Both the position numbers and the translations under genes were made by a program. From assembly GCF_000342045.1 (NCBI RefSeq), contig NZ_AONQ01000017.1:1-64000 (forward strand): a stretch of DNA of 64,000 bases, in the 5' to 3' direction. Source of the stretch: Paramagnetospirillum caucaseum. GTDB taxonomy: Bacteria; Pseudomonadota; Alphaproteobacteria; Rhodospirillales; Magnetospirillaceae. Positions 1-64,000 of the stretch are shown one piece after another; the first letter of the stretch is position 1, and the number at the start of each line of letters is the position of its first letter. The notes under the pieces were generated by a model. That model ran no database searches. It worked only from the letters and a program-made list of their open reading frames with translations, and was not told the DNA's origin.

Positions 1-2
1 CC

Positions 3-464
3 TCGGAGGCCGAGATCTTCTGGAAGGACTTCCTGCGCAAGCTGGCCCGTCGCGGCCTGCGCGGCGTCAAGTTGGTGGTCTCCGCCTTCATCGGCACCGC
101 CTTTGCCCAGGAAGCCAATGCCGCCGCCCATGCCCAATGGCGCCAGGTCGCCGATCAGCTTCGCCCCAGGGCGCACAAGCTGGTCGATTTGATGGACCAT
201 GCCGAGATGGATGTCCTGGCCTACATGGGCTTCCCGCAGGCGCACCGCACCAAGCTGCACTCGACCAATCCCATCGAGCGCCTCAACGGCGAGATCAAGC
301 GCCGCACCGAGGTGGTCGGCATCTTCCCCAACGAAGACGCCATCATCCTCCTTGAACAGAACGACGAATGGGCCGTCCAGCGATCCCGCTACATGACCCT
401 GGAAACCGTCGCTCCCCTGAGCGATGATCCCCTGGTGAGCCTGCCGCCCGTCGCGGCAGCTTGA
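3..464 (+). pseudogene. IS256-family transposase remnant (C-terminal part, internally deleted)
   Basis: The frame is open from the left edge to a TGA at 464 and ends in the typical IS256/mutator C terminus: HSTNPIERLNGEIKRRT holds the catalytic Glu, followed by EQNDEWAVQR and YMTLET. Compared with the family as I know it, two segments are missing in frame. About 40 residues that follow KLVVS, including the DAHEG block with the second catalytic Asp, are absent, so KLVVS runs straight into AFIGTAFAQ. About six residues are also missing between DAII and LLEQ. The product therefore lacks part of the DDE site and is probably dead. The N-terminal part lies outside the window. Both deletions are inferred from family memory and not from an alignment. 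Confidence 0.8.
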
Positions 465-508
465 TCAACACGGCCAACCCGGCCGAGGATCAGACGGCGA
501 CACCGCTG

Positions 509-534
509 TTACACCACGTCCTGGGACGCGATCC
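509..534. repeat. Candidate right terminal end of the IS256-type element
   Basis: About 45 bp downstream of the transposase stop lies a CACCACGTCCTGGGACGCGA block. It resembles the terminal sequence usual for alphaproteobacterial IS256 elements, where a CCTGGGAC core sits close to the end. The left end is outside the window, so the inverted repeat cannot be confirmed here. Confidence 0.35.
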
Positions 535-737
535 CCTCTCGCTTATCGCTTTGCTTGGCCCGCGGTTACCGCCCGGTTACTCGCATCAGGCTCCAGCCAA
601 TTTCAACACCGTGTCACCGAATTCCGTGCAGTTCAGTCCGGCGAAATGCCCAGATCGTCCGTCAGACGCTGCATTTGCCGGGACTGGGTTGAAATTCAGC
701 GCACACAATGATACCGAGTGAACGTGGTAGTTTCTTG
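535..737. other. Gene-free stretch between the IS end and the tRNA fragment
   Basis: No convincing gene is visible. Short open frames here have no recognisable motif or ribosome site. If the tRNA fragment at 738 marks the island boundary, this is the terminal segment of the island. Confidence 0.5.
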
Positions 738-783
738 CTTGCCAAGGTTGGGGTCGAGGGTTCGAATCCCTTCGCCCGCTCCA
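738..783 (+). tRNA. 3' fragment of tRNA-Gly(GCC), a probable island attachment site
   Basis: The sequence gives the anticodon arm with the TTGCCAA loop, the T arm with GGTTCGAATCC, the acceptor 3' strand CGCCCGCTCC and the start of CCA, all as in bacterial tRNA-Gly with anticodon GCC. The 5' half is absent: nothing upstream matches the expected GCGGGCG acceptor strand or D arm. A strong hairpin at 797-822 follows, as expected for the native tRNA terminator. This is the pattern left when an island integrates into a tRNA 3' end. The intact tRNA is rebuilt at the far end and the original 3' part is displaced here. The other end lies left of the window. Confidence 0.85.
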
Positions 784-796
784 ATCGGACCAGCCA

Positions 797-830
797 AAGG
801 GCCGCGGGAAACCGTGGCCCTTCTGCTTTT
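797..830 (+). terminator. Intrinsic terminator of the displaced tRNA-Gly gene
   Basis: AAGGGCCGCGG pairs with CCGTGGCCCTT (one G-T wobble) around a GAAA loop, followed by a T-rich tract ending CTTTTCT. Confidence 0.8.
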
Positions 831-909
831 CTAAAGCATGGCGCGGAAAATCTGCATCACGCTTTAGCCTTGATCTTGCCCTCTGCCTAAGCGTGCGCCA
901 GATTTGGCT

Positions 910-2502
910 CTAACGTCCGCTTCCCCGAATGATCTGGGCGTTCTGGTCGCGGCCGTAATAGCGCCGGGCCCAATAGGTCATGGTGTCCTTGAGGTAACGG
1001 TCCATCTCGTCCAGGCCGACCTTGCCGTCGCCGTTGCCGTAGGGGGCCGCGTCGGCCTTGCCGCTCATGCCCAGCAGATAGTACTTGGTGAACAGGCCGT
1101 CGCTGCCGTCCTGCTCCCACGAGGCCATCTGGTTGGCGGCGCCCGCCGAGATCACCGTCAGGTTGGCCGGCACCTCGGGGGACTTGACCTCGAAGAACAC
1201 CGGCGAGGCCTGGCCCAGCACCGAACCGGCCGGGCTCAAGCCCGAGAAGCAGGCCTCCAGCACCAGGGTCACCGAATCGGCGGGCAGCTTGCCGAGATTG
1301 TCGTAGAGCGTCTTCAGGGGATAGCCGTTCAGCTCGATGCGGGCGACGTCGGCGTCGGACGGCACCAGATAGGGGCCGTTGCCCCGCGCCCCCGGCGCCC
1401 CGTGGCCGGCGTAATAGACGTAGACCCGGCTCTTGCCGGCTTTTACCCAGTCGAACAGCTGGCCGCGATGGTCGCGCTCGGACCCGAAGATGCGGGTCAT
1501 CTGGGCGCCGGTGGCGTCGCGCAGGAAGATGACGTTGCCCTCGCGGATACCCAGGGCCTGGACGGCCAGCAGCCGCGCCCCCTCGGCATCGGCATAGGCC
1601 GGACGGATGTTGGGAATGTCGCGGCCCTGGCGGGAATAGTCGCCATTGCCGATGACCACCGCCACGTCGTCGGGGCGCTCCGGCCCCCGGGGAAAGCGGG
1701 TGACCGGCGGCGTGGTGGCGAAACCCTCGGGAATAGGCGGCGGAGCGGCTGTCGCGGGCCGGACGGCCATGGGTGGCGAGGGCGAGAGCGGAGGCGACTC
1801 CGGGCGGGATTGCGGTATCGGTGCCGGCGGCGACGGTGCCGGCGGTGGCGACGGCGATGACGGCGGCGCGGCGGCCACCGCCGTCGCGGGCTGACGCTTG
1901 AAGTCGAGCAGGAACTCGCCCTTGCCGCCGCCCACCACCAGCAGGCCCACCGTACCCATGGAATACCGACCGGTCAGTTTTCCTGTATCGAGATCGATGC
2001 GCTCCACCGCGTAATGGCTGTTGGCCACCACGTTGCCGACCAGCAGCCAATTGCAGTAGAAGTTGCCGCTTTCGATCCGCACATCGGTCAGCGAGGCGAC
2101 GGTGACCACCGTCTCGGAGGCGCCGCAGGCGGTGGGAACACCGAGGAAGCTGGCGCGGTAGGTCAGGCTCAGCCTGATGGTTCCCTGGTCGCGGTCAAGG
2201 CTGATTCCGGCGGCGTCGGCGGCGTCGATGCTGGCCAGCCCGGGAATCGGCCCGCCCTGGACGTAGAACGAGACGTTGCGGTCCTTGCAGGCGGAGCCGG
2301 CGGCCTCGCACAGGCCGATGGGCGCGCCGGCCGAATCGCGGAACAGGCCGTGCAGCGCCGCCACCAGATCGGCGCGCGTCATGGTCTCCCCGGCGGGAGC
2401 GCAGCGGCCGTTGCGGCAGACCTGCAGGTTGCCGCTGCTTTCCACCTTGGTCGCGCACCCGCCGAGGGCGAGCAGCAGGATCGGCACCGCAAGCTTGCGC
2501 AT
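910..2502 (-). CDS. Lipoprotein with a C-terminal caspase (peptidase C14) domain
   Basis: The 530-residue protein starts with a lipoprotein signal ending in the lipobox LALGGC, so it should be exported and lipid-anchored. Residues 20-200 form a region of unknown fold. A Pro-rich linker follows (about 200-265). The C-terminal half is a caspase p20-like domain: VVIGNGDY opens the fold, YYAGHGAPG carries the catalytic His, and LVLEACFSG carries the catalytic Cys. Both catalytic residues are present, so a Cys peptidase is predicted; family members cut after Arg/Lys or Asp. The gene stands alone after a spacer that follows the tRNA fragment, with its 3' end facing the island. The substrate is unknown. 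Placing a caspase fold on the periplasmic side is inferred from the signal only. Confidence 0.85.
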   Translation of the reverse strand: MRKLAVPILLLALGGCATKVESSGNLQVCRNGRCAPAGETMTRADLVAALHGLFRDSAGAPIGLCEAAGSACKDRNVSFYVQGGPIPGLASIDAADAAGISLDRDQGTIRLSLTYRASFLGVPTACGASETVVTVASLTDVRIESGNFYCNWLLVGNVVANSHYAVERIDLDTGKLTGRYSMGTVGLLVVGGGKGEFLLDFKRQPATAVAAAPPSSPSPPPAPSPPAPIPQSRPESPPLSPSPPMAVRPATAAPPPIPEGFATTPPVTRFPRGPERPDDVAVVIGNGDYSRQGRDIPNIRPAYADAEGARLLAVQALGIREGNVIFLRDATGAQMTRIFGSERDHRGQLFDWVKAGKSRVYVYYAGHGAPGARGNGPYLVPSDADVARIELNGYPLKTLYDNLGKLPADSVTLVLEACFSGLSPAGSVLGQASPVFFEVKSPEVPANLTVISAGAANQMASWEQDGSDGLFTKYYLLGMSGKADAAPYGNGDGKVGLDEMDRYLKDTMTYWARRYYGRDQNAQIIRGSGR

Positions 2503-2583
2503 CCCCGCCTCCCGGAACAGACGGCAATATTCTATGCCATCCGGCGGCGGACGGGGTAGCCCGATTGATCTAAGCGGCTTAAC

Positions 2584-3075
2584 TCAGGCGCCGCAGCACT
2601 TCTTGAATTTCTTGCCCGAGCCGCAGGGACAGGGGTCGTTGCGGCCCGCCTTGACGGCGACACGGCGCTGTTCCACCGGGGCGCCGCCGATATGGCCGCT
2701 GACATAGTACCAGCGGCCGTCCTCGCGCCGGAAGGAGGACAGCTCGCGGTGGGCCTCGTTCTTGCCGTCCAGGCGGAAGCGGGCGGTGAAATCCACCGTG
2801 CCCTCATTCTCCCCCTCGCCGCCCCCGTTGGCGCCGTGGATGGTCAGGCCCAGCCATTGCGACGACCTGGCCCACTTCTCGGTGTCGGCACGGTGGAAAT
2901 CGCCGCGCTCGCCGGGGGCCAGAGTGTCGTGCAGGTAGTCGATGGCCGCCACCGTGAAGGCGGCATAGCGCGAACGCATCAGCGCTTCCGGATTCGGCGG
3001 CAGCGCCTTGCCCAGGATGAAGGGTTCGCAGCAGGAAGCGAAAGTCTGGCCGGAGCCGCAGGGACAGGTGGTCAT
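2584..3075 (-). CDS. YchJ-family SEC-C metal-binding protein
   Basis: This 163-residue protein of the UPF0225/YchJ type has a SEC-C zinc motif at each end: [13 protein letters not shown] near residue 4 and [15 protein letters not shown] at the C terminus. An NTF2-like central domain lies between them and carries the family signature [13 protein letters not shown] motifs bind zinc and are shared with the SecA tail; the role of YchJ-like proteins is unknown. The ATG lies directly behind the stop of the upstream 118-residue gene, so the two are probably co-transcribed. Confidence 0.9.
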
Positions 3076-3432
3076 TCAGAACTCGATCAGGTTGGAAAAC
3101 ATGAAGATGCCGATGACGGCGGCGAGGTAGAAGGCCCCCCCCACCCCCAGCATGAACAGCACGTTGCCGGCGGTGCGCAGGGGATGGATATGGCGGTCGC
3201 GGTCGATGCGGTCGATGGACCGGCGCTCGAAGCCGCCGACGATGGTGACGAAATAGCGCCCGCCGACGAAGGGAAAGGTGATGCGGATGTTGATGGGATG
3301 CTTGCGCCAACTGATGGGCTTGGCGGCATTCCACAGGGCGGCCCGCTGCTCGGGGGTGAAGGATTCGATGACGTTGTCCGGCAGATTGGCCAGCAACGCA
3401 TCCAGGGTCGCATTGTCTTCGGTATTCGCCAT
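3076..3432 (-). CDS. Small membrane protein of unknown function
   Basis: 118 residues. A soluble N-terminal part of about 85 residues is followed by one hydrophobic segment near the C terminus (about residues 90-113, rich in Leu, Gly, Ile and Phe). I recognise no family. Its stop abuts the start of the YchJ-like gene, which suggests an operon. It is probably an inner-membrane protein with a cytoplasmic N domain. Confidence 0.75.
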   Translation of the reverse strand: MANTEDNATLDALLANLPDNVIESFTPEQRAALWNAAKPISWRKHPINIRITFPFVGGRYFVTIVGGFERRSIDRIDRDRHIHPLRTAGNVLFMLGVGGAFYLAAVIGIFMFSNLIEF

Positions 3433-3461
3433 CCTCGTCTTCCCCCCGGATTCTTCCGCGC

Positions 3462-3489
3462 CGCCCGCCCCATACTACAAAGGCGGGCG
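3462..3489 (-). terminator. Hairpin downstream of parB
   Basis: A perfect 8-bp stem CGCCCGCC/GGCGGGCG with a 12-base loop lies between the parB stop and the next minus-strand gene. No clear U-run follows, so it may act as a weak terminator or an RNA-stabilising hairpin. Confidence 0.45.
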
Positions 3490-3521
3490 ACGTCTTCATA
3501 GAGGGGAAGATTTGAAGCGGA

Positions 3522-4466
3522 TCAGACGGCGTCCAGATCCTCGACGGAGCGGTCGGGATTGCGCGACAGGCGGGCCAGGATGTCGTCCAGCTGCTCCAGC
3601 GAGCCGTAGGAGATGGTCAGCTCGCCGCCCTTGCCCAGGGAGCGGATGCCCACCTTGCAGCCCAGCGACGAGGTCAGGTCGCGTTCCAGCGCCGCGATGT
3701 CCGGGTCCTTGGCCGAACCAGCCGGCCGGCCGCCGTTGGTCGGCCTGGCCTTGCCCTCGTCGTTGACCAGCTTTTCCGTCTGGCGCACGTTGAGCGCCCG
3801 GCCCACCACGTCGCGGGCCAGGCGCAGGGGATCGGCCGCCGTCAGCAGGGCGCGGGCGTGGCCCGCCGTCAGCTCGCCCTTCTCCAGCATGGTCTTGACC
3901 GGATCGGGCAAGGCCAGCAGGCGGATCATGTTGGCCACGTGCGAGCGCGACTTGCCCACCGCCTTGGCCAGTTCCTCCTGGGTATGGGAGAACTCGTCCA
4001 TCAGGCGGCGATAGCCATCGGCCTCTTCCAGGGGGGACAGATCCTGGCGCTGCAGGTTCTCGACCAGGGCGACTTCCAGGGCCTCGCGGTCCGAAAGCTC
4101 GCGGACGATGACCGGAACCTCGTGCAGCTTGGCGCCCTGGGCCGCCCGCCAGCGGCGCTCGCCGGCGATGATCTCGAAGCGCGCCGGGTTGCCCGGCAGC
4201 GGCCGCACCAGCAGCGGCTGCAGGATGCCCTTCTCGCGCACCGATTCCACCAGATCGGCGATGCGATCCTCATCGAAGGTGCGGCGCGGCTGGAACTTGC
4301 CCGGCTGGAGATGCTCCAGCGGCATGGTGCGCAGGCCCTTGATGGCCGCCTGGCCTTCCGGTCCCGCCGCCGCCGCGCTGGTCACCGCCGCGATGGCCGA
4401 GGCCGCGTGATCGCCCAGCAGGGCGGACAGGCCGCGCCCCAGGCCCTTCTTCTTTTCTTCAGCCAC
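3522..4466 (-). CDS. parB: Chromosome-partitioning protein ParB
   Basis: The 314-residue ParB binds parS, loads with CTP as a sliding clamp and, with ParA, segregates the origin region. The N terminus has the usual KKGLGRGLSALL box. The CTP-binding ParB/Srx domain follows, with ENLQRQDLSP and the arginine patch GERRWRA. Next comes the helix-turn-helix with VGKSRSHVANMIRLL, then a C-terminal dimerisation segment. It lies directly behind parA and close to three perfect parS sites, about 14 kb from the predicted oriC. Confidence 0.97.
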   Translation of the reverse strand: MAEEKKKGLGRGLSALLGDHAASAIAAVTSAAAAGPEGQAAIKGLRTMPLEHLQPGKFQPRRTFDEDRIADLVESVREKGILQPLLVRPLPGNPARFEIIAGERRWRAAQGAKLHEVPVIVRELSDREALEVALVENLQRQDLSPLEEADGYRRLMDEFSHTQEELAKAVGKSRSHVANMIRLLALPDPVKTMLEKGELTAGHARALLTAADPLRLARDVVGRALNVRQTEKLVNDEGKARPTNGGRPAGSAKDPDIAALERDLTSSLGCKVGIRSLGKGGELTISYGSLEQLDDILARLSRNPDRSVEDLDAV

Positions 4467-4518
4467 TTTGACCCTCTTGGTTAGCCCTCAGTCTGCCTAA
4501 GCGCGTCGCTCAGGCTTT

Positions 4519-5319
4519 CTAGGCCCTCAACAATTCCCGTTCGCGCTTCAACACTTCCGACGCCAGGTTGATATACGCCTCGGACCCCGTGCACTTCATG
4601 TCGTAGAGCAGCACCGGCTTGCCATGGCTGGGGGCCTCGGACACCCGGACGTTGCGCGGAATCACCGTCTTGTAGACCTTGTCGCCGAAATACTCGCGCA
4701 CGTCGGCGGCCACCTGGTCGGACAGGTTGTTGCGCTTGTCGAACATGGTCAGGATGATGCCCTGCAATTCCAGGCCGGGATTGAAGGCCTGGCGCACCCG
4801 CTCGATGGTCTTGATCAGATGGCTGACGCCTTCCAGGGCGAAGAACTCGCACTGCAGCGGCACCATCACCGCGTTGGCCGCCACCAGGGCGTTGAGCGTC
4901 AGCAGATTGAGCGACGGCGGGCAGTCGATCAGCACGTAATCATAGGCGGCGAGCGACCCGGCCAGGGATTCCTTCAGCCGATGCTCGCGGCGCTCGAACT
5001 CCACCAGCTCGATCTCGGCGCCCGACAGGTCGACGCCCGACGGCACCACGGACAGGCCGGGAATATTGGTGGCGATCACCGCGTCGGCCAGGGCCGCCTC
5101 GCCCAGCATCACATGATAGGAATTGACCTCGCGCGCGCCCCGGTCGATGCCCAGCCCGGTGCTGGCGTTCCCCTGGGGGTCGAGGTCGATGATCAGCACC
5201 GTCTTCTTGGTCGCCGCCATGGCGGTGGCCAGATTGATGGCGGTGGTGGTCTTGCCCACGCCCCCCTTCTGGTTGGCGACGGCGATGACACGGGCGCTGC
5301 TACGGCTGGGCTCGGCCAC
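4519..5319 (-). CDS. parA: Chromosome-partitioning ATPase ParA
   Basis: A Walker-type ParA/Soj ATPase of 266 residues that drives ParB-parS complexes along the nucleoid. The deviant Walker A motif KGGVGKTT lies near residue 18, Walker B is VLIDCPPSL, and the protein ends in the usual helical tail. I chose the GTG at 5319 because a GAGGT ribosome site precedes it and it gives the family's normal N terminus. A longer frame to 5406 would add about 29 atypical residues. The start overlaps the end of rsmG by 20 bp, so translational coupling is likely. Confidence 0.96.
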   Translation of the reverse strand: MAEPSRSSARVIAVANQKGGVGKTTTAINLATAMAATKKTVLIIDLDPQGNASTGLGIDRGAREVNSYHVMLGEAALADAVIATNIPGLSVVPSGVDLSGAEIELVEFERREHRLKESLAGSLAAYDYVLIDCPPSLNLLTLNALVAANAVMVPLQCEFFALEGVSHLIKTIERVRQAFNPGLELQGIILTMFDKRNNLSDQVAADVREYFGDKVYKTVIPRNVRVSEAPSHGKPVLLYDMKCTGSEAYINLASEVLKRERELLRA

Positions 5320-5932
5320 GGGATACCTCACGCAGATGAAGGACAAGACCGCCGGGATCGGAAAGCGAAGGCACCCGGCTCGCCGTGATATTCCATTCTT
5401 TCGCACTTGCGGTCAATTCGTCTTCCGCCCCCCTACCCTTCAGGAAGAGGCATTCGCCCCCCGGGGCGAGGTGGGGAAAGGCCCAACCCAGCAGGCGGTC
5501 GAGCGGCGCCAGGGCGCGGGCGGTCACCACGTCGGCGGAAAGCGGCGGCACCTGCTCGATGCGCCTGTTGACCACGGTGACCGGGGTTCCGGTGACCCGC
5601 GCCGCTTCGCGCAGAAAGGCGCATTTGCGCGAATCGCTTTCCACCAGATGGACGTCGGACGCCCCCATCAGCGCCAGCACCAGGCCGGGAAAGCCGGCGC
5701 CGCTGCCCAGATCAACCAGCCGCCCGGCCCCCGGCTTGATCAGCGGAAACAGCTGGGCGGAATCGAGAAGATGCCGCGACCACAGATCGGGCAGCGTATC
5801 GGGCCCCACCAGATTGATGCGGGCCTGCCACTTGAGCAGCAACTCGGCATAGAGGCGCAGGCGTTCGAATGTTTCACGTGAAACACCAGATTTCGTTAGG
5901 AACTCTTCCGGACCCACAATCGAATTCCCCAT
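5300..5932 (-). CDS. rsmG: 16S rRNA (guanine-N7) methyltransferase RsmG (GidB)
   Basis: A 210-residue class I SAM methyltransferase that makes m7G527 in 16S rRNA; its loss is known to give low-level streptomycin resistance. The signature LVDLGSGAGFPGLVLA forms the SAM site, preceded by RHLLDS. The gene sits between mnmG and parA as in most bacteria. A parS site lies inside its 5' coding region, where it encodes Val-Ser-Arg-Glu-Thr, and a second parS lies just upstream of the start. Confidence 0.96.
   Translation of the reverse strand: MGNSIVGPEEFLTKSGVSRETFERLRLYAELLLKWQARINLVGPDTLPDLWSRHLLDSAQLFPLIKPGAGRLVDLGSGAGFPGLVLALMGASDVHLVESDSRKCAFLREAARVTGTPVTVVNRRIEQVPPLSADVVTARALAPLDRLLGWAFPHLAPGGECLFLKGRGAEDELTASAKEWNITASRVPSLSDPGGLVLHLREVSRGRAQP
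5870..5885. promoter_or_regulatory. parS site 1 (ParB binding)
   Basis: Perfect 16-bp palindrome TGTTTCACGTGAAACA inside the 5' part of rsmG. Confidence 0.95.
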
Positions 5933-5941
5933 GCTGTGGTG

Positions 5942-5957
5942 TGTTTCACGTGAAACA
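5942..5957. promoter_or_regulatory. parS site 2 (ParB binding)
   Basis: Perfect TGTTTCACGTGAAACA in the 31-bp gap between mnmG and rsmG; the palindrome extends one base pair further on each side. Confidence 0.95.
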
Positions 5958-5963
5958 CTAAAT

Positions 5964-7820
5964 CTAGGCGGTCCGCTTCACATGCCCCAACAGGGCGGTG
6001 ACCGCCGCCGGGGTGATGCCCGGAATGCGCGCCGCCGCCGCCAGGGTCTCGGGCCGCGCCGCCTTGAACTTCTGCCGCACCTCGTTGGACAGCGAGCCGA
6101 TGGCGTCGTAATCCAGATCGGCTGGCAGGGACAGGCCTTCCTCGCGGCGATAGGCGCGGATGTCGGCCTCCTGCCGCTCGAGATAGCCGGCATACTTGCC
6201 CTCGATCTCCAGCTGCTCGGCCACCGCCCCCGACAGCTGCCCCAGCTCGGGCCACACTCCGGCAAGACGCCCCAGGCCGAGGTCGGGATAGGCCAGCAGG
6301 TCCCAGGCGGAGCGCACCACCCCGTCGCGGTTGATCTCCAGCCCATGGCGTCGCAGCATGTCGGGCGACCCCTTGAGGGTGTGCAGCAACGCCCTGCCCC
6401 GCTCCAGCCCGGCGGATTTGACCATGAAGGAGGCCCAGCGCTCCGAGCCGACGCAACCCGCCTCGCGCCCCTTGGGGGTCAGACGGAGGTCGGCGTTGTC
6501 GGCCCTGAGCAGCAGACGGTACTCGGCCCGCGAGGTGAACATGCGGTAGGGCTCCGACGTCCCCAGGCCGACCAGATCGTCGATCATCACCCCGAGATAG
6601 GCGTCGGCCCGGTCGAGGACCAGCGGCGCCGACCCGCCCACCCGGCGCGCCGCGTTGAGCCCGGCCATCAGGCCCTGGCCCGCCGCCTCCTCGTAACCGG
6701 TGGTGCCGTTGATCTGCCCGGCCAGGAACAGCCCGCCCACCGCCCTCGTCTCCAGCGAGCGGTGCAGCGCCCGGGGATCGACGAAATCGTATTCGATGGC
6801 GTAGCCGGGGCGGATCACCCGGCAATGTTCCAGGCCGGGGATGGTGGCGATCATCGCCCGCTGCACATCCTCGGGCAGCGAGGTGGAGATGCCGTTGGGA
6901 TAGACGGTGTCGTCGTCCAGGCCCTCGGGCTCCAGGAAGATCTGATGCCGCTCGCGCTCGGCGAAGCGCACCACCTTGTCCTCAATGCTGGGGCAATAGC
7001 GCGGCCCGGTGCTCTGGATCTGGCCGGAATACATCGGCGCGCGGGCCAGGTTGGCGCGGATGACGGCGTGGGTTTCCGGCGTGGTGGCGGTGATGCCGCA
7101 GGCCACCTGGGGCGTGGTGATGCGGTCGGTCAGAGTGGAGAACGGCACCGGCGGGTCGTCGCCCTCCTGGCGGTCCAGCGAATCCCAATCGATGGTGCGG
7201 CCGTCGAGGCGTGCCGGCGTGCCGGTCTTGAGGCGGCCCAGCGGCAGGCCCGCCCGCTCCAGGGCCAGGGACAGGCCGAGCGACGGCGCGTCCCCCACCC
7301 GTCCCGCGGCCCAAGTCTTCTCCCCCAGATGGATCAGGCCGCGCAGAAAGGTGCCGGTGGTGATCACCACCGCGCCGCAGGCCAGCGTCGAATCGTCGGC
7401 CAGCACCACGCCGGTCACCCGTCCATCCGCGATCACCAGATCCTCGGCCGAGCCCTGCAACAGCGACAGATTGGCGGTCTCGTCCAGCAAGGCGCGCATG
7501 GCGAGGCGATAGAGCTTGCGGTCGGCCTGGGCGCGCGGGCCTTGCACCGCCGGTCCCTTGCTGCGGTTGAGGATGCGGAACTGGATGCCGGCCCGGTCGA
7601 TGGCGCGGCCCATCAGCCCGTCCATTGCGTCGACCTCGCGCACCAGCTGGCCCTTGGCCAGACCGCCGATGGCCGGGTTGCACGACATCTCGCCGATGGT
7701 CTCCAGGCGCTGGGTGAGCAGCACGGTGCGCGCCCCCAAGCGCGCCGCCGCCGCTGCCGCCTCGCATCCGGCATGGCCCGCCCCGATCACCACCACATCG
7801 CAAGAACTTGTTTGTTTCAC
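5964..7820 (-). CDS. mnmG: tRNA uridine 5-carboxymethylaminomethyl modification enzyme MnmG (GidA)
   Basis: A 618-residue FAD-dependent partner of MnmE that modifies U34 of tRNAs. The FAD motif [10 protein letters not shown] is at the N terminus. The GidA signatures [19 protein letters not shown] and [17 protein letters not shown] are intact, and the C-terminal helical domain is complete. Translation starts at a GTG that lies inside parS site 3, so ParB binding covers the start region. The gene order mnmE-mnmG-rsmG-parA-parB is the standard one. Confidence 0.97.
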
Positions 7821-7828
7821 GTGAAACA
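7813..7828. promoter_or_regulatory. parS site 3 (ParB binding)
   Basis: Perfect TGTTTCACGTGAAACA overlapping the GTG start codon of mnmG, between mnmE and mnmG. Confidence 0.95.
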
Positions 7829-7855
7829 GACCCTATCCATAGAAGCCCATCGGAT

Positions 7856-9181
7856 TCATTTGCCGATGCAGAACTCGTGGAAGATCACGTCCAGGATCTC
7901 GTCCACCTCCACCCGTCCGGTGATGCGGCCCAACGAGCGCGCCGCCAGACGAAGGTCCTCGGCGGCCGTCTCCACCCCCAAGGCCGGGTCGAAGCGGCCC
8001 AAGGCCGCCACCGCCTCGGCCACCGCTTTCCGGTGGCGTTCGCGGGTCAGGACGGGGGCCGGCCCGACGGCGAAGCGGCGTTCCACCGTCTCGGCCAGGG
8101 CGGCGGCCAGCCCGTCCATGCCCTCGCCCGCTTTGGCCGACAGGGCGAGGACCGGGCGGCCCATGAGGATGGCCGGAACCTCTTCCGTCATCAGGTCGCG
8201 CTTGTTGAGCACCACCAGGGTGGCGTCGTCTATCATTTCCAGCGTGGCGGCGTCCAGACCGGGATAGAGCGCCCCGTCGAAGACGCAGAGCTTGAGGTCG
8301 GCCCCCGCTGCCCGGGCCTCGGCCCGGCGCACCCCCTCGCTCTCGATTTCGCAGGCGCTGTCCCTGAGCCCGGCGGTGTCGGCGACGATCACCGGCCAGC
8401 CGTTCAGGTCCAGATGCACCTCGATGACGTCCCGGGTGGTGCCGGCCTGGGCCGAGACGATGGCCGCCTCGCGCCCGGCCAGACGGTTGAGCAGGCTGGA
8501 CTTACCGGCATTGGGGGCGCCGAGGATGGCGATGTGGATACCGTCGCGCAGACGTTCGCCGCTGCGTCGCTCGTCCAGATGCCCCGCCATCTCGGCCCGC
8601 AGCGAGTCCGCCTCCCCGACCGATTGATCCAGCAGGGTGTCGGGAATGTCCTCGTCGGCGAAGTCGATCACCGCCTCCAGGTGGGCCATGGCGCGGACGA
8701 GGCGCGAACGCCAGCCTTCCACCAGACCGGCCAGCCCGCCGTCCAGCTGCCGCAGCGCCTGGCGCCGCTGCGCCGCCGTCTCGGCGTCCACCAGATCGGC
8801 GATGGCCTCGGCGCGGGTCAGGTCGAGCTTGCCGCCCAGGAAGGCCCGGCGCGAGAACTCGCCGGGCTCGGCGGGGCGCAGGCCCAACTCCCCCAGACGG
8901 GCGGTCAGGGCGGCGGCCACGGCGCGGCCACCATGCAGGTGCAGCTCGGCCACATCCTCGCCGGTGAAGGAATGAGGGGCGGGAAACCACAGGACCAGCC
9001 CGTCGTCGATCATCTCGCCCGTCCCGTCGCGCAGGCGGACCCGCCGGGCCTTGCGCGGCTCGGGCGGGGGCTTGCCGGTCAGGGCGGCGAGCGCCGTCCC
9101 GCTCCCCTCGCCCGACAGCCGCCACACCGCCACGCCGGCCCGGCCGGTGGCGCTGGCGAGGGCATAGATGGTGTCGGACAT
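7856..9181 (-). CDS. mnmE: tRNA modification GTPase MnmE (TrmE)
   Basis: A 441-residue GTPase that works with MnmG on the wobble uridine of tRNA. It has the N-terminal formyl-THF-binding dimer domain, a helical domain, an inserted G domain (GAPNAGKSSLLNRL as P-loop, DTAGLRD, NKRD) and the conserved C-terminal FHEFCIGK with the catalytic Cys. It is the upstream gene of the mnm-par cluster. Confidence 0.97.
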   Translation of the reverse strand: MSDTIYALASATGRAGVAVWRLSGEGSGTALAALTGKPPPEPRKARRVRLRDGTGEMIDDGLVLWFPAPHSFTGEDVAELHLHGGRAVAAALTARLGELGLRPAEPGEFSRRAFLGGKLDLTRAEAIADLVDAETAAQRRQALRQLDGGLAGLVEGWRSRLVRAMAHLEAVIDFADEDIPDTLLDQSVGEADSLRAEMAGHLDERRSGERLRDGIHIAILGAPNAGKSSLLNRLAGREAAIVSAQAGTTRDVIEVHLDLNGWPVIVADTAGLRDSACEIESEGVRRAEARAAGADLKLCVFDGALYPGLDAATLEMIDDATLVVLNKRDLMTEEVPAILMGRPVLALSAKAGEGMDGLAAALAETVERRFAVGPAPVLTRERHRKAVAEAVAALGRFDPALGVETAAEDLRLAARSLGRITGRVEVDEILDVIFHEFCIGK

Positions 9182-9191
9182 GGGAGGGAAA

Positions 9192-9533
9192 TCAGGAATC
9201 GGGGGCGAGCATCAGGCGCTCGACCCGGCCGCCCTTGACCACATGGGTGTCGAGGATCTCGTCGATATCGGCGGTGGTGGCGAAAGTGTACCAGACGCCC
9301 TCGGGATAGATCACCATCACCGGGCCCTGGCCGCAACGGTCGAGACAGCCGGCGGAATTGATGCGCACGTCCTTGAGACCGAGCCTCTTCTGGGCGTCCT
9401 TCATGTGCTCGCGCAGGGCCTCGGACCCCTTCTGGGCGCAGGAGCCGCGCTTGTTGTCGTCGGGGCGACGGTTGGTGCAGATGAAGACGTGGACCCGGAA
9501 ATAATCGGGCGGATCGCTGGGCAGACGGCTCAC
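9192..9533 (-). CDS. Thioredoxin-fold [2Fe-2S] ferredoxin-like protein
   Basis: 113 residues with four cysteines in the spacing of thioredoxin-like [2Fe-2S] ferredoxins: FICTNRR near residue 19, GSCAQKG, and GCLDRCGQGPV. The family resembles the NuoE cluster domain and carries electrons; the partner is unknown. The stop is three bases from the DUF6489 start region upstream and 10 bp before mnmE, so it probably belongs to the same transcription unit. Confidence 0.88.
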   Translation of the reverse strand: MSRLPSDPPDYFRVHVFICTNRRPDDNKRGSCAQKGSEALREHMKDAQKRLGLKDVRINSAGCLDRCGQGPVMVIYPEGVWYTFATTADIDEILDTHVVKGGRVERLMLAPDS

Positions 9534-9535
9534 TG

Positions 9536-9787
9536 CTACTTCTCCTTGGGACGCTGGCCGCCGGAGGCGAACTGGGACCAGAACATCTTCTGCAAGTGCT
9601 CCATGCCCTGGACGCCGGCGGGCAGCCAGACCTTCAGCATGGTCTCCGGCTCCATGGCGTGCAGGTTGGCGGCCATCTGATCCTGGATCTGCTTCATCAT
9701 GGCCTCCTGCATGGGCTTGACGTCGGGCAGGCCGAGGAAGGTCCGCGCCTCCTCCGGCGTACAGTCCACATCCACGGTAATCTTCAT
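9536..9787 (-). CDS. DUF6489-family small protein
   Basis: 83 residues beginning MKITVDVDCTPEEART, followed by a Met-rich helical region (MQEAMMKQIQDQM). The pattern matches a small alphaproteobacterial family (DUF6489) without known function. It lies two bases upstream of the ferredoxin-like gene and probably heads the operon. Confidence 0.75.
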   Translation of the reverse strand: MKITVDVDCTPEEARTFLGLPDVKPMQEAMMKQIQDQMAANLHAMEPETMLKVWLPAGVQGMEHLQKMFWSQFASGGQRPKEK

Positions 9788-9876
9788 GTCATCCTCGTCT
9801 TGCGCTTGTCGCCCGTCCTCCCAAACTAAGCATTAGCCCACCATGACGCAATGTCCCGCCGTTCAAGGATCAAGGA

Positions 9877-11892
<2,016 letters not shown>

Positions 11893-11900
11893 CCACCGCC

Positions 11901-12353
11901 ATGCCGCAGCTCGCCTTCAACTCCCCCATCGGGCCGCTGGCCCTGTTCGAGGCCGATGATGCCATCGTCGCATTGGATTGGGGCTTCCTGCCTGAAAACG
12001 ACGAAACGCCCCTGCTGCTGAAAGCCCGCGACCAGCTGGAGGAATATTTCGACGGCAAGCGCACCAGTTTCGACCTGCCGCTGGCGCCCCACGGCACGGC
12101 ATTCCAGCAGAAGGTCTGGGCGGCCCTGGCTAAGATTCCCTTCGGCCAGACCCGAAGCTACGGCCAACTGGCCGAGCAACTGGGTACCGCGGCGCGTGCC
12201 CTGGGCGGTGCCTGCGGCCGCAATCCCATCCCGGTGATCATCCCCTGTCATCGGGTGTTGGGCGCCAACGGCGCCATGGGCGGCTATTCCGGTATCGACG
12301 GTGTGGAGACCAAGGAATTCCTGCTGCGCCATGAGGGAGTATCGGTGAAGTGA
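11901..12353 (+). CDS. ogt: Methylated-DNA-[protein]-cysteine S-methyltransferase
   Basis: A 150-residue O6-alkylguanine-DNA alkyltransferase. It transfers alkyl groups from O6-alkylguanine to its own cysteine in the motif [12 protein letters not shown]. The helix-turn-helix with [18 protein letters not shown] and the C-terminal GGYSG hairpin are present. An in-frame GTG at 11889 overlaps the previous stop and could be the true start, adding four residues. The stop overlaps the GTG of the quinone reductase gene. Confidence 0.93.
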
Positions 12354-13327
12354 AGACTCACGCCATCCGCATCCACCAGCCCGGCGGTCCCGAGGTCATG
12401 GTCTGGGAAGAGGTCGAAATCGGTGCTCCCGGCCCCGGTCAGGTGCTGTTGCGCCATGCCGCCGTGGGCCTCAATTTCATCGACGTCTACCATCGCACCG
12501 GCCTCTATCCCGCGCCGCTGCCTTTTACCCCCGGCCTGGAAGGGGCCGGCACGGTCGAGGCGGTGGGCGACGGCGTCACCGAGTTCAGGCCGGGCGACCG
12601 GGTGGCCTACGCCAACCCGCCGCTCGGCGCCTATGCCGAGGCGCGCCTGATGCCCGCCGACCGGCTGGTCAGGCTGCCCGACGGCATCAGCGAGCACAAG
12701 GCCGCCGCCATGATGCTGCAGGGCATGACCGCCCAGTATCTGCTGCGCCGGACCTATCCCGTGCAGAAGGGCGACACCATCCTGGTCCATGCCGCCGCCG
12801 GCGGGGTGGGCCTGCTGGTCTGCCAATGGGCCCGCCATCTGGGCGCCACGGTGATCGGCACCGTGGGATCGGAGGACAAGGCGGAATTGGCCAGGGCCCA
12901 TGGCTGCGACCATCCCGTCCTCTACAAATCCGAGGATTTCGCCGCCCGGGTGCGCGAGATCACCGGCGGCGAAGGCGTGCCGGTGGTCTACGATTCGGTG
13001 GGCAAGGACACCTTCCTCAAATCCCTCGATTGCCTGCGGCCGCTGGGCATGATGGTGTCGTTCGGCCAGAGCTCGGGCAAGGTCGAGCCCTTCGATACCG
13101 GCCTGCTGGGCGCCAAGGGCTCGCTGTTCCTGACCCGGCCCAGCCTGATGACCTACACCGCCAAACGGGCCGATCTGGTGGAATCGGCCAAGGAACTGTT
13201 CGAGGTGGTGCAAAAGGGTGTGGTCAAGGTGGAGATCAACCAGACCTACGCCCTGATGGATGCGGCGGCGGCCCACCGCGACCTGGAGGGGCGCAAGACC
13301 ACCGGCTCCACTCTCCTCTTGCCGTGA
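12350..13327 (+). CDS. qor: NADPH:quinone oxidoreductase (zeta-crystallin type)
   Basis: A 325-residue zinc-free medium-chain dehydrogenase. The GroES-like N domain includes [15 protein letters not shown]. The Rossmann motif [14 protein letters not shown] binds NADPH, and the zinc cysteines of alcohol dehydrogenases are missing, as usual for the quinone reductase class. The GTG start overlaps the preceding stop (GTGA). Substrate choice among quinones or enals cannot be read from the sequence. Confidence 0.93.
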
Positions 13328-13353
13328 GGCCCCTTCCGAAAGGATAGTAGAGT

Positions 13354-13376
13354 CCGGGGCCGAGAATTGGCCCCGG
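13354..13376 (+). terminator. Hairpin after the quinone reductase gene
   Basis: Perfect 8-bp stem CCGGGGCC/GGCCCCGG with a 7-base loop. No T-run follows and a ribosome site for the next gene comes directly after it, so it could also moderate read-through. Confidence 0.4.
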
Positions 13377-13389
13377 GCTGGAGGAAGGC

Positions 13390-13767
13390 GTGTCCAAGAT
13401 CGGCAATTTCACGGTGACGGTGATCAGTCTGGCCTGGATGGCCTGGGCGGGCTGGGACCAGTTCGCCAATCTTCCCCAGGGTACGGTGGAAAACCATTCC
13501 TCCGAGACGGTGAAGGAACGCCTGCGCGACTGCTCGGGCACCTTCAAGCAGCGCTACGAGTGCAAGAACGCCATCGTCATCGATACCGACCGCAATTCGT
13601 TCTTCAACATGCTGGGCCGCATCGCCATCGTGGTGGTGCCGCCCATGCTGCTGGCCGGCGGCATCCATCTGTGGCGCCGCCGCTCCGAGGACGACAGCCC
13701 TTCCGACGACCTGCTGAGCCAGAGCCATCGCCGCCATCACCGGCGGCGGACGTCCGGGCATAATTGA
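13390..13767 (+). CDS. Small two-TM membrane protein of unknown function
   Basis: 125 residues from a GTG preceded by GGAGG. One hydrophobic helix lies near the N terminus (about residues 6-22) and a second near residues 72-95. Two Cys (DCSG and YECKN) lie in the segment between them, which would be periplasmic if both ends are cytoplasmic. The tail is rich in His and Arg. I recognise no family. Confidence 0.7.
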   Translation: MSKIGNFTVTVISLAWMAWAGWDQFANLPQGTVENHSSETVKERLRDCSGTFKQRYECKNAIVIDTDRNSFFNMLGRIAIVVVPPMLLAGGIHLWRRRSEDDSPSDDLLSQSHRRHHRRRTSGHN

Positions 13768-13772
13768 AGATA

Positions 13773-13818
13773 TTGGGGGCCTTCAGCCCCCAAACCCCTG
13801 CCCGGGGCAATGCCCCGG
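13773..13818. repeat. Intergenic double palindrome (copy 1 of a repeat family)
   Basis: Two adjacent hairpins: TTGGGGGC/GCCCCCAA with loop CTTCA, then CCGGGGC-AAT-GCCCCGG. A GACCCCCTTTGAAT tail follows. The element lies between convergent genes and may act as a bidirectional terminator. Related elements occur at 34681 and 54805. Confidence 0.75.
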
Positions 13819-13882
13819 ACCCCCTTTGAATTCATCAGAAAGAGGGATGCGCGAAGGGACAAGTCCCTCGCCTTGTTTTCCC

Positions 13883-15139
13883 TTAGGAATTCATCGCCTC
13901 GAAGAAATCGCCGTTGTTCTTCGAGTGCTTGAGCTTGTCCACCAGGAACTCCATGGCGTCGACCACGCCCATGGGCATCAGGATACGGCGCAGCACCCAC
14001 ATCTTGGACAGGATGCCCTTGTCGACCAGAAGCTCTTCCTTGCGGGTACCCGATTTGGTGATGTCGATGGCCGGGAAGGTGCGCTTGTCGGAAAGCTTGC
14101 GATCCAGGATGATTTCCGAATTGCCGGTGCCCTTGAACTCTTCGAAGATCACCTCGTCCATGCGCGAGCCGGTATCGATCAGCGCGGTGGCGATGATGGA
14201 CAGCGAGCCGCCCTCCTCGATGTTGCGGGCGGCGCCGAAGAAGCGCTTGGGGCGCTGCAGGGCGTTGGCATCGACGCCGCCGGTCAGCACCTTGCCCGAG
14301 CTGGGCACCACGGTGTTGTAGGCGCGCGCCAGGCGGGTGATGGAATCCAGCAAGATGACCACGTCGCGCTTGTGCTCGACCAGGCGCTTGGCCTTCTCCA
14401 GCACCATCTCGGTGACCTGGACGTGGCGGGACGCCGGCTCGTCGAAGGTGGAGCTGATAACCTCGCCCTTCACCGAGCGGGCCATGTCGGTCACTTCCTC
14501 GGGCCGCTCGTCGATCAGCAGCACGATCAGATAGACCTCGGGATGATTGAGCGAAATGGCGTGGGCCATGTTCTGCAGCATCACCGTCTTGCCGGTGCGC
14601 GGCGGGGCGACGATCAGGGCGCGCTGGCCCTTGCCGATGGGCGCCACCAGATCGATGACGCGGGTGGTGAGATCCTTGCGGGTGGGGTCCTCGATCTCCA
14701 GCTTCAGCTTCTCGTCGGGATAGAGCGGGGTGAGGTTGTCGAAATTGATGCGGTGGCGGACCTTTTCCGGGTCCTCGAAATTGATGTTGTTGACCTTCAG
14801 GAGGGCGAAATAGCGCTCGCCGTCCTTGGGGGAGCGGATCTGGCCGTCCACCGTGTCGCCGGTCCTGAGACCGAAGCGCCGCACCTGGCTGGGACTGACA
14901 TAGATGTCGTCGGGGCCGGGAAGATAATTGGCTTCGGGGCTGCGCAGGAACCCGAAGCCGTCCTGCAGGATTTCCAGGACACCGTCGCCGTAGATGGGGG
15001 TGTCGTTGTCGGCCAGCTGCTTCAGGATGGCGAACATCATGTCCTGTTTGCGCAGCGTGCTGGCGTTTTCCACCTCCAGCTCTTCGGCAAAGGCCAGGAG
15101 TTCGGCCGGGCTCTTTTTCTTCAGGTCCTGCAAATGCAT
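13883..15139 (-). CDS. rho: Transcription termination factor Rho
   Basis: A 418-residue hexameric RNA helicase. It has an N-terminal helical Rho_N region, a cold-shock-like RNA-binding domain ([16 protein letters not shown]) and a RecA-type core with P-loop [12 protein letters not shown] and Walker [17 protein letters not shown]. The length is standard. It lies downstream of the heme genes in the usual alphaproteobacterial order hemE-hemH-hemJ-rho. Confidence 0.98.
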
Positions 15140-15331
15140 GGGAGAAATCCGTTGGATGGATATCCCGCGCTGACGACCGGCTTAAGGTGGGACGGGTCCG
15201 ACTCGGGGCGGACCGGCTGCCGATCAGGAACGGATGCTGACGATCCGGCGCGGAAGGGGGATGGTGGGAAACGGGCGTGTTGGCCGCCCTGAGAGATTTC
15301 GCTAGAGCATTAGCCAAAGCCGGCGGCCCTG

Positions 15332-15365
15332 TCAAACCTCAAGTTCAAGTTCAAACCTCAAGTTC
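15332..15365. repeat. 15-bp direct repeat at the hemJ 3' end
   Basis: TCAAACCTCAAGTTC occurs at 15332-15346 and 15351-15365. The second copy touches the hemJ stop codon. Confidence 0.85.
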
Positions 15366-15802
15366 TAAAACGGCTTGACGATCACCACGATGACGATGAC
15401 GATCATCAGCAGGGTGGGGACCTCGTTGATGACGCGATAGAATTTTTCCGGCCGCGTGTTGCGGTCCTCGGCGAAGGCGTCCTTGCAGCGGGCCAGGAAA
15501 AAGTGAGCCGCGGTCATCGCCGCGACGCAAGCCAGCTTGAGGTGGAACCAGCCCTGGCTGAACAGGCCGCCGTCCACCGCCATGACCAGACCCAGGGTCC
15601 AGGCCACCACCATGGCAGGCGTCATGATCGCCTTGATCAGGCGGCGCTCCATGATCTTGAAGGTTTCCGAGGTCTCGGAACGCGGGCGGGCCGTGCAATG
15701 GTAGACGAACAGCCGGGGCAGATAGAGCAATCCCGCCATCCACGAGATGATCGCGATGACGTGCACCGCCTTGATCCACAGATAGGCCGATCCGCTCAGC
15801 AT
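15365..15802 (-). CDS. hemJ: Protoporphyrinogen oxidase HemJ
   Basis: A 145-residue integral membrane protein (UPF0093) that oxidises protoporphyrinogen IX in bacteria lacking HemG/HemY. Four hydrophobic helices are visible. The conserved His in WIKAVHVIAIISWMAGLLYLPRLF and the WFHLKL motif match the family's heme-binding helices. The start overlaps the 3' end of hemH by seven bases, so hemH-hemJ are coupled and the last two steps of heme synthesis are made together. Confidence 0.95.
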   Translation of the reverse strand: MLSGSAYLWIKAVHVIAIISWMAGLLYLPRLFVYHCTARPRSETSETFKIMERRLIKAIMTPAMVVAWTLGLVMAVDGGLFSQGWFHLKLACVAAMTAAHFFLARCKDAFAEDRNTRPEKFYRVINEVPTLLMIVIVIVVIVKPF

Positions 15803-16809
15803 GAGGGGCAGCTCCGTCCGAGACGTTTGCAGGCCTGGCCGGTGAAGGCCTGGGGCCGGTGGACCACATCGGCCAGCCCCCGGATGAAGGCGGGATGGCA
15901 GCCGAGCGCCGGCACCCGGACATAGGCGGGAATACCCAGCTGATCGGCCTTGTGCCGGTATTCGATGTCCAGTTCCACCAGGGTCTCGGAATGCTCGGAG
16001 ACAAAGGCCACCGGCACGATCACCACCGGCACCCCGTCCCTACCGGCCCGTTCCAGCTCGGCTTCGATGCTGGGACCGATCCATTCCATGGGGCCGACCC
16101 GACTCTGGTAGCAGATTGCCCAGTCCAGATCCTGAATCCCGGTAGCCCGCGCCACGGCGGCGGCGGTCAGTTCCACCTGGGCCTGATAGGGATCGCCCTT
16201 GGCGATCACCGATTTGGGCAGGCCGTGGGCGGAGAACAGGATGCGCGGCCGGCCGGCACCCGCCGCTTCCTCGTAGCCCATCCGGGCCAGATCGGCCATG
16301 GCCGCCACCAATCCGGGCTCGGTGGGATAGCAGCAGGCCAGGCGGGTCGGCGCGGCGAGACCCTGCATTTCCGCCTGCTCGCGCCATTCCTTGAGCGACG
16401 AGCCGGTGGTGGTGGTGGAGAACTGGGGATAGAGCGGCAGCAGCACCACCTCGTCGGCACCCCAATCCTTGATGGCCGCTACCGCCTCATGGGTGAAGGG
16501 ATGCCAGTAGCGCATGGCGATGAAGCAGCGGAAGCCCTGGCCCAGCACATGCTCCAAGGCCCGCGCTTGCGCCTCGGTCTCCGGCACCAGGGGCGAGCGG
16601 CCGCCCAGCATCTGGTAGATGCCGCGGGCGATGGGCGCCCGCTTGGCCGAGATATACTTGGCCAGCAGCCAACGGATGGGACCGGGCGCCCCGATGATCG
16701 CCTTGTCGTTGAACAGATTGAACAGGAAGGGTTGCACCGCCTCGAGCGAATCGGGTCCGCCCAGGTTGAACAGCACGATGGCCGTCTTCCTGCCCCCTGC
16801 CAAGCTCAT
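15796..16809 (-). CDS. hemH: Ferrochelatase HemH
   Basis: 337 residues; inserts ferrous iron into protoporphyrin IX. It begins with VLFNLGGPDSLEAV. The active-site His lies in ILFSAHGLPKSVI, and VAFVSEHSETLVELD holds a second conserved His and Glu. It follows hemE by four bases and overlaps hemJ. Confidence 0.97.
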   Translation of the reverse strand: MSLAGGRKTAIVLFNLGGPDSLEAVQPFLFNLFNDKAIIGAPGPIRWLLAKYISAKRAPIARGIYQMLGGRSPLVPETEAQARALEHVLGQGFRCFIAMRYWHPFTHEAVAAIKDWGADEVVLLPLYPQFSTTTTGSSLKEWREQAEMQGLAAPTRLACCYPTEPGLVAAMADLARMGYEEAAGAGRPRILFSAHGLPKSVIAKGDPYQAQVELTAAAVARATGIQDLDWAICYQSRVGPMEWIGPSIEAELERAGRDGVPVVIVPVAFVSEHSETLVELDIEYRHKADQLGIPAYVRVPALGCHPAFIRGLADVVHRPQAFTGQACKRLGRSCPSC

Positions 16810-16813
16810 GACT

Positions 16814-17854
16814 TCAGCCCTTCCAGCCCTTCACCCGTTCGGCCAGCCGCGCCACATTGTCCGGCGGGGTCGGCGGCGTGATGCCGTGGCCGAGGTTGAA
16901 GATGAACGGTCCCTTGGACAGCGCATTGAGCACCCGGTCGATACCGGAATCCAGCGCCTCGCCGCCGGCCACCAGCAGCAGCGGATCGAGATTGCCCTGA
17001 ACCGTGCACCGGGTCTGCAATTCGGCCGCCGCCCACTCCAGCGGCACCGAGGGGTCCAGCGAGACGCCGTCGACCTTGGTCTCCGCGACGTAGCGCTTGT
17101 AGAGATAGCCGGCCCCGCGCGGAAAACCGATCACCGGCACGCCCGGCCGTTCGGCGCGGATACGTTCCACCAGGCTGCGGGTGGTGCCGATCACCCAGCG
17201 CTCGAACATGTCCTCGGGCAGGGCCCCGGCCCAGGTGTCGAAAATCTGGATGGCCTCGGCGCCGTTGTCGATCTGGCGGATCAGGTAGTCGCCGGTGGCC
17301 TGGACCAGCAGCGCCATCAGGCGGGCGAACAGCTCGGGCTGGCCGAACATCATGCCCTTGGCCTTGGCGAAGTCCTTGGAGCCGCTGCCCTCGATCATGT
17401 AGGTGGCCACCGTCCACGGCGCGCCGGCGAAACCGATCAGGGCGGTGGTCTTGGGGATGGCGGCCGACAGCTTCCGGACCGTTTCGTAGACCGGAGCGAG
17501 ATGGTCGTGCAGGCCCGAGAGGTCGAGGGCGTTCAAATCCTCTGCCGAGCGAATGGGCGTCAATACCGGACCTTCGCCTTCCTTGAAGGCAACCTGCTGC
17601 CGCAGCGCGTCGGGAACCACCAGAATGTCGGAAAACAGGATGGCGGCATCGAAGCCGTAGCGCCTGAGCGGTTGCAGGGTGACTTCGCAGGCCAGGTCGG
17701 AATTGTAGCACAGGTCGAGGAAGCTGCCGGCCTCGGCGCGGGTGGCGCGGTATTCCGGCAGGTAGCGTCCGGCCTGGCGCATCAGCCAGAAGGGCGGCGG
17801 GGTGAGGGTCTCGCCGGCGAGGGCGCGGAGGAAGGGCTTGGACGAGCTGGACAC
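16814..17854 (-). CDS. hemE: Uroporphyrinogen decarboxylase HemE
   Basis: 346 residues; decarboxylates uroporphyrinogen III to coproporphyrinogen III. The N-terminal signature [15 protein letters not shown] and [13 protein letters not shown] are intact. The frame runs upstream to 18049 without a stop, but I placed the start at the GTG at 17854, which has GAGGAA seven bases before it and gives the family N terminus. In many alphaproteobacteria hemE flanks the chromosomal origin, and here too the upstream region carries DnaA boxes. Confidence 0.95.
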
Positions 17855-18264
17855 GGGCGTTTCCTCGGAACTGGGGGCCTCGCAGGCTGGGGATGGCTCT
17901 CTCTTACAGACTTTAAGGTTTAGAGAAAAGGTTGCTGTGGTTAGTGGGTGCCTGTGGATAACGGGGATTGGATGTTTTGCCCAAGGGATCCACAGGCTTG
18001 TCCCGAATTTCGCCCCTCCCTGTCTTGGCTGTGGATGAGTGCGGTGCAACAGGGCCAGCGCCTTGTTTTTGCACGCCTTCGCTCCATGGGGAAAACGGGG
18101 AAATCGGGTGTGGCCGGCGGCGATTCACGCTATTGTCGGGGAGTGCGGAACGGTTTTGGACATGGGGGGATGTGCCTCCATGGAATTCGGGTCAGTGGGG
18201 AGCGATTTTCCCCCTTCCCGCCGGGACCCCCCCTTATCCACGGACTTGCGGGTTATCCACAGCC
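17855..18264. other. oriC: Predicted chromosomal replication origin oriC
   Basis: This 410-bp gene-free stretch lies between hemE and the ppsR-maf-aroE-coaE-dnaQ operon, the site of the Caulobacter and Rickettsia origins. It has two perfect DnaA boxes: TGTGGATAA at 17953-17961 and TTATCCACA at 18253-18261. Two more have one mismatch: TGTGGATGA at 18030-18038 and TTATCCACG at 18234-18242. Two weaker copies lie at 17936 and 17986. An AT-richer segment (17900-17945) beside the leftmost boxes is a candidate unwinding element. One GANTC methylation site occurs at 18122. parABS lies 10-14 kb away. Confidence 0.85.
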
Positions 18265-19107
18265 ATGCGGAGCTTTCACCTTCATCTCGTTTCCGACGCC
18301 ACCGGCGAGACCGTCACGTCGGTCGCCCGCGCCTGTCTGGTGCAGTTCGAGGGCGTGCAGCCCATCCAGCATAATTGGTGGCTGGTCCGCACCCAGGGCC
18401 AGGTGGAGCGGGTCATCGCCGGCATCGAGGACAATCCCGGCCTGGTGTTCTTCACCCTGGTGGACGGCGCGGTGCGCGGCCTGCTGGAGGAAGCCTGCCG
18501 CCACCGGGGCATTCCCTGCATCTCGCTGCTCGATCCCGTCATGGCCGGGCTGTCGGCCTTCCTGGGCGTGGAGGTCACCGCCCTGCCCGGCCGCCAGTAC
18601 CAGCTGGACGCCGAGTATTTCCGCCGTATCGACGCCATGCAGTTCACCCTGTCCCACGACGACGGCCAGCTGATCGAACTGGTGGATCAGGCCGATATCG
18701 TGCTGGTCGGCGTGTCGCGCTCTTCCAAGACTCCCACCTGCATGTATCTGGCCAATCGCGGCCTGAAATGCGCCAATTATCCCCTGGTGCCCGGCGTGCC
18801 GCTGCCGCCCGAGCTGGAGCGGACCAAGAAACCGCTGGTGGTCGGCCTGACCAAGGACCCCAAGAGCCTGTCCGACATCCGCCGCGCCCGGCTGCGCCTG
18901 CTCAACCAGGAAGAGGAAGCCGATTACGCCCAGTTCGAAAAGGTCAAGGAAGAGGTCCAGCAGGCGCGCCGCCTGTTCTCGCGCCTGGGCTGGCCGGTGG
19001 TCGACGTGACGCGCCGCTCCATCGAGGAGGCCTCGGCGGCCATCATCCAGCTCTACGAACGCCACTTGGAAAAGCGCGGCGTCAAGGCGGAGGGCGTGCC
19101 GTCATGA
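18265..19107 (+). CDS. ppsR: Pyruvate,phosphate dikinase / PEP synthase regulatory protein (DUF299)
   Basis: A 280-residue bifunctional kinase/pyrophosphorylase that reversibly phosphorylates PPDK or PEP synthase. The P-loop-like VGVSRSSKTPTCMYLA and the N-terminal HLVSDATGET are the family marks. A perfect DnaA box ends only three bases before the ATG and no ribosome site is visible, so translation may be leaderless or weak and transcription may respond to origin activity (inference). It is the homologue of the gene next to the Caulobacter origin. Confidence 0.94.
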   Translation: MRSFHLHLVSDATGETVTSVARACLVQFEGVQPIQHNWWLVRTQGQVERVIAGIEDNPGLVFFTLVDGAVRGLLEEACRHRGIPCISLLDPVMAGLSAFLGVEVTALPGRQYQLDAEYFRRIDAMQFTLSHDDGQLIELVDQADIVLVGVSRSSKTPTCMYLANRGLKCANYPLVPGVPLPPELERTKKPLVVGLTKDPKSLSDIRRARLRLLNQEEEADYAQFEKVKEEVQQARRLFSRLGWPVVDVTRRSIEEASAAIIQLYERHLEKRGVKAEGVPS

Positions 19108-19694
19108 TCGTCCTCGCATCGGCCAGCCGCGCGCGGGCCCGCATGCTGGAAGAGGCCGGCGTGGCCTTTGCCGTGGAGGTGGCGGCGGTGGACGAGGCGG
19201 CGGTCAAGGATTCGCTGGCCGCCGAAACCCGCAATCCCGCCCGGGTGGCCGAGGTGCTGGCCGAACTGAAGGCGGTGCGGGTCTCGGCCCGCCATCCCGG
19301 CGCCCTGGTGATCGGCGCCGACCAGATGCTGGACTGCGACGGCACATGGTTCGACAAGCCCGCCGACCGCCCGGCGGCCCGCGCCCAGTTGCTGGCGCTG
19401 CGCCACAAGACCCACCGCCTGACCTCGTCGGTGGTGGCGGTCAGGGACGGGCGGCGGGTGTGGCACCATACCGAGGCGGCCCGGCTGACCATGCGCAACT
19501 TCTCGGAAGCCTTCCTGGATGCCTATCTGGAGCAGGCGGGCGAGGCGGTGCTGTCCTCGGTGGGGGCCTACCAGCTGGAAGGGTTGGGCGCCCAACTGTT
19601 CCTCGCCGTGGAGGGCGATTTCTTCACCATTCTCGGCCTGCCGCTGCTGGCCCTGATGGATTTCCTGCGCGACAACGGAGAGCTGGTTTCATGA
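19104..19694 (+). CDS. maf: Maf-like nucleotide pyrophosphatase
   Basis: 196 residues of the Maf/HAM1-like fold that hydrolyse non-canonical or modified nucleoside triphosphates. The N-terminal motif IVLASASRARARMLEEAG and ADQMLDCDG are present. The ATG overlaps the ppsR stop (ATGA) and the stop overlaps the aroE start, so the operon is tightly coupled. Confidence 0.93.
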   Translation: MIVLASASRARARMLEEAGVAFAVEVAAVDEAAVKDSLAAETRNPARVAEVLAELKAVRVSARHPGALVIGADQMLDCDGTWFDKPADRPAARAQLLALRHKTHRLTSSVVAVRDGRRVWHHTEAARLTMRNFSEAFLDAYLEQAGEAVLSSVGAYQLEGLGAQLFLAVEGDFFTILGLPLLALMDFLRDNGELVS

Positions 19695-20527
19695 TCGTCT
19701 CGGGCAAGGCCAGACTGGCCGGGGTGCTGGGTTGGCCGGTATCCCATTCCCGTTCGCCCCGCCTGCACGGCTTCTGGCTGGAACAATTGGATATCGACGG
19801 CGCCTATCTGCCGTTGCCGGTGGCGCCCGGCGATCTGGAGGCCGTCATCCGCGCCCTGCCCCGCATGGGGTTCAGGGGCGCCAACGTCACCGTTCCCCAC
19901 AAGGAGGCGGTGATGAGACTGGTGGATCATCTCGATCCCCTGGCCCGGCGCATCGGCGCGGTCAACACCCTGGTGGCCCGTGACGACGGATCGCTGGAGG
20001 GCCGCAACACCGATGCCTACGGCTTTTTCGAGAATCTGCGCCAGGGCTGCCCCGCCTGGGCGCCCGCCTCCGGCCCGGCGGCGGTGATCGGCGCCGGCGG
20101 CGCTTCCCGCGCCGTGGTGGCGGCGCTGACCGATGCCGGCGTGCCGGAAATCCGTCTCGCCAACCGCTCGCGGGAGCGGGCCGAGATACTGGCCGCCGAT
20201 CTCGGCGGCCCGGTGCGGGTGGTGGAGTGGAGCGAACGGGCCGGAATGCTTGACGGCTGCGCCCTGCTGGTCAACACCACCACGCTGGGCATGAGCGGTC
20301 AGCCGGACTTGGACCTCGACCTCTCGGCCCTTCCCCAGACGGCGCTGGTCAACGATATCGTCTATGTGCCGCTGGAAACCGATCTGCTGGCCCGCGCCCG
20401 GCGGCGCGGCAATCCGGTGGTGGACGGGCTGGGCATGCTGCTGCATCAGGCGGTGCCCGGCTTTGCGGCGTGGTTCGGTCGGCGGCCGGTGGTCAGTGAC
20501 GAATTGCGAGCCTTCGTGTTGTCATGA
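19691..20527 (+). CDS. aroE: Shikimate dehydrogenase AroE
   Basis: 278 residues; NADPH-dependent reduction of 3-dehydroshikimate in aromatic amino acid synthesis. The substrate motif SHSRSPRLH, the catalytic Lys in NVTVPHKE and the Rossmann motif VIGAGGASRAVV are visible. The start is the ATG overlapping the maf stop. The stop overlaps coaE. Confidence 0.96.
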   Translation: MIVSGKARLAGVLGWPVSHSRSPRLHGFWLEQLDIDGAYLPLPVAPGDLEAVIRALPRMGFRGANVTVPHKEAVMRLVDHLDPLARRIGAVNTLVARDDGSLEGRNTDAYGFFENLRQGCPAWAPASGPAAVIGAGGASRAVVAALTDAGVPEIRLANRSRERAEILAADLGGPVRVVEWSERAGMLDGCALLVNTTTLGMSGQPDLDLDLSALPQTALVNDIVYVPLETDLLARARRRGNPVVDGLGMLLHQAVPGFAAWFGRRPVVSDELRAFVLS

Positions 20528-21150
20528 AGATCCTGGGTCTCACCGGCTCCATCGGCATGGGCAAGAGCACGGCGGCCGCCATGCTGCGCCGTCTGCTGCG
20601 GGTGCCGGTGCACGACGCGGATTCCACGGTGCACGCCCTGTTCGCTCGCGATGGCAAGGCGGTGGCGGCGGTGGACGCCGCCTTTCCCGGGGTGGTCAGG
20701 GGGGGCGCGGTGGACCGGGCGGCCCTGGGCGCCAAGGTGTTCGGCGACGATGCGGCCCTGAAGACGCTGGAAGCCATCGTCCATCCCCTGGTGCGCGCCG
20801 CCGAGCGTGATTTTCTTGCCCGTCACCGCCGCCGCCGCACGCCCCTGGTGGTGCTCGACATCCCGCTGCTGTTCGAGACCGGGGGCGAGGCGCGCTGCGA
20901 CGTGGTGGCGGTGGTCAGCGCGCCGGCCTTCCTGCAGGCCGCCCGGGTGCTGGCCCGGCCCGGCATGACGCGGGCCCGGCTTGACGCGGTGCTTGCCAAG
21001 CAGATGCCCGATTGGCAAAAGCGGCGAAAGGCCGACGCGGTAATTCCCACCGGATTGGGCAAGGGTCCGGCCCTGAAGCGGTTGAAGGCTTTGGTTTGGG
21101 CGGTACGTGAGGGAAAGTGGCCACAGATGAACACGGATAGACACAGATAG
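20524..21150 (+). CDS. coaE: Dephospho-CoA kinase CoaE
   Basis: 208 residues; last step of coenzyme A synthesis. The P-loop GLTGSIGMGKST lies at the N terminus, with DIPLLFETGGE in the CoA-binding part. The C-terminal ten residues (WPQMNTDRHR) are encoded by one arm of an intergenic repeat, so this tail looks acquired by insertion and is probably not functional. The ATG overlaps the aroE stop. Confidence 0.95.
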   Translation: MKILGLTGSIGMGKSTAAAMLRRLLRVPVHDADSTVHALFARDGKAVAAVDAAFPGVVRGGAVDRAALGAKVFGDDAALKTLEAIVHPLVRAAERDFLARHRRRRTPLVVLDIPLLFETGGEARCDVVAVVSAPAFLQAARVLARPGMTRARLDAVLAKQMPDWQKRRKADAVIPTGLGKGPALKRLKALVWAVREGKWPQMNTDRHR

Positions 21151-21200
21151 ATCTTCATCTGTGTCCCGCGTAGCGGGAATCTGTGTTCATCTGTGGCTGA
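21115..21200. repeat. Imperfect inverted repeat (CACAGATGAACAC type)
   Basis: The left arm GCCACAGATGAACACGGAT pairs with the right arm ATCTGTGTTCATCTGTGGC. Inner copies of ACACAGAT and ATCTGTGT flank a small CCCGCGTAGCGGG hairpin. This type of intergenic repeat recurs in many bacterial genomes as I recall. The left arm overlaps the 3' end of coaE. Confidence 0.85.
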
Positions 21201-21226
21201 ATCTATGTCAGGAAAAGGCAGTGCCC

Positions 21227-21910
21227 ATGCGCGAGATCGTGCTCGATACGGAAACCACCGGCTTTGATCCGTTGAGCGGCCACCGGCTGGTGGAAATCGG
21301 CTGCGTCGAGCTGTTCAACCACCTGCCCACCGGCTCGGTGTTCCACCGCTACTGCAACCCCGAGCGCGACATGCCGGAAGAGGCCTTCAAGGTGCACGGC
21401 CTGTCGGCGGATTTCCTGTCGGACAAGCCGCTGTTCGCCGAGATCGTCGCCGACTTCCTGGAATTCATCGGCGACGCGCCGCTGGTCATCCACAACGCCG
21501 AGTTCGACATGCGCTTCCTCAATGCCGAACTGGCGCGGCTGGGCTTTCCGGCGCTGCCCATGAGCCGCTCCATCGATACGGTGCTGATGGCGCGCAAGAA
21601 GTTTCCCGGCGCCCAGGCCAATCTGGACGCGCTGTGCCGTCGTTTCGAGATCGACAACACCCACCGGACCCGGCACGGGGCGTTGCTGGATTCGGAATTG
21701 CTGGCCGAGGTCTATCTCCAGCTGATCGGCGGGCGCCAGCCGGGTCTCGAACTGGGTGGCGGCAAGGGTAACGGCGGCGGCAATGCCTCGGCGGCAGAGG
21801 TCAGGCGCGAGTTCCGCGCCCCCCGGCCCCACGCCCCGACCGAGGAGGAAAGCGCGGCGCACACGGCGTTCGTGGCCAAGTTCAAGAACGCCGTGTGGCT
21901 CAGGGAATAG
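21227..21910 (+). CDS. dnaQ: DNA polymerase III epsilon subunit (3'-5' exonuclease)
   Basis: 227 residues; proofreading exonuclease of the replicase. ExoI is IVLDTETTGFDP, ExoII is the VIHNAEFDMRFLN region, and ExoIII ends in RHGALLDSELLAEVY with the DEDDh His. I chose the ATG at 21227 after AGGAAAAGG; a GTG two codons earlier is possible. The C-terminal tail should carry the alpha-binding segment. The stop lies one base from the secB stop on the other strand. Confidence 0.95.
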   Translation: MREIVLDTETTGFDPLSGHRLVEIGCVELFNHLPTGSVFHRYCNPERDMPEEAFKVHGLSADFLSDKPLFAEIVADFLEFIGDAPLVIHNAEFDMRFLNAELARLGFPALPMSRSIDTVLMARKKFPGAQANLDALCRRFEIDNTHRTRHGALLDSELLAEVYLQLIGGRQPGLELGGGKGNGGGNASAAEVRREFRAPRPHAPTEEESAAHTAFVAKFKNAVWLRE

Positions 21911-21911
21911 G

Positions 21912-22379
21912 TCAGGCCTGACCCTGCTGGGCGTTCATCTCGTCCACGCGGGCGCGGTAGAGCTGGACGAAATCCAGCGGCTGCAGCAGCAGCGGCGGCA
22001 GGCCGCCGTCGCGGGTCATGTCGGCGACGATGTTGCGGGCGAAGGGGAACAGCAGGCGCGGACACTCGATCAGCAGCACCGGGTGAATCTGGTCTTCCGG
22101 CAGGTTGAGGGTGAACACGCCGGCATAGGCCAGTTCCAGGATGAACAGCGCCTTGCCTTCCAGCAGGGCCTCGACCTTGAGGTGCAGCACCACTTCGTAG
22201 GCGTTGGCGCCCACATTGGCGACGTTGACGTCCACATGGATCGGAATCTCGGGATTCTTGCCCTGCATCTCGATGAAGGAATGGGGCGCGCCGGGGATCT
22301 CGAAGGACAGATCCTTGATGTACTGCATGTTGACCTGCAGCTGGGGCAGATCCTCGGACGGCGTCTGGGCGTCGGTCAT
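21912..22379 (-). CDS. secB: Protein-export chaperone SecB
   Basis: 155 residues; tetrameric chaperone that hands precursors to SecA. The first beta strand LQVNMQYIKDLSFEIPGAP and YAGVFTL are typical. It is read toward dnaQ, with a 12-bp palindrome GTCAGGCCTGAC (21911-21922) spanning the junction of the two stops. Confidence 0.96.
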   Translation of the reverse strand: MTDAQTPSEDLPQLQVNMQYIKDLSFEIPGAPHSFIEMQGKNPEIPIHVDVNVANVGANAYEVVLHLKVEALLEGKALFILELAYAGVFTLNLPEDQIHPVLLIECPRLLFPFARNIVADMTRDGGLPPLLLQPLDFVQLYRARVDEMNAQQGQA

Positions 22380-22441
22380 GGTGCTCTCCGAATGGGAAGA
22401 CTTCGATCAAAAGGCTGGCAAGGGGCGTAGCACGGACACCT

Positions 22442-22924
22442 TTACGGCTCAAGCCGCTTGTGGTCCGAAGGTTGGGACCGGCCGGGTTCGGGGGGAATGA
22501 TCTCGTATTCGCCATCGATGATCGTGGGGCCGGCATGGGGGGCGGCGCCCGGTCCCGCCCCCGGATTCCCCACCACGACACGGGCCGCCACCACCCGCAG
22601 CAGCAGGATGCGCACCGGCCGCAGCATCAGCATCAGCGCCATTGCGTCGGTGATGAAGCCGGGCAGCAGCAGCAGGAAACCGGCCAGGGCGATGCAGATT
22701 CCGTCGAACACCGCCGGGCCGGGCGGCTCGCCGCGGGCCATCCGTGTCCGTACTTCCAGCGCCATGCCCAGCCCGCCGTGGCGCAGCAGGACCGAGCCGG
22801 CCAGGATGGCCAGGACGGTCAGCGCCACGGTGGCCAGCCCGCCGATGGAATCGGCCACGCGAATCCACACCATGATCTCGGCTACCGGCAAGGTTAGTAT
22901 GCCGACCAGGAATGCCCATGCCAT
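22442..22924 (-). CDS. fxsA: FxsA-family membrane protein
   Basis: 160 residues from the ATG at 22924, behind GGGAG; a TTG six codons earlier is less likely. Three hydrophobic segments lie in the first 110 residues, with the family motif LLLLPGFITDAM. FxsA is linked in E. coli to relief of phage T7 exclusion by the F plasmid, but its function is not settled. It is transcribed divergently from the Tim44-like gene. Confidence 0.9.
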   Translation of the reverse strand: MAWAFLVGILTLPVAEIMVWIRVADSIGGLATVALTVLAILAGSVLLRHGGLGMALEVRTRMARGEPPGPAVFDGICIALAGFLLLLPGFITDAMALMLMLRPVRILLLRVVAARVVVGNPGAGPGAAPHAGPTIIDGEYEIIPPEPGRSQPSDHKRLEP

Positions 22925-22996
22925 GCTTGCTCTTTCTCCCAACCCGCCTTATGTCTTTGACTGGACAAGCAGCTTACCCTACCTCGGACTGGCCTG

Positions 22997-23656
22997 ATGA
23001 ACGACGGCTATCACTTTCTCGACATCGTTTTTTTCGCCATGGTCGCCGCCTTCCTGGTGTTGCGCCTGCGCAGCGTGCTGGGCAAGCGCACCGGCGCCGA
23101 ACGCCCGCCCGAACAGTGGAGCCAGCCGGACTCCCCCGCCGATAACGTGGTGGACCTGCAAAGCGCCCGCCGCTCGGCGGCGGAACCGCCGGCCGAGACG
23201 CCGGTGGGCCAGGGTCTGGCCGCCATCCGCGCCGCCGACCGGGGCTTCGACCTGGACGGCTTCTTAGGGGGAGCCAAGGCGGCCTTCGAGATGGTGGTCA
23301 TCGCCTTCGCCCATGGCGACAAGGCGACGCTGCAGCCGCTGCTGGCCCCCGACGTCTACCGCCATTTCAGCGACGCCATCGACGCCCGGCGCCAGCACGG
23401 CGAGACGCTGCAGACCGAACTGGTGGGCATCCGCTCCGCCGAGCTGGTCGAAGCCGGGATGGATGGCCGTTTCGCCGCGTTGACCATCCGCTTCGTCAGC
23501 GAGCAGGTCAACGCGCTGCGCGACGCCAAGGGCGAGGTGGTCGAGGGCAATCCCGAGCGGGTGATCGACGTGATCGACCTGTGGACCTTCCGCCGCGACA
23601 CCCGCTCCGCCGATCCCAACTGGGCGCTGGCCGCCACCCATACGCCCGACGCATGA
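22997..23656 (+). CDS. Tim44/TimA-like domain protein
   Basis: 219 residues with an N-terminal membrane helix (about residues 8-22), a Pro/Glu-rich linker and a Tim44-like domain from about residue 80 (GFLGGAKAAFEMVVIAFAHGD). It is the alphaproteobacterial relative of mitochondrial Tim44, and the neighbourhood of secB and fxsA is the conserved one. A role at the inner membrane in protein assembly is suggested by homology only. The stop overlaps the mltA start. Confidence 0.92.
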   Translation: MNDGYHFLDIVFFAMVAAFLVLRLRSVLGKRTGAERPPEQWSQPDSPADNVVDLQSARRSAAEPPAETPVGQGLAAIRAADRGFDLDGFLGGAKAAFEMVVIAFAHGDKATLQPLLAPDVYRHFSDAIDARRQHGETLQTELVGIRSAELVEAGMDGRFAALTIRFVSEQVNALRDAKGEVVEGNPERVIDVIDLWTFRRDTRSADPNWALAATHTPDA

Positions 23657-24837
23657 GGAATATCGCCACCGTATTGCTGGTGGCCGCCGCCTTGGCCGCC
23701 TGCGCCACGCCGGAACCGGCCCCCGCGCCGCCGGCCGGGCCGGGGCGCATGGTGCTGCAGCCCCTGGGCTATGACCAGCTGGCCGGCTGGTCGGCGGATG
23801 AATCGGCCCGGGTGCTGCCCGCTTTGCTCAAATCCTGCAACCGCGTCACCAAATTGCCCACCGACAGATCCATCGGCTTCGAGGGGGTGGGCGGCACCGC
23901 CGCCGACTGGTATCCCCCCTGTGCCGCCGCCGCCCGGGTGGCCGAGGGCGACCACAAGGCGGTGCGCGTCCTGTTCGAGACGTGGTTCACCCCCTGGCAG
24001 GTCACCGGCGACGGCAAGACCGACGGATTGTTCACCGGCTATTTCGAGCCGGAGATCAGGGGGTCGCGCCAGCGTCAGGGGGCCTACGCCCAGCCCATCC
24101 ACGGCAAGCCCGGCGATCTGGTCACCGCCGATCTCGGCAGGTTCCGCTCCGACTGGGCGGGGGAACAGCTGGTCGGCCGGGTCGAGAACGGACGGCTGGT
24201 CCCCTATCCCACCCGCGCCGAGATTGAACGGGGCGCCCTCGACGGCAAGGCCCCGGTGGTGGCGTGGACCGACGACGCGGTGGATCTGGCCATCATGCAG
24301 ATCCAGGGCTCGGGAAGGGTGCGCCTGGACGACGGCACGGTGATTCGCCTGGGCGTAGCCGGCAGCAACGGCCACAAATTCATCGGCATCGGCAAGGTGA
24401 TGAAGGACGAGGGCAAGCTGGGCGCCGACACCTCCATGCCGGCCATCCGCGCCTGGCTGAAGGCCAACCCCCAGGAAGGCCGCGCCCTGCTCGGCCGCAA
24501 TCCCCGCTATATCTTCTATGGTCTCAATTCCGGCACCGACGGGCCGCTGGGCACCGAGGGCGTGGCGCTGACGCCCGAGCGCTCGCTGGCCGTCGATCCG
24601 CGCTTCGTGCCGCTGGGCGCCCCGGTGTGGCTGGACAGCGTCGATCCGGCGGGCAAGCCGCTGCGCCGCCTGATGATGGCCCAGGATACCGGCGCCGCCA
24701 TCAAGGGCCCGGTGCGCGGCGACGTGTTCTGGGGAGCCGGCGAGGCCGCCTTCCAGATCGCCGGCAAGATGAAGAGCCCGGGGCGGCTGGTGGTGTTCCT
24801 GCCCAAGGCCCGTTCTCCCCGGCTTGCCGAGAGATAG
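23653..24837 (+). CDS. mltA: Membrane-bound lytic murein transglycosylase A
   Basis: 394 residues with a lipoprotein signal ending in LAAC. The MltA domain (FTGYFEPEI, then VDLAIMQIQGSGRVRLDDG) cleaves peptidoglycan glycan strands. The C-terminal 3D domain has three aspartates (VDPRFVPLG, DSVDPAG, AQDTGAAIKG). The start ATG overlaps the Tim44-like stop. A 15-bp tandem duplication covers the stop codon. Confidence 0.95.
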   Translation: MRNIATVLLVAAALAACATPEPAPAPPAGPGRMVLQPLGYDQLAGWSADESARVLPALLKSCNRVTKLPTDRSIGFEGVGGTAADWYPPCAAAARVAEGDHKAVRVLFETWFTPWQVTGDGKTDGLFTGYFEPEIRGSRQRQGAYAQPIHGKPGDLVTADLGRFRSDWAGEQLVGRVENGRLVPYPTRAEIERGALDGKAPVVAWTDDAVDLAIMQIQGSGRVRLDDGTVIRLGVAGSNGHKFIGIGKVMKDEGKLGADTSMPAIRAWLKANPQEGRALLGRNPRYIFYGLNSGTDGPLGTEGVALTPERSLAVDPRFVPLGAPVWLDSVDPAGKPLRRLMMAQDTGAAIKGPVRGDVFWGAGEAAFQIAGKMKSPGRLVVFLPKARSPRLAER

Positions 24838-24855
24838 GGGGCCGAGAGGTAGGGG
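24826..24855. repeat. Tandem 15-bp duplication spanning the mltA stop
   Basis: GCCGAGAGATAGGGG is followed directly by GCCGAGAGGTAGGGG (14 of 15 identical). The first copy contains the mltA TAG. Confidence 0.9.
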
Positions 24856-24926
24856 TTGCCTTCCGGGTCCCTCTTCTCCATCCTTCGCCGTGATATGATG
24901 ACTTCAGGACGGAGTGGATCGCGGCG

Positions 24927-25688
24927 ATGAGCCGGTTGCTGGCCGAATGGCGGGAACGCAAGGGACGCGAGGAGGAACAGCTGCACGAGCAGCTGTGCGC
25001 CGCCATCCGCGCCGGTCAGGTCCAGGTCTACACCGATCCCCGCCTGCTGGATTTCCAGGGCTCGCCGGTGCATCAGCACTGGGACCATCTGCTGCCGCTG
25101 ACCATCGAGGCCACCCTGGCCCTGGTCGTCCTGCTGGCCACCGGCATCGCCACCGGCATCATCGCCATGACGCTCTGCGTCCTGGCCCATCTCTACGGCA
25201 ACAAATATTACGTGGCCTGGCGGCTGAAAACCCGCGCCTTGGCCTATCTGCTGGGCAGCTATCCGCAATTCGTCGCCCTGTGGCAGCTGGGCGGCATCGC
25301 CCTGGTGGTCAAGGGGGTCAACGAGGCCCCCTGCCTGGCGCCCAAGGGCGACTGGCGCAAATTCATTCGCCGCAACCTCGGCGAGGGCGAGCCCCAGGCC
25401 CAGGCGCCCATGGCCAACGCCCCGGTTCCCGCCGGTCCGCGCATGACGGCGCCGCCCGCCCAGCCCGCCGCCGCCCCGGCTCCGCCGTCCGAGGCGATTG
25501 CCGAGCCGGCGCCGGTGGTGATGGAGACCGCCCCCCTGGCCGATGCGGTGCAGCCCGCGCCGTCCCCTGCTCCTTCTCCCGCCGCCGCGCCCGAGATCAT
25601 GGCGCCGCCTGCCCCCAAGCCCGGGGACCGCTGGGCGTCCATCGCCGACGAGGACCCGCCGCGCGACGAGGTCGTGCCAAAATCATGA
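24927..25688 (+). CDS. Membrane protein with a Pro/Ala-rich tail, unknown function
   Basis: 253 residues. The N-terminal 60 are charged, then comes a hydrophobic block (about residues 57-90) that may form two helices. A conserved-looking patch (residues 95-150) follows, then a low-complexity Pro/Ala tail of about 90 residues. No family recognised. It lies between mltA and the Smr gene on the same strand, and the gap to the Smr start is short, so co-expression is likely. Confidence 0.7.
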   Translation: MSRLLAEWRERKGREEEQLHEQLCAAIRAGQVQVYTDPRLLDFQGSPVHQHWDHLLPLTIEATLALVVLLATGIATGIIAMTLCVLAHLYGNKYYVAWRLKTRALAYLLGSYPQFVALWQLGGIALVVKGVNEAPCLAPKGDWRKFIRRNLGEGEPQAQAPMANAPVPAGPRMTAPPAQPAAAPAPPSEAIAEPAPVVMETAPLADAVQPAPSPAPSPAAAPEIMAPPAPKPGDRWASIADEDPPRDEVVPKS

Positions 25689-25701
25689 GGATCGTCGGGC
25701 G

Positions 25702-26298
25702 ATGAGCCGGGGGCGTCTGGTCGAGCCGCGCCAGCCCCGCCGCCGGGTGGTCACCGCCGACGAGATCAAGGTGTGGAAGGCGGTGGTCGCCGACGCCCGG
25801 CCGCTGCCCGGCCATTCGCCGCCCGCCGATCCCTCGCCGGAAGCCGCTGCCCTGCCCGAGCCGGTGGCCTCTCCCCCGCCGCCGCCCGGCGTTCCGCCGG
25901 CGCGGCCCTCGGCCCATCCCCCCGCCCCGCCCCGCAGCGGCCACGGCGAACTGCACCACGGCAAGGCCCCCGGCCTCGACCGCCGCTCCGCCGAACGGCT
26001 TAAGAAGGGCGAGATGGAGATCGAGGCCGATCTCGATCTGCACGGCCTGACCCAGGACATGGCCCACGCCCAGCTGACCGCCTTCATCCAGCGCTGCTGG
26101 GCGGCGCAGCGCCGCTGCGTCCTGGTGGTGACCGGCAAGGGGAAGGGGGGCCAGGGGGTCGGCATCTTGCGCGCCCAGGTGCCGCGATGGCTCAACCAGA
26201 GCCCTCTGCGCGAGCGCATCCTGGGCTTTTCCTACGCCCAGCCGCGCCATGGCGGCGACGGCGCGCTCTACGTGCTGATCCGCAGACAGCGGGCATGA
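25702..26298 (+). CDS. Smr-domain protein (putative nuclease)
   Basis: 198 residues: a disordered Pro-rich N half, then a Smr domain from about residue 105 with DLDLHGLTQDMAHAQL and the VVTGKGKGG loop. Smr domains cut nucleic acid; bacterial stand-alone members act on stalled ribosomes or branched DNA. Which applies here is unknown. The genes mltA, Smr and XRE are a conserved alphaproteobacterial set. The stop overlaps the next start. Confidence 0.9.
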   Translation: MSRGRLVEPRQPRRRVVTADEIKVWKAVVADARPLPGHSPPADPSPEAAALPEPVASPPPPPGVPPARPSAHPPAPPRSGHGELHHGKAPGLDRRSAERLKKGEMEIEADLDLHGLTQDMAHAQLTAFIQRCWAAQRRCVLVVTGKGKGGQGVGILRAQVPRWLNQSPLRERILGFSYAQPRHGGDGALYVLIRRQRA

Positions 26299-26648
26299 CA
26301 CCGTTCGGCGCCCGCATCCGCGCCCTGCGCGACGCCAAGGGCATCCAGCTGCGCCGGATGGCCGCCGACCTGCACATCTCCGCCGCCTATCTTTCGGCGC
26401 TGGAACACGGCCATCGCGGCCGCCCGGCTCCCGGCCTGGTGATGCAGATCTGTGGTTATCTCGGCTGCATCTGGGACGAGGCCGAGGAGCTGAAGGCCCT
26501 GGCCGAACTGTCCCACCCCAAGGTGACGCTGGACACCTCGGGCCTTACCCCCGCCCATACCGAACTGGCCAACCGCCTGGGGCGCTCGATCCGTGAGCTG
26601 CCGGAGGAGATGGTGGAGCGGTTGCTGGCGGTGCTGGACGGGCGATAG
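26295..26648 (+). CDS. XRE-family helix-turn-helix regulator
   Basis: 117 residues with an N-terminal HTH: IRALRDAKGIQLRRMAADLHISAAYLSALEHG. The C-terminal half is helical. The ATG overlaps the Smr stop. It ends six bases before the convergent Crp/Fnr gene stop. The target is unknown; autoregulation of the mltA-Smr operon is possible but not shown. Confidence 0.88.
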   Translation: MTPFGARIRALRDAKGIQLRRMAADLHISAAYLSALEHGHRGRPAPGLVMQICGYLGCIWDEAEELKALAELSHPKVTLDTSGLTPAHTELANRLGRSIRELPEEMVERLLAVLDGR

Positions 26649-26653
26649 CCCGG

Positions 26654-27238
26654 TCACCGCAGCCGGAACACCCGCTTGCCCGGACGCTCCAGCCGGCCTT
26701 CGGCGACCAGGGCGGCCAGGGTGCGGTACAGCGCCTCGTGGGTCAGCCCGATTTCCTGGGCGGCGACGGAAATGGGGCGATCGAGGGCGACGGAATCCTC
26801 GGCGGCGCCCAGCTGAGTCAGCCAGGCCACCACCCGATCACGGGCATGGGGAAGGCGCATCACCTCCTGCCGGCCGCGCAGCCTTTGCACCTCGCGGGCG
26901 AGGTAGGCGGAGAAGGCCAGGTTGAGGTCGGGATGGGCACGGAGGTAAAGCAGCAATGCCGCCTTGGGAAACATCCGCACTCGGGAATCGGTCTCGGCCA
27001 CGGCGTCGCAATGGTAATGGGGGGCGAACAAAGCGGCCTCGGCGAACAGGGAACCGGCACGGGCCACATGCAGGGTCACCGCCGAGCCGTCGGCGCCGCA
27101 GCGCATCAGCCGCAGGCGGCCCTGCTCCACGTGAAACACCGCCCGGGCCTCGTCGCCGCGATGGAACAGCGCCTCACCCGCCTCCAGGGTACGGACGGTG
27201 CCGCCGATACCGCCCAGAACCTTGCCCCAATCGTCCAT
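26654..27238 (-). CDS. Crp/Fnr-family transcriptional regulator
   Basis: 194 residues: a cyclic-nucleotide-binding-like beta roll (about residues 15-110; GEALFHRGDEARAVFHVEQGRLRL) and a C-terminal winged HTH (ISVAAQEIGLTHEALYRTLAALVAEGRL) with the Glu/Arg recognition helix typical of Fnr-like proteins. It has no N-terminal cysteine cluster for oxygen sensing, so it is closer to heme- or NO-responsive Dnr types or has another ligand. A perfect TGAT-N4-ATCA palindrome lies 15 bp upstream of its start. Confidence 0.9.
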   Translation of the reverse strand: MDDWGKVLGGIGGTVRTLEAGEALFHRGDEARAVFHVEQGRLRLMRCGADGSAVTLHVARAGSLFAEAALFAPHYHCDAVAETDSRVRMFPKAALLLYLRAHPDLNLAFSAYLAREVQRLRGRQEVMRLPHARDRVVAWLTQLGAAEDSVALDRPISVAAQEIGLTHEALYRTLAALVAEGRLERPGKRVFRLR

Positions 27239-27252
27239 GTCCTTCTCCCTGG

Positions 27253-27268
27253 TATGATCGGGATCATA
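27253..27268. promoter_or_regulatory. Fnr-type operator between the regulator and the Spy-like gene
   Basis: Perfect palindrome TATGATC-GG-GATCATA. Its core TGATCGGGATCA fits the TTGAT-N4-ATCAA Fnr/Dnr box except for the outermost base pair. It sits in the divergent promoter region, so the regulator may control itself and the neighbour. Confidence 0.7.
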
Positions 27269-27321
27269 TGGCAGCAGCCGGGGCCTGCCTATGGTGGATC
27301 ACTTCGTCACGGGAGGATTCC

Positions 27322-27798
27322 ATGAAGATTACCCTTGCCGCCGCCTTTGCCCTGATCGCCCTGCCCGTCTTGGCCGCCGAGCGGCCCAGCGGCCTCAATC
27401 CCCAACAGATCGAGGGCCTGCTGGCCGGGCGCGGCATGGGCCTGTCCATGCCCGCCGAGATGAACGGCAAGCCGGGTCCCCTGCATGTGCTGGAACTGGC
27501 CGATGCCCTGGAACTGACCGAGGCGCAGCGCCGGGCAGCGGCCGAACTGGTGGCGGGCATGAAGGCGGCGGCCATCCCCCTCGGCCGGGAGGTGGTGGCG
27601 CGGGAGGCCGGGCTGGACGCCGTCTTCGCCGCCGCACATCCCGACACGGCGGCGGCCGAGGCCCTGGTGGCCGACATCGCCGCCCTCTAGGGCCGGCTGC
27701 GCTGGGTTCATCTGCAAACCCATCTGGCCATGACGGCGGGGCTGACCCCGGAGCAGGCGGCGCAGTATGGCCGGCTGCGGGGGCATTCGGGCCATTGA
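27322..27798 (+). pseudogene. CpxP/Spy-like periplasmic protein, split by an amber codon
   Basis: An ATG after GGGAGGA begins a signal peptide (residues 1-18, cut after LAA), followed by a Spy/CpxP-type helical domain (LELADALELTEAQRRAAAELVAGMK). The frame stops at TAG 27688-27690 after 122 residues. It then stays open in the same frame for 35 more codons to TGA at 27798. Those codons give the expected family tail, including LTPEQAAQYGRLRG. One change, CAG to TAG, would explain this. The product is either a truncated 122-residue protein or a nonfunctional one. Spy-like proteins are periplasmic chaperones or metal-stress proteins. Confidence 0.75.
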
Positions 27799-27800
27799 CG

Positions 27801-29129
27801 CTACAGGATGAACTTGGCCAGATCGGCCTTCTTGGCCAGATCGCCGACCCGTTCGCGCACCATCTGGGCGGTGATGGTCACGGCGGTGCCGGGCGGCTGG
27901 TCGGGGGCGGTGAAGCTGATGTCTTCCAGCAGGCGCTCCATGACGGTCTGCAGGCGGCGCGCGCCGATGTTTTCCACCGAGGCGTTGATCTCGGCGGCCA
28001 GGTCGGCGATGGCCTCGACGGAGCCGGGCTCGAAGGTGAGCCGGACCTCCTCGGTGCCGAGCAGGGCCTCGTATTGCTTGAGCAGGCTGGCCTCGGGCTC
28101 GGTGAGGATGCGGACCAGATCGTCGCGCGACAGGGCCTTCAGCTCGACGCGGATGGGCAGGCGGCCCTGCAGCTCGGGCAGCAGGTCCGAGGGCTTGGCC
28201 AGATGGAAGGCCCCCGACGCGATGAACAGGACGTGGTCGGTCTTCACTGGTCCGTGCTTGGTGGCGACGGTGGTGCCCTCGATAAGGGGCAGCAGGTCGC
28301 GCTGCACCCCTTCGCGGCTGACGTCGCCGCCCACGTGGTGCTCGGAGGAGCGGGCGCAGATCTTGTCGATCTCGTCGATGAAGACGATGCCGTGGTTCTC
28401 CACCATCCAGACGGCGTCCTTCACCACCTTGTCCTGGTCGAGCAGATTGTCGGATTCCTCGCCGGTCAGGGCCTCCAGGGCCTCCTTGACCGGCAGCTTG
28501 CGCGGCCGGGTGCGGCCGCCGCCCAGCGCCTTGCCCAGCATGTCCGACAGGTTGATCATCCCCATCTGCGAGCCGGGCATGCCGGGGATGTCGAAGGCCG
28601 GCATGCCGCCGGCCCCGCTGTCGGCCACCTGGATCTCCACCTCCTTGGCATCCAGGGCGCCTTCGCGCAGCATCTTGCGGAATTTCTGGCGGGTGTCGGG
28701 ACCGGCGGTCTCGCCCACCAGGGCGTCGAGCAGGCGCTCCTCGGCGGCGATCTCGGCCTTGGCGGTGACCTGCTTGCGCAGGCGCTGGCGGGTCATCAGG
28801 ATGGCGACCTCCACCAGGTCGCGGACGATCTGCTCCACGTCGCGGCCCACATAGCCCACCTCGGTGAACTTGGTGGCCTCCACCTTCAGGAAGGGGGCCT
28901 GGGCCAGGCGGGCGAGGCGCCTTGCGATCTCGGTCTTGCCCACCCCGGTGGGGCCGATCATCAGGATGTTCTTGGGCAGAACCTCCTCGCGCAAGCTTTC
29001 GGGCAATTGCTGGCGGCGCCAGCGGTTCCTGAGCGCGATGGCCACGGCGCGCTTGGCGTCGTTCTGGCCGACGATGAACCGGTCCAGTTCCGAAACGATC
29101 TCGCGGGGGGAAAAGGCGGCGGCGCTCAT
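27801..29129 (-). CDS. hslU: ATP-dependent protease ATPase subunit HslU
   Basis: A 442-residue AAA+ unfoldase of the HslUV protease. The N terminus is [16 protein letters not shown], the P-loop [12 protein letters not shown], Walker [13 protein letters not shown], and the C terminus LAKFIL that activates HslV. The start ATG overlaps the hslV stop by four bases, and hslV is upstream as usual. Confidence 0.97.
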
Positions 29130-29674
29130 AGGCTTTCCACGATCATGTTGCCGTTGGTGTAGACGCAGATGCCCGCCGCGATCCCTAAGGCCTTGCGGGC
29201 GATTTCCTCGGCGTCGAGGGACTCGATGTCGATCAGGGCGCGGGCGGCGGCCAGGGCGTAATTGCCGCCCGAGCCGATGCCGATGATGCCGTCCTCGGGC
29301 TCCAGCACGTCGCCCTGGCCGGTCAGCACCAGCGAGACGTCCTTGTCGGCCACCGCCATCATGGCCTCCAGCCGGCGGAGATAGCGGTCGGTGCGCCAGT
29401 CCTTGGCCAGCTCGACGCAGGCCCGGGTCAGCTGGCCGGGATGCTTCTCCAGCTTGGCCTCCAGGCGCTCCAGCAGGGTGAAGGCGTCGGCGGTGGCCCC
29501 GGCGAAGCCCACCAGGATGGTGTCGCCGCCCACCTTGCGCACCTTGCGGGCGTTGCCCTTGATCACCGTGGCGCCGAGACTCACCTGGCCGTCGCCGGCG
29601 ATGACCACGCGGCCCGATTTGCGCACGCACAGGATGGTGGTGCCGTGCCAGGAGGGAAGGGAGGATTCGGACAT
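29126..29674 (-). CDS. hslV: ATP-dependent protease peptidase subunit HslV
   Basis: A 182-residue proteasome-like Thr peptidase. The catalytic Thr follows WHG in [12 protein letters not shown], so a short propeptide of about ten residues is removed. [21 protein letters not shown] and [14 protein letters not shown] are typical. It partners HslU. Confidence 0.97.
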
Positions 29675-29742
29675 GGACAGGACCCGAAAGGAAGAGGGGC
29701 GGGCATCATAGCAAAGGCCCGCCTCCCTGTCGCGGTCGGGTC

Positions 29743-30870
29743 TCAGGGGGTCACACCGAGCGGCGGTTCGCCGGGGAGCGGCTGTGGCGCGGCCTCCTTG
29801 GGTTTCTCATTGGGGACCAGTGGCGCACCGGATTGCTGCTTTGTCTTGATTTCCTTGATTGCCGCGTTCAGGGCGACAAAACGCTCAGCGGTGGCCGGAT
29901 GAGTGGTCGCATGGCTGATGGCATTGGGATTGTTGGCGCCCATCCGGCGCCAGAAGGTCGGCGCATCATCAATGGCGTATCCAGCGCGGGCCATGACGTA
30001 AAGGCCGGCGTAGTCCGCTTCGCCTTCGAATTCCACACTGTTGGCGTTGCCTGCCAACTGAGCCCCGGCCTTGCCGAAGGCCCCGCCCGTGTTGACGCCG
30101 GCCACGGCGACGAGAATGTCCAGAATGGTTCCGGCAACTTGACCCGCTACGGCATTGCCCTGCTTGGCATCACGATGCTTGCGGAAGTTGTGGGCCAACT
30201 CATGGCCGGTGACCAGGGCCAGTTCCTCGTCCGTCCGGACAAAGTCCATCATGCCTTTGGCGATGTAGACACCGCGGCCATCGGCAAAAGCGTTGACCAC
30301 CGATTCCGAGGTGATGCCGGCCGGGTAATTGCACGATCTGGCCGGAGTGACGGCTATATCCAGCGGAGTACCGTTACGGCGGATCTTTAGCTTGACCGGG
30401 TTGTTATCCGTGGTGGTGAGCCGGAGTCCGATATTGGCGGCGAGATACCGGTTGGGTTCGACGCCACCTTCACCGACCAAGATGACTTCATCACCTTTGC
30501 GCAGGCCGGCTGCCGCGGCCACCGAGTCCGGGGGAATATAGCTGACGATTGGATTATTCCCCAAGTCAGGGAACAAGGCGGCCAGAGTGGGATGGTCGGT
30601 CTCAGCCCCATCCTCCCGACCCAAGGTAAGGAAGCCAAGGCTCCATGTGATCTGGTCACCGCATAAGTCGGCACCGGCTTTGGCGAGGCGATAGCTGATC
30701 CGGTAAAGAAGGTCACGCTGGTCGAGCATGGTCTTGATTACCAGCTTTTTCTGCTCGAGTTCCTCGGCTTTGACCGCCTCGCTTTCGATGGCTGGTCGCT
30801 GGCTCTGAGGGGCGCAACCACCCAGCGCCGCCACCATGGCGACGGCGGTCAGACAGGAACCCAGCTTCAT
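29743..30870 (-). CDS. Lipoprotein M48-family metalloprotease with a PDZ domain
   Basis: 375 residues from the ATG at 30870 (a start at 30891 is possible). The signal ends in the lipobox ALGGC. A PDZ-like domain spans about residues 105-180 ([18 protein letters not shown]). The zinc protease motif GHELAHN lies near residue 220, with the third ligand in [10 protein letters not shown]. The Pro-rich C terminus is about 30 residues. Such proteins act in envelope quality control, as with BepA/LoiP, but PDZ before M48 is less usual. It is divergent from hisB. Confidence 0.87.
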
Positions 30871-31049
30871 GGCGATGCCCCCCGCATCCAATCGAAAGAA
30901 GGAAGGCGAGCATCATACAGGCGAAACGGGTATTCGGCAATCCGAGGCAGAAGACATAATCCTGGGAATGTCCGATTGCTTGCGGCGGGTCGGACTGGCA
31001 TGCGGGCGTCATTCCTGATACTAAACGGGGCGGAATTAAGGAGGTCCCC

Positions 31050-31649
31050 ATGCGCAAGGCTGCCATCACGCGCAATACCACCGAGACCAGCATCAAGGTC
31101 GCGATCGACCTGGACGGCAGCGGCAAGTACGCCGTCAAGACCGGGGTGGGTTTCCTCGACCACATGCTGGAGCAGCTGTCCCGGCATTCGCTGATGGATC
31201 TCGAGGTGGAGGCCAAGGGCGACCTGCACATCGACGCCCACCACACCACCGAGGACGTGGGCATCGCCATCGGCCAGGCGGTCAACCAGGCCCTGGGCGA
31301 GCGCAAGGGCATCCGCCGCTACGGCTCGGCCTACGTCCCCATGGACGAGGCGCTGACCCGCGTGGCGCTCGACCTGTCCAACCGTCCCTACCTGATCTGG
31401 AAGGTAAGCTTCGGCCGCGACAAGCTGGGCACCATGGACACCGAGCTGTTCAAGGAATGGTTCCAGGCCTTTGCAGGGGCGGCGGGGGCGACCCTGCATG
31501 TGGAAAACCTTTACGGCGACAACGACCACCATATTGTCGAAAGCTGCTTCAAGGCCCTGGCCCGCGCCTTGCGCGACGCCGTGGAGATCGACCCGCGCAA
31601 GGCCGACGCCGTGCCCTCGACCAAGGGGACGCTGGGAGGGTCGCTGTGA
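31050..31649 (+). CDS. hisB: Imidazoleglycerol-phosphate dehydratase HisB
   Basis: 199 residues; sixth step of histidine synthesis. The metal motifs HHTTEDVG and DNDHHIVES and the signature [16 protein letters not shown] are intact. A strong AAGGAGGT ribosome site precedes the ATG. It heads the hisBHAFE cluster, and its stop overlaps the hisH GTG. Confidence 0.97.
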
Positions 31650-32296
31650 GCGGCACCATCGCCATCATCGATTACGGTTCGGGCAACCTGCGTTCGGCCG
31701 CCAAGGCGTTCGAGCGGGTGGTGGCCGAGGCCGGGCTGAATTTTACCGTCGCGGTGACCGATGATCCCAAGGTGGTGGAAAATGCGGCGCGCATCGTACT
31801 GCCGGGGGTGGGCGCCTTCGCCGATTGCCGCGCCGGGCTGATGGCGCTGCCCGGCATGGCCGAGACCCTGACCGAGCGGGTGCTGGCGCGGGGCACACCA
31901 TTCTTCGGCATCTGCGTCGGCATGCAACTGATGGCCAGCATCGGGCGCGAGCACGGCATGCATGCCGGCCTGGGCTGGATCGCCGGCGAGGTGGTGCCGC
32001 TGGGCGTTGAGGCCCAGGGGCTCAAGGTGCCGCACATGGGGTGGAACCAGCTGATATCCGACGGATTGTCCCATCCGTTGCTCACCGGCCTGGATTCCGA
32101 GGCCCACGCCTATTTCGTCCATTCCTACAAGTTCGAGCCGGCCAATCCCGCCCATCGCCTCGCCCATGTGGAGTATGGCGGGATGGTCACCGCGGTGGTC
32201 GGCCGCGACAACATGGTCGGCACCCAGTTCCATCCCGAGAAGTCCCAGATGACGGGACTCAAGGTGATCTCCAACTTCCTGACGTGGGCTCCTTAA
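31646..32296 (+). CDS. hisH: Imidazole glycerol phosphate synthase, glutaminase subunit HisH
   Basis: 216 residues; releases ammonia from glutamine for HisF. A class I glutaminase: [11 protein letters not shown], oxyanion and nucleophile in [10 protein letters not shown], His/Glu in [10 protein letters not shown]. The GTG start at 31646 overlaps the hisB stop. Confidence 0.97.
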
Positions 32297-32298
32297 AG

Positions 32299-33018
32299 AT
32301 GATTCTCTTTCCCGCCATCGACCTCAAGGACGGCGCCTGCGTTCGGCTCAAGCTCGGCCTGATGGAGGAATCCACGGTGTTCAACACCAATCCCGGCGCC
32401 CAGGCCCGCGACTTCGCCGCCGCCGGGGCCGAGTGGATTCATGTGGTCGATCTCAACGGCGCCTTCGCCGGCAAGCCGGTCAACGGCGCCGCGGTGGACG
32501 GCATCCTCAAATCCGTTACGGTCCCGGTCCAGTTGGGCGGCGGCATCCGCGAGATGGCCACCATCGAGGATTGGCTGGCGCGCGGCGTCCGCCGGGTGAT
32601 CCTCGGCACCGTGGCCCTGAAGAATCCCGACCTGGTCAGGGAGGCCTGCCGGCGCTTTCCCGGCCGGGTGGCGGTGGGTATCGACGCCAAGGGCGGTAAG
32701 GTGGCGGTGGAAGGCTGGGCCGAGACCTCCGACCTCACCGTGCTGGAACTGGCGGCCAAGTTCGAAGATTGCGGCGTCGCCGCCCTGATCTACACCGACA
32801 TCGACCGCGACGGCGTGCTGGCCGGCCCCAACGTGGCGGCCACCGCGGCCCTGGCCGATGCCATCTCCATTCCGGTGATCGCCTCGGGCGGCGTATCGTC
32901 GCTGGACGATCTCAGGGCGCTCAAGGCTTATCCCAAGCTGGAAGGCGTCATCTCGGGCCGCGCCATCTATGACGGGCGCATCGACGTGGCCCAGGCCATC
33001 GCCCTCCTGAAGGCCTGA
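32299..33018 (+). CDS. hisA: ProFAR isomerase HisA
   Basis: 239 residues; a TIM barrel that isomerises the phosphoribosyl intermediate (ProFAR) to PRFAR. The catalytic Asp lies in [14 protein letters not shown]; phosphate loops are GGGIR and ASGGVSS. It starts three bases after hisH. Confidence 0.97.
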
Positions 33019-33022
33019 GTCC

Positions 33023-33781
33023 ATGCTCAAGATGCGCATCATCCCCTGCCTGGACGTCAAGGACGGCCGCGTGGTCAAGGGGGTCAACTTCGTCGATCTG
33101 GTCGACGCCGGCGATCCGGTGGAGCAGGCCAAGCTCTACGACCGGGCCGGGGCCGACGAGCTGACCTTCCTCGACATCACCGCCAGCCACGAGAACCGGG
33201 ACACCATCTACGACGTGGTGCGCCGCACCGCCGAGGCCTGCTTCATGCCGCTGACCGTGGGCGGCGGCGTGCGGGTCAACGACGATATCCGCAAGCTGCT
33301 GCTGGCCGGGGCCGACAAGGTGTCCATCAACACGGCGGCCGTGCACCGCCCCGAATTCGTGCGCGAGGCGGCCGAGAAATTCGGCAGCCAGTGCATCGTG
33401 GTGGCCATCGACGCCAAGCAGGTGGCGCCGGGCAAGTTCGAGATCTTCACCCATGGCGGCCGCAACGCCACCGGCATCGACGCGGTGGAATGGGCCAGGC
33501 GCATGACCGGGTACGGGGCGGGCGAGATTCTGCTGACCTCCATGGACCGCGACGGCACCAAGCAGGGCTTCAACATTCCGCTGACCCGCGCCGTGGCCGA
33601 TGCCGTCACCGTGCCGGTGATCGCCTCGGGCGGCGTGGGCAATCTCGACCATCTGGTAGAGGGCATCCGCGACGGCCACGCCACCGCCGTGCTGGCCGCC
33701 TCCATCTTCCATTTCGGAACCTACACCATCGCCCAGGCCAAGGCGCACATGCGCGCCGCCGGAATTCCCGTGCGCCCCTGA
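33023..33781 (+). CDS. hisF: Imidazole glycerol phosphate synthase, cyclase subunit HisF
   Basis: A 252-residue TIM barrel forming IGP and AICAR with HisH ammonia. [19 protein letters not shown] and [13 protein letters not shown] hold the two catalytic Asp residues; phosphate loops are VGGGVR and ASGGVG. It follows hisA by four bases. Confidence 0.97.
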
Positions 33782-33875
33782 GGTTGGGGACCTGAAGGGG
33801 TGACAGGCCCGCCGTCATCTGTTAGGCAGGGGTCCGGGGACGATGACGGTCTGGAATAATTAAAGAGAGGGTGCC

Positions 33876-34205
33876 TTGGCCCAGGACAGCAGGATTCTCG
33901 AAGAACTCTACACGGTGATCGCCAGCCGCAAGGGCACCGATCCCGACAAGTCCTATACCGCCAAGCTGTTCGCCCGCGGGCGCGGCAAGATCGCCCAGAA
34001 GTTCGGCGAGGAGGCGGTGGAGACCGTGGTCGCCGCCCTGTCCGAGGGCAGGGACGAGCTGGTGGGCGAAAGCGCCGACACGCTGTATCACCTGCTGGTG
34101 CTGTGGGCCGATTGCGGCGTCGAGCCGGCCAAGGTGTGGGCCGAACTGGCCCGGCGCACCGGCACCTCGGGCATCGACGAGAAGAAGTCGCGCGCCAAGA
34201 AGTGA
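33876..34205 (+). CDS. hisE: Phosphoribosyl-ATP pyrophosphatase HisE
   Basis: 109 residues; second step of histidine synthesis. The MazG-like motif KFGEEAVETVVAA and ELVGESADTLYHLLVLW bind Mg-pyrophosphate. The start is a TTG at 33876, set by AGAGAGGG about five bases before it. A 94-bp gap separates it from hisF. Confidence 0.95.
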   Translation: MAQDSRILEELYTVIASRKGTDPDKSYTAKLFARGRGKIAQKFGEEAVETVVAALSEGRDELVGESADTLYHLLVLWADCGVEPAKVWAELARRTGTSGIDEKKSRAKK

Positions 34206-34228
34206 CGGCCCCTGCAAGGGAGAGAGCC

Positions 34229-34597
34229 ATGGCCTATGATTCCAACAACATCTTCGCCCGCATCCTGCGGGGGGAAATCCCCTGCAAGAAGGTGCATGAG
34301 GACGAGCACACCCTGGCCTTCCACGACATCAATCCCCAGGCGCCGGTCCATATCCTGGTGATCCCCAAGGGTGCCTACGTCTCCATGAATGATTTCTCGG
34401 CGCGGGCCTCCGATGCCGAGATCGCCGGTCTGGTGCGCGCCGTGGGTAAGGTGGCCGAGATGGCGGGGGTGACCGAGGACGGCTGGCGCATGCTCAGCAA
34501 TATCGGCGAGAACGGCCACCAGGAAGTGCCGCATCTGCACATCCACATCTTCGGCGGCTGCAAGCTGGGCCACATGCTGCCCCGAACGGGAGCGTAG
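34229..34597 (+). CDS. HIT-family nucleotide-binding protein (HinT-like)
   Basis: 122 residues with the histidine triad HLHIHIFGG near the C terminus and FARILRGEIPCKKV at the start. Family members hydrolyse adenosine phosphoramidates. It lies behind hisE with a clear ribosome site, in the position often seen in alphaproteobacterial his clusters. Confidence 0.95.
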   Translation: MAYDSNNIFARILRGEIPCKKVHEDEHTLAFHDINPQAPVHILVIPKGAYVSMNDFSARASDAEIAGLVRAVGKVAEMAGVTEDGWRMLSNIGENGHQEVPHLHIHIFGGCKLGHMLPRTGA

Positions 34598-34680
34598 GCA
34601 AGGCGGGCCGTCGCCCCGGCCCCATCGGGAGGCATGTCTCCCGAACCCTTCCTTTATTTCCTAAATGAAATGAATAAGGT

Positions 34681-34699
34681 TTGGGGCCGCTGGCCCCAA
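34681..34699. repeat. Intergenic palindrome (copy 2 of a repeat family)
   Basis: TTGGGGCC-GCT-GGCCCCAA between the HIT gene and a convergent gene, followed by GCGG as in copy 3. Probably a bidirectional terminator. Confidence 0.7.
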
Positions 34700-34723
34700 G
34701 CGGCAGTCCACTATTTCACCCGC

Positions 34724-35389
34724 CTATTCCGCCGCTTCCAGCCCGCGGGCGGTTTCCAGCAGGACCTGGCGGATATGGTTGACCTGGCCGACCGAGGGCT
34801 GGGGCAGGTCGCCCATGGGGCGCATCATGCAGGCATGCCAGACCCGCTGGCCCTCCGGCCCGTCCAGATAGGCGCGCAGCAGCTTGAGCGCCCCTTGCAG
34901 GGTCTTGACGGTGCGGCCATCGGCATAGAACTGGTCCCAGGTCAGGTTGTTGCCGTGGATGACCATCAGCGCCTGGATGATGGTGCGGCAATGGCGCTCG
35001 AAGGCCTCGAAGCGCTTTTCCAGGGCGTGTTCCAGGAACTCGAAATAATGGGGCAGGTAGTCGCGCCGCAGCACCAGATCGTCGCCGGCCAGCAGGTGTT
35101 CGAAGGGCCGTACCATCAGGCGGTGGAACGGATTGGAGCGCGCCCCCACATTGCCCTTGGGCAGCTGGTGGAACTTGCGGCAGGCCTCTTCCTGATGCAC
35201 ATAGGCGCTGTCCAGCACCATGCTGCCGCTGCCGATCAGCGTGGCGATGCGCTCCAGGTCGTGGAGGCTCACCTTGCCGTCCCGGGCCTTTTCCCGGACC
35301 AGCGTCATGATCACGTCGCTGACGATCATCGCCATGTCGTGGCAACGCCGCTTTCCCGTCGGGCCGTTCATCGGTGCACAGGCATTCAT
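34724..35389 (-). CDS. Conserved-looking protein of unknown function
   Basis: 221 residues if started at the ATG at 35389; the frame stays open to 35467 and internal Met codons are also possible. It is helical and rich in Arg, His and Leu, with no membrane segment. A cluster RNPFHRLMVRPFEHLLAGDD-like is not known to me from any family. It ends just inside the palindrome region and is read away from comM. Function unknown. Confidence 0.7.
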   Translation of the reverse strand: MNACAPMNGPTGKRRCHDMAMIVSDVIMTLVREKARDGKVSLHDLERIATLIGSGSMVLDSAYVHQEEACRKFHQLPKGNVGARSNPFHRLMVRPFEHLLAGDDLVLRRDYLPHYFEFLEHALEKRFEAFERHCRTIIQALMVIHGNNLTWDQFYADGRTVKTLQGALKLLRAYLDGPEGQRVWHACMMRPMGDLPQPSVGQVNHIRQVLLETARGLEAAE

Positions 35390-35480
35390 CGGGTGTAGAC
35401 CCCATTTCTCACCGGCTGTCCGAGCATGGGGCCGGGCACGCAAAAGGCGCAATGCCACAGAGGTCATAGGGCAATAGGTC

Positions 35481-36362
35481 TCAACCGGCGCGGCCGGGCA
35501 TCAGCCTTCGGTATGAGAGGGCCTCGGCCACCTGCAGGCGTCCGACCGTTTCGGCGCCCTGCAGGTCGGCCAGGGTACGGGCGACGCGCAGCACCCGGTG
35601 CCAGCCGCGCGCCGACAGGCGCATGCGCTCCGCCGCCTCGGCCAGCAGGCGGCGTCCGGCCTCGTCGGGGGTGGCGACCCGCATCAGCGCTTCGCCGTCG
35701 GCCTCGGCATTGGTGCGGATGCCGGTGCCGCGATAGCGGTCGAGCTGCAGGGTGCGGGCGGCGGCGACCCTCGCCGCCACCTCCGCCGAGCCCTCGGCGG
35801 GCGGTGGCAGGGAGAGGTCGGCGGGGCTGACCGCCGGCACCTCCACATGCAGGTCGATGCGGTCGAACAGCGGGCCGGAAATCTTCGACTGATAGTCCTG
35901 GCCGCATCTGGGGGCCTTGGAACAGGCCAGGGCCGGGTCGCCCAGATGGCCGCAGCGGCAGGGATTCATGGCGGCCACCAGCTGGATGCGGGCGGGATAG
36001 GTGACGTGGGCGTTGGCGCGGGCCACCACGGCGCGACCCGATTCCAGGGGCTGGCGCAGGGCTTCCAGGGCGCCGCGCTGGAACTCGGGCAGCTCGTCGA
36101 GGAACAGCACGCCGTTATGGGCCAGCGACACCTCGCCCGGCCGGGCCCGCATGCCGCCGCCCACCAGCGCGGGCACGGAGGCGGAATGATGGGGATCGCG
36201 AAAAGGGCGCCGGGTCAGCAGGCGGCCCTCGGCCAGCTGACCCGCCACCGAGTGGATCATGCTGACCTCCAGGGCCTCGGCGGGCTCCAGCGGCGGCAGC
36301 AGGCCGGGCAGGCGGGCGGCCAGCATGGATTTGCCCGAGCCGGGCGGCCCCATCATCAGCAG
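35481..36362 (-). pseudogene. comM: comM, C-terminal part (Mg-chelatase-like ATPase), cut by an integrated element
   Basis: This fragment begins at the codons LLMM and carries the Walker A motif GPPGSGKS, Walker B VLFLDELPEF, AMNPCRCGHLG, and the Mg_chelatase_C region ending SYRRLMPGRAG. The N-terminal part lies 10.2 kb away at 46523-47162. Joining the two at the TCAGCAG core restores GAHNLLMMGPPGSGKS exactly. ComM is a hexameric helicase that promotes branch migration in natural transformation. The open frame runs on into the element to 36467 but has no native start, so this half is probably not expressed as ComM. Confidence 0.92.
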
Positions 36363-36385
36363 ATACAGCACTGCACAACTAGATG
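36356..36385. other. Left attachment site of the comM element
   Basis: Core TCAGCAG, then inside the element GCACTGCACAACTAG. The same arm, inverted and with one mismatch, lies inside the right end. The arms flank the core symmetrically in the reconstructed attP. Confidence 0.85.
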
Positions 36386-36567
36386 CGATTTCCGGCCCCT
36401 GGAAGGCCCGAGATGCTTGCCGTCTACGTCGGCATGTCGCGAACGGCTTCGGGGCTGGAAGGCCCATCCTGGGAGTCAGGAGGGCTGTATCTGGCCCTCA
36501 CGCCCACCCGGCTATTCTCGGACACCCGTTGGTGATGGCCTGGATCGGGGATTGTCTGGCCGGCGGG

Positions 36568-37809
36568 CTATGTGTCCTTCAGGATCATCGCCTTCAGCAT
36601 TACGTAGGTCGGGTCATCGTCCGCCACCGGCGCCTTGAGCATCCTGACGAGAGGGCTATCGTCCGATCCTGATGACGGCAATACCGGCGACGACATGCTG
36701 GTGGACCCGCCGGCCAGATAGGAGACAGCGTCCTCGTCGGTCTGTACCCGCTTCATCATGTCGAGAATGTCCGGCCTGGTGCTGGCAATCCGCTCGACCG
36801 TCTCAATCTCGTTGACGGCGAATGCCGAGAATGCGGAGGGCAGGCCCTTGGCCCGGTCGATTGCTTCGGGACCGGACAGGGTGAGCCAGGATACCAACTC
36901 GGTATAGAGCGCCTTGGCGGTGGCGACCACGTCGGTGCTGGCATGACAGAGCTTCCTCAGGTCGAGGGGAGAGGCATAGTGCTGCTTCTCCCAACCGGCC
37001 ACATCGTCCAGCTTGTGGAAGTCCTTGCCCGCGTAGTCGGCTTTGCCGAGAAGGCCCCTACGACGGGAGGCATTTTTACCATTCCACTGGCGATCCATAC
37101 CGATGTCGGCGATGTGAGCCCGCTTGCCGGTATGGTACTGGCGGATTACCTGGCGGGTGGTTGCGGCATAGGCGGCGAAGACCTCCTCGACCTTCTCGAC
37201 CAGGGCATCTGGAACATGGAGCAGGATGGTGGCGTGGAAATCGACCCGATCCGTTTCGCGTCGGCAGAGCATCACCTTGTGATCAGGATCATAGGCTTGC
37301 TCGACCTCGATCTTGTAGGCGTAGGAGAGGTGTAGCTTCGCCCGGCGATAGATCGGTTCCAGCTTCGCGTTGATGATGCTGCCGACCAACCTGGCAGGAC
37401 CATAGCCCTTCAATTGAGCGAGATAGATTTCCTCGGATCGCAGGTGCAGGGTCACGGCCTTGTTGAGGGGAATGCCTGCTTCCACCGATCCCATCGCGTA
37501 GAGCGCCCACTTCTCTTGCTGCGATAGCCGGTCCCATTTCGGGAAGGTGATGGGGGTGGTCTTTTTGGCGTGGGTGATGGTGGGGTGGTTGGTGTGGCTA
37601 AGAAACACTATCAGGGCTGCCGCCTGACGTGATTGCATGGTCCTGGGCAGGCAACGCGCAAACTCAAGCCGGTCAAGGCGTTCAGCCGCTATTGGGTCAT
37701 GCCTGGAACTGAGAAGACCGGGGGTTTTTCCACGGCTCTTGTCGTAACTCTTGTAAGGGGCCAGCCGCCGTTTCGGGCGTGTTGGCTTTATGGGGAAAAA
37801 GGTGGTCAT
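36568..37809 (-). CDS. Element-encoded protein of unknown function
   Basis: 413 residues from the ATG at 37809 (the frame is open to 37839). A basic N terminus (KPTRPKRRLAPYKSYDKSRG) is followed by a mixed alpha/beta central region with VDFHATILLHVP, then a helical C-terminal part. No family recognised. The size, the basic start and its position next to three hairpins would suit a replication or nicking protein, but I see no clear HUH or other catalytic motif, so this is speculation. It is divergent from the nuclease gene. Confidence 0.7.
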   Translation of the reverse strand: MTTFFPIKPTRPKRRLAPYKSYDKSRGKTPGLLSSRHDPIAAERLDRLEFARCLPRTMQSRQAAALIVFLSHTNHPTITHAKKTTPITFPKWDRLSQQEKWALYAMGSVEAGIPLNKAVTLHLRSEEIYLAQLKGYGPARLVGSIINAKLEPIYRRAKLHLSYAYKIEVEQAYDPDHKVMLCRRETDRVDFHATILLHVPDALVEKVEEVFAAYAATTRQVIRQYHTGKRAHIADIGMDRQWNGKNASRRRGLLGKADYAGKDFHKLDDVAGWEKQHYASPLDLRKLCHASTDVVATAKALYTELVSWLTLSGPEAIDRAKGLPSAFSAFAVNEIETVERIASTRPDILDMMKRVQTDEDAVSYLAGGSTSMSSPVLPSSGSDDSPLVRMLKAPVADDDPTYVMLKAMILKDT

Positions 37810-37861
37810 GCTGGTGCTCCTCGTCGTCATAGGGAGCACAGCTAGGGCGATTTGCGCGGGC

Positions 37862-37959
37862 CGAGGAGTTCAGCTAGACTCCTCGAATACAGGACATATC
37901 CACGCACAGTGCGGCTCCTCACTGTGCAACCGAGGCCGGGCGCGTCAACGCTCGGCCTC
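37862..37959. repeat. Array of three hairpins between divergent element genes
   Basis: Three different perfect stems follow one another. CGAGGAGT/ACTCCTCG lies at 37862-37885 (loop 8). GCACAGTG/CACTGTGC lies at 37904-37927 (loop 8). GAGGCCG/CGGCCTC lies at 37932-37959 (loop 14). As the flanking genes diverge, terminators are not expected here. An origin (vegetative or transfer) or a structured leader RNA is possible. Confidence 0.75.
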
Positions 37960-37985
37960 AATCACATTTACGATAGCGTGGCAAA

Positions 37986-38513
37986 ATGCGAATAGCAAAT
38001 TTGAGGCTGGCTCTGGCTTTCAGCCTGGTTCTTGGGTCAGTTCCGGCCATCGCCGCCGATGTCGCGGCAACCTGCTTCACCCCCGGCGAGGACTGCACCG
38101 GCCTGATCGTCCATGAGGTGGAGCAGGCCAGGCGCGAGGTGCTGGTGCAGGCGTACAGCTTCACCTCGCCACAGATCGCCAAGGCGCTTGCCGATGCCCG
38201 CCGCCGAGGTGTGGACGTTCGGGTCATTCTCGACCAGAGCCAGACCGGCCAGAAGAAATCCCAGATCGCAGCCGACACGCTGGTGATTGCCAAGGTGCCG
38301 GTGCTGATTGATGACGCCCACGCCATTGCCCACAACAAGACTATGGTGATAGACCGTAAGCGGGTGGTCACTGGGTCGTTCAACTTCACCAAGGCTGCCC
38401 AGGATCGCAACGCGGAGAATGTCGTGATACTGGCCGGTGAGGATGTGGCCAGGCGCTACGTCGAGAATTGGCACCGCCACGCGGATCATTCGGAACGATA
38501 TGAGGGCCGCTGA
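37986..38513 (+). CDS. Secreted phospholipase D-type nuclease (Nuc-like)
   Basis: 175 residues with a signal peptide (about 1-23). One HKD motif, HNKTMVIDRKRVVTGSFNFT, is near residue 118. Single-HKD proteins of this size dimerise to form the active site, like Nuc of plasmid pKM101, and cut DNA without sequence preference. DVRVILDQSQ and VQAYSFTS are further family marks. Two Cys near the start may form a disulfide. Nuc-like genes are common on plasmids and conjugative elements. It ends 23 bp before the convergent coiled-coil gene. Confidence 0.9.
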   Translation: MRIANLRLALAFSLVLGSVPAIAADVAATCFTPGEDCTGLIVHEVEQARREVLVQAYSFTSPQIAKALADARRRGVDVRVILDQSQTGQKKSQIAADTLVIAKVPVLIDDAHAIAHNKTMVIDRKRVVTGSFNFTKAAQDRNAENVVILAGEDVARRYVENWHRHADHSERYEGR

Positions 38514-38536
38514 ATACGAGTGGACGAGCCCTCGCC

Positions 38537-39316
38537 CTACGTCTTCGTGGCTTGACGCACCGCCTCATCAATTCTGGCCTGGGCTTTGATCCGAGCGGCT
38601 TCGATGCGCTCCACCGCATTCTCCACAGATGACTTGATGTTAGCGCATGCCTCGTCGGTCACTGCCCGGATGTTCCTTAATGTGGCATCCAGGCTCTGCT
38701 GGACTACCCGAGACGCACTCTCGGCAGCCAGGGACACAAAATCTGCCGCCTTGGCTCCTTCGGCAACGATCTCGTCGCGAGTGTGCTCCTCTGTTTGGAA
38801 AGCCTTCATCCTGGCGGTGGCAACAGCGGCGGCCTGCATTCGCGCCGTCGTGTTGGTGGCATATCGGTGGATTTCTTCTATGGCAGCATCCGCAAGTTGC
38901 CGGAGCTTGGCGATGGCGGCTTCCGCCTCAATCACCATCTCGTGAATTGACTGCTTGCCGGCATCCGATAATCGTTCCGACTGTGCATTCCCGATTGCGA
39001 CAATCGCCGCCTTCACGCTGGCCTGGGACTGGCGACCGCCGCGAGACTTGATCTTTGCAACAGCCATTTCCGCATCAGCAGCCAGACGGGCTGCCTGGAC
39101 CTCCGCATCAATCTGGATTTTGGCGGATGCGACCTGGGTGTCCGTCATAATCCGGGCGCTGGCCACGGTGCTAATCTCGGTGATGGTGTTGATGGCGGCG
39201 TTGACCTCGTTCTGGAAGACCCGTTCTGCCACCACCTCATCGGTAAGACGATTGTGCTCAATGAGGGCGTACAGGGCTTCGATGGACTGAACGCCTTCAA
39301 TCTTCTTGTCGGCCAT
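38537..39316 (-). CDS. Alanine-rich coiled-coil protein
   Basis: 259 residues from the ATG at 39316. Nearly all helical and rich in Ala, Glu, Ile and Arg, with heptad character from about residue 30 to the end (ITEISTVASARIM, AEAAIAKLRQLADAAIEEI, VENAVERIEAARIKAQARI). The C-terminal third resembles the signalling helices of chemoreceptors or apolipoprotein-like repeats, but no HAMP, membrane segment or MCP hairpin tip is seen. It lies downstream of the response regulator on the same strand, so the two may act together. Function unknown. Confidence 0.75.
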   Translation of the reverse strand: MADKKIEGVQSIEALYALIEHNRLTDEVVAERVFQNEVNAAINTITEISTVASARIMTDTQVASAKIQIDAEVQAARLAADAEMAVAKIKSRGGRQSQASVKAAIVAIGNAQSERLSDAGKQSIHEMVIEAEAAIAKLRQLADAAIEEIHRYATNTTARMQAAAVATARMKAFQTEEHTRDEIVAEGAKAADFVSLAAESASRVVQQSLDATLRNIRAVTDEACANIKSSVENAVERIEAARIKAQARIDEAVRQATKT

Positions 39317-39482
39317 ATCGCATGCCCATCCTGCTGTAATAGGCAACCATCTTATACTACTGAGACAGAGCATCAATGGGGCTATCAGCGCCTGGGTGGC
39401 CAGCCACAAATTATTCCTAGGTTGTTCACCGGGCACTCCACGGAATGACAAGCGAAACCGGCACCCTCTATCTGATCGTTAA

Positions 39483-40205
39483 TCAGGCATCTTCTTTGAT
39501 AGGACGACCTACCGGAGCTGCGAAGACATACCCCACCGCCCGCACAGCCCTAATCGGCAGGTTTTCTCCCGAGATGGTTTTGATCTTGCGGCGGAGTCTG
39601 GCCATTACAGCGTCGATGCTCCGGTCGTCATAGCTGCCAACTCTCTTCCCGAGCGCGAAAGCGATGCTTTCACGCGAAACCGGCTCCCCCGGATCAGCGC
39701 TCAGTATCTGAAGAACCCGATATTCGGCGTTTGTCAAAGGCACCATATGACTGGATGGCGTGATCAGTGACCAAGTGGAAGCATCGAAGCCCCATGCGGC
39801 TTGTTCGTCTTCGCCTGCTTTTTGTCGTGCAGTGCGGTTGGTGGTGCTCAGTCGCCACATCAGGCTATGGATGGTTGCTTCAAGCTCACGAAACTCCACC
39901 GGCTTGATCAGATATGCATCTGCTCCAGCGACCAAGCCCAACACCCGGTCGTCGAGGTGGCTACGCGCGGTCAGCATGACGATGCCCATCTTGGAATTGG
40001 ACCGCAGTCGCGCCGCGATGGAAAATCCGTCCTCCCCCGGCAGGTTGACATCGAGCACCACCAGGTCGGGGGTAAATGTCGGCAGCAAGGCGTCAAGCTC
40101 TGGACCGGAGCCTGCGCATTGGACAGTCATGCCGACGAGAGAAAGATAACGGGCGACCGACCGGCACAGATCAGGATCGTCATCTACAACGATGACATTG
40201 GCCAT
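39483..40205 (-). CDS. OmpR-family response regulator (orphan)
   Basis: 240 residues: a receiver domain (acidic pocket VVDDDPD, phospho-acceptor Asp in LVVLDVNLPGEDG, Thr in MLTARS, Lys in LIKPVE), a linker and an OmpR/PhoB winged helix (LTNAEYRVLQIL, SIDAVMARLRRKI, IRAVRAVGYVF). All phosphorylation residues are present, but no histidine kinase is found in the element. It may answer to a host kinase. It is followed by the coiled-coil gene. Confidence 0.93.
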   Translation of the reverse strand: MANVIVVDDDPDLCRSVARYLSLVGMTVQCAGSGPELDALLPTFTPDLVVLDVNLPGEDGFSIAARLRSNSKMGIVMLTARSHLDDRVLGLVAGADAYLIKPVEFRELEATIHSLMWRLSTTNRTARQKAGEDEQAAWGFDASTWSLITPSSHMVPLTNAEYRVLQILSADPGEPVSRESIAFALGKRVGSYDDRSIDAVMARLRRKIKTISGENLPIRAVRAVGYVFAAPVGRPIKEDA

Positions 40206-40648
40206 ATCAACTCACCACTCGATCAACTCAATTGGTACATCAAGAGCACAAACTAACATCAGAAGGAGTATGTTCAATGCACTAATTGATGGTGGTTGTT
40301 CTCTGATATGGGATTGCTGAGCGCCAATCCTGGAGCCATGCCATTCGGGTTGACCATTTTGCCGGCCCCTCCGGCCAATGAGACGACCACCCTCCGCCTG
40401 GTACCCACCCATGGTTTTTTTATCCACGACCCCTTCATGGGCCGGGCGGGGGTAGGGCCTCTATGCGCTCTTGCTGGCGGAAAACAAATATTCGCATAAA
40501 CGCAAATAACTTTCTTGACTATTGATGAAAGCAGCAATGGCAGTGATGCGGCCGCGATCTAAGTAAGCACTCGCATATTAGGCAAATGTGTTGCTTCGTG
40601 ATAGAACAGTGATGCAGCGCAATTGCTGTATGACTTGAAGAGGCAGCC
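40206..40648. other. 443-bp gene-free stretch inside the element
   Basis: AT-richer DNA between the divergent response regulator and the 69-residue gene. It must hold their promoters. An imperfect dyad TATTCGC-ATAAAC-GCAAATA lies at about 40489-40508 and a TTGACT hexamer shortly after it. No gene seen. Confidence 0.5.
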
Positions 40649-40858
40649 ATGAACACCTTCACCATCACCTTCAATGATAATCGCTTTGCCGGTACGGACT
40701 TGAGTGCGTCTAATTGCGTCGCACTTCTTCACGAGATGATCAAGCATGGCACGCTCGACTTGAGCGACGAGCATGTGAGCGGCTTGCAGATCGTTGAGAC
40801 GAGCAACGAGCTTGAGAAGAAGCTGTTGGCCATGGTCCCGGAGTTGACCCGAGGTTGA
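40649..40858 (+). CDS. Small protein of unknown function
   Basis: 69 residues, acidic, preceded by GAAGAGGCAG as ribosome site. A short beta start (NTFTITFNDNRF) and a helical rest. An 11-bp unit (CCCGAGGTTGA type) is repeated about three times across its stop codon at 40840-40871. No family recognised. Confidence 0.55.
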   Translation: MNTFTITFNDNRFAGTDLSASNCVALLHEMIKHGTLDLSDEHVSGLQIVETSNELEKKLLAMVPELTRG

Positions 40859-40871
40859 CCCGAGGTTGACC
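40840..40871. repeat. Short tandem repeat across a stop codon
   Basis: Three units of roughly CCCGAGGTTGA, the first with GAGTTGA. The stop codon of the 69-residue gene lies in the middle unit. Confidence 0.8.
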
Positions 40872-40913
40872 AGTAGGGGCGTCGGAGATGATCCGGCGCC
40901 CTTCTCGTTTGGC

Positions 40914-41576
40914 CTATGCCTCTGTGCGCAGCATGACGCGCCGGACGGACTCGGCATGCCAGGAACCGCCTCTAGCCGTCTTGATGCCCCTGCTGTTGAG
41001 GGCCGTGGCTAGAGCGCCATAGCCGACGATGCCGGCACGCTGAATGTCGCTGATGATGGGGCGCACGTTCGCGGCCAGAAGATCAGCAGCGGCAATGCGT
41101 GTTGCTGCGCTGGCCTCGTACTGGCCTTCTGTGCGACGGCCTCCCAGAGTCTTGCCGCGAGCTTTGCAGGCGGCCAGGGCGGCACGGGTGCGCTCACTTG
41201 TGCGTCTGGCCTCGTCCTCAGCCACGGCGGCCAGGATGTGCAAGGTAAGGCGGTTGGCGTGGGGATTGTCCACGGCCACGAAATCCACACCGGCCTCCAT
41301 CAGGTTCGAGACGAAGGCGACGTTGCGGGCCAACCTATCCAACTTGGCGACGATCAAAACGGCACCGGCCTTCCGCGCCGCCTTGAGCGCCAGGGTGAGT
41401 TGGGGCCGGTCGTTGCGCTTGCCGCTCTCGATCTCGACGTATTCGGCCAGGAGTTCCCATTCGCCGCCGTTGAGGAAGCCCATGACGGCTTGGCGCTGGG
41501 CTTCCAGGCCCAGGCCGGACTTGCCCTGCTTCTCGGTCGAGACGCGGAAGTAGCTGATGAATTTCCCGTTTGCCAT
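40914..41576 (-). CDS. Serine recombinase of the resolvase/invertase family
   Basis: 220 residues from the ATG at 41576. The catalytic Ser is in SYFRVSTEKQGKSG; arginines lie in KLDRLARN; the E helix is AEDEARRTSERTRAAL. A C-terminal helical HTH region closes it. The size is that of a resolvase or invertase, not of a large integrase. The element therefore has two serine recombinases with probably different tasks (dimer resolution or inversion versus integration). A 40-bp dyad lies 110-150 bp upstream. Confidence 0.9.
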   Translation of the reverse strand: MANGKFISYFRVSTEKQGKSGLGLEAQRQAVMGFLNGGEWELLAEYVEIESGKRNDRPQLTLALKAARKAGAVLIVAKLDRLARNVAFVSNLMEAGVDFVAVDNPHANRLTLHILAAVAEDEARRTSERTRAALAACKARGKTLGGRRTEGQYEASAATRIAAADLLAANVRPIISDIQRAGIVGYGALATALNSRGIKTARGGSWHAESVRRVMLRTEA

Positions 41577-41685
41577 AGTCCCCTCCAATATCAGAGCTTG
41601 CAGCGACGAACGCGGACGATGCCGACATAGGAGCGGTGGAATGCCCATTGGAAGTCGAGAGCATGTTTCATTGGGGTTCTCCTTG

Positions 41686-41725
41686 GTCATCACAGTAATC
41701 AACGCTCGTTGACTTATGTGATGAC
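41686..41725. promoter_or_regulatory. 40-bp dyad upstream of the resolvase gene (candidate res site or operator)
   Basis: Arms GTCATCACA and TGTGATGAC, inner arms TCAAC and GTTGA, centre GCTC. The 4-base segments between outer and inner arms do not pair. The symmetry suits binding of a dimer to each half. Confidence 0.75.
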
Positions 41726-41869
41726 AGGTATTTTCCCTGCTGGTAACCCGCTATTTTCAAATTTATCGCGATCTATACCAGACACGGAGGAGATGCCCGC
41801 GTGGGAATGCTTGTGTGGGTCTGGAATTGCTTTGGGGCAGTCCTGGCCGGGACTGTCGGCATTTAGGCC

Positions 41870-42187
41870 CTATGCGGCCAAGGGGATTTGGGCGACCTGC
41901 TGTTCTGCCTCCTTGGCCTTCCTGGCGGACCATCCACCGGCGGCTGGACGAGGGGTGCGGAATGGCGGGGTCAAGACGATGCGCCTGACCAAATCCGGGT
42001 TGGCCTCCGCGAAGTCGCAAGCCAGCTCGAAGCCGGTGGCCGTGCCGAAGATCCACTCCAACGCCTCCGCTTTGGCATCGTACCCCGGCCAGGGTAATGC
42101 CCCTGTCGCAGTGCCTCCCTCGCCTCGGGCGTCCTTGACCGCCTGAGCGATGATCGCCGACCAGAGGAGTCTTTCTTCGGGTATCAT
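41870..42187 (-). CDS. Small element protein, last gene of a five-gene block
   Basis: 105 residues, soluble, with a helical start (EERLLWSAIIAQAVKDARG) and a basic, Ala-rich C terminus. Its ATG overlaps the stop of the upstream gene by four bases. No family recognised. The EERLLWSAII and ALEWIF-type patches recall small helper proteins next to phage replication or packaging genes, but this is only an impression. Confidence 0.65.
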   Translation of the reverse strand: MIPEERLLWSAIIAQAVKDARGEGGTATGALPWPGYDAKAEALEWIFGTATGFELACDFAEANPDLVRRIVLTPPFRTPRPAAGGWSARKAKEAEQQVAQIPLAA

Positions 42188-43059
42188 GCTGGCACCTGTA
42201 GGGGCTGAAGTTTCTCGGGGTCACTGTCCGTCAGACGCAGCAGCTCGGCAATCAGGTCGGCTTTGGAGTGGCTGATCTTCCCGCCGAGGGCGCCCACGAC
42301 CTGCTTGAGCCATTTGGTGCCCCTGAAATGGGCCTCAGTTTCAAGCCATGCCCGGAAGTTCTCGGGCGTCGGCAGGGTGCCGGGGATCATAGCGGACGGA
42401 GCCGCGACCGGCGGTGCAGGTTCGATGGGAGAGTCCGCGGCGGTGTTGTCCAGGCTCTCGCCAGCACGCTCGGCAATCTCGGCTCGGATCTCGTCCTCCT
42501 CAGCCGGACTGAGGACGGTGATAACCAGATTAGCGGGCTTGTCGTTGTCCTGGTTCCCACCGGCGATGGCGGGGAGAAGCCCGAGCCGACGAAGGCCCTC
42601 TTCGCTCTCGCGAAGCGACCGGACCAGACCATTCATGGCGACCGGCCCAATCTTGCCCCGGCCCGCCACCACCTGATCGCGGGCCTCCACGACCACTGCG
42701 GCGTAGGCATGGGCCAACCCACGCCAGGACTGACCTCCGATTTCCGCCCATCGCTCGGCTTCGTCGAAGGCTTGCGCCTGAGTCTCATTTGCATGGTCGC
42801 TCCGTTCGGCGGGCGAGGCGGTGGCCACCTGTTGCGGCTGGGACTCTGGCGGGCGATCCGCCGGGGCTGGAGTCGTCCTGGCCGGTTCGGGCGCTACTGC
42901 CCCAGCGGCCTTGGCCCTACGGCGCTGTAGGCCCTTAGAAACGGCTTGTTTGGAAACACCCAGCAGCCGGGCGGCCTCGACCTTCGTCAACAGGCCCCGC
43001 TCGATGCGGTCCATCATGTTGTTGTCGAGACCGGCGAGGCCGGGGCGTTCGTCAGGCAC
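42184..43059 (-). CDS. HTH-containing element protein of unknown function
   Basis: 291 residues from a GTG at 43059, which overlaps the upstream gene by eight bases (an ATG at 43017 is the alternative). N-terminal HTH: LTKVEAARLLGVSKQAVSKGLQRRR. Then a Pro-rich linker, a helical middle and a C-terminal domain (FRAWLETEAHFRGTKWLKQVVGALGG). A DNA-binding role is likely. It could be a regulator, a partition adaptor or a small-terminase-like protein; nothing in the sequence decides. Confidence 0.7.
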   Translation of the reverse strand: MPDERPGLAGLDNNMMDRIERGLLTKVEAARLLGVSKQAVSKGLQRRRAKAAGAVAPEPARTTPAPADRPPESQPQQVATASPAERSDHANETQAQAFDEAERWAEIGGQSWRGLAHAYAAVVVEARDQVVAGRGKIGPVAMNGLVRSLRESEEGLRRLGLLPAIAGGNQDNDKPANLVITVLSPAEEDEIRAEIAERAGESLDNTAADSPIEPAPPVAAPSAMIPGTLPTPENFRAWLETEAHFRGTKWLKQVVGALGGKISHSKADLIAELLRLTDSDPEKLQPLQVPA

Positions 43060-43348
43060 GGCCCAGGCCCTTGCGGATGGCATCCAGGCCACGACCCGGC
43101 AAAGACGTCGGGCGTCGATAGGGCAAGGCGGTGGCGTTGCGGCGTTCCTGCCGCTCGGCTTCGACCTTGCGCTGTTCGACCTCCCGCCGGGCCGTGGCTC
43201 GGATTTGGGATTGCTCGGCTTCGTGCTGGCGCTCCAACGAGACCAGCTCGGTAATCTCGGCATCGCTCAGGATCGTGTCGTCGTCAACGGACATGGCCTG
43301 CCGCTGACGGTCTCGGAGTTGGGCGAGGCGCTGGGTATCAACCGACAT
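43052..43348 (-). CDS. Small basic coiled-coil protein
   Basis: 98 residues from the ATG at 43348. A charged helix (LVSLERQHEAEQSQIRATARREVEQRKVEAERQ, shown here only as a coiled-coil stretch of about residues 33-65) and a basic C terminus. The start overlaps the upstream gene by 11 bases. Unknown function, perhaps a scaffold or nucleic-acid-binding helper. Confidence 0.65.
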   Translation of the reverse strand: MSVDTQRLAQLRDRQRQAMSVDDDTILSDAEITELVSLERQHEAEQSQIRATARREVEQRKVEAERQERRNATALPYRRPTSLPGRGLDAIRKGLGRA

Positions 43349-43745
43349 GGTTGTTCTCCTCAAGGACACGATGGATGCCGACGCCGGCATGGGCGATGGC
43401 GGCATTCAAGAAGGCGCTGGACGATAGACGGGGATCGCCGATGGCCAGGGCCAGGGCGTCGAGAAGGACGAGCGTCCAGCCAGCCTCGGAGGACCGCCGG
43501 CCATTTTCGTTCTTCCAGCAGGCACGGGCGGCGGCAATGACCTCATTCATGGAGGCGTCGCTACCGCCATAGCTGGGAATGCCTTTGACCATCCGACCAA
43601 CCCGCTGGCGGCCAATGCCATACCGCCCGGCGACTTCGGGAAAGGAACGGCCAAGGAGACCCACTTCCAGGCGGATGGCGCATCTGGCAGCGGGGCTCAA
43701 GAACCTGCCGCTGGCGGACTTGATGACGATGCCGAAACTCTCCAT
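43338..43745 (-). CDS. Small HTH-like element protein
   Basis: 135 residues from the ATG at 43745, which shares one base with the upstream stop (TGATG). FPEVAGRYGIGRQRVGRMVKG near residue 37 looks like a helix-turn-helix of resolvase or sigma type. The C half is hydrophobic and helical (LVLLDALALAIGDPRL). Probably a regulator within the five-gene block; no family recognised. Confidence 0.65.
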   Translation of the reverse strand: MESFGIVIKSASGRFLSPAARCAIRLEVGLLGRSFPEVAGRYGIGRQRVGRMVKGIPSYGGSDASMNEVIAAARACWKNENGRRSSEAGWTLVLLDALALAIGDPRLSSSAFLNAAIAHAGVGIHRVLEENNHVG

Positions 43746-44458
43746 CACGCGCACTCCTTTAAGGTGGTCAGGGCGAGGTCGAACCGGGCCAGCGCGGCGA
43801 CCACCTGTTCGCGACCGGCGGCCAGTTCGTCGAGGGCCTGGGGCAAGCGGCGCTTGAAGTCGATGCTGGCCTTCAGCATCGAGACCCGGTCGCGGTTCGC
43901 GCCATCGTCCGCCAGTGCGGCCAGTTCCAGCAGCTTGGCATGGGCGGCCTTGAGCTTGGTGGTGGCGGCCTCATGGCCGGCCAAGGCGCGGTCGAAGCTC
44001 TGGACGGCGGCGTCGATGCCCTTGCCGTCCAGGCCGTGGGCCAGGTGCCGGACGCTCTTGAAGAAAGTGACCGGCGAGGTCGTGCCGCTATTGATGGCGG
44101 TGCCCTCCAGGGCGGCGGCGATCATCGAGGCAAAGCCCATGATGGTCGCCCGCTCATTCCCCACCAGCGGCATGTCGGCCAGCAGGCCCGCCTCGGAGGT
44201 GAACCGGGCAGCATCGGCAATCGGACGTTCGGTGCGGGCGCGGGCAGCTTCGACCTCGCCGGCCAGGGCGGCGATCTCCGCGATGATGGCGGCGGTGGCC
44301 TGGGCGCCGGTCAGGGCGGCCTTCAAGACCCCGGCGCTGGTGAAGAACGCTTCGGCGCTGGGGGCTGCCTCGGACAGGGTGATGCCAGCGAAGGTCGGGC
44401 ATCCAAGGCGGGGATGCTCACGGGTGTTTGCGAGAGCGGGGATGTGCAAGTAAGGCAT
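43745..44458 (-). CDS. Helical element protein, first gene of a five-gene block
   Basis: 237 residues from the ATG at 44458, set by GGAGG eight bases before it. Ala-rich and mostly helical, with a coiled-coil-like segment (IIAEIAALAGEVEAARARTERP region) and a second one near residues 150-190. No signal peptide or membrane helix. Unknown family. It heads an operon that diverges from the integrase gene across an AT-rich spacer. Confidence 0.65.
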   Translation of the reverse strand: MPYLHIPALANTREHPRLGCPTFAGITLSEAAPSAEAFFTSAGVLKAALTGAQATAAIIAEIAALAGEVEAARARTERPIADAARFTSEAGLLADMPLVGNERATIMGFASMIAAALEGTAINSGTTSPVTFFKSVRHLAHGLDGKGIDAAVQSFDRALAGHEAATTKLKAAHAKLLELAALADDGANRDRVSMLKASIDFKRRLPQALDELAAGREQVVAALARFDLALTTLKECA

Positions 44459-44747
44459 GCGAGCCTCCATAACAAGTGAAGTTCGCATGATAGTACCGAT
44501 GAAGAAACTAGTTGTCAAAAATGGCAGAAATCAAGAGGTTTTGCCCCATTGTAGATATTGAGATACGTACTTCTTATCTGTTTAAGCTGTTTCTTATTTT
44601 GACAATTTTTGTCTAACTTTCCATGAAATACATATTAGCTATTAGTTATGACTAAACCACATTTCTGATTTCTGACCCAAGCGGGTTGACCAAAGCCGTC
44701 TAGCTGACACAATCTCGCGATGATGTATCCCAATGTGAGCAATCAGC
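44459..44747. promoter_or_regulatory. AT-rich divergent control region of the element
   Basis: 289 bp between the five-gene block and the integrase, clearly richer in AT than its surroundings from 44500 to 44670. It contains a TTGACA hexamer within the palindrome GACAA-TTT-TTGTC, and a TTGTCAAAAAT copy near 44510. These suit a promoter-operator region for a switch between integrase and operon expression (inference). Confidence 0.55.
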
Positions 44748-46496
44748 ATGTCCACTCGAAAGATCGCCGCGATCTATAGCCGTGTGTCCACGGCGGCCCA
44801 ATCCGGTCCCAACAAGTCGTCCTTGGACAGCCAGCTTGCGGAATGCTTGGCTGAGGCCCGCCGGCAGGGGTACGAGGTTCCTGAACATCTCCAGTTTCAA
44901 GATGTCATGTCGGGACGCCGTGATGATCGCCCTGATTTCTTGCGCCTGATGGCGGCCGGTAGGAGGCGCGAGTTTGATTGTCTGTTTATCTGGTCTGTGG
45001 ACCGCATTGGCCGAACTCTCCGAGCTGCCGTCAACGCAGTCGGGGATCTCAAGGACGTGGGCATCACCACCTACACCGTTAAGGAGGGTGATCTAAACGA
45101 CACGATCCGCCTGGGTGTGCTGATTGCAATCGCGGCCCGAGAAATCGAGCGCATGGGAGAACGAACCATTCCGCCGAAAGAGCGCCAACGGGCCGCTGGT
45201 GTGTTCGTCAACGGCCAAGCGCCGTTCGGTTACCGGAAGCGGGCCGACAAGTCGCTGGAGAAGTGCCCAGGTGAAGCCGATGTGGTGCGGCGGATCTTCC
45301 GCTCCTGTACCACCGGCGGTATGGGGCGGACGCAGATCGCCCGCAGTCTGAACCAAGATCGGGTGCCGCCGCCCGAGGTGAAGGTGGTTCTCCCGGACGG
45401 CACCACCCGGAGAATGCGACCGGCCCTGATCGAAGCCGATGGTGGCGTGGGCGCGTTTACAGCCTGGTTGGAGAAGAATGGTGCCAGGGTAGACGGCATT
45501 CCTGAATGGCAATCGAGAACCGTGGCTCGGGTTCTGGACAACAGCGCCGCATGCGGTTGGCTATGGGCCGCCGAGCGGAAGGATAAAGATGGAAACCCCG
45601 TTCCGAAAAGGGAAACCGTAAAGCTGGTGATCCACGGAGGCCCAATCGTTACGGAGTCAGAATTTAACGATGCCGCGAAGGCCAAGGAGACCAGGAGAGA
45701 GCCTGGACGGCGACCAGGGCGGCGACCAGTAACCCCGTGGCTCTTGGTCAGCAAAATCGTCTGTGGTTCCTGCGGTAAGAACTATTTCCACACCGACTCC
45801 AAGGGTGTGCATTACTACGTCTGCCACGCCCGCAAAACCGGCAAGCTTTGCAAGGGGCCGTATCTCCAGATGGTGAAGGTGGACAACGAGGTGAAGGCCG
45901 CGGTGAAGGGCTTCATTGAGAACCGCATCGGTGGCCCGGCCAAGATCAGGGAGCTGGTTATGGGTCAATCGCTCCGTGACCGGCGGCAGCTCACGCAGAA
46001 TATCGAGGAGAAGGAAGCAGAGCTGGCCAGGGCGGAGATGGTGTGGAAGGAAAAGCAGGCCATTCTTGGGCGGCTTGATGAAATGGAAGTGGAACGTGCG
46101 AGCATTCCAGACTTAGTCGCTGATAACGACAGGGCAAGGGCCGAACGCCAGCGCGCTGCCTCGGCTCTCTCAGCCTTGATGGATCAGAAGTCCCTCCTCG
46201 ATACGGGCGTTATCGTGAGTGGGGCCGAACTGGACAAGATCGTCAATCGGATCGAGGCCGGCATGAGGAGCATGACAGCGACCGAGGCCGGGGAGGGACA
46301 GGACTCCGACGTGGTGTTCGTCGTGAAGGCTTTAGTGGATCAGGTGGTGGTCAATCCTGACCGGACATTGAGCATTCGGCTGGTGGACGATCCGGCGGCA
46401 GTCGCTCGGGTGTTTGCTGAAATGCTGCGTTCCGCTGTTGGTGACGTGCGGCAGGTTCAGGCGATTGGTGGTCGAGTTCCAATTCCTGAGATGTAA
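44748..46496 (+). CDS. Large serine recombinase (integrase of the comM element)
   Basis: 582 residues. Resolvase domain (about 1-160) with the catalytic Ser in YSRVSTAAQSG and arginines in SVDRIGRT. The recombinase domain spans about residues 170-300 (PFGYRKRADK). The zinc ribbon has CGSCGKNYF and CHARKTGKLC. A long coiled coil lies near residues 400-480 and controls directionality in this family. The gene ends 26 bp from the right junction, as is usual for attP-linked serine integrases. It should catalyse insertion at the comM TCAGCAG site. No separate excision factor is evident. Confidence 0.95.
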   Translation: MSTRKIAAIYSRVSTAAQSGPNKSSLDSQLAECLAEARRQGYEVPEHLQFQDVMSGRRDDRPDFLRLMAAGRRREFDCLFIWSVDRIGRTLRAAVNAVGDLKDVGITTYTVKEGDLNDTIRLGVLIAIAAREIERMGERTIPPKERQRAAGVFVNGQAPFGYRKRADKSLEKCPGEADVVRRIFRSCTTGGMGRTQIARSLNQDRVPPPEVKVVLPDGTTRRMRPALIEADGGVGAFTAWLEKNGARVDGIPEWQSRTVARVLDNSAACGWLWAAERKDKDGNPVPKRETVKLVIHGGPIVTESEFNDAAKAKETRREPGRRPGRRPVTPWLLVSKIVCGSCGKNYFHTDSKGVHYYVCHARKTGKLCKGPYLQMVKVDNEVKAAVKGFIENRIGGPAKIRELVMGQSLRDRRQLTQNIEEKEAELARAEMVWKEKQAILGRLDEMEVERASIPDLVADNDRARAERQRAASALSALMDQKSLLDTGVIVSGAELDKIVNRIEAGMRSMTATEAGEGQDSDVVFVVKALVDQVVVNPDRTLSIRLVDDPAAVARVFAEMLRSAVGDVRQVQAIGGRVPIPEM

Positions 46497-46500
46497 GAAG

Positions 46501-46529
46501 CCTAGTTGTGGAGTGCGTACTCTCAGCAG
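46501..46529. other. Right attachment site of the comM element
   Basis: CTAGTTGTGGAGTGC inside the element, then the core TCAGCAG bordering comM. The arm is the inverse of the left-end arm GCACTGCACAACTAG with one mismatch. Confidence 0.85.
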
Positions 46530-47162
46530 GTTGTGGGCTCCGGCGGCGGCCACCTCCAGGGCGCGCTTGGCCGATTCCTGGCCCTTGATGTCCTTGAGGT
46601 CGAGAAAGGCGCCATCATCCTCCATGCGCCGGGGGGCGGGACGGGCGAGGATCTGGCTGCCCTTGAAATGATTGATCAGGCCGAGCAGCGAGGGGGCGGC
46701 CAGCACCTCGACCTCTCCCGCCCAGGCGGCCTCCGGGCCCTGGGATTGCGGGCAGATCAGCCCGCGCTCGCTGGCATTGGCGGCGATGGCGGCGGGCAGC
46801 ACCCCGGCCACCGGGGCGATGGAGCCGTCCAGGCCCAGCTCGCCCAGGGCGACATAGCCGATGATCTCGTCGGCGGGGATCACCCCCATGGCCCCCAGCA
46901 GGCCGAGCGCGATGGGCAGGTCGAAATGGCTGCCTTCCTTCAGCAAATCGGCGGGGGCGAGGTTGACGGTGATGCGCTTGGGGGGAAGGGCCAGGCCGAT
47001 GGCGTTGAAGGCGGCGCGCACCCGTTCGCGGCTTTCCCCCACCGCCTTGTCGGGCAGGCCCACCAGGGTGAAACAAGGAAGCCCGTTAGCGACTTGGACT
47101 TGAACATCGATATCCAAGCAATCGATGCCCGAGAAGGCTACGGTTGGGGCGTGGGTGGTCAT
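46523..47162 (-). pseudogene. comM: comM, N-terminal part with a re-coded 5' end
   Basis: This part encodes the ComM N-terminal domain (GLPDKAVGESRERVRAAFNAIG, NLAPADLLKEGSHFDLPIALG) up to GAHNLL. It then runs into the element for about 45 foreign residues. The first 35 codons (47059-47162) differ from the displaced native copy at 47629-47732 mainly at third positions, while the protein stays nearly the same. So the start was replaced by an earlier insertion before the serine-integrase element split the gene. The ATPase domain is missing from this half. Confidence 0.9.
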
Positions 47163-47642
47163 GGTTTGTCGCAATTCAATTCGTTTCTCAAATTTATTCT
47201 AAAGAGAGTAATAACCGCATTCATTTCGTCGGCAGAAATTGTGATCTGGCTAGAAGTTCTTTGTCTCGTGTTAGTGATGTCAACAAATTTCCTGTACGTT
47301 AATATCTCCTTGTCCGTTCCATATAGATTTACAAACAAGTGTGCATCGCCAAGGGACAGCATCCCTAGATCTGGCTGCTCGCCATGCCCGTTTGCGTGAT
47401 CAATTATAGGAATTATTGAGTTGATTACCTTTTCGTACATTTTCATTCGCTGTTCTAGACGTATTGCAAGCCGTTGCTTAAAAATTTCATTTTCTCTGTT
47501 CAATCTAGCGGTCCTGAACCAGCCCCAGACCACAATACAATAACCCATTATTCCAATGCCTATCGGCGTCCACGCTTTCACTGCTTCTGGGTCAATCATG
47601 GGAACATCCCCAAACTGGTGTAAATGGTCCCACCAGGGTGAA
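47059..47642. mobile_element. 570-bp insertion in the comM start, bounded by 14-bp direct repeats
   Basis: CCCACCAGGGTGAA occurs at 47059-47072 and 47629-47642, with a period of exactly 570 bp. Between them lie one membrane-protein gene and a second, diverged comM 5' end that restores the N terminus in frame. The DNA is markedly poorer in GC than comM. No recombinase is inside, so it is either a remnant of a larger element that replaced the target gene start or was moved in trans. Confidence 0.8.
47159..47599 (-). CDS. Membrane-anchored protein carried by the comM-start insertion
   Basis: 146 residues from the ATG at 47599 (the frame is open further, into displaced comM codons). An N-terminal membrane helix (about residues 11-29) is followed by a charged helix (RLNRENEIFKQRLAIRLEQR) and a mixed domain to the end. 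Its AT-rich codons (AAA, ATT, AGA) differ sharply from the neighbours, which points to transfer. The stop overlaps the ATG of the re-coded comM start by four bases, so the insertion was arranged to translate comM by coupling. No family recognised. Confidence 0.75.
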   Translation of the reverse strand: MIDPEAVKAWTPIGIGIMGYCIVVWGWFRTARLNRENEIFKQRLAIRLEQRMKMYEKVINSIIPIIDHANGHGEQPDLGMLSLGDAHLFVNLYGTDKEILTYRKFVDITNTRQRTSSQITISADEMNAVITLFRINLRNELNCDKP

Positions 47643-47732
47643 GGCCGGCAGGCCGGCCGCCACCTGCACCTGGACATCGATGTCCAGGCAGTCGATGCCG
47701 GAAAAGGCGACGGTGCTGGTGCGGGTGGTCAT
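47629..47732 (-). pseudogene. comM: Displaced native 5' end of comM
   Basis: ATG at 47732, MTTRTSTVAFSGIDCLDI and so on up to FTLVG at the 14-bp repeat. After it the frame runs 11 foreign residues to a stop. Codon use matches the host. It still holds the original comM promoter side and may form a short leader ORF for the inserted gene. Confidence 0.88.
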
Positions 47733-48505
47733 GGGGACGGCATCCGGTGGAACACGGGCAATCATAGCCAGTGGATACAATCGATGCTAGCGCTTCCAAG
47801 GGGGGCCGCCGATCCACCCGATCCACAACCTGAGGAAGAGTGACGTTGCCGGCTCCCGGGTTGGCTCACCGGGGCCGCGGATTCGTTTCGCCCGCAGGCT
47901 CGGGTGGAGTCCCGATGGCCGGGACCGGGACCTTCCGGCGCGGAAAAGTCGGCTGGGAAGAGGAGGAGGGGGGGAGATCGGGGTCGCTTGGCGGGATGCG
48001 GAAGGCGTCGGCCGGGTTCGGGGCGGCGGGTGGCGGCGTCCCCTGTCCCTCCGGTCCCGATGGTCCCGTTGCGCCGGCCATCCCGGACCGGCGGCAATAC
48101 TCCCGGCGGCGTCACCGGACGCCCGGTCGGCATTCCGGCACGGCCTGGAACGGCGACGGGACCGCCCGGACGGTCTCCTGGGGTGAAAGAGCCTGATCGC
48201 CGGAAAGATGCAGGGGGCCGGAGGCGCCGTCCGGCGGGGGTGCGGCGCGGCGATGACGGCGCGGTGACGGAGCCGGGATTGCCGAGGCGGTTAGTAGGAA
48301 TAAACACCGGGGGAATACCTTTAACCGCCCTTTGGCGCCCCACCCGGCGTTTCCTTCACGGACATCGCCGCCGGTGCCGCAACCGCGAATGCAGTTGAAT
48401 GGCCTCCCTGGCCCGATTCCTTCAACCACAAACGCAGTCGCAGGGCCGCGATACGGCTCCGCGCAACTGCATCCGTTGACCGTTCGGATGGCTTATAAAG
48501 GAATA
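47733..48505. other. 773-bp stretch without a convincing gene
   Basis: Very GC-rich DNA between comM and gshB. Several overlapping frames are open on both strands but have no ribosome site or family features. The least unlikely is a 71-codon minus-strand frame at 47866-48081 that starts with collagen-like Gly-X-Y (GATGPSGPEGQG) and is Pro-rich throughout. It may be the remains of a low-complexity gene. The comM and gshB-side control regions must lie at the edges. Confidence 0.45.
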
Positions 48506-49471
48506 TCAGGTATTTGCCGGGCCGGATGAAACCGCCCTGCGAAGCTCGATGGCGTCCCAGATCAGGCCCTCGATGCACACGCCATCGAACCGATCGATCT
48601 GCTGGATGCCGGTGGGCGAGGTGACGTTGATCTCGGTGAGGTAGTCGCCGATCACGTCGATGCCCACGAAGATCAGGCCGCGTTCCTTGAGGGTCGGGCC
48701 GATGGCCTCGCAGATTTCCCTGTCGCGGGCGGTCAGCCGGCTGGGTTTGGCGGTGCCGCCCACATGCAGGTTGGAGCGGGCCTCGCCCTCGGCCGGCACG
48801 CGGTTGACGGCGCCCGCCGCCACGCCGTCCACCAGGATGATGCGCTTGTCGCCCTGGCGCACCTCGGGCAGGTAGCGCTGGACCATCACCGGCTCGCGGT
48901 AGAGCTGGGTGAACATCTCCAGCAGGGAATTGAGGTTCTCGTCGCCGGGCAGCAGGTGGAAGACGCCGGCGCCGCCGTTGCCGAACAGCGGCTTGACGAT
49001 GATGTCCCGGTGCTCGGCGCGGAAATCCATGATCTGCTCGCGGTCCGAGGTGATCAGGGTGGGCGGCATCAGGCCGCCGAAATGGGTGACCAGCAGCTTT
49101 TCCGGGGCGTTGCGCACATGGGTGGGGTCGTTGACCACCAGGGTGCGGGGATGGATGTGGTCCAGCAGGTGGGTGGCGGTGATGTAGGCCATGTCGAAGG
49201 GTGGGTCCTGGCGCATCAGCACCACGTCCATGCCGGCCAGGTCGACGGTCCTGGCCTGCCCTAAGGTGAAGTGGTCGCCCCTGGCCCGGCGGACCGACAG
49301 CGGCCGCACCCGGGCCAGGACCTTGCCGTCGCGCAGCGCCAGGTCGCGCGGCAGGTAGTGGAACAGGGCATGGCCGCGCTTCTCGGCCTCCAGCGCCAGC
49401 GCGAAGGTGGAATCGGCATCGATGTCGATGGACTCGATGGGATCCATCTGGATGGCGACGGCAAGGCTCAT
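48506..49471 (-). CDS. gshB: Glutathione synthetase GshB
   Basis: A 321-residue ATP-grasp ligase joining gamma-glutamylcysteine and glycine. [26 protein letters not shown] at the start region (given by its ends MDPIES and EKRGH), [25 protein letters not shown] and [14 protein letters not shown] are the family marks. The ATG at 49471 is preceded by a short spacer from the SirB1-like gene, so the two may be co-transcribed. Confidence 0.96.
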
Positions 49472-49487
49472 GGTCGGGTCCTTCTGT

Positions 49488-50336
49488 TCAGTGCATGCGG
49501 CGCTTGAGTTCGGCCAGCAGGGCCAGGGTGCGGGCCTTGGCCTGGGCGCTGGAGGTGCGGCCGAGGAACTGTTCCAGCGCCGCCACCGCCTGATGCACAT
49601 GGTCGAGGCGCATGTGCATCAGTCCGGCCTCGCGCCACAGCAGCGGGGCGTCGGGGGCGACCAGCAGCAGGGATTCCACCATGGAAAGGGCGCGCTCCAC
49701 ATGGCCCAGGCGCAACAGCCGCAGCTTGGCGGCGTTGCCCAGGCGCAGCAGCAGGTCGCGGTTGCTCATGGCGGCGTAATGGGCGGGCTCCAGCTCGGCC
49801 TCCAGGCCGGCGGCGGCCTTCAGCATGGCCCTGAGATCCGGCGGGGCCAGCGCCTGCCCACCGCCCAGGGGATCGACGATCGCCCGGCTGCCGTCGGCGA
49901 GGCCGAGGCGCAGCAGGAAATGAGCGGGAAAGGCCAGTCCCTCGGCCACCATGCCGGCGCGCCGCGCCACCGCCAGGGCCAACAGGCCGAGGGCGTCGTT
50001 GCCGCCCCGGCGGCGGTCCATGACGGTCAGCAGGTCGAGATCGCCCAGATCCTCGTCGTCGCCCTCGTCGCCGTGGAAGCGGTGGCGGCGGCCCAGCAGG
50101 TGGAACAGGCAGAGCGCCAGGGATTCGGCGTCGGGGCAGCCGGCGGCCTCGTCCCGCAATTCGGCGGCCATGCGGTCGAGCAGGGCGAGATAGGGGGCGA
50201 TGTCCAGGGGCTCCCGGCCGCCGGCCCGCCCCAGGGCGGCCAGCAGCAGGGCCGGTTCCGCCGGGTCCAGGTCGCGGTCCTCCATCCGGCCGAAGGCCGT
50301 CAGACGGTCGCGGACCCGGGCGGCGGCCTCGGACAT
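49488..50336 (-). CDS. SirB1-family transglutaminase-like/TPR protein
   Basis: 282 residues. The transglutaminase-like core (about 35-190) carries [28 protein letters not shown] and [10 protein letters not shown], typical of SirB1/YchA. Two TPR-like helices follow ([28 protein letters not shown]). The usual catalytic Cys position is not obvious, and many members lack peptidase activity. The ATG shares a base with the stop of the BON lipoprotein gene. Function unknown. Confidence 0.85.
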
Positions 50337-50944
50337 CAGCCGCCGTTCCGCCGGGGATCGGTCTTCAGGCGCACATGGCTGATCACCCGCTTCACCCCGC
50401 TGACGTCGCGGGCATGGGCGATCACCCGGTCGAGCTCGGCGCCGTTCTGGGCGATGCCCAGCAGATAGACCACCGAATCGGTCACGTCGACGATGTAGTT
50501 GATGTTCTTGACCTCGCCGTCGGTGAGCAGCCGGGCCTTCAGCTTGTTCTGAATCCACAGGTCGCCCGCCTGATCCCAGCCGGATTCGCCGGCCGGCACC
50601 ACCTTGACCTCGTTCAGTACCTCCTTGACGCCGCCCACCTGCCAGGAGAGGCGCACCGCGTCGGCGCGGGCCTGCTCGGTGGGCACCATGCCGGTCAGCA
50701 TCACGCGGCCTTCCGAGATGTTGAGGGTGACCTTGCGGTACATCTCCACATCCTTCTGGAACCACAAGTGATTGATTTCGGCCCTGATCTTGACGTCGTC
50801 GATGGCGCCCTCGATGCCGCGCTCCTCGGCGGCGGCGACGCCGGCGGTGGCGCCGGCTCCCACCACGGTGGCGGCGCAGCCGGACAGCAGGCCGCCCAGG
50901 GCGGCGATCAGCAGGGCATTGAACAGCGGTCGAACCCCAGTCAC
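50336..50944 (-). CDS. BON-domain lipoprotein (DolP/YraP-like)
   Basis: 202 residues from a GTG at 50944 with GGAG eight bases before it (ATG codons up to 50968 are possible). The signal ends in the lipobox GLLSGC. Two BON domains follow (about 55-120 and 125-195; RVMLTGMVPTEQARADAV and VVYLLGIAQNGAELDRVIAHARDV). E. coli DolP is an outer-membrane lipoprotein for envelope integrity and lies, as here, beside yraN, rsmI and lpoA. Orthology is inferred from domain layout and neighbours. Confidence 0.9.
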   Translation of the reverse strand: MTGVRPLFNALLIAALGGLLSGCAATVVGAGATAGVAAAEERGIEGAIDDVKIRAEINHLWFQKDVEMYRKVTLNISEGRVMLTGMVPTEQARADAVRLSWQVGGVKEVLNEVKVVPAGESGWDQAGDLWIQNKLKARLLTDGEVKNINYIVDVTDSVVYLLGIAQNGAELDRVIAHARDVSGVKRVISHVRLKTDPRRNGG

Positions 50945-51004
50945 GGGACACTCCATCATGGAAGGCACAGGATTTCACCCCCAGTGTACGGCGGGGGGGA
51001 GTCG

Positions 51005-51394
51005 CTAATCAATTCTCCAAGCGTCGGGGATGTGGCGGGGCAAACGCCAGGGGGCGACCAGCACCATGTCGAAGCGCACGCCGCATCCGGCCAGGTCCGG
51101 CCGCCGGGCCAGGAAGGCCGCCGCGCCGCGCTCGATGCGCTGTCTTTGAAAAGGCGTAAGGGATTCAACGGCTTGAACGATGGTCGCCCGGCTCTTGACC
51201 TCGACGAAGGCCAGCAGGTCGCCGCGCCGCGCCACCAGATCCACCTCGCCCGCCCCCGATCCCCGGCCGGATTTCAGGCCTTGGGCGAGGATTCCATAAC
51301 CTTTGAGTCGCAGCCATAGCGCGGCGACCCGTTCCGCCGCCTTGCCGCGCCGTTGGGCCGCCTGACGCGGCGCTGACGGGGGCGCGGAATTCAT
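51005..51394 (-). CDS. yraN: YraN-family (UPF0102) nuclease-fold protein
   Basis: 129 residues with the restriction-endonuclease-like signature GEVDLVARRGDLLAFVEVKSR and AALWLRLKGYGILAQ. The family is conserved beside rsmI; its biochemical role is unclear. The start overlaps the rsmI stop by four bases. Confidence 0.94.
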   Translation of the reverse strand: MNSAPPSAPRQAAQRRGKAAERVAALWLRLKGYGILAQGLKSGRGSGAGEVDLVARRGDLLAFVEVKSRATIVQAVESLTPFQRQRIERGAAAFLARRPDLAGCGVRFDMVLVAPWRLPRHIPDAWRID

Positions 51395-52290
51395 TCCTCG
51401 TTGCCCCCTCGGAACAGTCGCAGCGCCGTGGCGTAGACATCGCGGCGCGGATGGCCGGTTTCGGCGGCCACCAGGGCGGCGGCGTCCTTGATGGAAAGGC
51501 CATTTTCCACTTCGGCGCGCAATCTCCCCTCCATGTCCTGGGGCGTGCCGGCCATTGCGGCGCCGGGGCCGGACACCACGATGGCCACCTCGCCGCGCGG
51601 GGGGATCGATGCGAATTTCGCGGCCAGTTCGGTCAGCGGCCCGCGGGCCACCTCCTCGTGCAGCTTGGTCAGCTCGCGGGTCACCGCGCCGGTGCGGTCG
51701 CCCAGCACGGTGACCATGTCGGCCAGGGACTCCCCCGTCCGGTGGGGGGATTCATAGAACACCAGGGTGGCGGGCACCTGGGCCAGTTCCTGCAGCGCGC
51801 CGCGCCGCGCCGCCCCCTTGGAGGGCAGGAAGCCGGCGAACAGGAAGCGTTCGCTGGCGATGCCCGATAGTTGCAAAGCCGTCAGTACCGCCGAAGCTCC
51901 GGGCAGGGCGGTGACCGGGATGTCCGATTCGATGCACTCCCGAACCAGCTTGAATCCGGGGTCGGAGACCATGGGGGTGCCGGCGTCGGAGACCAGGGCC
52001 ACCACCTCGCCCCGGCCCAGCCGGGCCAGCAAGGCGGGCCGCGCCTTGTCGGCGTTGTGGTCGTGATAGGGTGTCAGCGGCGCCTTGAGACCCAGCAGCT
52101 GCATCAGCCGTCCGGTGACGCGGGTATCCTCGCAGGCCACCAGATCGGCGTGGCCCAGCACCTCCAGGGCGCGCAGCGTGATGTCGCCCAGGTTGCCGAT
52201 GGGGGTGGCGACCAGATAGAGCCCGGCGCTCGGTTTACTTCCGCGTGCCCAGGGTCTACCTTTCGCCTCTGTATCGCCGCCGGGCTCCAT
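51391..52290 (-). CDS. rsmI: 16S rRNA (cytidine-2'-O)-methyltransferase RsmI
   Basis: 299 residues from the ATG at 52290; the frame is open to 52449 but that part overlaps the divergent lipoprotein gene. SAM-dependent 2'-O-methylation of C1402. GLYLVATPIGNLGDITLRALE, EDTRVTGRLM, SDAGTPMVSDPG and FYESPHRT are the family signatures. It is the first gene of rsmI-yraN-dolP-like-SirB1-gshB on this strand. Confidence 0.95.
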   Translation of the reverse strand: MEPGGDTEAKGRPWARGSKPSAGLYLVATPIGNLGDITLRALEVLGHADLVACEDTRVTGRLMQLLGLKAPLTPYHDHNADKARPALLARLGRGEVVALVSDAGTPMVSDPGFKLVRECIESDIPVTALPGASAVLTALQLSGIASERFLFAGFLPSKGAARRGALQELAQVPATLVFYESPHRTGESLADMVTVLGDRTGAVTRELTKLHEEVARGPLTELAAKFASIPPRGEVAIVVSGPGAAMAGTPQDMEGRLRAEVENGLSIKDAAALVAAETGHPRRDVYATALRLFRGGNEE

Positions 52291-52322
52291 GGCCCCGGGG
52301 CCGTCGTCCGAGGAGGGTTCCC

Positions 52323-53654
52323 TTGCGCCGTTGCGGCTTTTTCCGGCACTCCGCCGCTGTCCTGCCATTGCTTGCCGCCATGCTGATGGTTTCGGGCTGT
52401 CAACAGGCGTCAGAGTTACCACCTTGGCTCGGCGGAACCAAGTCCGCACCCCAGGCGCAGCCGGCCCCCGCCCCCGTGCCGTCCCCCGTGGCGTCTAAGC
52501 CGGCGCCCGCGCCGGCCCCCGCCGCCGCGTCGCCCGAGCCGCAGGTCGCCAGCCTGCCGCCCGCCACGGCGCCGTCCCCGGCCCGGGCGGCCCATCAGGG
52601 CGAGGTGCGCGCCGCCCTGCTGTTGCCGCTGTCGGGACCGCAGGCCGCCATGGGACAGGCCCTGTCCAACGCGGCGCAGTTAGCCCTGTTCGAAATCGCC
52701 GATGCCCGCTTCAACCTGATTCCGCTCGACACCAAGGGCACCGCCGAAGGCGCCGCCGCCGCGGCGAGCGCGGCCGTGGCCCAGGGCGCCAACATCGTCC
52801 TCGGGCCGGTGTTCAGCTACGAGGTCAAGGCGGCGGCGGCGGTGACGCGCGATCAGGTCATCCCGCTGCTGGCCTACACCACCGACCGCGCCGTGGCGGG
52901 CGGCGGGGTCTACGCCCTGGGCTTCCTGCCCGGTCCCCAGGTGGCGCGCGTGCTGGCCCATGCCCGCGACCAGGGGCTGCGGCGCATCGGCGTGCTGGCC
53001 CGGTCCGACGATTACGGCCGCGCCGTGGCCGAGGCCGCCCGGGAAGCCGCCGCCCTGCAGGGGCTGGAACTGGTGGCGGTGGACTATTACGATCCTGCCG
53101 CCAGCGATTTCACCCAGGTGGTCAAGCGCTTCTCGGCGCGCAAGGGGGTGACGCCCAAGGGCGTGCCCGGCTCGGCCTATGACGCGGTACTGCTGCCTGA
53201 CGAGGGCGTGCGGCTCAGGAACATCGCCTCGCTGCTGTCCTATTACATGAGCGAGGACGGCGCCGAGGTGCCGCGCCTGCTCGGGACCCTGCTGTGGGAC
53301 GATCCCCGGCTGGCCAGCGAGCCGGCCCTGGCGGGCGGCTGGTATCCCGCCCCGCCGCCCAGCGGTCATTTCGCCTTCGAGCAGCGCTATGCCAAGGCCT
53401 TCGGCGCCCTGCCGCCGCGCCTCGGCGGGCTGGCGGGCATCGCCTATGATTCCACCGCCCTGGCCGCCGCCCTGGCCCGCAACGGCATGGGCGATTACGG
53501 TTCGGCCACCTTGCAGAATCCCAACGGCTTCGCCGGAGTGGACGGTATCTTCCGCCTGGGCGCCAACGGCATCGCCGAACGCGGTCTGATCGTCAAGGAA
53601 ATAGCCCCCGGCGGGGCGCGGGAAGTGGGCGCGGCACCGAGTGCCTTTCAGTAA
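52323..53654 (+). CDS. LppC/LpoA-like lipoprotein (penicillin-binding protein activator)
   Basis: 443 residues from a TTG at 52323, chosen because GAGGAGG lies six bases upstream and the signal peptide then ends in the lipobox MVSGC. After a Pro/Ala-rich linker (about 25-85) comes a periplasmic-binding-protein fold (VRAALLLPLSGPQAAMGQAL, NIVLGPVFSYEVKAAA, RIGVLARSDDYGRAVAEAA) as in the C-terminal half of LpoA. LpoA activates PBP1A; the TPR half is absent here, as in many alphaproteobacteria. It diverges from rsmI with only 32 bp between starts. Confidence 0.9.
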   Translation: MRRCGFFRHSAAVLPLLAAMLMVSGCQQASELPPWLGGTKSAPQAQPAPAPVPSPVASKPAPAPAPAAASPEPQVASLPPATAPSPARAAHQGEVRAALLLPLSGPQAAMGQALSNAAQLALFEIADARFNLIPLDTKGTAEGAAAAASAAVAQGANIVLGPVFSYEVKAAAAVTRDQVIPLLAYTTDRAVAGGGVYALGFLPGPQVARVLAHARDQGLRRIGVLARSDDYGRAVAEAAREAAALQGLELVAVDYYDPAASDFTQVVKRFSARKGVTPKGVPGSAYDAVLLPDEGVRLRNIASLLSYYMSEDGAEVPRLLGTLLWDDPRLASEPALAGGWYPAPPPSGHFAFEQRYAKAFGALPPRLGGLAGIAYDSTALAAALARNGMGDYGSATLQNPNGFAGVDGIFRLGANGIAERGLIVKEIAPGGAREVGAAPSAFQ

Positions 53655-53656
53655 GA

Positions 53657-54784
53657 TCAGGCCAGAAGTTTGCCCAGTACGGCGTTGAGCACCAGCCGCC
53701 CGGCGGGCGTGGTGCGCAGGCCCTGGGAATCCTCCACCAGGAAGCCGTCCTCGATCATGCGGGCGAGGCCGCTGGGGTCGAGGGCCGGCCGCACCTCGGC
53801 CAGCAGGGCGGGGTCGAGGCCGGTTCGCAGCCGCAGCCCCATCAGCACCAGTTCCGACCGCCGCTCGGCGGGGGCGAGCCTGTGCCGGGTCTCGGTGGCG
53901 TGGCCGTTCCGCTCCACCTGGGCCAGCCAGGGACCGGGCGAACGAATCTGGGCCAACGCCTCGCCGCCGAACCGCCCGTGGGCGCCGGGGCCGATACCCA
54001 GCCACTCGCCGCCCGTCCAATAGGTCAGGTTGTGGCGGCATTCGGCGCCGGGCCGGGCGTGGTTGGAAATCTCGTAGGCCGGCAGCCCCGCTTTCCCGCA
54101 CATCTCCTGGGTGGCCTCGAACTGGGCGGCCGCCTCGTCCTCGCCGGGCAGGACGAAGTCGCCCCGCGCCTGGGCGGGGGCGAAGGCGGTGCCGTCCTCG
54201 ACGGTCAGCTGATAGAGCGACAGGTGCTCGCCGGCCAGGTCCAGGGCACGGGCCAGCTCGGCCCGCCAGTGGGTCTCCGTCTGGCCGGGCCGGGAATAGA
54301 TCAGGTCGAAGGAGACGCGCGGGAAGGTGGCCTGGGCCAGTTTCAGCGCCGCCAGCGCCTCGTCCACTGAATGGCGGCGGCCCAGGAAGGCGAGCGAGTC
54401 GGCGTCCAGGGCCTGAACGCCCAAGGACAGGCGGTTGATGCCCGCGTCCCGGAAGGCGCGGAAGCGGTCGGCCTCGACGCTGGTGGGATTGGCCTCCAGG
54501 GTGACTTCCAGCTCGGGGGCCGAGACCCAGCGGCTTTTGACCGCCGCCACCAGGGCGCCGACCGTTTCGGGCGCCATCAGCGACGGCGTGCCGCCGCCGA
54601 AGAAGATGCTGGTGGGGGTACGGCCCACGGTTTCATCGGCGAAATGATTCAGCTCGGCCAGCAGGGCGGCCCGCCAGCGCCCGTGATCCATGGCCTGGGC
54701 GGCATGGCTGTTGAAGTCGCAATAGGGGCATTTCGACAGGCAGAACGGCCAATGGATATAGATGCCGAAGCCGGGGGTGATCAT
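53657..54784 (-). CDS. hemW: Radical SAM heme chaperone HemW
   Basis: 375 residues from the ATG at 54784. GIYIHWPFCLSKCPYCDFNSH-type start holds the CxxxCxxC cluster site (residues about 11-18). FFGGGTPSLMAPETV, RLSLGVQALD and YQLTVEDGT are typical of the HemN/HemW group; the single Cys triad and lack of the HemN N-terminal extension favour HemW. The neighbour rdgB is the same as in E. coli. Confidence 0.93.
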   Translation of the reverse strand: MITPGFGIYIHWPFCLSKCPYCDFNSHAAQAMDHGRWRAALLAELNHFADETVGRTPTSIFFGGGTPSLMAPETVGALVAAVKSRWVSAPELEVTLEANPTSVEADRFRAFRDAGINRLSLGVQALDADSLAFLGRRHSVDEALAALKLAQATFPRVSFDLIYSRPGQTETHWRAELARALDLAGEHLSLYQLTVEDGTAFAPAQARGDFVLPGEDEAAAQFEATQEMCGKAGLPAYEISNHARPGAECRHNLTYWTGGEWLGIGPGAHGRFGGEALAQIRSPGPWLAQVERNGHATETRHRLAPAERRSELVLMGLRLRTGLDPALLAEVRPALDPSGLARMIEDGFLVEDSQGLRTTPAGRLVLNAVLGKLLA

Positions 54785-54804
54785 GGGCTGCCGCCCATAC
54801 CCGC

Positions 54805-54865
54805 TTGGGGCCTCAGACCCCAAACCCCATTGATATGATTAAAGGGGGTTCGGGGCATGCCCCGG
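54805..54865. repeat. Intergenic double palindrome (copy 3 of a repeat family)
   Basis: TTGGGG-CCTCAGA-CCCCAA, an AT-rich joint with GATATGATTAAAGGGGG, then the perfect palindrome CGGGGCATGCCCCG at 54851-54864. In the opposite sense this repeats the GCCCCGGACCCCCTTT and GGTTTGGGG modules of copies 1 and 2. It lies between rdgB and hemW on the same strand. Confidence 0.75.
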
Positions 54866-54893
54866 AGGGGTTCGGGCGACAGCCCGATGCATC

Positions 54894-55514
54894 TCAATCG
54901 GCTTTGAAACACGCCGCCACCAGCTTGGCGAAGGCATCGGCCCGATGGCTGATGGCGTGCTTGGCGGCCGCCTCCATCTCGCCGAAGGTGAGCTGGCCGT
55001 CCTTGGGCAGGAAGATGGGATCGTAGCCGAAGCCGTTGCCGCCCTTGGGCGGCCAGACGATATCGCCCTCCACCACGCCCTCGAAGGTCTCGCAATGGCC
55101 GTCGGGCCAGGCCAGGGCCAGGGCGCAGACGAAGCGGGCGGTGCGGTCCTTCTCGTCGCCCAGCGCGGTGTGGACCTTGGCCATGGCGAAGGCGAAATCC
55201 TTGGCCGCCCCCGCCCAGCGGGCGGAATAGATGCCCGGCGCCCCGGCCAGGGCATCCACCGCCAGGCCGGAATCGTCGGCCAGCGACGGCAGGCCGGAGG
55301 CCAGGGCGGCGGCGCGGGCCTTCAGCTCGGCATTGGCGGCGAAGGTATCGCCGGTCTCGTCGGGCTCGGGCAGGCCCAGGGTGCCGGCCGACACCACCTG
55401 GGTGCCGAACGGGGCCAGTAATTCGCCGATCTCGCGGACCTTGCCGGCATTGTGGCTGGCGATGACCAGCCTGCCGCCGTCAAAATGCCGAGGGGGGAAC
55501 CGCCGGGCGTTCAT
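54894..55514 (-). CDS. rdgB: Non-canonical purine NTP pyrophosphatase RdgB (HAM1)
   Basis: 206 residues; hydrolyses ITP, dITP and XTP to keep them out of [46 protein letters not shown] and [10 protein letters not shown] are the family signatures, and SHRADA ends the active site. The ATG overlaps the rph stop by four bases. Confidence 0.96.
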
Positions 55515-56230
55515 GTCAGCCCCAGGGCCTTTTTCTGCGCCTCGACCAGTTGGCGGATGCCGGCTTCGGCCAGGTCGGTCAGCTCGAGGAACTGGGTGCG
55601 TGAGAAGGGACGCTCCTCGGCGGTGCCCTGGATCTCGACGATGCCTCCCGTTCCGGTCATGACGAAATTGGCGTCGGCCTGGGCGTTGGAATCCTCGGGG
55701 TAATCCAGGTCGAGGACGGCGGTGCCCTCGTAGATGCCGCAGGAGATGGCCGCCACGTGATCGGTGAGCGGCACGCTTTTCAGCAGTTCCAGGCGGACCA
55801 GCCGCTGGAAGGCCAGGTGCAGGGCGACGAAGGCGCCGGTGATCGAGGCGGTCCGCGTGCCGCCGTCGGCCTGCAGCACGTCGCAATCGATCTTGATCTG
55901 GCGTTCGCCCATGGCGGCGAGATCGGTGACCGAGCGCAACGAGCGGCCGATCAGCCGCTGAATCTCGTGGGTGCGGCCCGATTGCTTGCCCTTGGCCGCC
56001 TCGCGGTCGGTGCGGGTGTGGGTCGAACGCGGCAGCATGCCGTATTCGGCGGTGACCCAGCCCTTGCCGGTGTTGCGCAGGAAGGGCGGCACCTTTTCCT
56101 CCACCGAGGCGGTGCACAGCACATGGGTGTCGCCGAACTTGGCGATGCACGAGCCCTCGGCATGGCGCGACACGCCGGTTTCCAGGATGACGGTGCGAAG
56201 CTGGTCGGGGGCGCGGCCGGACGGTCTCAT
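55511..56230 (-). CDS. rph: Ribonuclease PH
   Basis: A 239-residue phosphorolytic 3' exoribonuclease that trims tRNA ends. [12 protein letters not shown] starts the family pattern; [32 protein letters not shown] (phosphate-binding Arg near its end) and [19 protein letters not shown] are intact. The start is the ATG at 56230; the frame upstream is not family-like. It is divergent from hrcA. Confidence 0.96.
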
Positions 56231-56314
56231 GGCGTTGGCAAGTCCTCTTAAGGGGAAGAGGCGGCAAGCTACCTCCATATGGTGGGCCGCGTCCACAATC
56301 TCGACCCCCCGACA

Positions 56315-56343
56315 TTGACGAGGGGCCAAGGCGCCACTAGATT
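56315..56343 (+). promoter_or_regulatory. Sigma-70-type promoter of hrcA-grpE
   Basis: TTGACG at 56315-56320, a 17-bp spacer and TAGATT at 56338-56343, about 34 bp upstream of the hrcA start. No CIRCE inverted repeat (TTAGCACTC type) is seen near it. Confidence 0.65.
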
Positions 56344-56376
56344 TTCGCCGCACCGGAGAACGCCCAGGGAAGCCCA

Positions 56377-57441
56377 ATGCCACGGACCAAGGGGCCCGTC
56401 ATCACCGAGCTGAATGAAAGATCGCGGGAAATCTTCCGCCAGATCGTGGAAGCCTATGTGGAAACGGGCGAGCCCATCGGCTCGCGCACCCTGTCGCGCC
56501 GCCTGACGCTCTCCCTGTCGCCGGCCACCATCCGCAACGTCATGGCCGACCTGGAAGATTTCGGCCTGCTCTACGCGCCCCACACCTCGGCCGGGCGGCT
56601 GCCCACCCAGGCGGGCATGCGGCTGTTCGTCAACGGCCTGCTGGAGGTGGGCCGCATGGCCGATGCCGAGCGCTCGGCCATCGACGCCCAGTGCAAGGCG
56701 GCCGGCCGCTCCATGGAGCAGGTGCTGGGTGAGGCGCTGGGAGCGCTGTCGGGTCTTTCGCGCTGCGCCGGCGTGGTGGTGGCGCCCAAGATCCAGCGCA
56801 CGCTGAAACATGTGGAATTCGTCTGGCTGGGCCGCAACCGCGCCCTGGTGGTGCTGGTCACCGAGGACGGCATGGTGGAGAACCGCATCCTCGACCTGCC
56901 CGACGGCGTCGAGATGTCCACCCTGGTGGAGGCGGGCAACTACCTCAACGCCCGGCTGGCCGGCCGTTCGCTGGACGAGGTCAGAGACGAGATCACGGCG
57001 GAGCTGGAACAGCACCGCACCTTGCTGGATTCGCTGACCAAGCGGGTGATCGAGGCCGGGCTGGCCACCTGGGCGGGGGGCGAAAGCCATTCGGCCCTGA
57101 TCGTGCGCGGCCAGTCCCATCTGCTCGAAGACGTCACCGCCGTCGAGGATCTGGAGCGCATCCGCTCCCTGTTCGAGGCGCTGGAAACCTCCGAGCAGTT
57201 CCTGCGCCTGGTCGACCTCACCCAGGTGGCCGACGGGGTGCAGATCTTCATCGGCGCCGAAAGCGACCTGTTCGGCGTCACCGGCTGTTCCATGGTGGTG
57301 GCGCCCTACCGCGACGCCCGCGAACGCATCGTCGGGGCCATCGGGGTGATCGGCCCGCAACGCATCAACTATGCCCGCATCATTCCCATGGTCGACTACA
57401 CCGCCAAGGTGATCGGCCGCCTGATCGGGCAACCCACCTGA
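56377..57441 (+). CDS. hrcA: Heat-inducible transcription repressor HrcA
   Basis: 354 residues; represses groESL/dnaK-type operons by binding CIRCE elements. The N-terminal winged HTH has [35 protein letters not shown] (given here as the family block, residues about 29-62), followed by the GAF-like domain. Its operators must lie elsewhere because no CIRCE is present here. It is followed by grpE after 32 bp. Confidence 0.96.
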
Positions 57442-57473
57442 CCGTAACCCCAAGAGATCGAGAGAGCCTTGCC

Positions 57474-58073
57474 ATGACCCAGGATCAGACCGCCGAGCAG
57501 ACGCCCGCCGCCGAGAGCGCCGATCAGGGCCCGGCCGCCGAATCCACCGCGCCGCCGGCCGCCGATGCCAATCGCCTCGCCGAACTGGAGGCCGAGATCG
57601 CCAAGTTGAAGAATGACGTGCTCTACGCCAAGGCCGAGACCGAGAACACGCGACGCCGCCTGGAGCAGCAGGCCGAGGATCGCGGCAAGTATGCCGTCTC
57701 CAACATCGCCAAGGACGTGCTGTCGGTAGCCGACAATCTGCGCCGCGCCCTGGATTCGGTGCCGGCCACGGCGCGGGAAGGCAACGAATCCCTGGCCGCG
57801 CTGACCACCGGCGTCGAGATGACCGAACGGGAATTGCTGGCCACCTTCGAGCGCTACGGCATCAAGATGGTGGCGGCCCAGGGTGAACGTTTCGATCCCA
57901 ATCTGCATCAGGCCATGATGGAGATGGAGGATCCCAGCCAGATCGAGGGCACCGTGGTGCTGGTCATGCAGGCCGGCTACACCCTGCACGACCGCCTGCT
58001 GCGCCCGGCCTTGGTGGGCGTGGCCAAGGGCGGCCCCAAGAGCGGCGGCAACAACGTCGACACCAGCGTCTGA
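57474..58073 (+). CDS. grpE: Nucleotide exchange factor GrpE
   Basis: 199 residues; releases ADP from DnaK. An acidic, Ala-rich N terminus, a long coiled coil (LAELEAEIAKLKNDVLYAKAETENTRRR, residues about 37-65) and the C-terminal beta domain (HQAMMEMEDPSQIEGTVVLVMQAGYTLHDRLLRPALVGVAKG, given by its span about 142-183). dnaK and dnaJ do not follow. A strong terminator ends the operon. Confidence 0.97.
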   Translation: MTQDQTAEQTPAAESADQGPAAESTAPPAADANRLAELEAEIAKLKNDVLYAKAETENTRRRLEQQAEDRGKYAVSNIAKDVLSVADNLRRALDSVPATAREGNESLAALTTGVEMTERELLATFERYGIKMVAAQGERFDPNLHQAMMEMEDPSQIEGTVVLVMQAGYTLHDRLLRPALVGVAKGGPKSGGNNVDTSV

Positions 58074-58080
58074 GCCGGGG

Positions 58081-58118
58081 AAGCAAAGGCCCCCGCCTGG
58101 GCGGGGGCCTTTGCTTTC
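58081..58118. terminator. Strong terminator behind grpE
   Basis: A 17-bp perfect inverted repeat (AAGCAAAGGCCCCCGCC and its complement) around TG, with an A-rich left foot and a T-rich right foot. It can work in both directions and also serves the convergent XRE gene, whose stop lies in its right edge. Confidence 0.92.
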
Positions 58119-58554
58119 AGCCGGCGGCCGGTGGGGAGTGGCGCAGCGACAGAGCCTTGATGGCCAGGGGGATGCCCCAGCCCAGGGCCGGATAGATCAC
58201 CCAGAGATGGTCGGGGTTGTGGATCAGGTTGACGGCGGCCAAGCCACTCATCACGCCGGTGAAGACCAGGAGATGGCGGCGGAATGTCCTCCGGGAATCA
58301 CGGGGGGCGGGCAGGGACGTGGCGGTATCGGTCATGGCGGTATCCTTGGCGAGGGGGACAGATCCTCTCCGAAGGTGGTCCAGGGGCACGTCGAAGGCCG
58401 CCGCCAGGGCTTTCAGCGTTTCCAGGGCGGCGGGTTGGCCTTGCTCCAGCCGTTGGACGGTGCGGGCGCTGATGCCCGCGATGTCGGCCAGTTGCTCCTG
58501 CGACCAGGCGCGCTGGAGGCGAAGCTCACGAATGGTTTCGGCGGTATCAGTCAT
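58117..58554 (-). CDS. XRE-family regulator with a C-terminal 2TM domain
   Basis: 145 residues from the ATG at 58554. HTH: IRELRLQRAWSQEQLADIAGISARTVQRLEQG. The C-terminal part has two hydrophobic helices (about 95-112 and 118-138) with NPDHLWVIYPALGWG between them, the pattern of the 2TM domain found behind some XRE regulators and kinases. It is probably a membrane-bound regulator; the signal is unknown. Confidence 0.87.
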   Translation of the reverse strand: MTDTAETIRELRLQRAWSQEQLADIAGISARTVQRLEQGQPAALETLKALAAAFDVPLDHLRRGSVPLAKDTAMTDTATSLPAPRDSRRTFRRHLLVFTGVMSGLAAVNLIHNPDHLWVIYPALGWGIPLAIKALSLRHSPPAAG

Positions 58555-58630
58555 GCTCCAGGCCCTCGGAAAAGGTGGCGCCAGCATGGGGTGAACCCCG
58601 CGACGGCGCCACGACACCAGGACGACAGGC

Positions 58631-58795
58631 CTATTTCAACGCCCCATAGACCAGCGAGCCCAGCAGGAGGGCCAGCAGGGCCATCATGCCGAAGAACAGC
58701 TTGCGCGCCATGGCCACCTCTTCGGGGCCGGAATGCTCCCACTCCTTGTAGCGGCGCTTGACCTGGGGTTGCTCGGGCGTCTGCTCCTCGCTCAT
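58631..58795 (-). CDS. Short membrane protein downstream of dapB
   Basis: 54 residues: a charged start (EEQTPEQPQVKRRYKEWEHSG) and one hydrophobic helix at the C terminus (MMALLALLLGSLVYGAL). It begins two bases after the dapB stop on the same strand, so co-transcription is likely. Unknown function; its codon use looks native. Confidence 0.7.
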   Translation of the reverse strand: MSEEQTPEQPQVKRRYKEWEHSGPEEVAMARKLFFGMMALLALLLGSLVYGALK

Positions 58796-58797
58796 CT

Positions 58798-59595
58798 CTA
58801 GAGCCCCAGCACGTCGCGCATGGAATAAAGACCCGGCGTCCGGCCGGCGGCCCAGCGGGCGGCCCGCACGGCACCCTTGGCGAACACGGCGCGCGACGAG
58901 GCCTTGTGGGTCAGCTCGACCCGCTCGCCCTCGGCGGCGAACATCACCGTGTGGTCGCCCACCACGTCGCCGCCGCGCAGGGTGGCGAAGCCGATCTCGC
59001 CCTTGGGCCGCGCCCCGGTATGGCCGTCGCGGCTCTTGCACCACACGCCGTCCAGCGCCACCTGGCGGCCCGCAGCGGCGGCGCGGCCCAGGCCAAGCGC
59101 CGTGCCGCTGGGAGAATCCACCTTGTGGCGATGGTGCATCTCGACGATCTCGATATCGTAATCGTCGCCCAGGATGGCGGCGGTGCGCTCGGTCAGCGCC
59201 ATCAGCAGGTTGATGCCGACGCTGAAATTGGGGGCGTAGACCACCGGGGCGGCCTGGGCCGCCTCGGCCAGCCGGGCCTCGTCGTCCTTGGACAGCCCGG
59301 TGGTGCCCACCACCAGCACCTTGCCGAGTTCGGCGGCCATGGCGGCGTGGGCCAGGGTGGCGGACGGCGCGGTGAAGTCGATGACGGCGTCCGAGGCGGC
59401 GAACAGCGCCCGTGGGTCGGCGCTCACCGAGGCCCCCACCGATTCGCGGCCCAGCAGGGCGCCGAGATCGCGGCCGACGAATTCGGTTCCGGCCCGTTCG
59501 GTGCCGCCCGACAGCCGGCAGCCCTCGGCGGCCAGCACCGCTTCCATCAGCATCCGGCCCATGCGCCCGGCGCATCCGACGATTCCGATCCTCAT
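58798..59595 (-). CDS. dapB: 4-hydroxy-tetrahydrodipicolinate reductase DapB
   Basis: 265 residues; NAD(P)H-dependent step of lysine and diaminopimelate synthesis. The Rossmann motif is GIVGCAGRMGRML; the catalytic motif EMHHRHKVDSPSGTAL and NFSVGINLL are intact. The start is the ATG at 59595; the upstream open frame is a coincidence of high GC. Confidence 0.97.
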   Translation of the reverse strand: MRIGIVGCAGRMGRMLMEAVLAAEGCRLSGGTERAGTEFVGRDLGALLGRESVGASVSADPRALFAASDAVIDFTAPSATLAHAAMAAELGKVLVVGTTGLSKDDEARLAEAAQAAPVVYAPNFSVGINLLMALTERTAAILGDDYDIEIVEMHHRHKVDSPSGTALGLGRAAAAGRQVALDGVWCKSRDGHTGARPKGEIGFATLRGGDVVGDHTVMFAAEGERVELTHKASSRAVFAKGAVRAARWAAGRTPGLYSMRDVLGL

Positions 59596-59739
59596 GTCCC
59601 GGTCCTTTCCAAAACGGTCCCACTTTCTTAGTGACAGAACGCCGGGAAATCCAGTCTTGAGAGACAAAAGTAGGGTCATCACCGGATTCTGTTGCAGTGC
59701 ATAAACCGTCAGTGGCACTGTCCCTTTGGAATTGATCCA

Positions 59740-61851
59740 ATGGATTCGAAGTTCATGAGTGGCGATGTGTTGGCCTTTGCCCGTGGCGGCGACGACCTCG
59801 GCGGTTACCGCTCGCTGTTCGAGAACGCGGTCGAAGGCATCTACCGCACCACTCCGGACGGGCGCTATCTCGACGCCAATCCGGCCCTGGCGCGCATCTA
59901 CGGCTACAATGATCCGGCCGAGCTGATCGCCGGGCTGACCGACATCGCCCGCGGCCTCTACGTGGACCCCGCCGACCGCGAGCGGTTCCGCGGGATTCTG
60001 GCCCGCGATTCGGTGGTGCGCAATTTCGAGGCCCGGGTGCGGACCCGCAGCGGCCAGGTCATCTGGATCGCCGAGAACGCCCGGGCGGTCTACGACCCGC
60101 GCGGCAAGCTGGTCTGCTACGAGGGCACCGTCCAGGACGTCACGGCGCGCAAGCAGGCCGAGGAATCGCTGCGTCTGGCCGCCACGGTGTTCGAGACGGT
60201 GGGCGAGGCCATCGTGGTCACCGACCGCGAGCGGCGCATCCTGGCGGTCAACGCCGCCTTCGAGCGCATGACCGGGTGGAGCGCCGCCGAGGTCACCGGC
60301 CGGCCCTGCGACCTGCTGGCCGTCGAGATGATCGGGCTGCGCGAGATCGACGAGATGTGGCGCCTGGCCGCCAACACCGGCCAGTGGTCGGGCGAGACCT
60401 GGACGCGGCGCAAGGACTCCGAGCCCTTTCCCGCCGCCCTGGCGCTGACCGCCGTGGACCAGGGGGCCACCGGACAGGACGGCGATGGGCGCTTCGTGCT
60501 GCTGCTGCGCGACATCACCCGCAAGCGGCGCGACGAGCAGCGCATCCGCTTCCATGCCAGCCACGACGCCCTGACCCGCCTGCCCAACCGTCATACGGTG
60601 ATGGAGGCCCTGGGCGAGGCCATCGTGCGGGCCGAGCAGACCGGCGAGCGTCTCGCCGTGCTCTATCTCGACGTCAACCGCTTCAAGGACATCAACGACA
60701 GCTACGGCCACGCGGTGGGCGACGAGCTGCTGCGCCAGGTGGCGCGCCGCCTCAAGGCCTGCGTGCGGGCCAGCGACATCATCGGCCGGCTGGGCGGCGA
60801 CGAATTCGTCATGCTGCTGCCCAGCGTCGGCGACCATTCCGCCGCCCAGGCCTGCGCCGGCAAGGTGCTCTACGCCTTCGCCGAGCCCTTCGACATGGAC
60901 GGCCTGCAGCTGTTCGCCGGCACCAGTATCGGCATCGCGCTCTATCCCGACGACGCCGACGGGGCGGAAAGCCTGCTGTCGCGGGCCGACGCCGCCATGT
61001 ATCACGCCAAGCGCGGCGGCCTGCCCTACAGCTGTTTCGATATGGAAATGGATCGCCAGGTGGCCGAGCGGGTCAGCCTGGAGAACGATCTGCGCCTAGC
61101 GTTGGGCGAGGACCAGTTCCGCCTGGTGTTCCAGCCCAAGGTCGATGCGCTGTCGGGGACCATCGTCGGGGCCGAGGCGCTGATCCGCTGGCGCCATCCG
61201 GTGCGGGCCGACGTTTCGCCCGGCCTGTTCATTCCCGTCGCCGAGCGGGCCGGGCTGATCGGCGCCATCGACGACTGGGTGCTGGGCGAGGCCTGCCGCC
61301 AGGTGGCGAAGTGGCGGCGCCAGGGGCTGATCCTGCCCGCCATCAGCGTGAACCTGTCGCCGGCCCAGTTCCACGACGGCCGTCTCAAGGACAAGGTCAA
61401 GGCGGCCCTGGCCGAATCCGGCCTGCCGCCCGCGGTGCTGGAACTGGAAATCACCGAGACCATGATGGCCAGCGACGTGGACCGCGCCATCGAGATTCTC
61501 GGCCAGCTGACCACCCTGGGGGTGCGGGTGTCGCTGGACGATTTCGGCACCGGCTATTCCTCGCTGGCCTATCTCAAGCTGTTCCCGGTCTCGACGCTGA
61601 AGATCGACCGCGCCTTCGTCACCGAACTGCCGGGCAACGCCAAGGACGGGGCCATCATCGCCTCGATCATCGCCCTGGCCGGCAATCTGGGCTTCACGGT
61701 CATCGCCGAGGGCGTCGAGACCCGCGAGCAGGCCGCCTTCCTGGCGGCGCGCGGCTGCCCGGTGATGCAGGGCTTCCTGTTTTCGCGGCCCGTCGACGCC
61801 GACACCTTCGCCGGATTGCTGGCCACGCCGGAAGGATTGATCCGCCTGTAG
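59740..61851 (+). CDS. PAS-PAS-GGDEF-EAL cyclic-di-GMP signalling protein
   Basis: 703 residues without membrane segments. Two PAS domains (about 20-140 and 145-270; the first with YRSLFENAVEGIYRTTPDG). The diguanylate cyclase domain has an intact RLGGDEFV near residue 351. The phosphodiesterase domain has GAEALIRW, ETMMAS and DDFGTGYSSL. Both active motifs are conserved, so it could make and break c-di-GMP; which dominates cannot be read. The ATG at 59740 is chosen over upstream codons because the PAS fold starts soon after it. Confidence 0.95.
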   Translation: MDSKFMSGDVLAFARGGDDLGGYRSLFENAVEGIYRTTPDGRYLDANPALARIYGYNDPAELIAGLTDIARGLYVDPADRERFRGILARDSVVRNFEARVRTRSGQVIWIAENARAVYDPRGKLVCYEGTVQDVTARKQAEESLRLAATVFETVGEAIVVTDRERRILAVNAAFERMTGWSAAEVTGRPCDLLAVEMIGLREIDEMWRLAANTGQWSGETWTRRKDSEPFPAALALTAVDQGATGQDGDGRFVLLLRDITRKRRDEQRIRFHASHDALTRLPNRHTVMEALGEAIVRAEQTGERLAVLYLDVNRFKDINDSYGHAVGDELLRQVARRLKACVRASDIIGRLGGDEFVMLLPSVGDHSAAQACAGKVLYAFAEPFDMDGLQLFAGTSIGIALYPDDADGAESLLSRADAAMYHAKRGGLPYSCFDMEMDRQVAERVSLENDLRLALGEDQFRLVFQPKVDALSGTIVGAEALIRWRHPVRADVSPGLFIPVAERAGLIGAIDDWVLGEACRQVAKWRRQGLILPAISVNLSPAQFHDGRLKDKVKAALAESGLPPAVLELEITETMMASDVDRAIEILGQLTTLGVRVSLDDFGTGYSSLAYLKLFPVSTLKIDRAFVTELPGNAKDGAIIASIIALAGNLGFTVIAEGVETREQAAFLAARGCPVMQGFLFSRPVDADTFAGLLATPEGLIRL

Positions 61852-61879
61852 CCGCCCCGGCCGATCCGTCTGTAGCCGC
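61839..61879. repeat. Tandem duplication spanning the stop of the GGDEF-EAL gene
   Basis: GATCCGCCTGTAGCCGC (61839-61855) and GATCCGTCTGTAGCCGC (61863-61879), 16 of 17 identical, period 24. The first copy contains the stop TAG. Confidence 0.88.
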
Positions 61880-61938
61880 TTGTGTTGATCCCGGCTCCAG
61901 CCTATAAGAAAACAAACCTTTTCCGGTGTTTGCAGACC

Positions 61939-63000
61939 ATGCTGATCACCTGTCCCGCCTGCGGAACCAACTTCTCCATCCCCGACAGCGCGCTCGGAAC
62001 CTCCGGGCGCAAGCTGAAATGCGCCAAGTGCGCCCACAAGTGGTTCCAGACGCCGCTGGCCATGGACGACGACGACACCGACCTGGACCTGGCCGGCCCG
62101 TCCTTCGCCAAGACCGACTTTTCCGGAGTGACGGGCTTCAACCCGGTCAAGGACGATTCGGTGTTCGATGCGCCGCGCCCGTCGGCATCGCCGCGCCCCC
62201 CGGCGCCGGCCGACGACGATTTCGACCTGGACGTTCCGCCGGTCCCCAACTTCTCCAACCGCCTGCCCCCCGACGAGGGCATGGAGCGCATGGGCGAGGC
62301 CAGCCTGCTGGACGACGGGCCGCAGCCGGTGCCCGAACTGTTCTCCACCGCGGCCAGCGAGGGCAAGAAGGGGACGGGCGTCCTGTGGCTGCTGCTGGTC
62401 CTGCTGATTCTCGGCGGGCTGGGCGGCGCCGGCTACTATTTCCAGGACCATCTGGTGGAAGCGGTCCCCGAGGCCGGCGAATTGCTGGGCCAGGCCGGTC
62501 TGCGCCGGGAAAAGCCCGGCGCCGGGCTGGAACTGCGCAAGGCCGGCACGCCGGAACGCTTCGTCCACAACGACACCGACGTGCTGGTGGTGCGCGGCAT
62601 CATCGCCAACGTCACCGACCGTTCCCGGCCGGTGCCGACCATGAAGCTGGTGCTGATGGACCGCAACAAGCAGGCGGTGCAGGAAAAGCTGTCGCAGCCG
62701 CCGGTCACCGAACTGGCGTCCCAGGGCACCGTCAGCTTCAAGATCATGCTGGAACGGCCCGACCCCAACGCCGTCGAGGTGGTGGTGGTGTTCGTGGAAG
62801 CGGGCGAGGCCAAGCCGGGCAGCGCCCAGCCGCCGGTTCCCGCCACCCCGACCCAGGCTCCGGTCGCGGCTCCGGCTCCGGTGGCCGCTCCCGTTCCGGT
62901 GGCCGCGCCAGCCCCCGCTCCTGCGGCTCCCGCGGCGGAAACCCCCGCCGTCCCCGCCCCCCCGGCGCCCGCCGAGCCCAAGCCGGCCGAGGCGAAGTAG
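61939..63000 (+). CDS. Zinc-ribbon and DUF3426 membrane protein
   Basis: 353 residues. The N-terminal MJ0042-type zinc ribbon is CPACGTNFSIPDSALG and KCAKCAHKW (residues 5-35). An acidic linker and one membrane helix (about 150-170) follow, then the DUF3426 domain (about 200-295; VVRGIIANVTDRSRPVPTMKLVL) and a Pro/Ala tail. The family is common next to ftsE/X-type genes in alphaproteobacteria; function unknown. I chose the ATG at 61939 because the ribbon begins there. Confidence 0.9.
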   Translation: MLITCPACGTNFSIPDSALGTSGRKLKCAKCAHKWFQTPLAMDDDDTDLDLAGPSFAKTDFSGVTGFNPVKDDSVFDAPRPSASPRPPAPADDDFDLDVPPVPNFSNRLPPDEGMERMGEASLLDDGPQPVPELFSTAASEGKKGTGVLWLLLVLLILGGLGGAGYYFQDHLVEAVPEAGELLGQAGLRREKPGAGLELRKAGTPERFVHNDTDVLVVRGIIANVTDRSRPVPTMKLVLMDRNKQAVQEKLSQPPVTELASQGTVSFKIMLERPDPNAVEVVVVFVEAGEAKPGSAQPPVPATPTQAPVAAPAPVAAPVPVAAPAPAPAAPAAETPAVPAPPAPAEPKPAEAK

Positions 63001-63123
63001 AGCCTTCATACCGGTCGGCCATTAAAATGACCGACCTCATTGTCCCTCGCCGGGCGCGGGCCTCCGCCCGCTTGGCCGCCGCCGCAATGGCGGCCAGATA
63101 CCGAAATCAAAGGTCGCTCGGTA
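63001..63123. repeat. Cluster of four small hairpins between convergent genes
   Basis: Stems are GGTCGG/CCGACC (63015 region), GCGGGC/GCCCGC (63056 region), GGCCGCC/GGCGGCC (63075 region) and ATACCGA/TCGGTAT (63099-63125). The last one reaches the stop of the minus-strand gene. No long T-run; they may jointly block read-through. Confidence 0.6.
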
Positions 63124-64000
63124 TCAGAACGGTTTCAGCAGCCGCTTGAGGTAGTCGCGCTCCGGTTCCGGCCGGTGGGGGTCGCCGGAACGCCGCCGCA
63201 ATTCCTGCAGGATTTCCCGCGCCCGCATGGTTTCGCCGCGTCCCGGCACCTTGGTGCGCCCGTCATCGGCGAAGGTCGAGCCGTTCAGCGCGCGGCCGAA
63301 GGGATCGCGGGGGATGAGGGCGGGCGAACCCTTGCCGCGCGCCGCCTCCTGGCGCTCCAGTATCTGCCGCGCGCCGTCCTGCAGGCGCTTGACCGCCTCG
63401 GCCTGCTGGTCGGCGGCCTCGCCCCACGCGCCGTCGCCCAGGCTGGACTCGGCGCCCCGCATGGACCGTTCCGCTTCGGCAAGGGATTGCGGCGCCTGGG
63501 GCATGGACCTGCCCAGCTGCTCCAGCGCCTGGCGCAGGGCTTTTTGTTCCTCCGCCATCCGGCGGGCCTCCGCCGCCTCGCGGCCGGTGGGCTTGCGCCG
63601 GGGCCGGGGCGTATCCTCGTCGTCCTCGATCCGCTCGTCGGGCGGCGGCGCCCGGCGGAAGCTCTTGTCCAGCAGCTCCTGCTGGCGGCTGGTCAGCTCC
63701 TTCAGGCGGCGCATGGCCTCGGCGTTGGCCGGGTCGCCGCGCTGGCCGGGCCGGGCCGGGCCCATTTCGGCCAGCAGGCGGGACAATTGCTCCAGCCGGC
63801 GGCGCAGGCCCTCGCGGTCGCCGGTTTCGGCCAGCCCGCGCAACTGGTCAAGCATGTCGGAGAGGTCGGCGGCGGGGGTGCCGCCATCGGGCGGCACGGA
63901 AGAGTCGAGGCCCAACTCGGCCATGGCCTCCATCCACTGGTCGAGGGCGGCTTCCAGCTCTTCCACCAACCGGGACAGCCGGGCGGTGTCGGCCTTGTCG
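63124..64000 (-). CDS. TIGR02302/DUF4175-family protein, C-terminal part
   Basis: The frame is open to the window edge, so only the last 292 codons are seen. The visible part is charged and helical, rich in Gln, Arg and Glu (RRLEQLSRLLAEM, ARRMAEEQKALRQALEQLG), and ends in the family tail RAREILQELRRRSGDPHRPEPERDYLKRLLKPF (seen as its last 33 residues). Family members have N-terminal membrane helices, outside this window. Function unknown; found near lysA/dapF-type genes in alphaproteobacteria. Confidence 0.85.
   Translation of the reverse strand, partial: DKADTARLSRLVEELEAALDQWMEAMAELGLDSSVPPDGGTPAADLSDMLDQLRGLAETGDREGLRRRLEQLSRLLAEMGPARPGQRGDPANAEAMRRLKELTSRQQELLDKSFRRAPPPDERIEDDEDTPRPRRKPTGREAAEARRMAEEQKALRQALEQLGRSMPQAPQSLAEAERSMRGAESSLGDGAWGEAADQQAEAVKRLQDGARQILERQEAARGKGSPALIPRDPFGRALNGSTFADDGRTKVPGRGETMRAREILQELRRRSGDPHRPEPERDYLKRLLKPF

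Follow-up and report, generated by a model that had tools for sequence, protein, structure and literature searches.

The island and its insertion site

The window, the whole 64,000-nucleotide stretch of Paramagnetospirillum caucaseum DNA (genome G000) that we analysed, contains a copy of comM, a gene with a role in DNA uptake by bacteria, which is split just before its Walker A motif by an element of 10,167 bp (10.2 kb) from core to core, with a copy of the 7-bp core TCAGCAG at each junction (Table 1). The sequence-only reading of this DNA had described a serine-integrase island here, and its core coordinates and island length proved exact to the base. As that reading had also claimed, the ComM frame is restored at the core: joining of the flanks in silico gave an open, unbroken frame of 504 aa, which aligned without gaps to the intact ComM of G426 (96.0% over 503 aa). 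The split does not stem from an assembly error, a doubt raised at the time, because a related island sits at the identical nucleotide in another genome of the genus, G421.

Table 1. Features of the comM locus, with window coordinates
Feature	Coordinates	Strand
comM 3' part, from Walker A on	35481..36362	-
Complete island within comM, both cores included	36356..46529	.
Core copy bordering the comM 3' part (sense CTGCTGA), flanked on the island side by an inverted attP arm	36356..36362	-
423-aa ORF, function unassigned; 60-aa stretch like the G425 element (70%)	36568..37839	-
Nuc-type PLD nuclease; apparent signal peptide (by eye)	37986..38513	+
304-aa ORF, no assigned function	38537..39451	-
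Orphan response regulator of the OmpR type; no kinase match in the island	39483..40205	-
69-aa ORF, no assigned function; 90-aa ORF at a like place in G421 (by eye)	40649..40858	+
Small serine recombinase (resolvase/invertase type)	40914..41702	-
105-aa ORF, common to G421 (75% over 91 aa)	41870..42187	-
Helix-turn-helix (HTH)-like protein, common to G421 and G425 (56-57% in alignment)	42184..43263	-
117-aa ORF, common to G421 and G425 (67-70%)	43052..43405	-
138-aa ORF, common to G425 (55%)	43338..43754	-
257-aa ORF, no assigned function; solely in the G000 island among compared loci	43745..44518	-
Large serine recombinase (LSR), 582 aa; Resolvase, Recombinase and zinc-ribbon domains	44748..46496	+
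Core copy bordering the comM 5' part, flanked on the island side by the second attP arm	46523..46529	-
comM 5' part; first 35 codons a foreign-looking replacement	46523..47162	-
Earlier insertion unit of 570 bp, at comM codon ~36	47073..47642	-
Displaced native comM 5' end, 93-94% to G426	47629..47733	-

We rebuilt attP from the two island ends and found a dyad centred on the CT within the core, with 17 of 24 positions matching; none of 5000 shuffles gave one as good, and the same was true of the attP of G421 (0/5000). The best dyad of the comM attB lies at the same step and is weaker (14/24 positions, reached in 176 of 5000 shuffles). The attP arms of the two islands differ in a matched manner, CTAGTTGTG/CACAACTAG in G000 vs CTAGTTTTG/CAAAACTAG in G421. 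Thus, identical short cores stand at both ends, the inverted attP arms are set on the dinucleotide, and a complete LSR adjoins one end, its stop codon 26 nt from the right core. We classify the element as an LSR island because of this complete LSR and the strong dyad symmetry of its attP. Judging from the DNA, it was very probably placed in the comM attB by its own LSR.

Genes carried by the island

Family scans bore out most of the gene content proposed by the sequence-only reading: the large serine integrase, recognised by its three domains, the second, small serine recombinase, and the orphan response regulator, which is of the OmpR type. These two serine recombinases are the only recombinases found in the island; homologues of the small one occur in several loci of a second LSR lineage, described below. 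The nuclease had been read as secreted and plasmid-type, and it is indeed a Nuc/PLD family member (PLDc_2, E 2.4e-27) that resembles Nuc (PDB 1byr, E 8.7e-26), a protein originally from plasmid pKM101. The HTH-like protein gave weak HTH scores in Pfam and PHROGs, and the structures predicted for the 423-aa and 257-aa proteins (mean pLDDT 36 and 44, respectively) were too poor for a fold to be read. No directionality factor was identified in the island.

As had been noted from the sequence, transfer and virion genes were not recognised: scans of the island ORFs with Pfam, PHROGs, NCBIfam and PADLOC, each covering its own selection of these ORFs, returned no convincing transfer, replication or virion family. 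In particular, the relaxase and conjugation genes of ICEs and IMEs, and the TniA/TniB/TniC-type families of AbaR/Tn7-like elements, were absent from the Pfam, PHROGs and NCBIfam scans, and head, packaging and tail genes had no convincing match in G000. A portal family on the HTH-like protein (E 0.14) and a head-decoration family on the nuclease (E 0.012) were taken as chance. PADLOC suggested DrmC for the nuclease (best E 3.8e-16), an assignment that we rejected because the NCBIfam DrmC score, at 64.8 bits, falls well short of the cut-off of 133 bits, none of the ten proteins given (nine from the island and a neighbouring 172-aa ORF) matched any other DISARM component, and Nuc is the better match.

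Relatives of the island and of its recombinase

The island of G421 occupies the same comM nucleotide, and its LSR matches residues 118-573 of the G000 protein at 90% and has lost the catalytic domain. In G425 the related element is a remnant that lies in arfB, where the conserved GGQNVN motif is encoded, and it has a complete copy of arfB inside it. The related elements that the sequence-only reading proposed to look for thus exist, and its five-gene block held in part: some of the genes are kept in G421, the LSR there being without its catalytic domain. This LSR branch has three known islands (G000, G421 and G425); as two of them have lost the catalytic domain, such islands appear often to become fixed.

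We found no close relative of the LSR outside the genus. A class-wide search at E <= 1e-40 in 385 genomes, with up to three candidates scored per genome, gave the window itself only among the matches listed, and plasmid and phage records gave no match at 1e-20. Patterns built from the single G000 LSR sequence, which were poor, picked up candidate stretches on genome contigs (43) and viral contigs (5), none of which was confirmed.

LSRs are common in phages. It is conceivable, though in our view unlikely, that the island is a decayed prophage, or an LSR-using phage satellite moved in phage particles, for which the comM site is incidental. One gene of the related G421 island, open across L010:17200-19998 and L011:2-1789, matches families of phage tail tape-measure proteins, with E values of 3.9e-13 and 8.5e-13, and sr1WO phages of Wolbachia are reported to use a comM-family gene (PMC9203015). 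However, capsid, portal, terminase and tail families had no convincing match in the scanned G000 ORFs, neither the HTH-like protein nor the LSR matched a phage record, and the HTH profile gave no confirmed match on viral contigs.

comM as a target of two LSR lineages

Among genomes with a readable site, comM is split at this position in 4 of 15 from the genus and uninterrupted in the other 11, as well as in all 33 from elsewhere in the family; one of these 33, G405, additionally carries an older remnant of comM whose end coincides with this site. A second comM-LSR lineage (A2), found in G432, in P. marisnigri SP-1 (G423) and in other proteobacteria, is distant from ours. The G000 LSR does not belong to it, being 22-24% identical to P0001, as against 34-62% for the other six sequences. 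Eleven complete elements of the second lineage, from 13 loci tried, nevertheless use the same CT in the same comM codon, and 57 of the 80 relatives fetched have a comM end no more than 250 nt away. The two lineages also share the position of the LSR at the island edge, but differ in the att arms and in cargo, the second including ArdC and Mob_Pre in G432. On the G432 contig, which has a different comM insertion, ArdC is encoded ~4 kb from the comM junction and the Mob_Pre relaxase (E 5.1e-14) ~13 kb from it, although the far end of that island lies beyond the contig.

This cargo, together with the resemblance of the G000 nuclease to Nuc of plasmid pKM101, is consistent with the island being an integrated plasmid remnant or a helper-mobilised IME. 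We find this quite improbable, as no relaxase or Rep family appeared in the G000 scans, and the 423-aa and 257-aa proteins of G000 and a 325-aa protein of G421 matched nothing among plasmids at 1e-4; modelling of the 423-aa ORF gave no usable fold (pLDDT 36).

The choice of one dinucleotide before the ComM Walker A by two LSR lineages of 22-24% identity makes any gain from breaking comM testable with matched islands. We give even weight to the possibility that comM is hit only for its conserved Walker A DNA, and not for the benefit of breaking the gene. The convergence of two lineages on a conserved dinucleotide fits this explanation, as does the G425 relative, since arfB is not a competence gene and is present complete inside the element. 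On the other hand, mobile elements with other integrases are described as striking comM and other competence genes (PMC4774983), and in A. baumannii non-transformability is reported to track comM loss (PMC11472951).

Proposed mechanism and known comM insertions

In the mechanism that we favour, insertion by the island's own LSR, crossover would take place at the CT in the codon for the second leucine of HNLL, immediately ahead of Walker A. The LSR and att sites look intact, and excision may still be possible. With the island in place comM would be inactive, since the insertion parts the N-terminal domain from the ATPase, and loss of ComM might block transformation in this host, as the sequence-only reading had expected. 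Spread would need a helper (plasmid or phage) or transformation, because no transfer genes were recognised, and the island might benefit from reduced loss by heterologous recombination. The comEC and dprA families are present in the host as open frames; in a literature search, none of the matches listed reported natural transformation in Magnetospirillum by its title.

The sequence-only reading had ranked the island as its best candidate for an undescribed mobile system. This did not stand, as both an LSR in a comM-family gene and the anti-transformation interpretation are in print (PMC10083194, PMC9203015, PMC4774983, PMC11472951). In PMC10083194, 12.4% of predicted site-specific LSRs are reported to target a comM-family gene, as we read the annotation 'magnesium chelatase/ATP-dependent protease'; judged on recombinase type and target gene, the elements of that study resemble ours in having an LSR and the same target family, and distant LSRs share the target there too. 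The Wolbachia sr1WO elements (PMC9203015) likewise combine a serine recombinase with a split magnesium chelatase (comM-family) gene in an alphaproteobacterium, but are prophages, whereas no virion genes were recognised in the G000 island. AbaR/Tn7-like and other elements also disrupt comM, which has been proposed as an escape from loss by transformation (PMC4774983, PMC11472951); in those reports, however, AbaR was searched for by TniA/TniC/Orf4 and not by an LSR, and A. baumannii is a tested transformer. Since insertions of this kind at comM are already known, the island represents a further example and not a new system. What it contributes to the comM-targeting set is a well-delimited LSR, apparently intact and accompanied by both att sites.

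An earlier insertion at the 5' end of comM

The comM 5' end in G000 was replaced before the 10.2-kb island came, which had escaped the sequence-only reading. The 570-bp insertion is bounded by cores at 47059-47072 and 47629-47642, is low in GC (0.42 over 47165-47617), and contains a 172-aa ORF (47159-47677), the stop of which overlaps the new comM start. In six further genomes of the family a comM 5' remnant lies upstream of a 5'-complete comM.

We dropped the junction motif of the small comM insertions, GGGASCNWTTACASC, as a wider cassette mark: in 55 genomes it matched 9 times, and its reversed control 10 times. A long stretch of the upstream gene was duplicated downstream only at the three comM loci that defined the motif, the other six matches having repeats of 21-41 nt (three) or none (three). 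A class-wide search with 35 ComM residues matched 5 of 385 genomes and was too insensitive for counting duplications.

The remnants of earlier hits, some of them 5'-replaced, suggest, tentatively, that comM in these bacteria may go through recurrent cycles of loss and recovery. In this reading, which we hold to be less likely than not, LSR islands break comM at two fixed sites, and later events restore an intact 5' end but leave a small amount of island cargo in place, the result sometimes being a comM'-cargo-comM operon with translational coupling. For the window genome, the 570-bp insertion at codon ~36 would then record one such cycle, completed before the 10.2-kb island arrived and interrupted the gene once more. 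As an alternative, the small units may themselves be mobile cassettes with their own comM 5' end, comparable to the G425 element with its arfB; these would enter without harm because the 5' end is carried along. Remnants of comM can be counted across genomes.

A restorable comM and the island that splits it

The sequence-only reading had placed the island at 36356-46529, and these limits were borne out exactly, with a 7-bp core present at both ends. The window is part of contig C17 of a 4.86-Mb genome (236 contigs, completeness 99.99%), where comM lies as two pieces on the minus strand. On the sense strand the 5′ piece reads ...CACAACCTGCTGA up to the junction and GAGTACGC after it, and the 3′ piece reads ...GCTGTATCTGCTGA up to the junction and TGATGGGGCCG after it. 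Joining the flanks restores the frame, as had been proposed, and yields a single 504-aa ComM, which aligns gap-free with the intact ComM of a relative, G426, at 96.0% identity. Both halves have the same relatives as their top three matches among 29 comM loci compared (DNA identity 86-91%). Judging from the sequence, comM would be inactive as long as the island interrupts it, and excision of the island would be possible.

The predicted large serine integrase is a 582-aa protein at the right end with Resolvase, Recombinase and zinc-ribbon domains, and its profile matches the solved large serine recombinase (LSR) integrases of TP901-1 (E 2.8e-7) and phiC31 (E 5e-6). The attP site, rebuilt from both island ends, has its best dyad centred on the CT of CTG-CT-GA (17/24 positions, 0/5000 shuffles); the best dyad of the comM attB falls at the same CT step (14/24, 176/5000 shuffles). 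The attP dyad, the three domains and the matches to solved integrases identify the element as an LSR island.

Features of the window (first three rows) and of stretches fetched from relatives (local coordinates)
Feature	Coordinates	Remarks
7-bp core copies	36356-36362 and 46523-46529	
Whole altered region at the comM 5′ end	47059-47733	
Native comM 5′ end	47629-47733	93-94% to G426; breaks off at codon ~36
Tail tape-measure gene inside the G421 comM island	L010:17200 to L011:1789	
Second comM break in G421	L011:6451-6828, L047:466-1071	near residue 302-315
Remnant element in arfB of G425, 4.7 kb	L012:9527-14272	core GAACGTCAAC

Among the cargo proteins, the nuclease closely matches Nuc endonuclease (1byr, E 8.7e-26). 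No kinase partner for the response regulator was recognised within the island, and those of the remaining island ORFs that were scanned against family libraries gave no convincing match to any family. The comEC and dprA families are present in the host genome as open frames; therefore, a DNA-uptake route could exist.

The comM-island observation is sound. The view of the island as an undescribed mobile system did not survive comparison with published work, as it already describes serine recombinases at a magnesium chelatase gene, the Wolbachia target of most sr1WO recombinases (PMC9203015), and mobile elements in comM and other competence genes, which are argued to escape elimination by transformation (PMC4774983). 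The island is a good new example of an already known kind. Further sources report that a WO serine recombinase adjoins a Mg-chelatase-related gene (PMC5447182) and that 22% of A. baumannii strains carry an inactivated comM (PMC11472951). In PMC10083194 the gene family reported to be hit by 12.4% of predicted site-specific LSRs is, as we read its annotation, comM/YifB. The open-licence literature yielded nothing joining comM, Magnetospirillum and a genomic island, and nothing on partial duplication of comM with a mobile genetic element, which is weak evidence of absence; two papers there mention the comM gene together with a serine recombinase.

Relatives of the window recombinase

A search of the family with the window LSR gave matches at 1e-15 in 5/55 genomes, the window itself included. 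Related elements in comM had been put forward as a check, and one was found in G421 (a single-contig assembly of 4,967,148 bp): a 12.3-kb island, integrated at the identical nucleotide, that shares with the window island, among other genes, the small serine recombinase, the nuclease, an HTH-like protein and ORFs of 105 and 117 aa. The rest of the cargo differs. The G421 attP is more symmetric than that of the window (20/24, 0/5000 shuffles; attB 13/24, 261/5000). Its LSR matches residues 118-573 of the window LSR at 90%, and upstream of this part the frame runs into the antisense of the adjacent gene; the enzyme should be inactive, because the catalytic part is missing. The nuclease gene of this island is broken across two frames. 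The island also contains a tail tape-measure gene, beside which no other virion genes were noticed; no such gene was found in the window island. The second cut in G421 comM fits relaxed selection. Between the pieces at this second break we saw glycosyltransferase-like ORFs by eye.

In G425 the remnant element has a full-length arfB copy inside it. Its attP dyad is strong (21/24, 0/5000 shuffles), and the attB dyad at the same step is non-significant (1787/5000). Only residues 307-573 of the LSR were matched, and the catalytic part was not found. G426 and G423 have weak LSR matches elsewhere in the genome (33% identity over about 200 residues).

A second recombinase lineage at the same codon

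The comM 3′ piece of G432 and of G423 starts at the same codon as that of the window and adjoins a different LSR. The two enzymes are 62% identical; that of G432 is 22-24% identical to the window LSR. In the class, the G432 LSR had matches at 1e-60 in 5/385 genomes from five families (scoring covered at most three candidates per genome among the matches listed), and a comM piece adjoins the LSR in all five loci. The G432 island is known from one side, its far end lying outside the sequence seen. The contig that carries this insertion (L044) encodes a relaxase (Mob_Pre) and an ArdC protein; by eye, it also has ORFs resembling type III restriction and modification genes.

Species genomes were then scanned with a profile of seven LSRs, all from comM, and the best 80 of 211 relatives were kept. 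Of these 80, 61 had comM within the locus at 1e-5 and 19 did not; as the profile was itself built from LSRs found in comM, this share measures target retention rather than the number of comM-using LSRs. The LSR lay within 250 nt of a comM end in 57 of the best 80. Of these, 49 are at the Walker A site and six at another site around codon 36, where the BLAST ends span residues 31-63; for the remaining two, the BLAST ends were residues 183 and 192. In four more of the 80, comM ends at the Walker A site with the LSR farther off. Among relatives on viral contigs, comM was found in 1/16. Homologues of the window small serine recombinase occur in eight of the best 80 loci (L085, L107, L109, L110, L113, L119, L132 and L134), and of these L107 is without comM. 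Across L059-L138, the lineage's two comM sites (codons ~211 and ~36) look alike in sequence by eye.

Both junctions were legible in 11 of the 13 complete elements looked at (3.7-10.5 kb). By our reading of these junctions, each of the 11 has the CT of the second leucine codon in common between its two sides. This is the step of the window attP dyad, and it is worth following that two LSR lineages converge on a single dinucleotide.

Frequency of split comM

The comM 3′ part is present in 50/55 family genomes. In the genus it was found in 16/17; one of these, G429, was left out because its comM begins past the site, at the edge of a contig, and comM is split at the site in 4 of the 15 readable genomes (the window genome G000, and G421, G423 and G432). 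Outside the genus, 34 genomes of the family have the 3′ part and comM is uninterrupted at the site in 33/33 readable ones, G397 being left out as its comM is cut by a contig edge. G405 has an older comM remnant ending at the site, besides uninterrupted comM.

Remnants of comM 5′ ends

Upstream of the comM 5′ part the window carries a 570-bp unit, an insertion at comM codon ~36 that is older than the island. The displaced native 5′ end is followed by DNA of GC 0.42 that holds a 172-aa ORF and then by a second comM 5′ end, which continues in frame into the rest of comM; the ORF stop overlaps the new start as ATGA. In one comparison (25/29 loci with a match) the second 5′ end reached at most 83% identity over 76 nt; in another, the six best matches listed went no higher than 86% over 63 nt. 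To us this end looks foreign.

We examined 53 further comM loci (L014-L043, L045-L048 and L172-L190, including the window's own 3′ part, L014, and counting G394, G410 and G423 twice), 44 of them with a detectable N-terminus. In 6/44, all from different family genomes, a comM 5′ remnant lies upstream of a 5′-complete comM, together with short cargo that varies between loci; the comM starts are 0.4-1.6 kb apart. Cargo and comM overlap as ATGA in L034, L037 and L038; L042, L173 and L183 have no such overlap. By our reading, the remnant ends at or near an LSR site in G000, L034, L037 and L183, and elsewhere in L038, L042 and L173. None of seven cargo proteins from the remnant loci was found inside any of the LSR islands compared, so the only hint of a link between these small units and LSR islands is their position. 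A history of loss and regain of comM is possible and worth following. The cargo of L183 resembles, by eye, a DUF1778/GNAT toxin-antitoxin pair.
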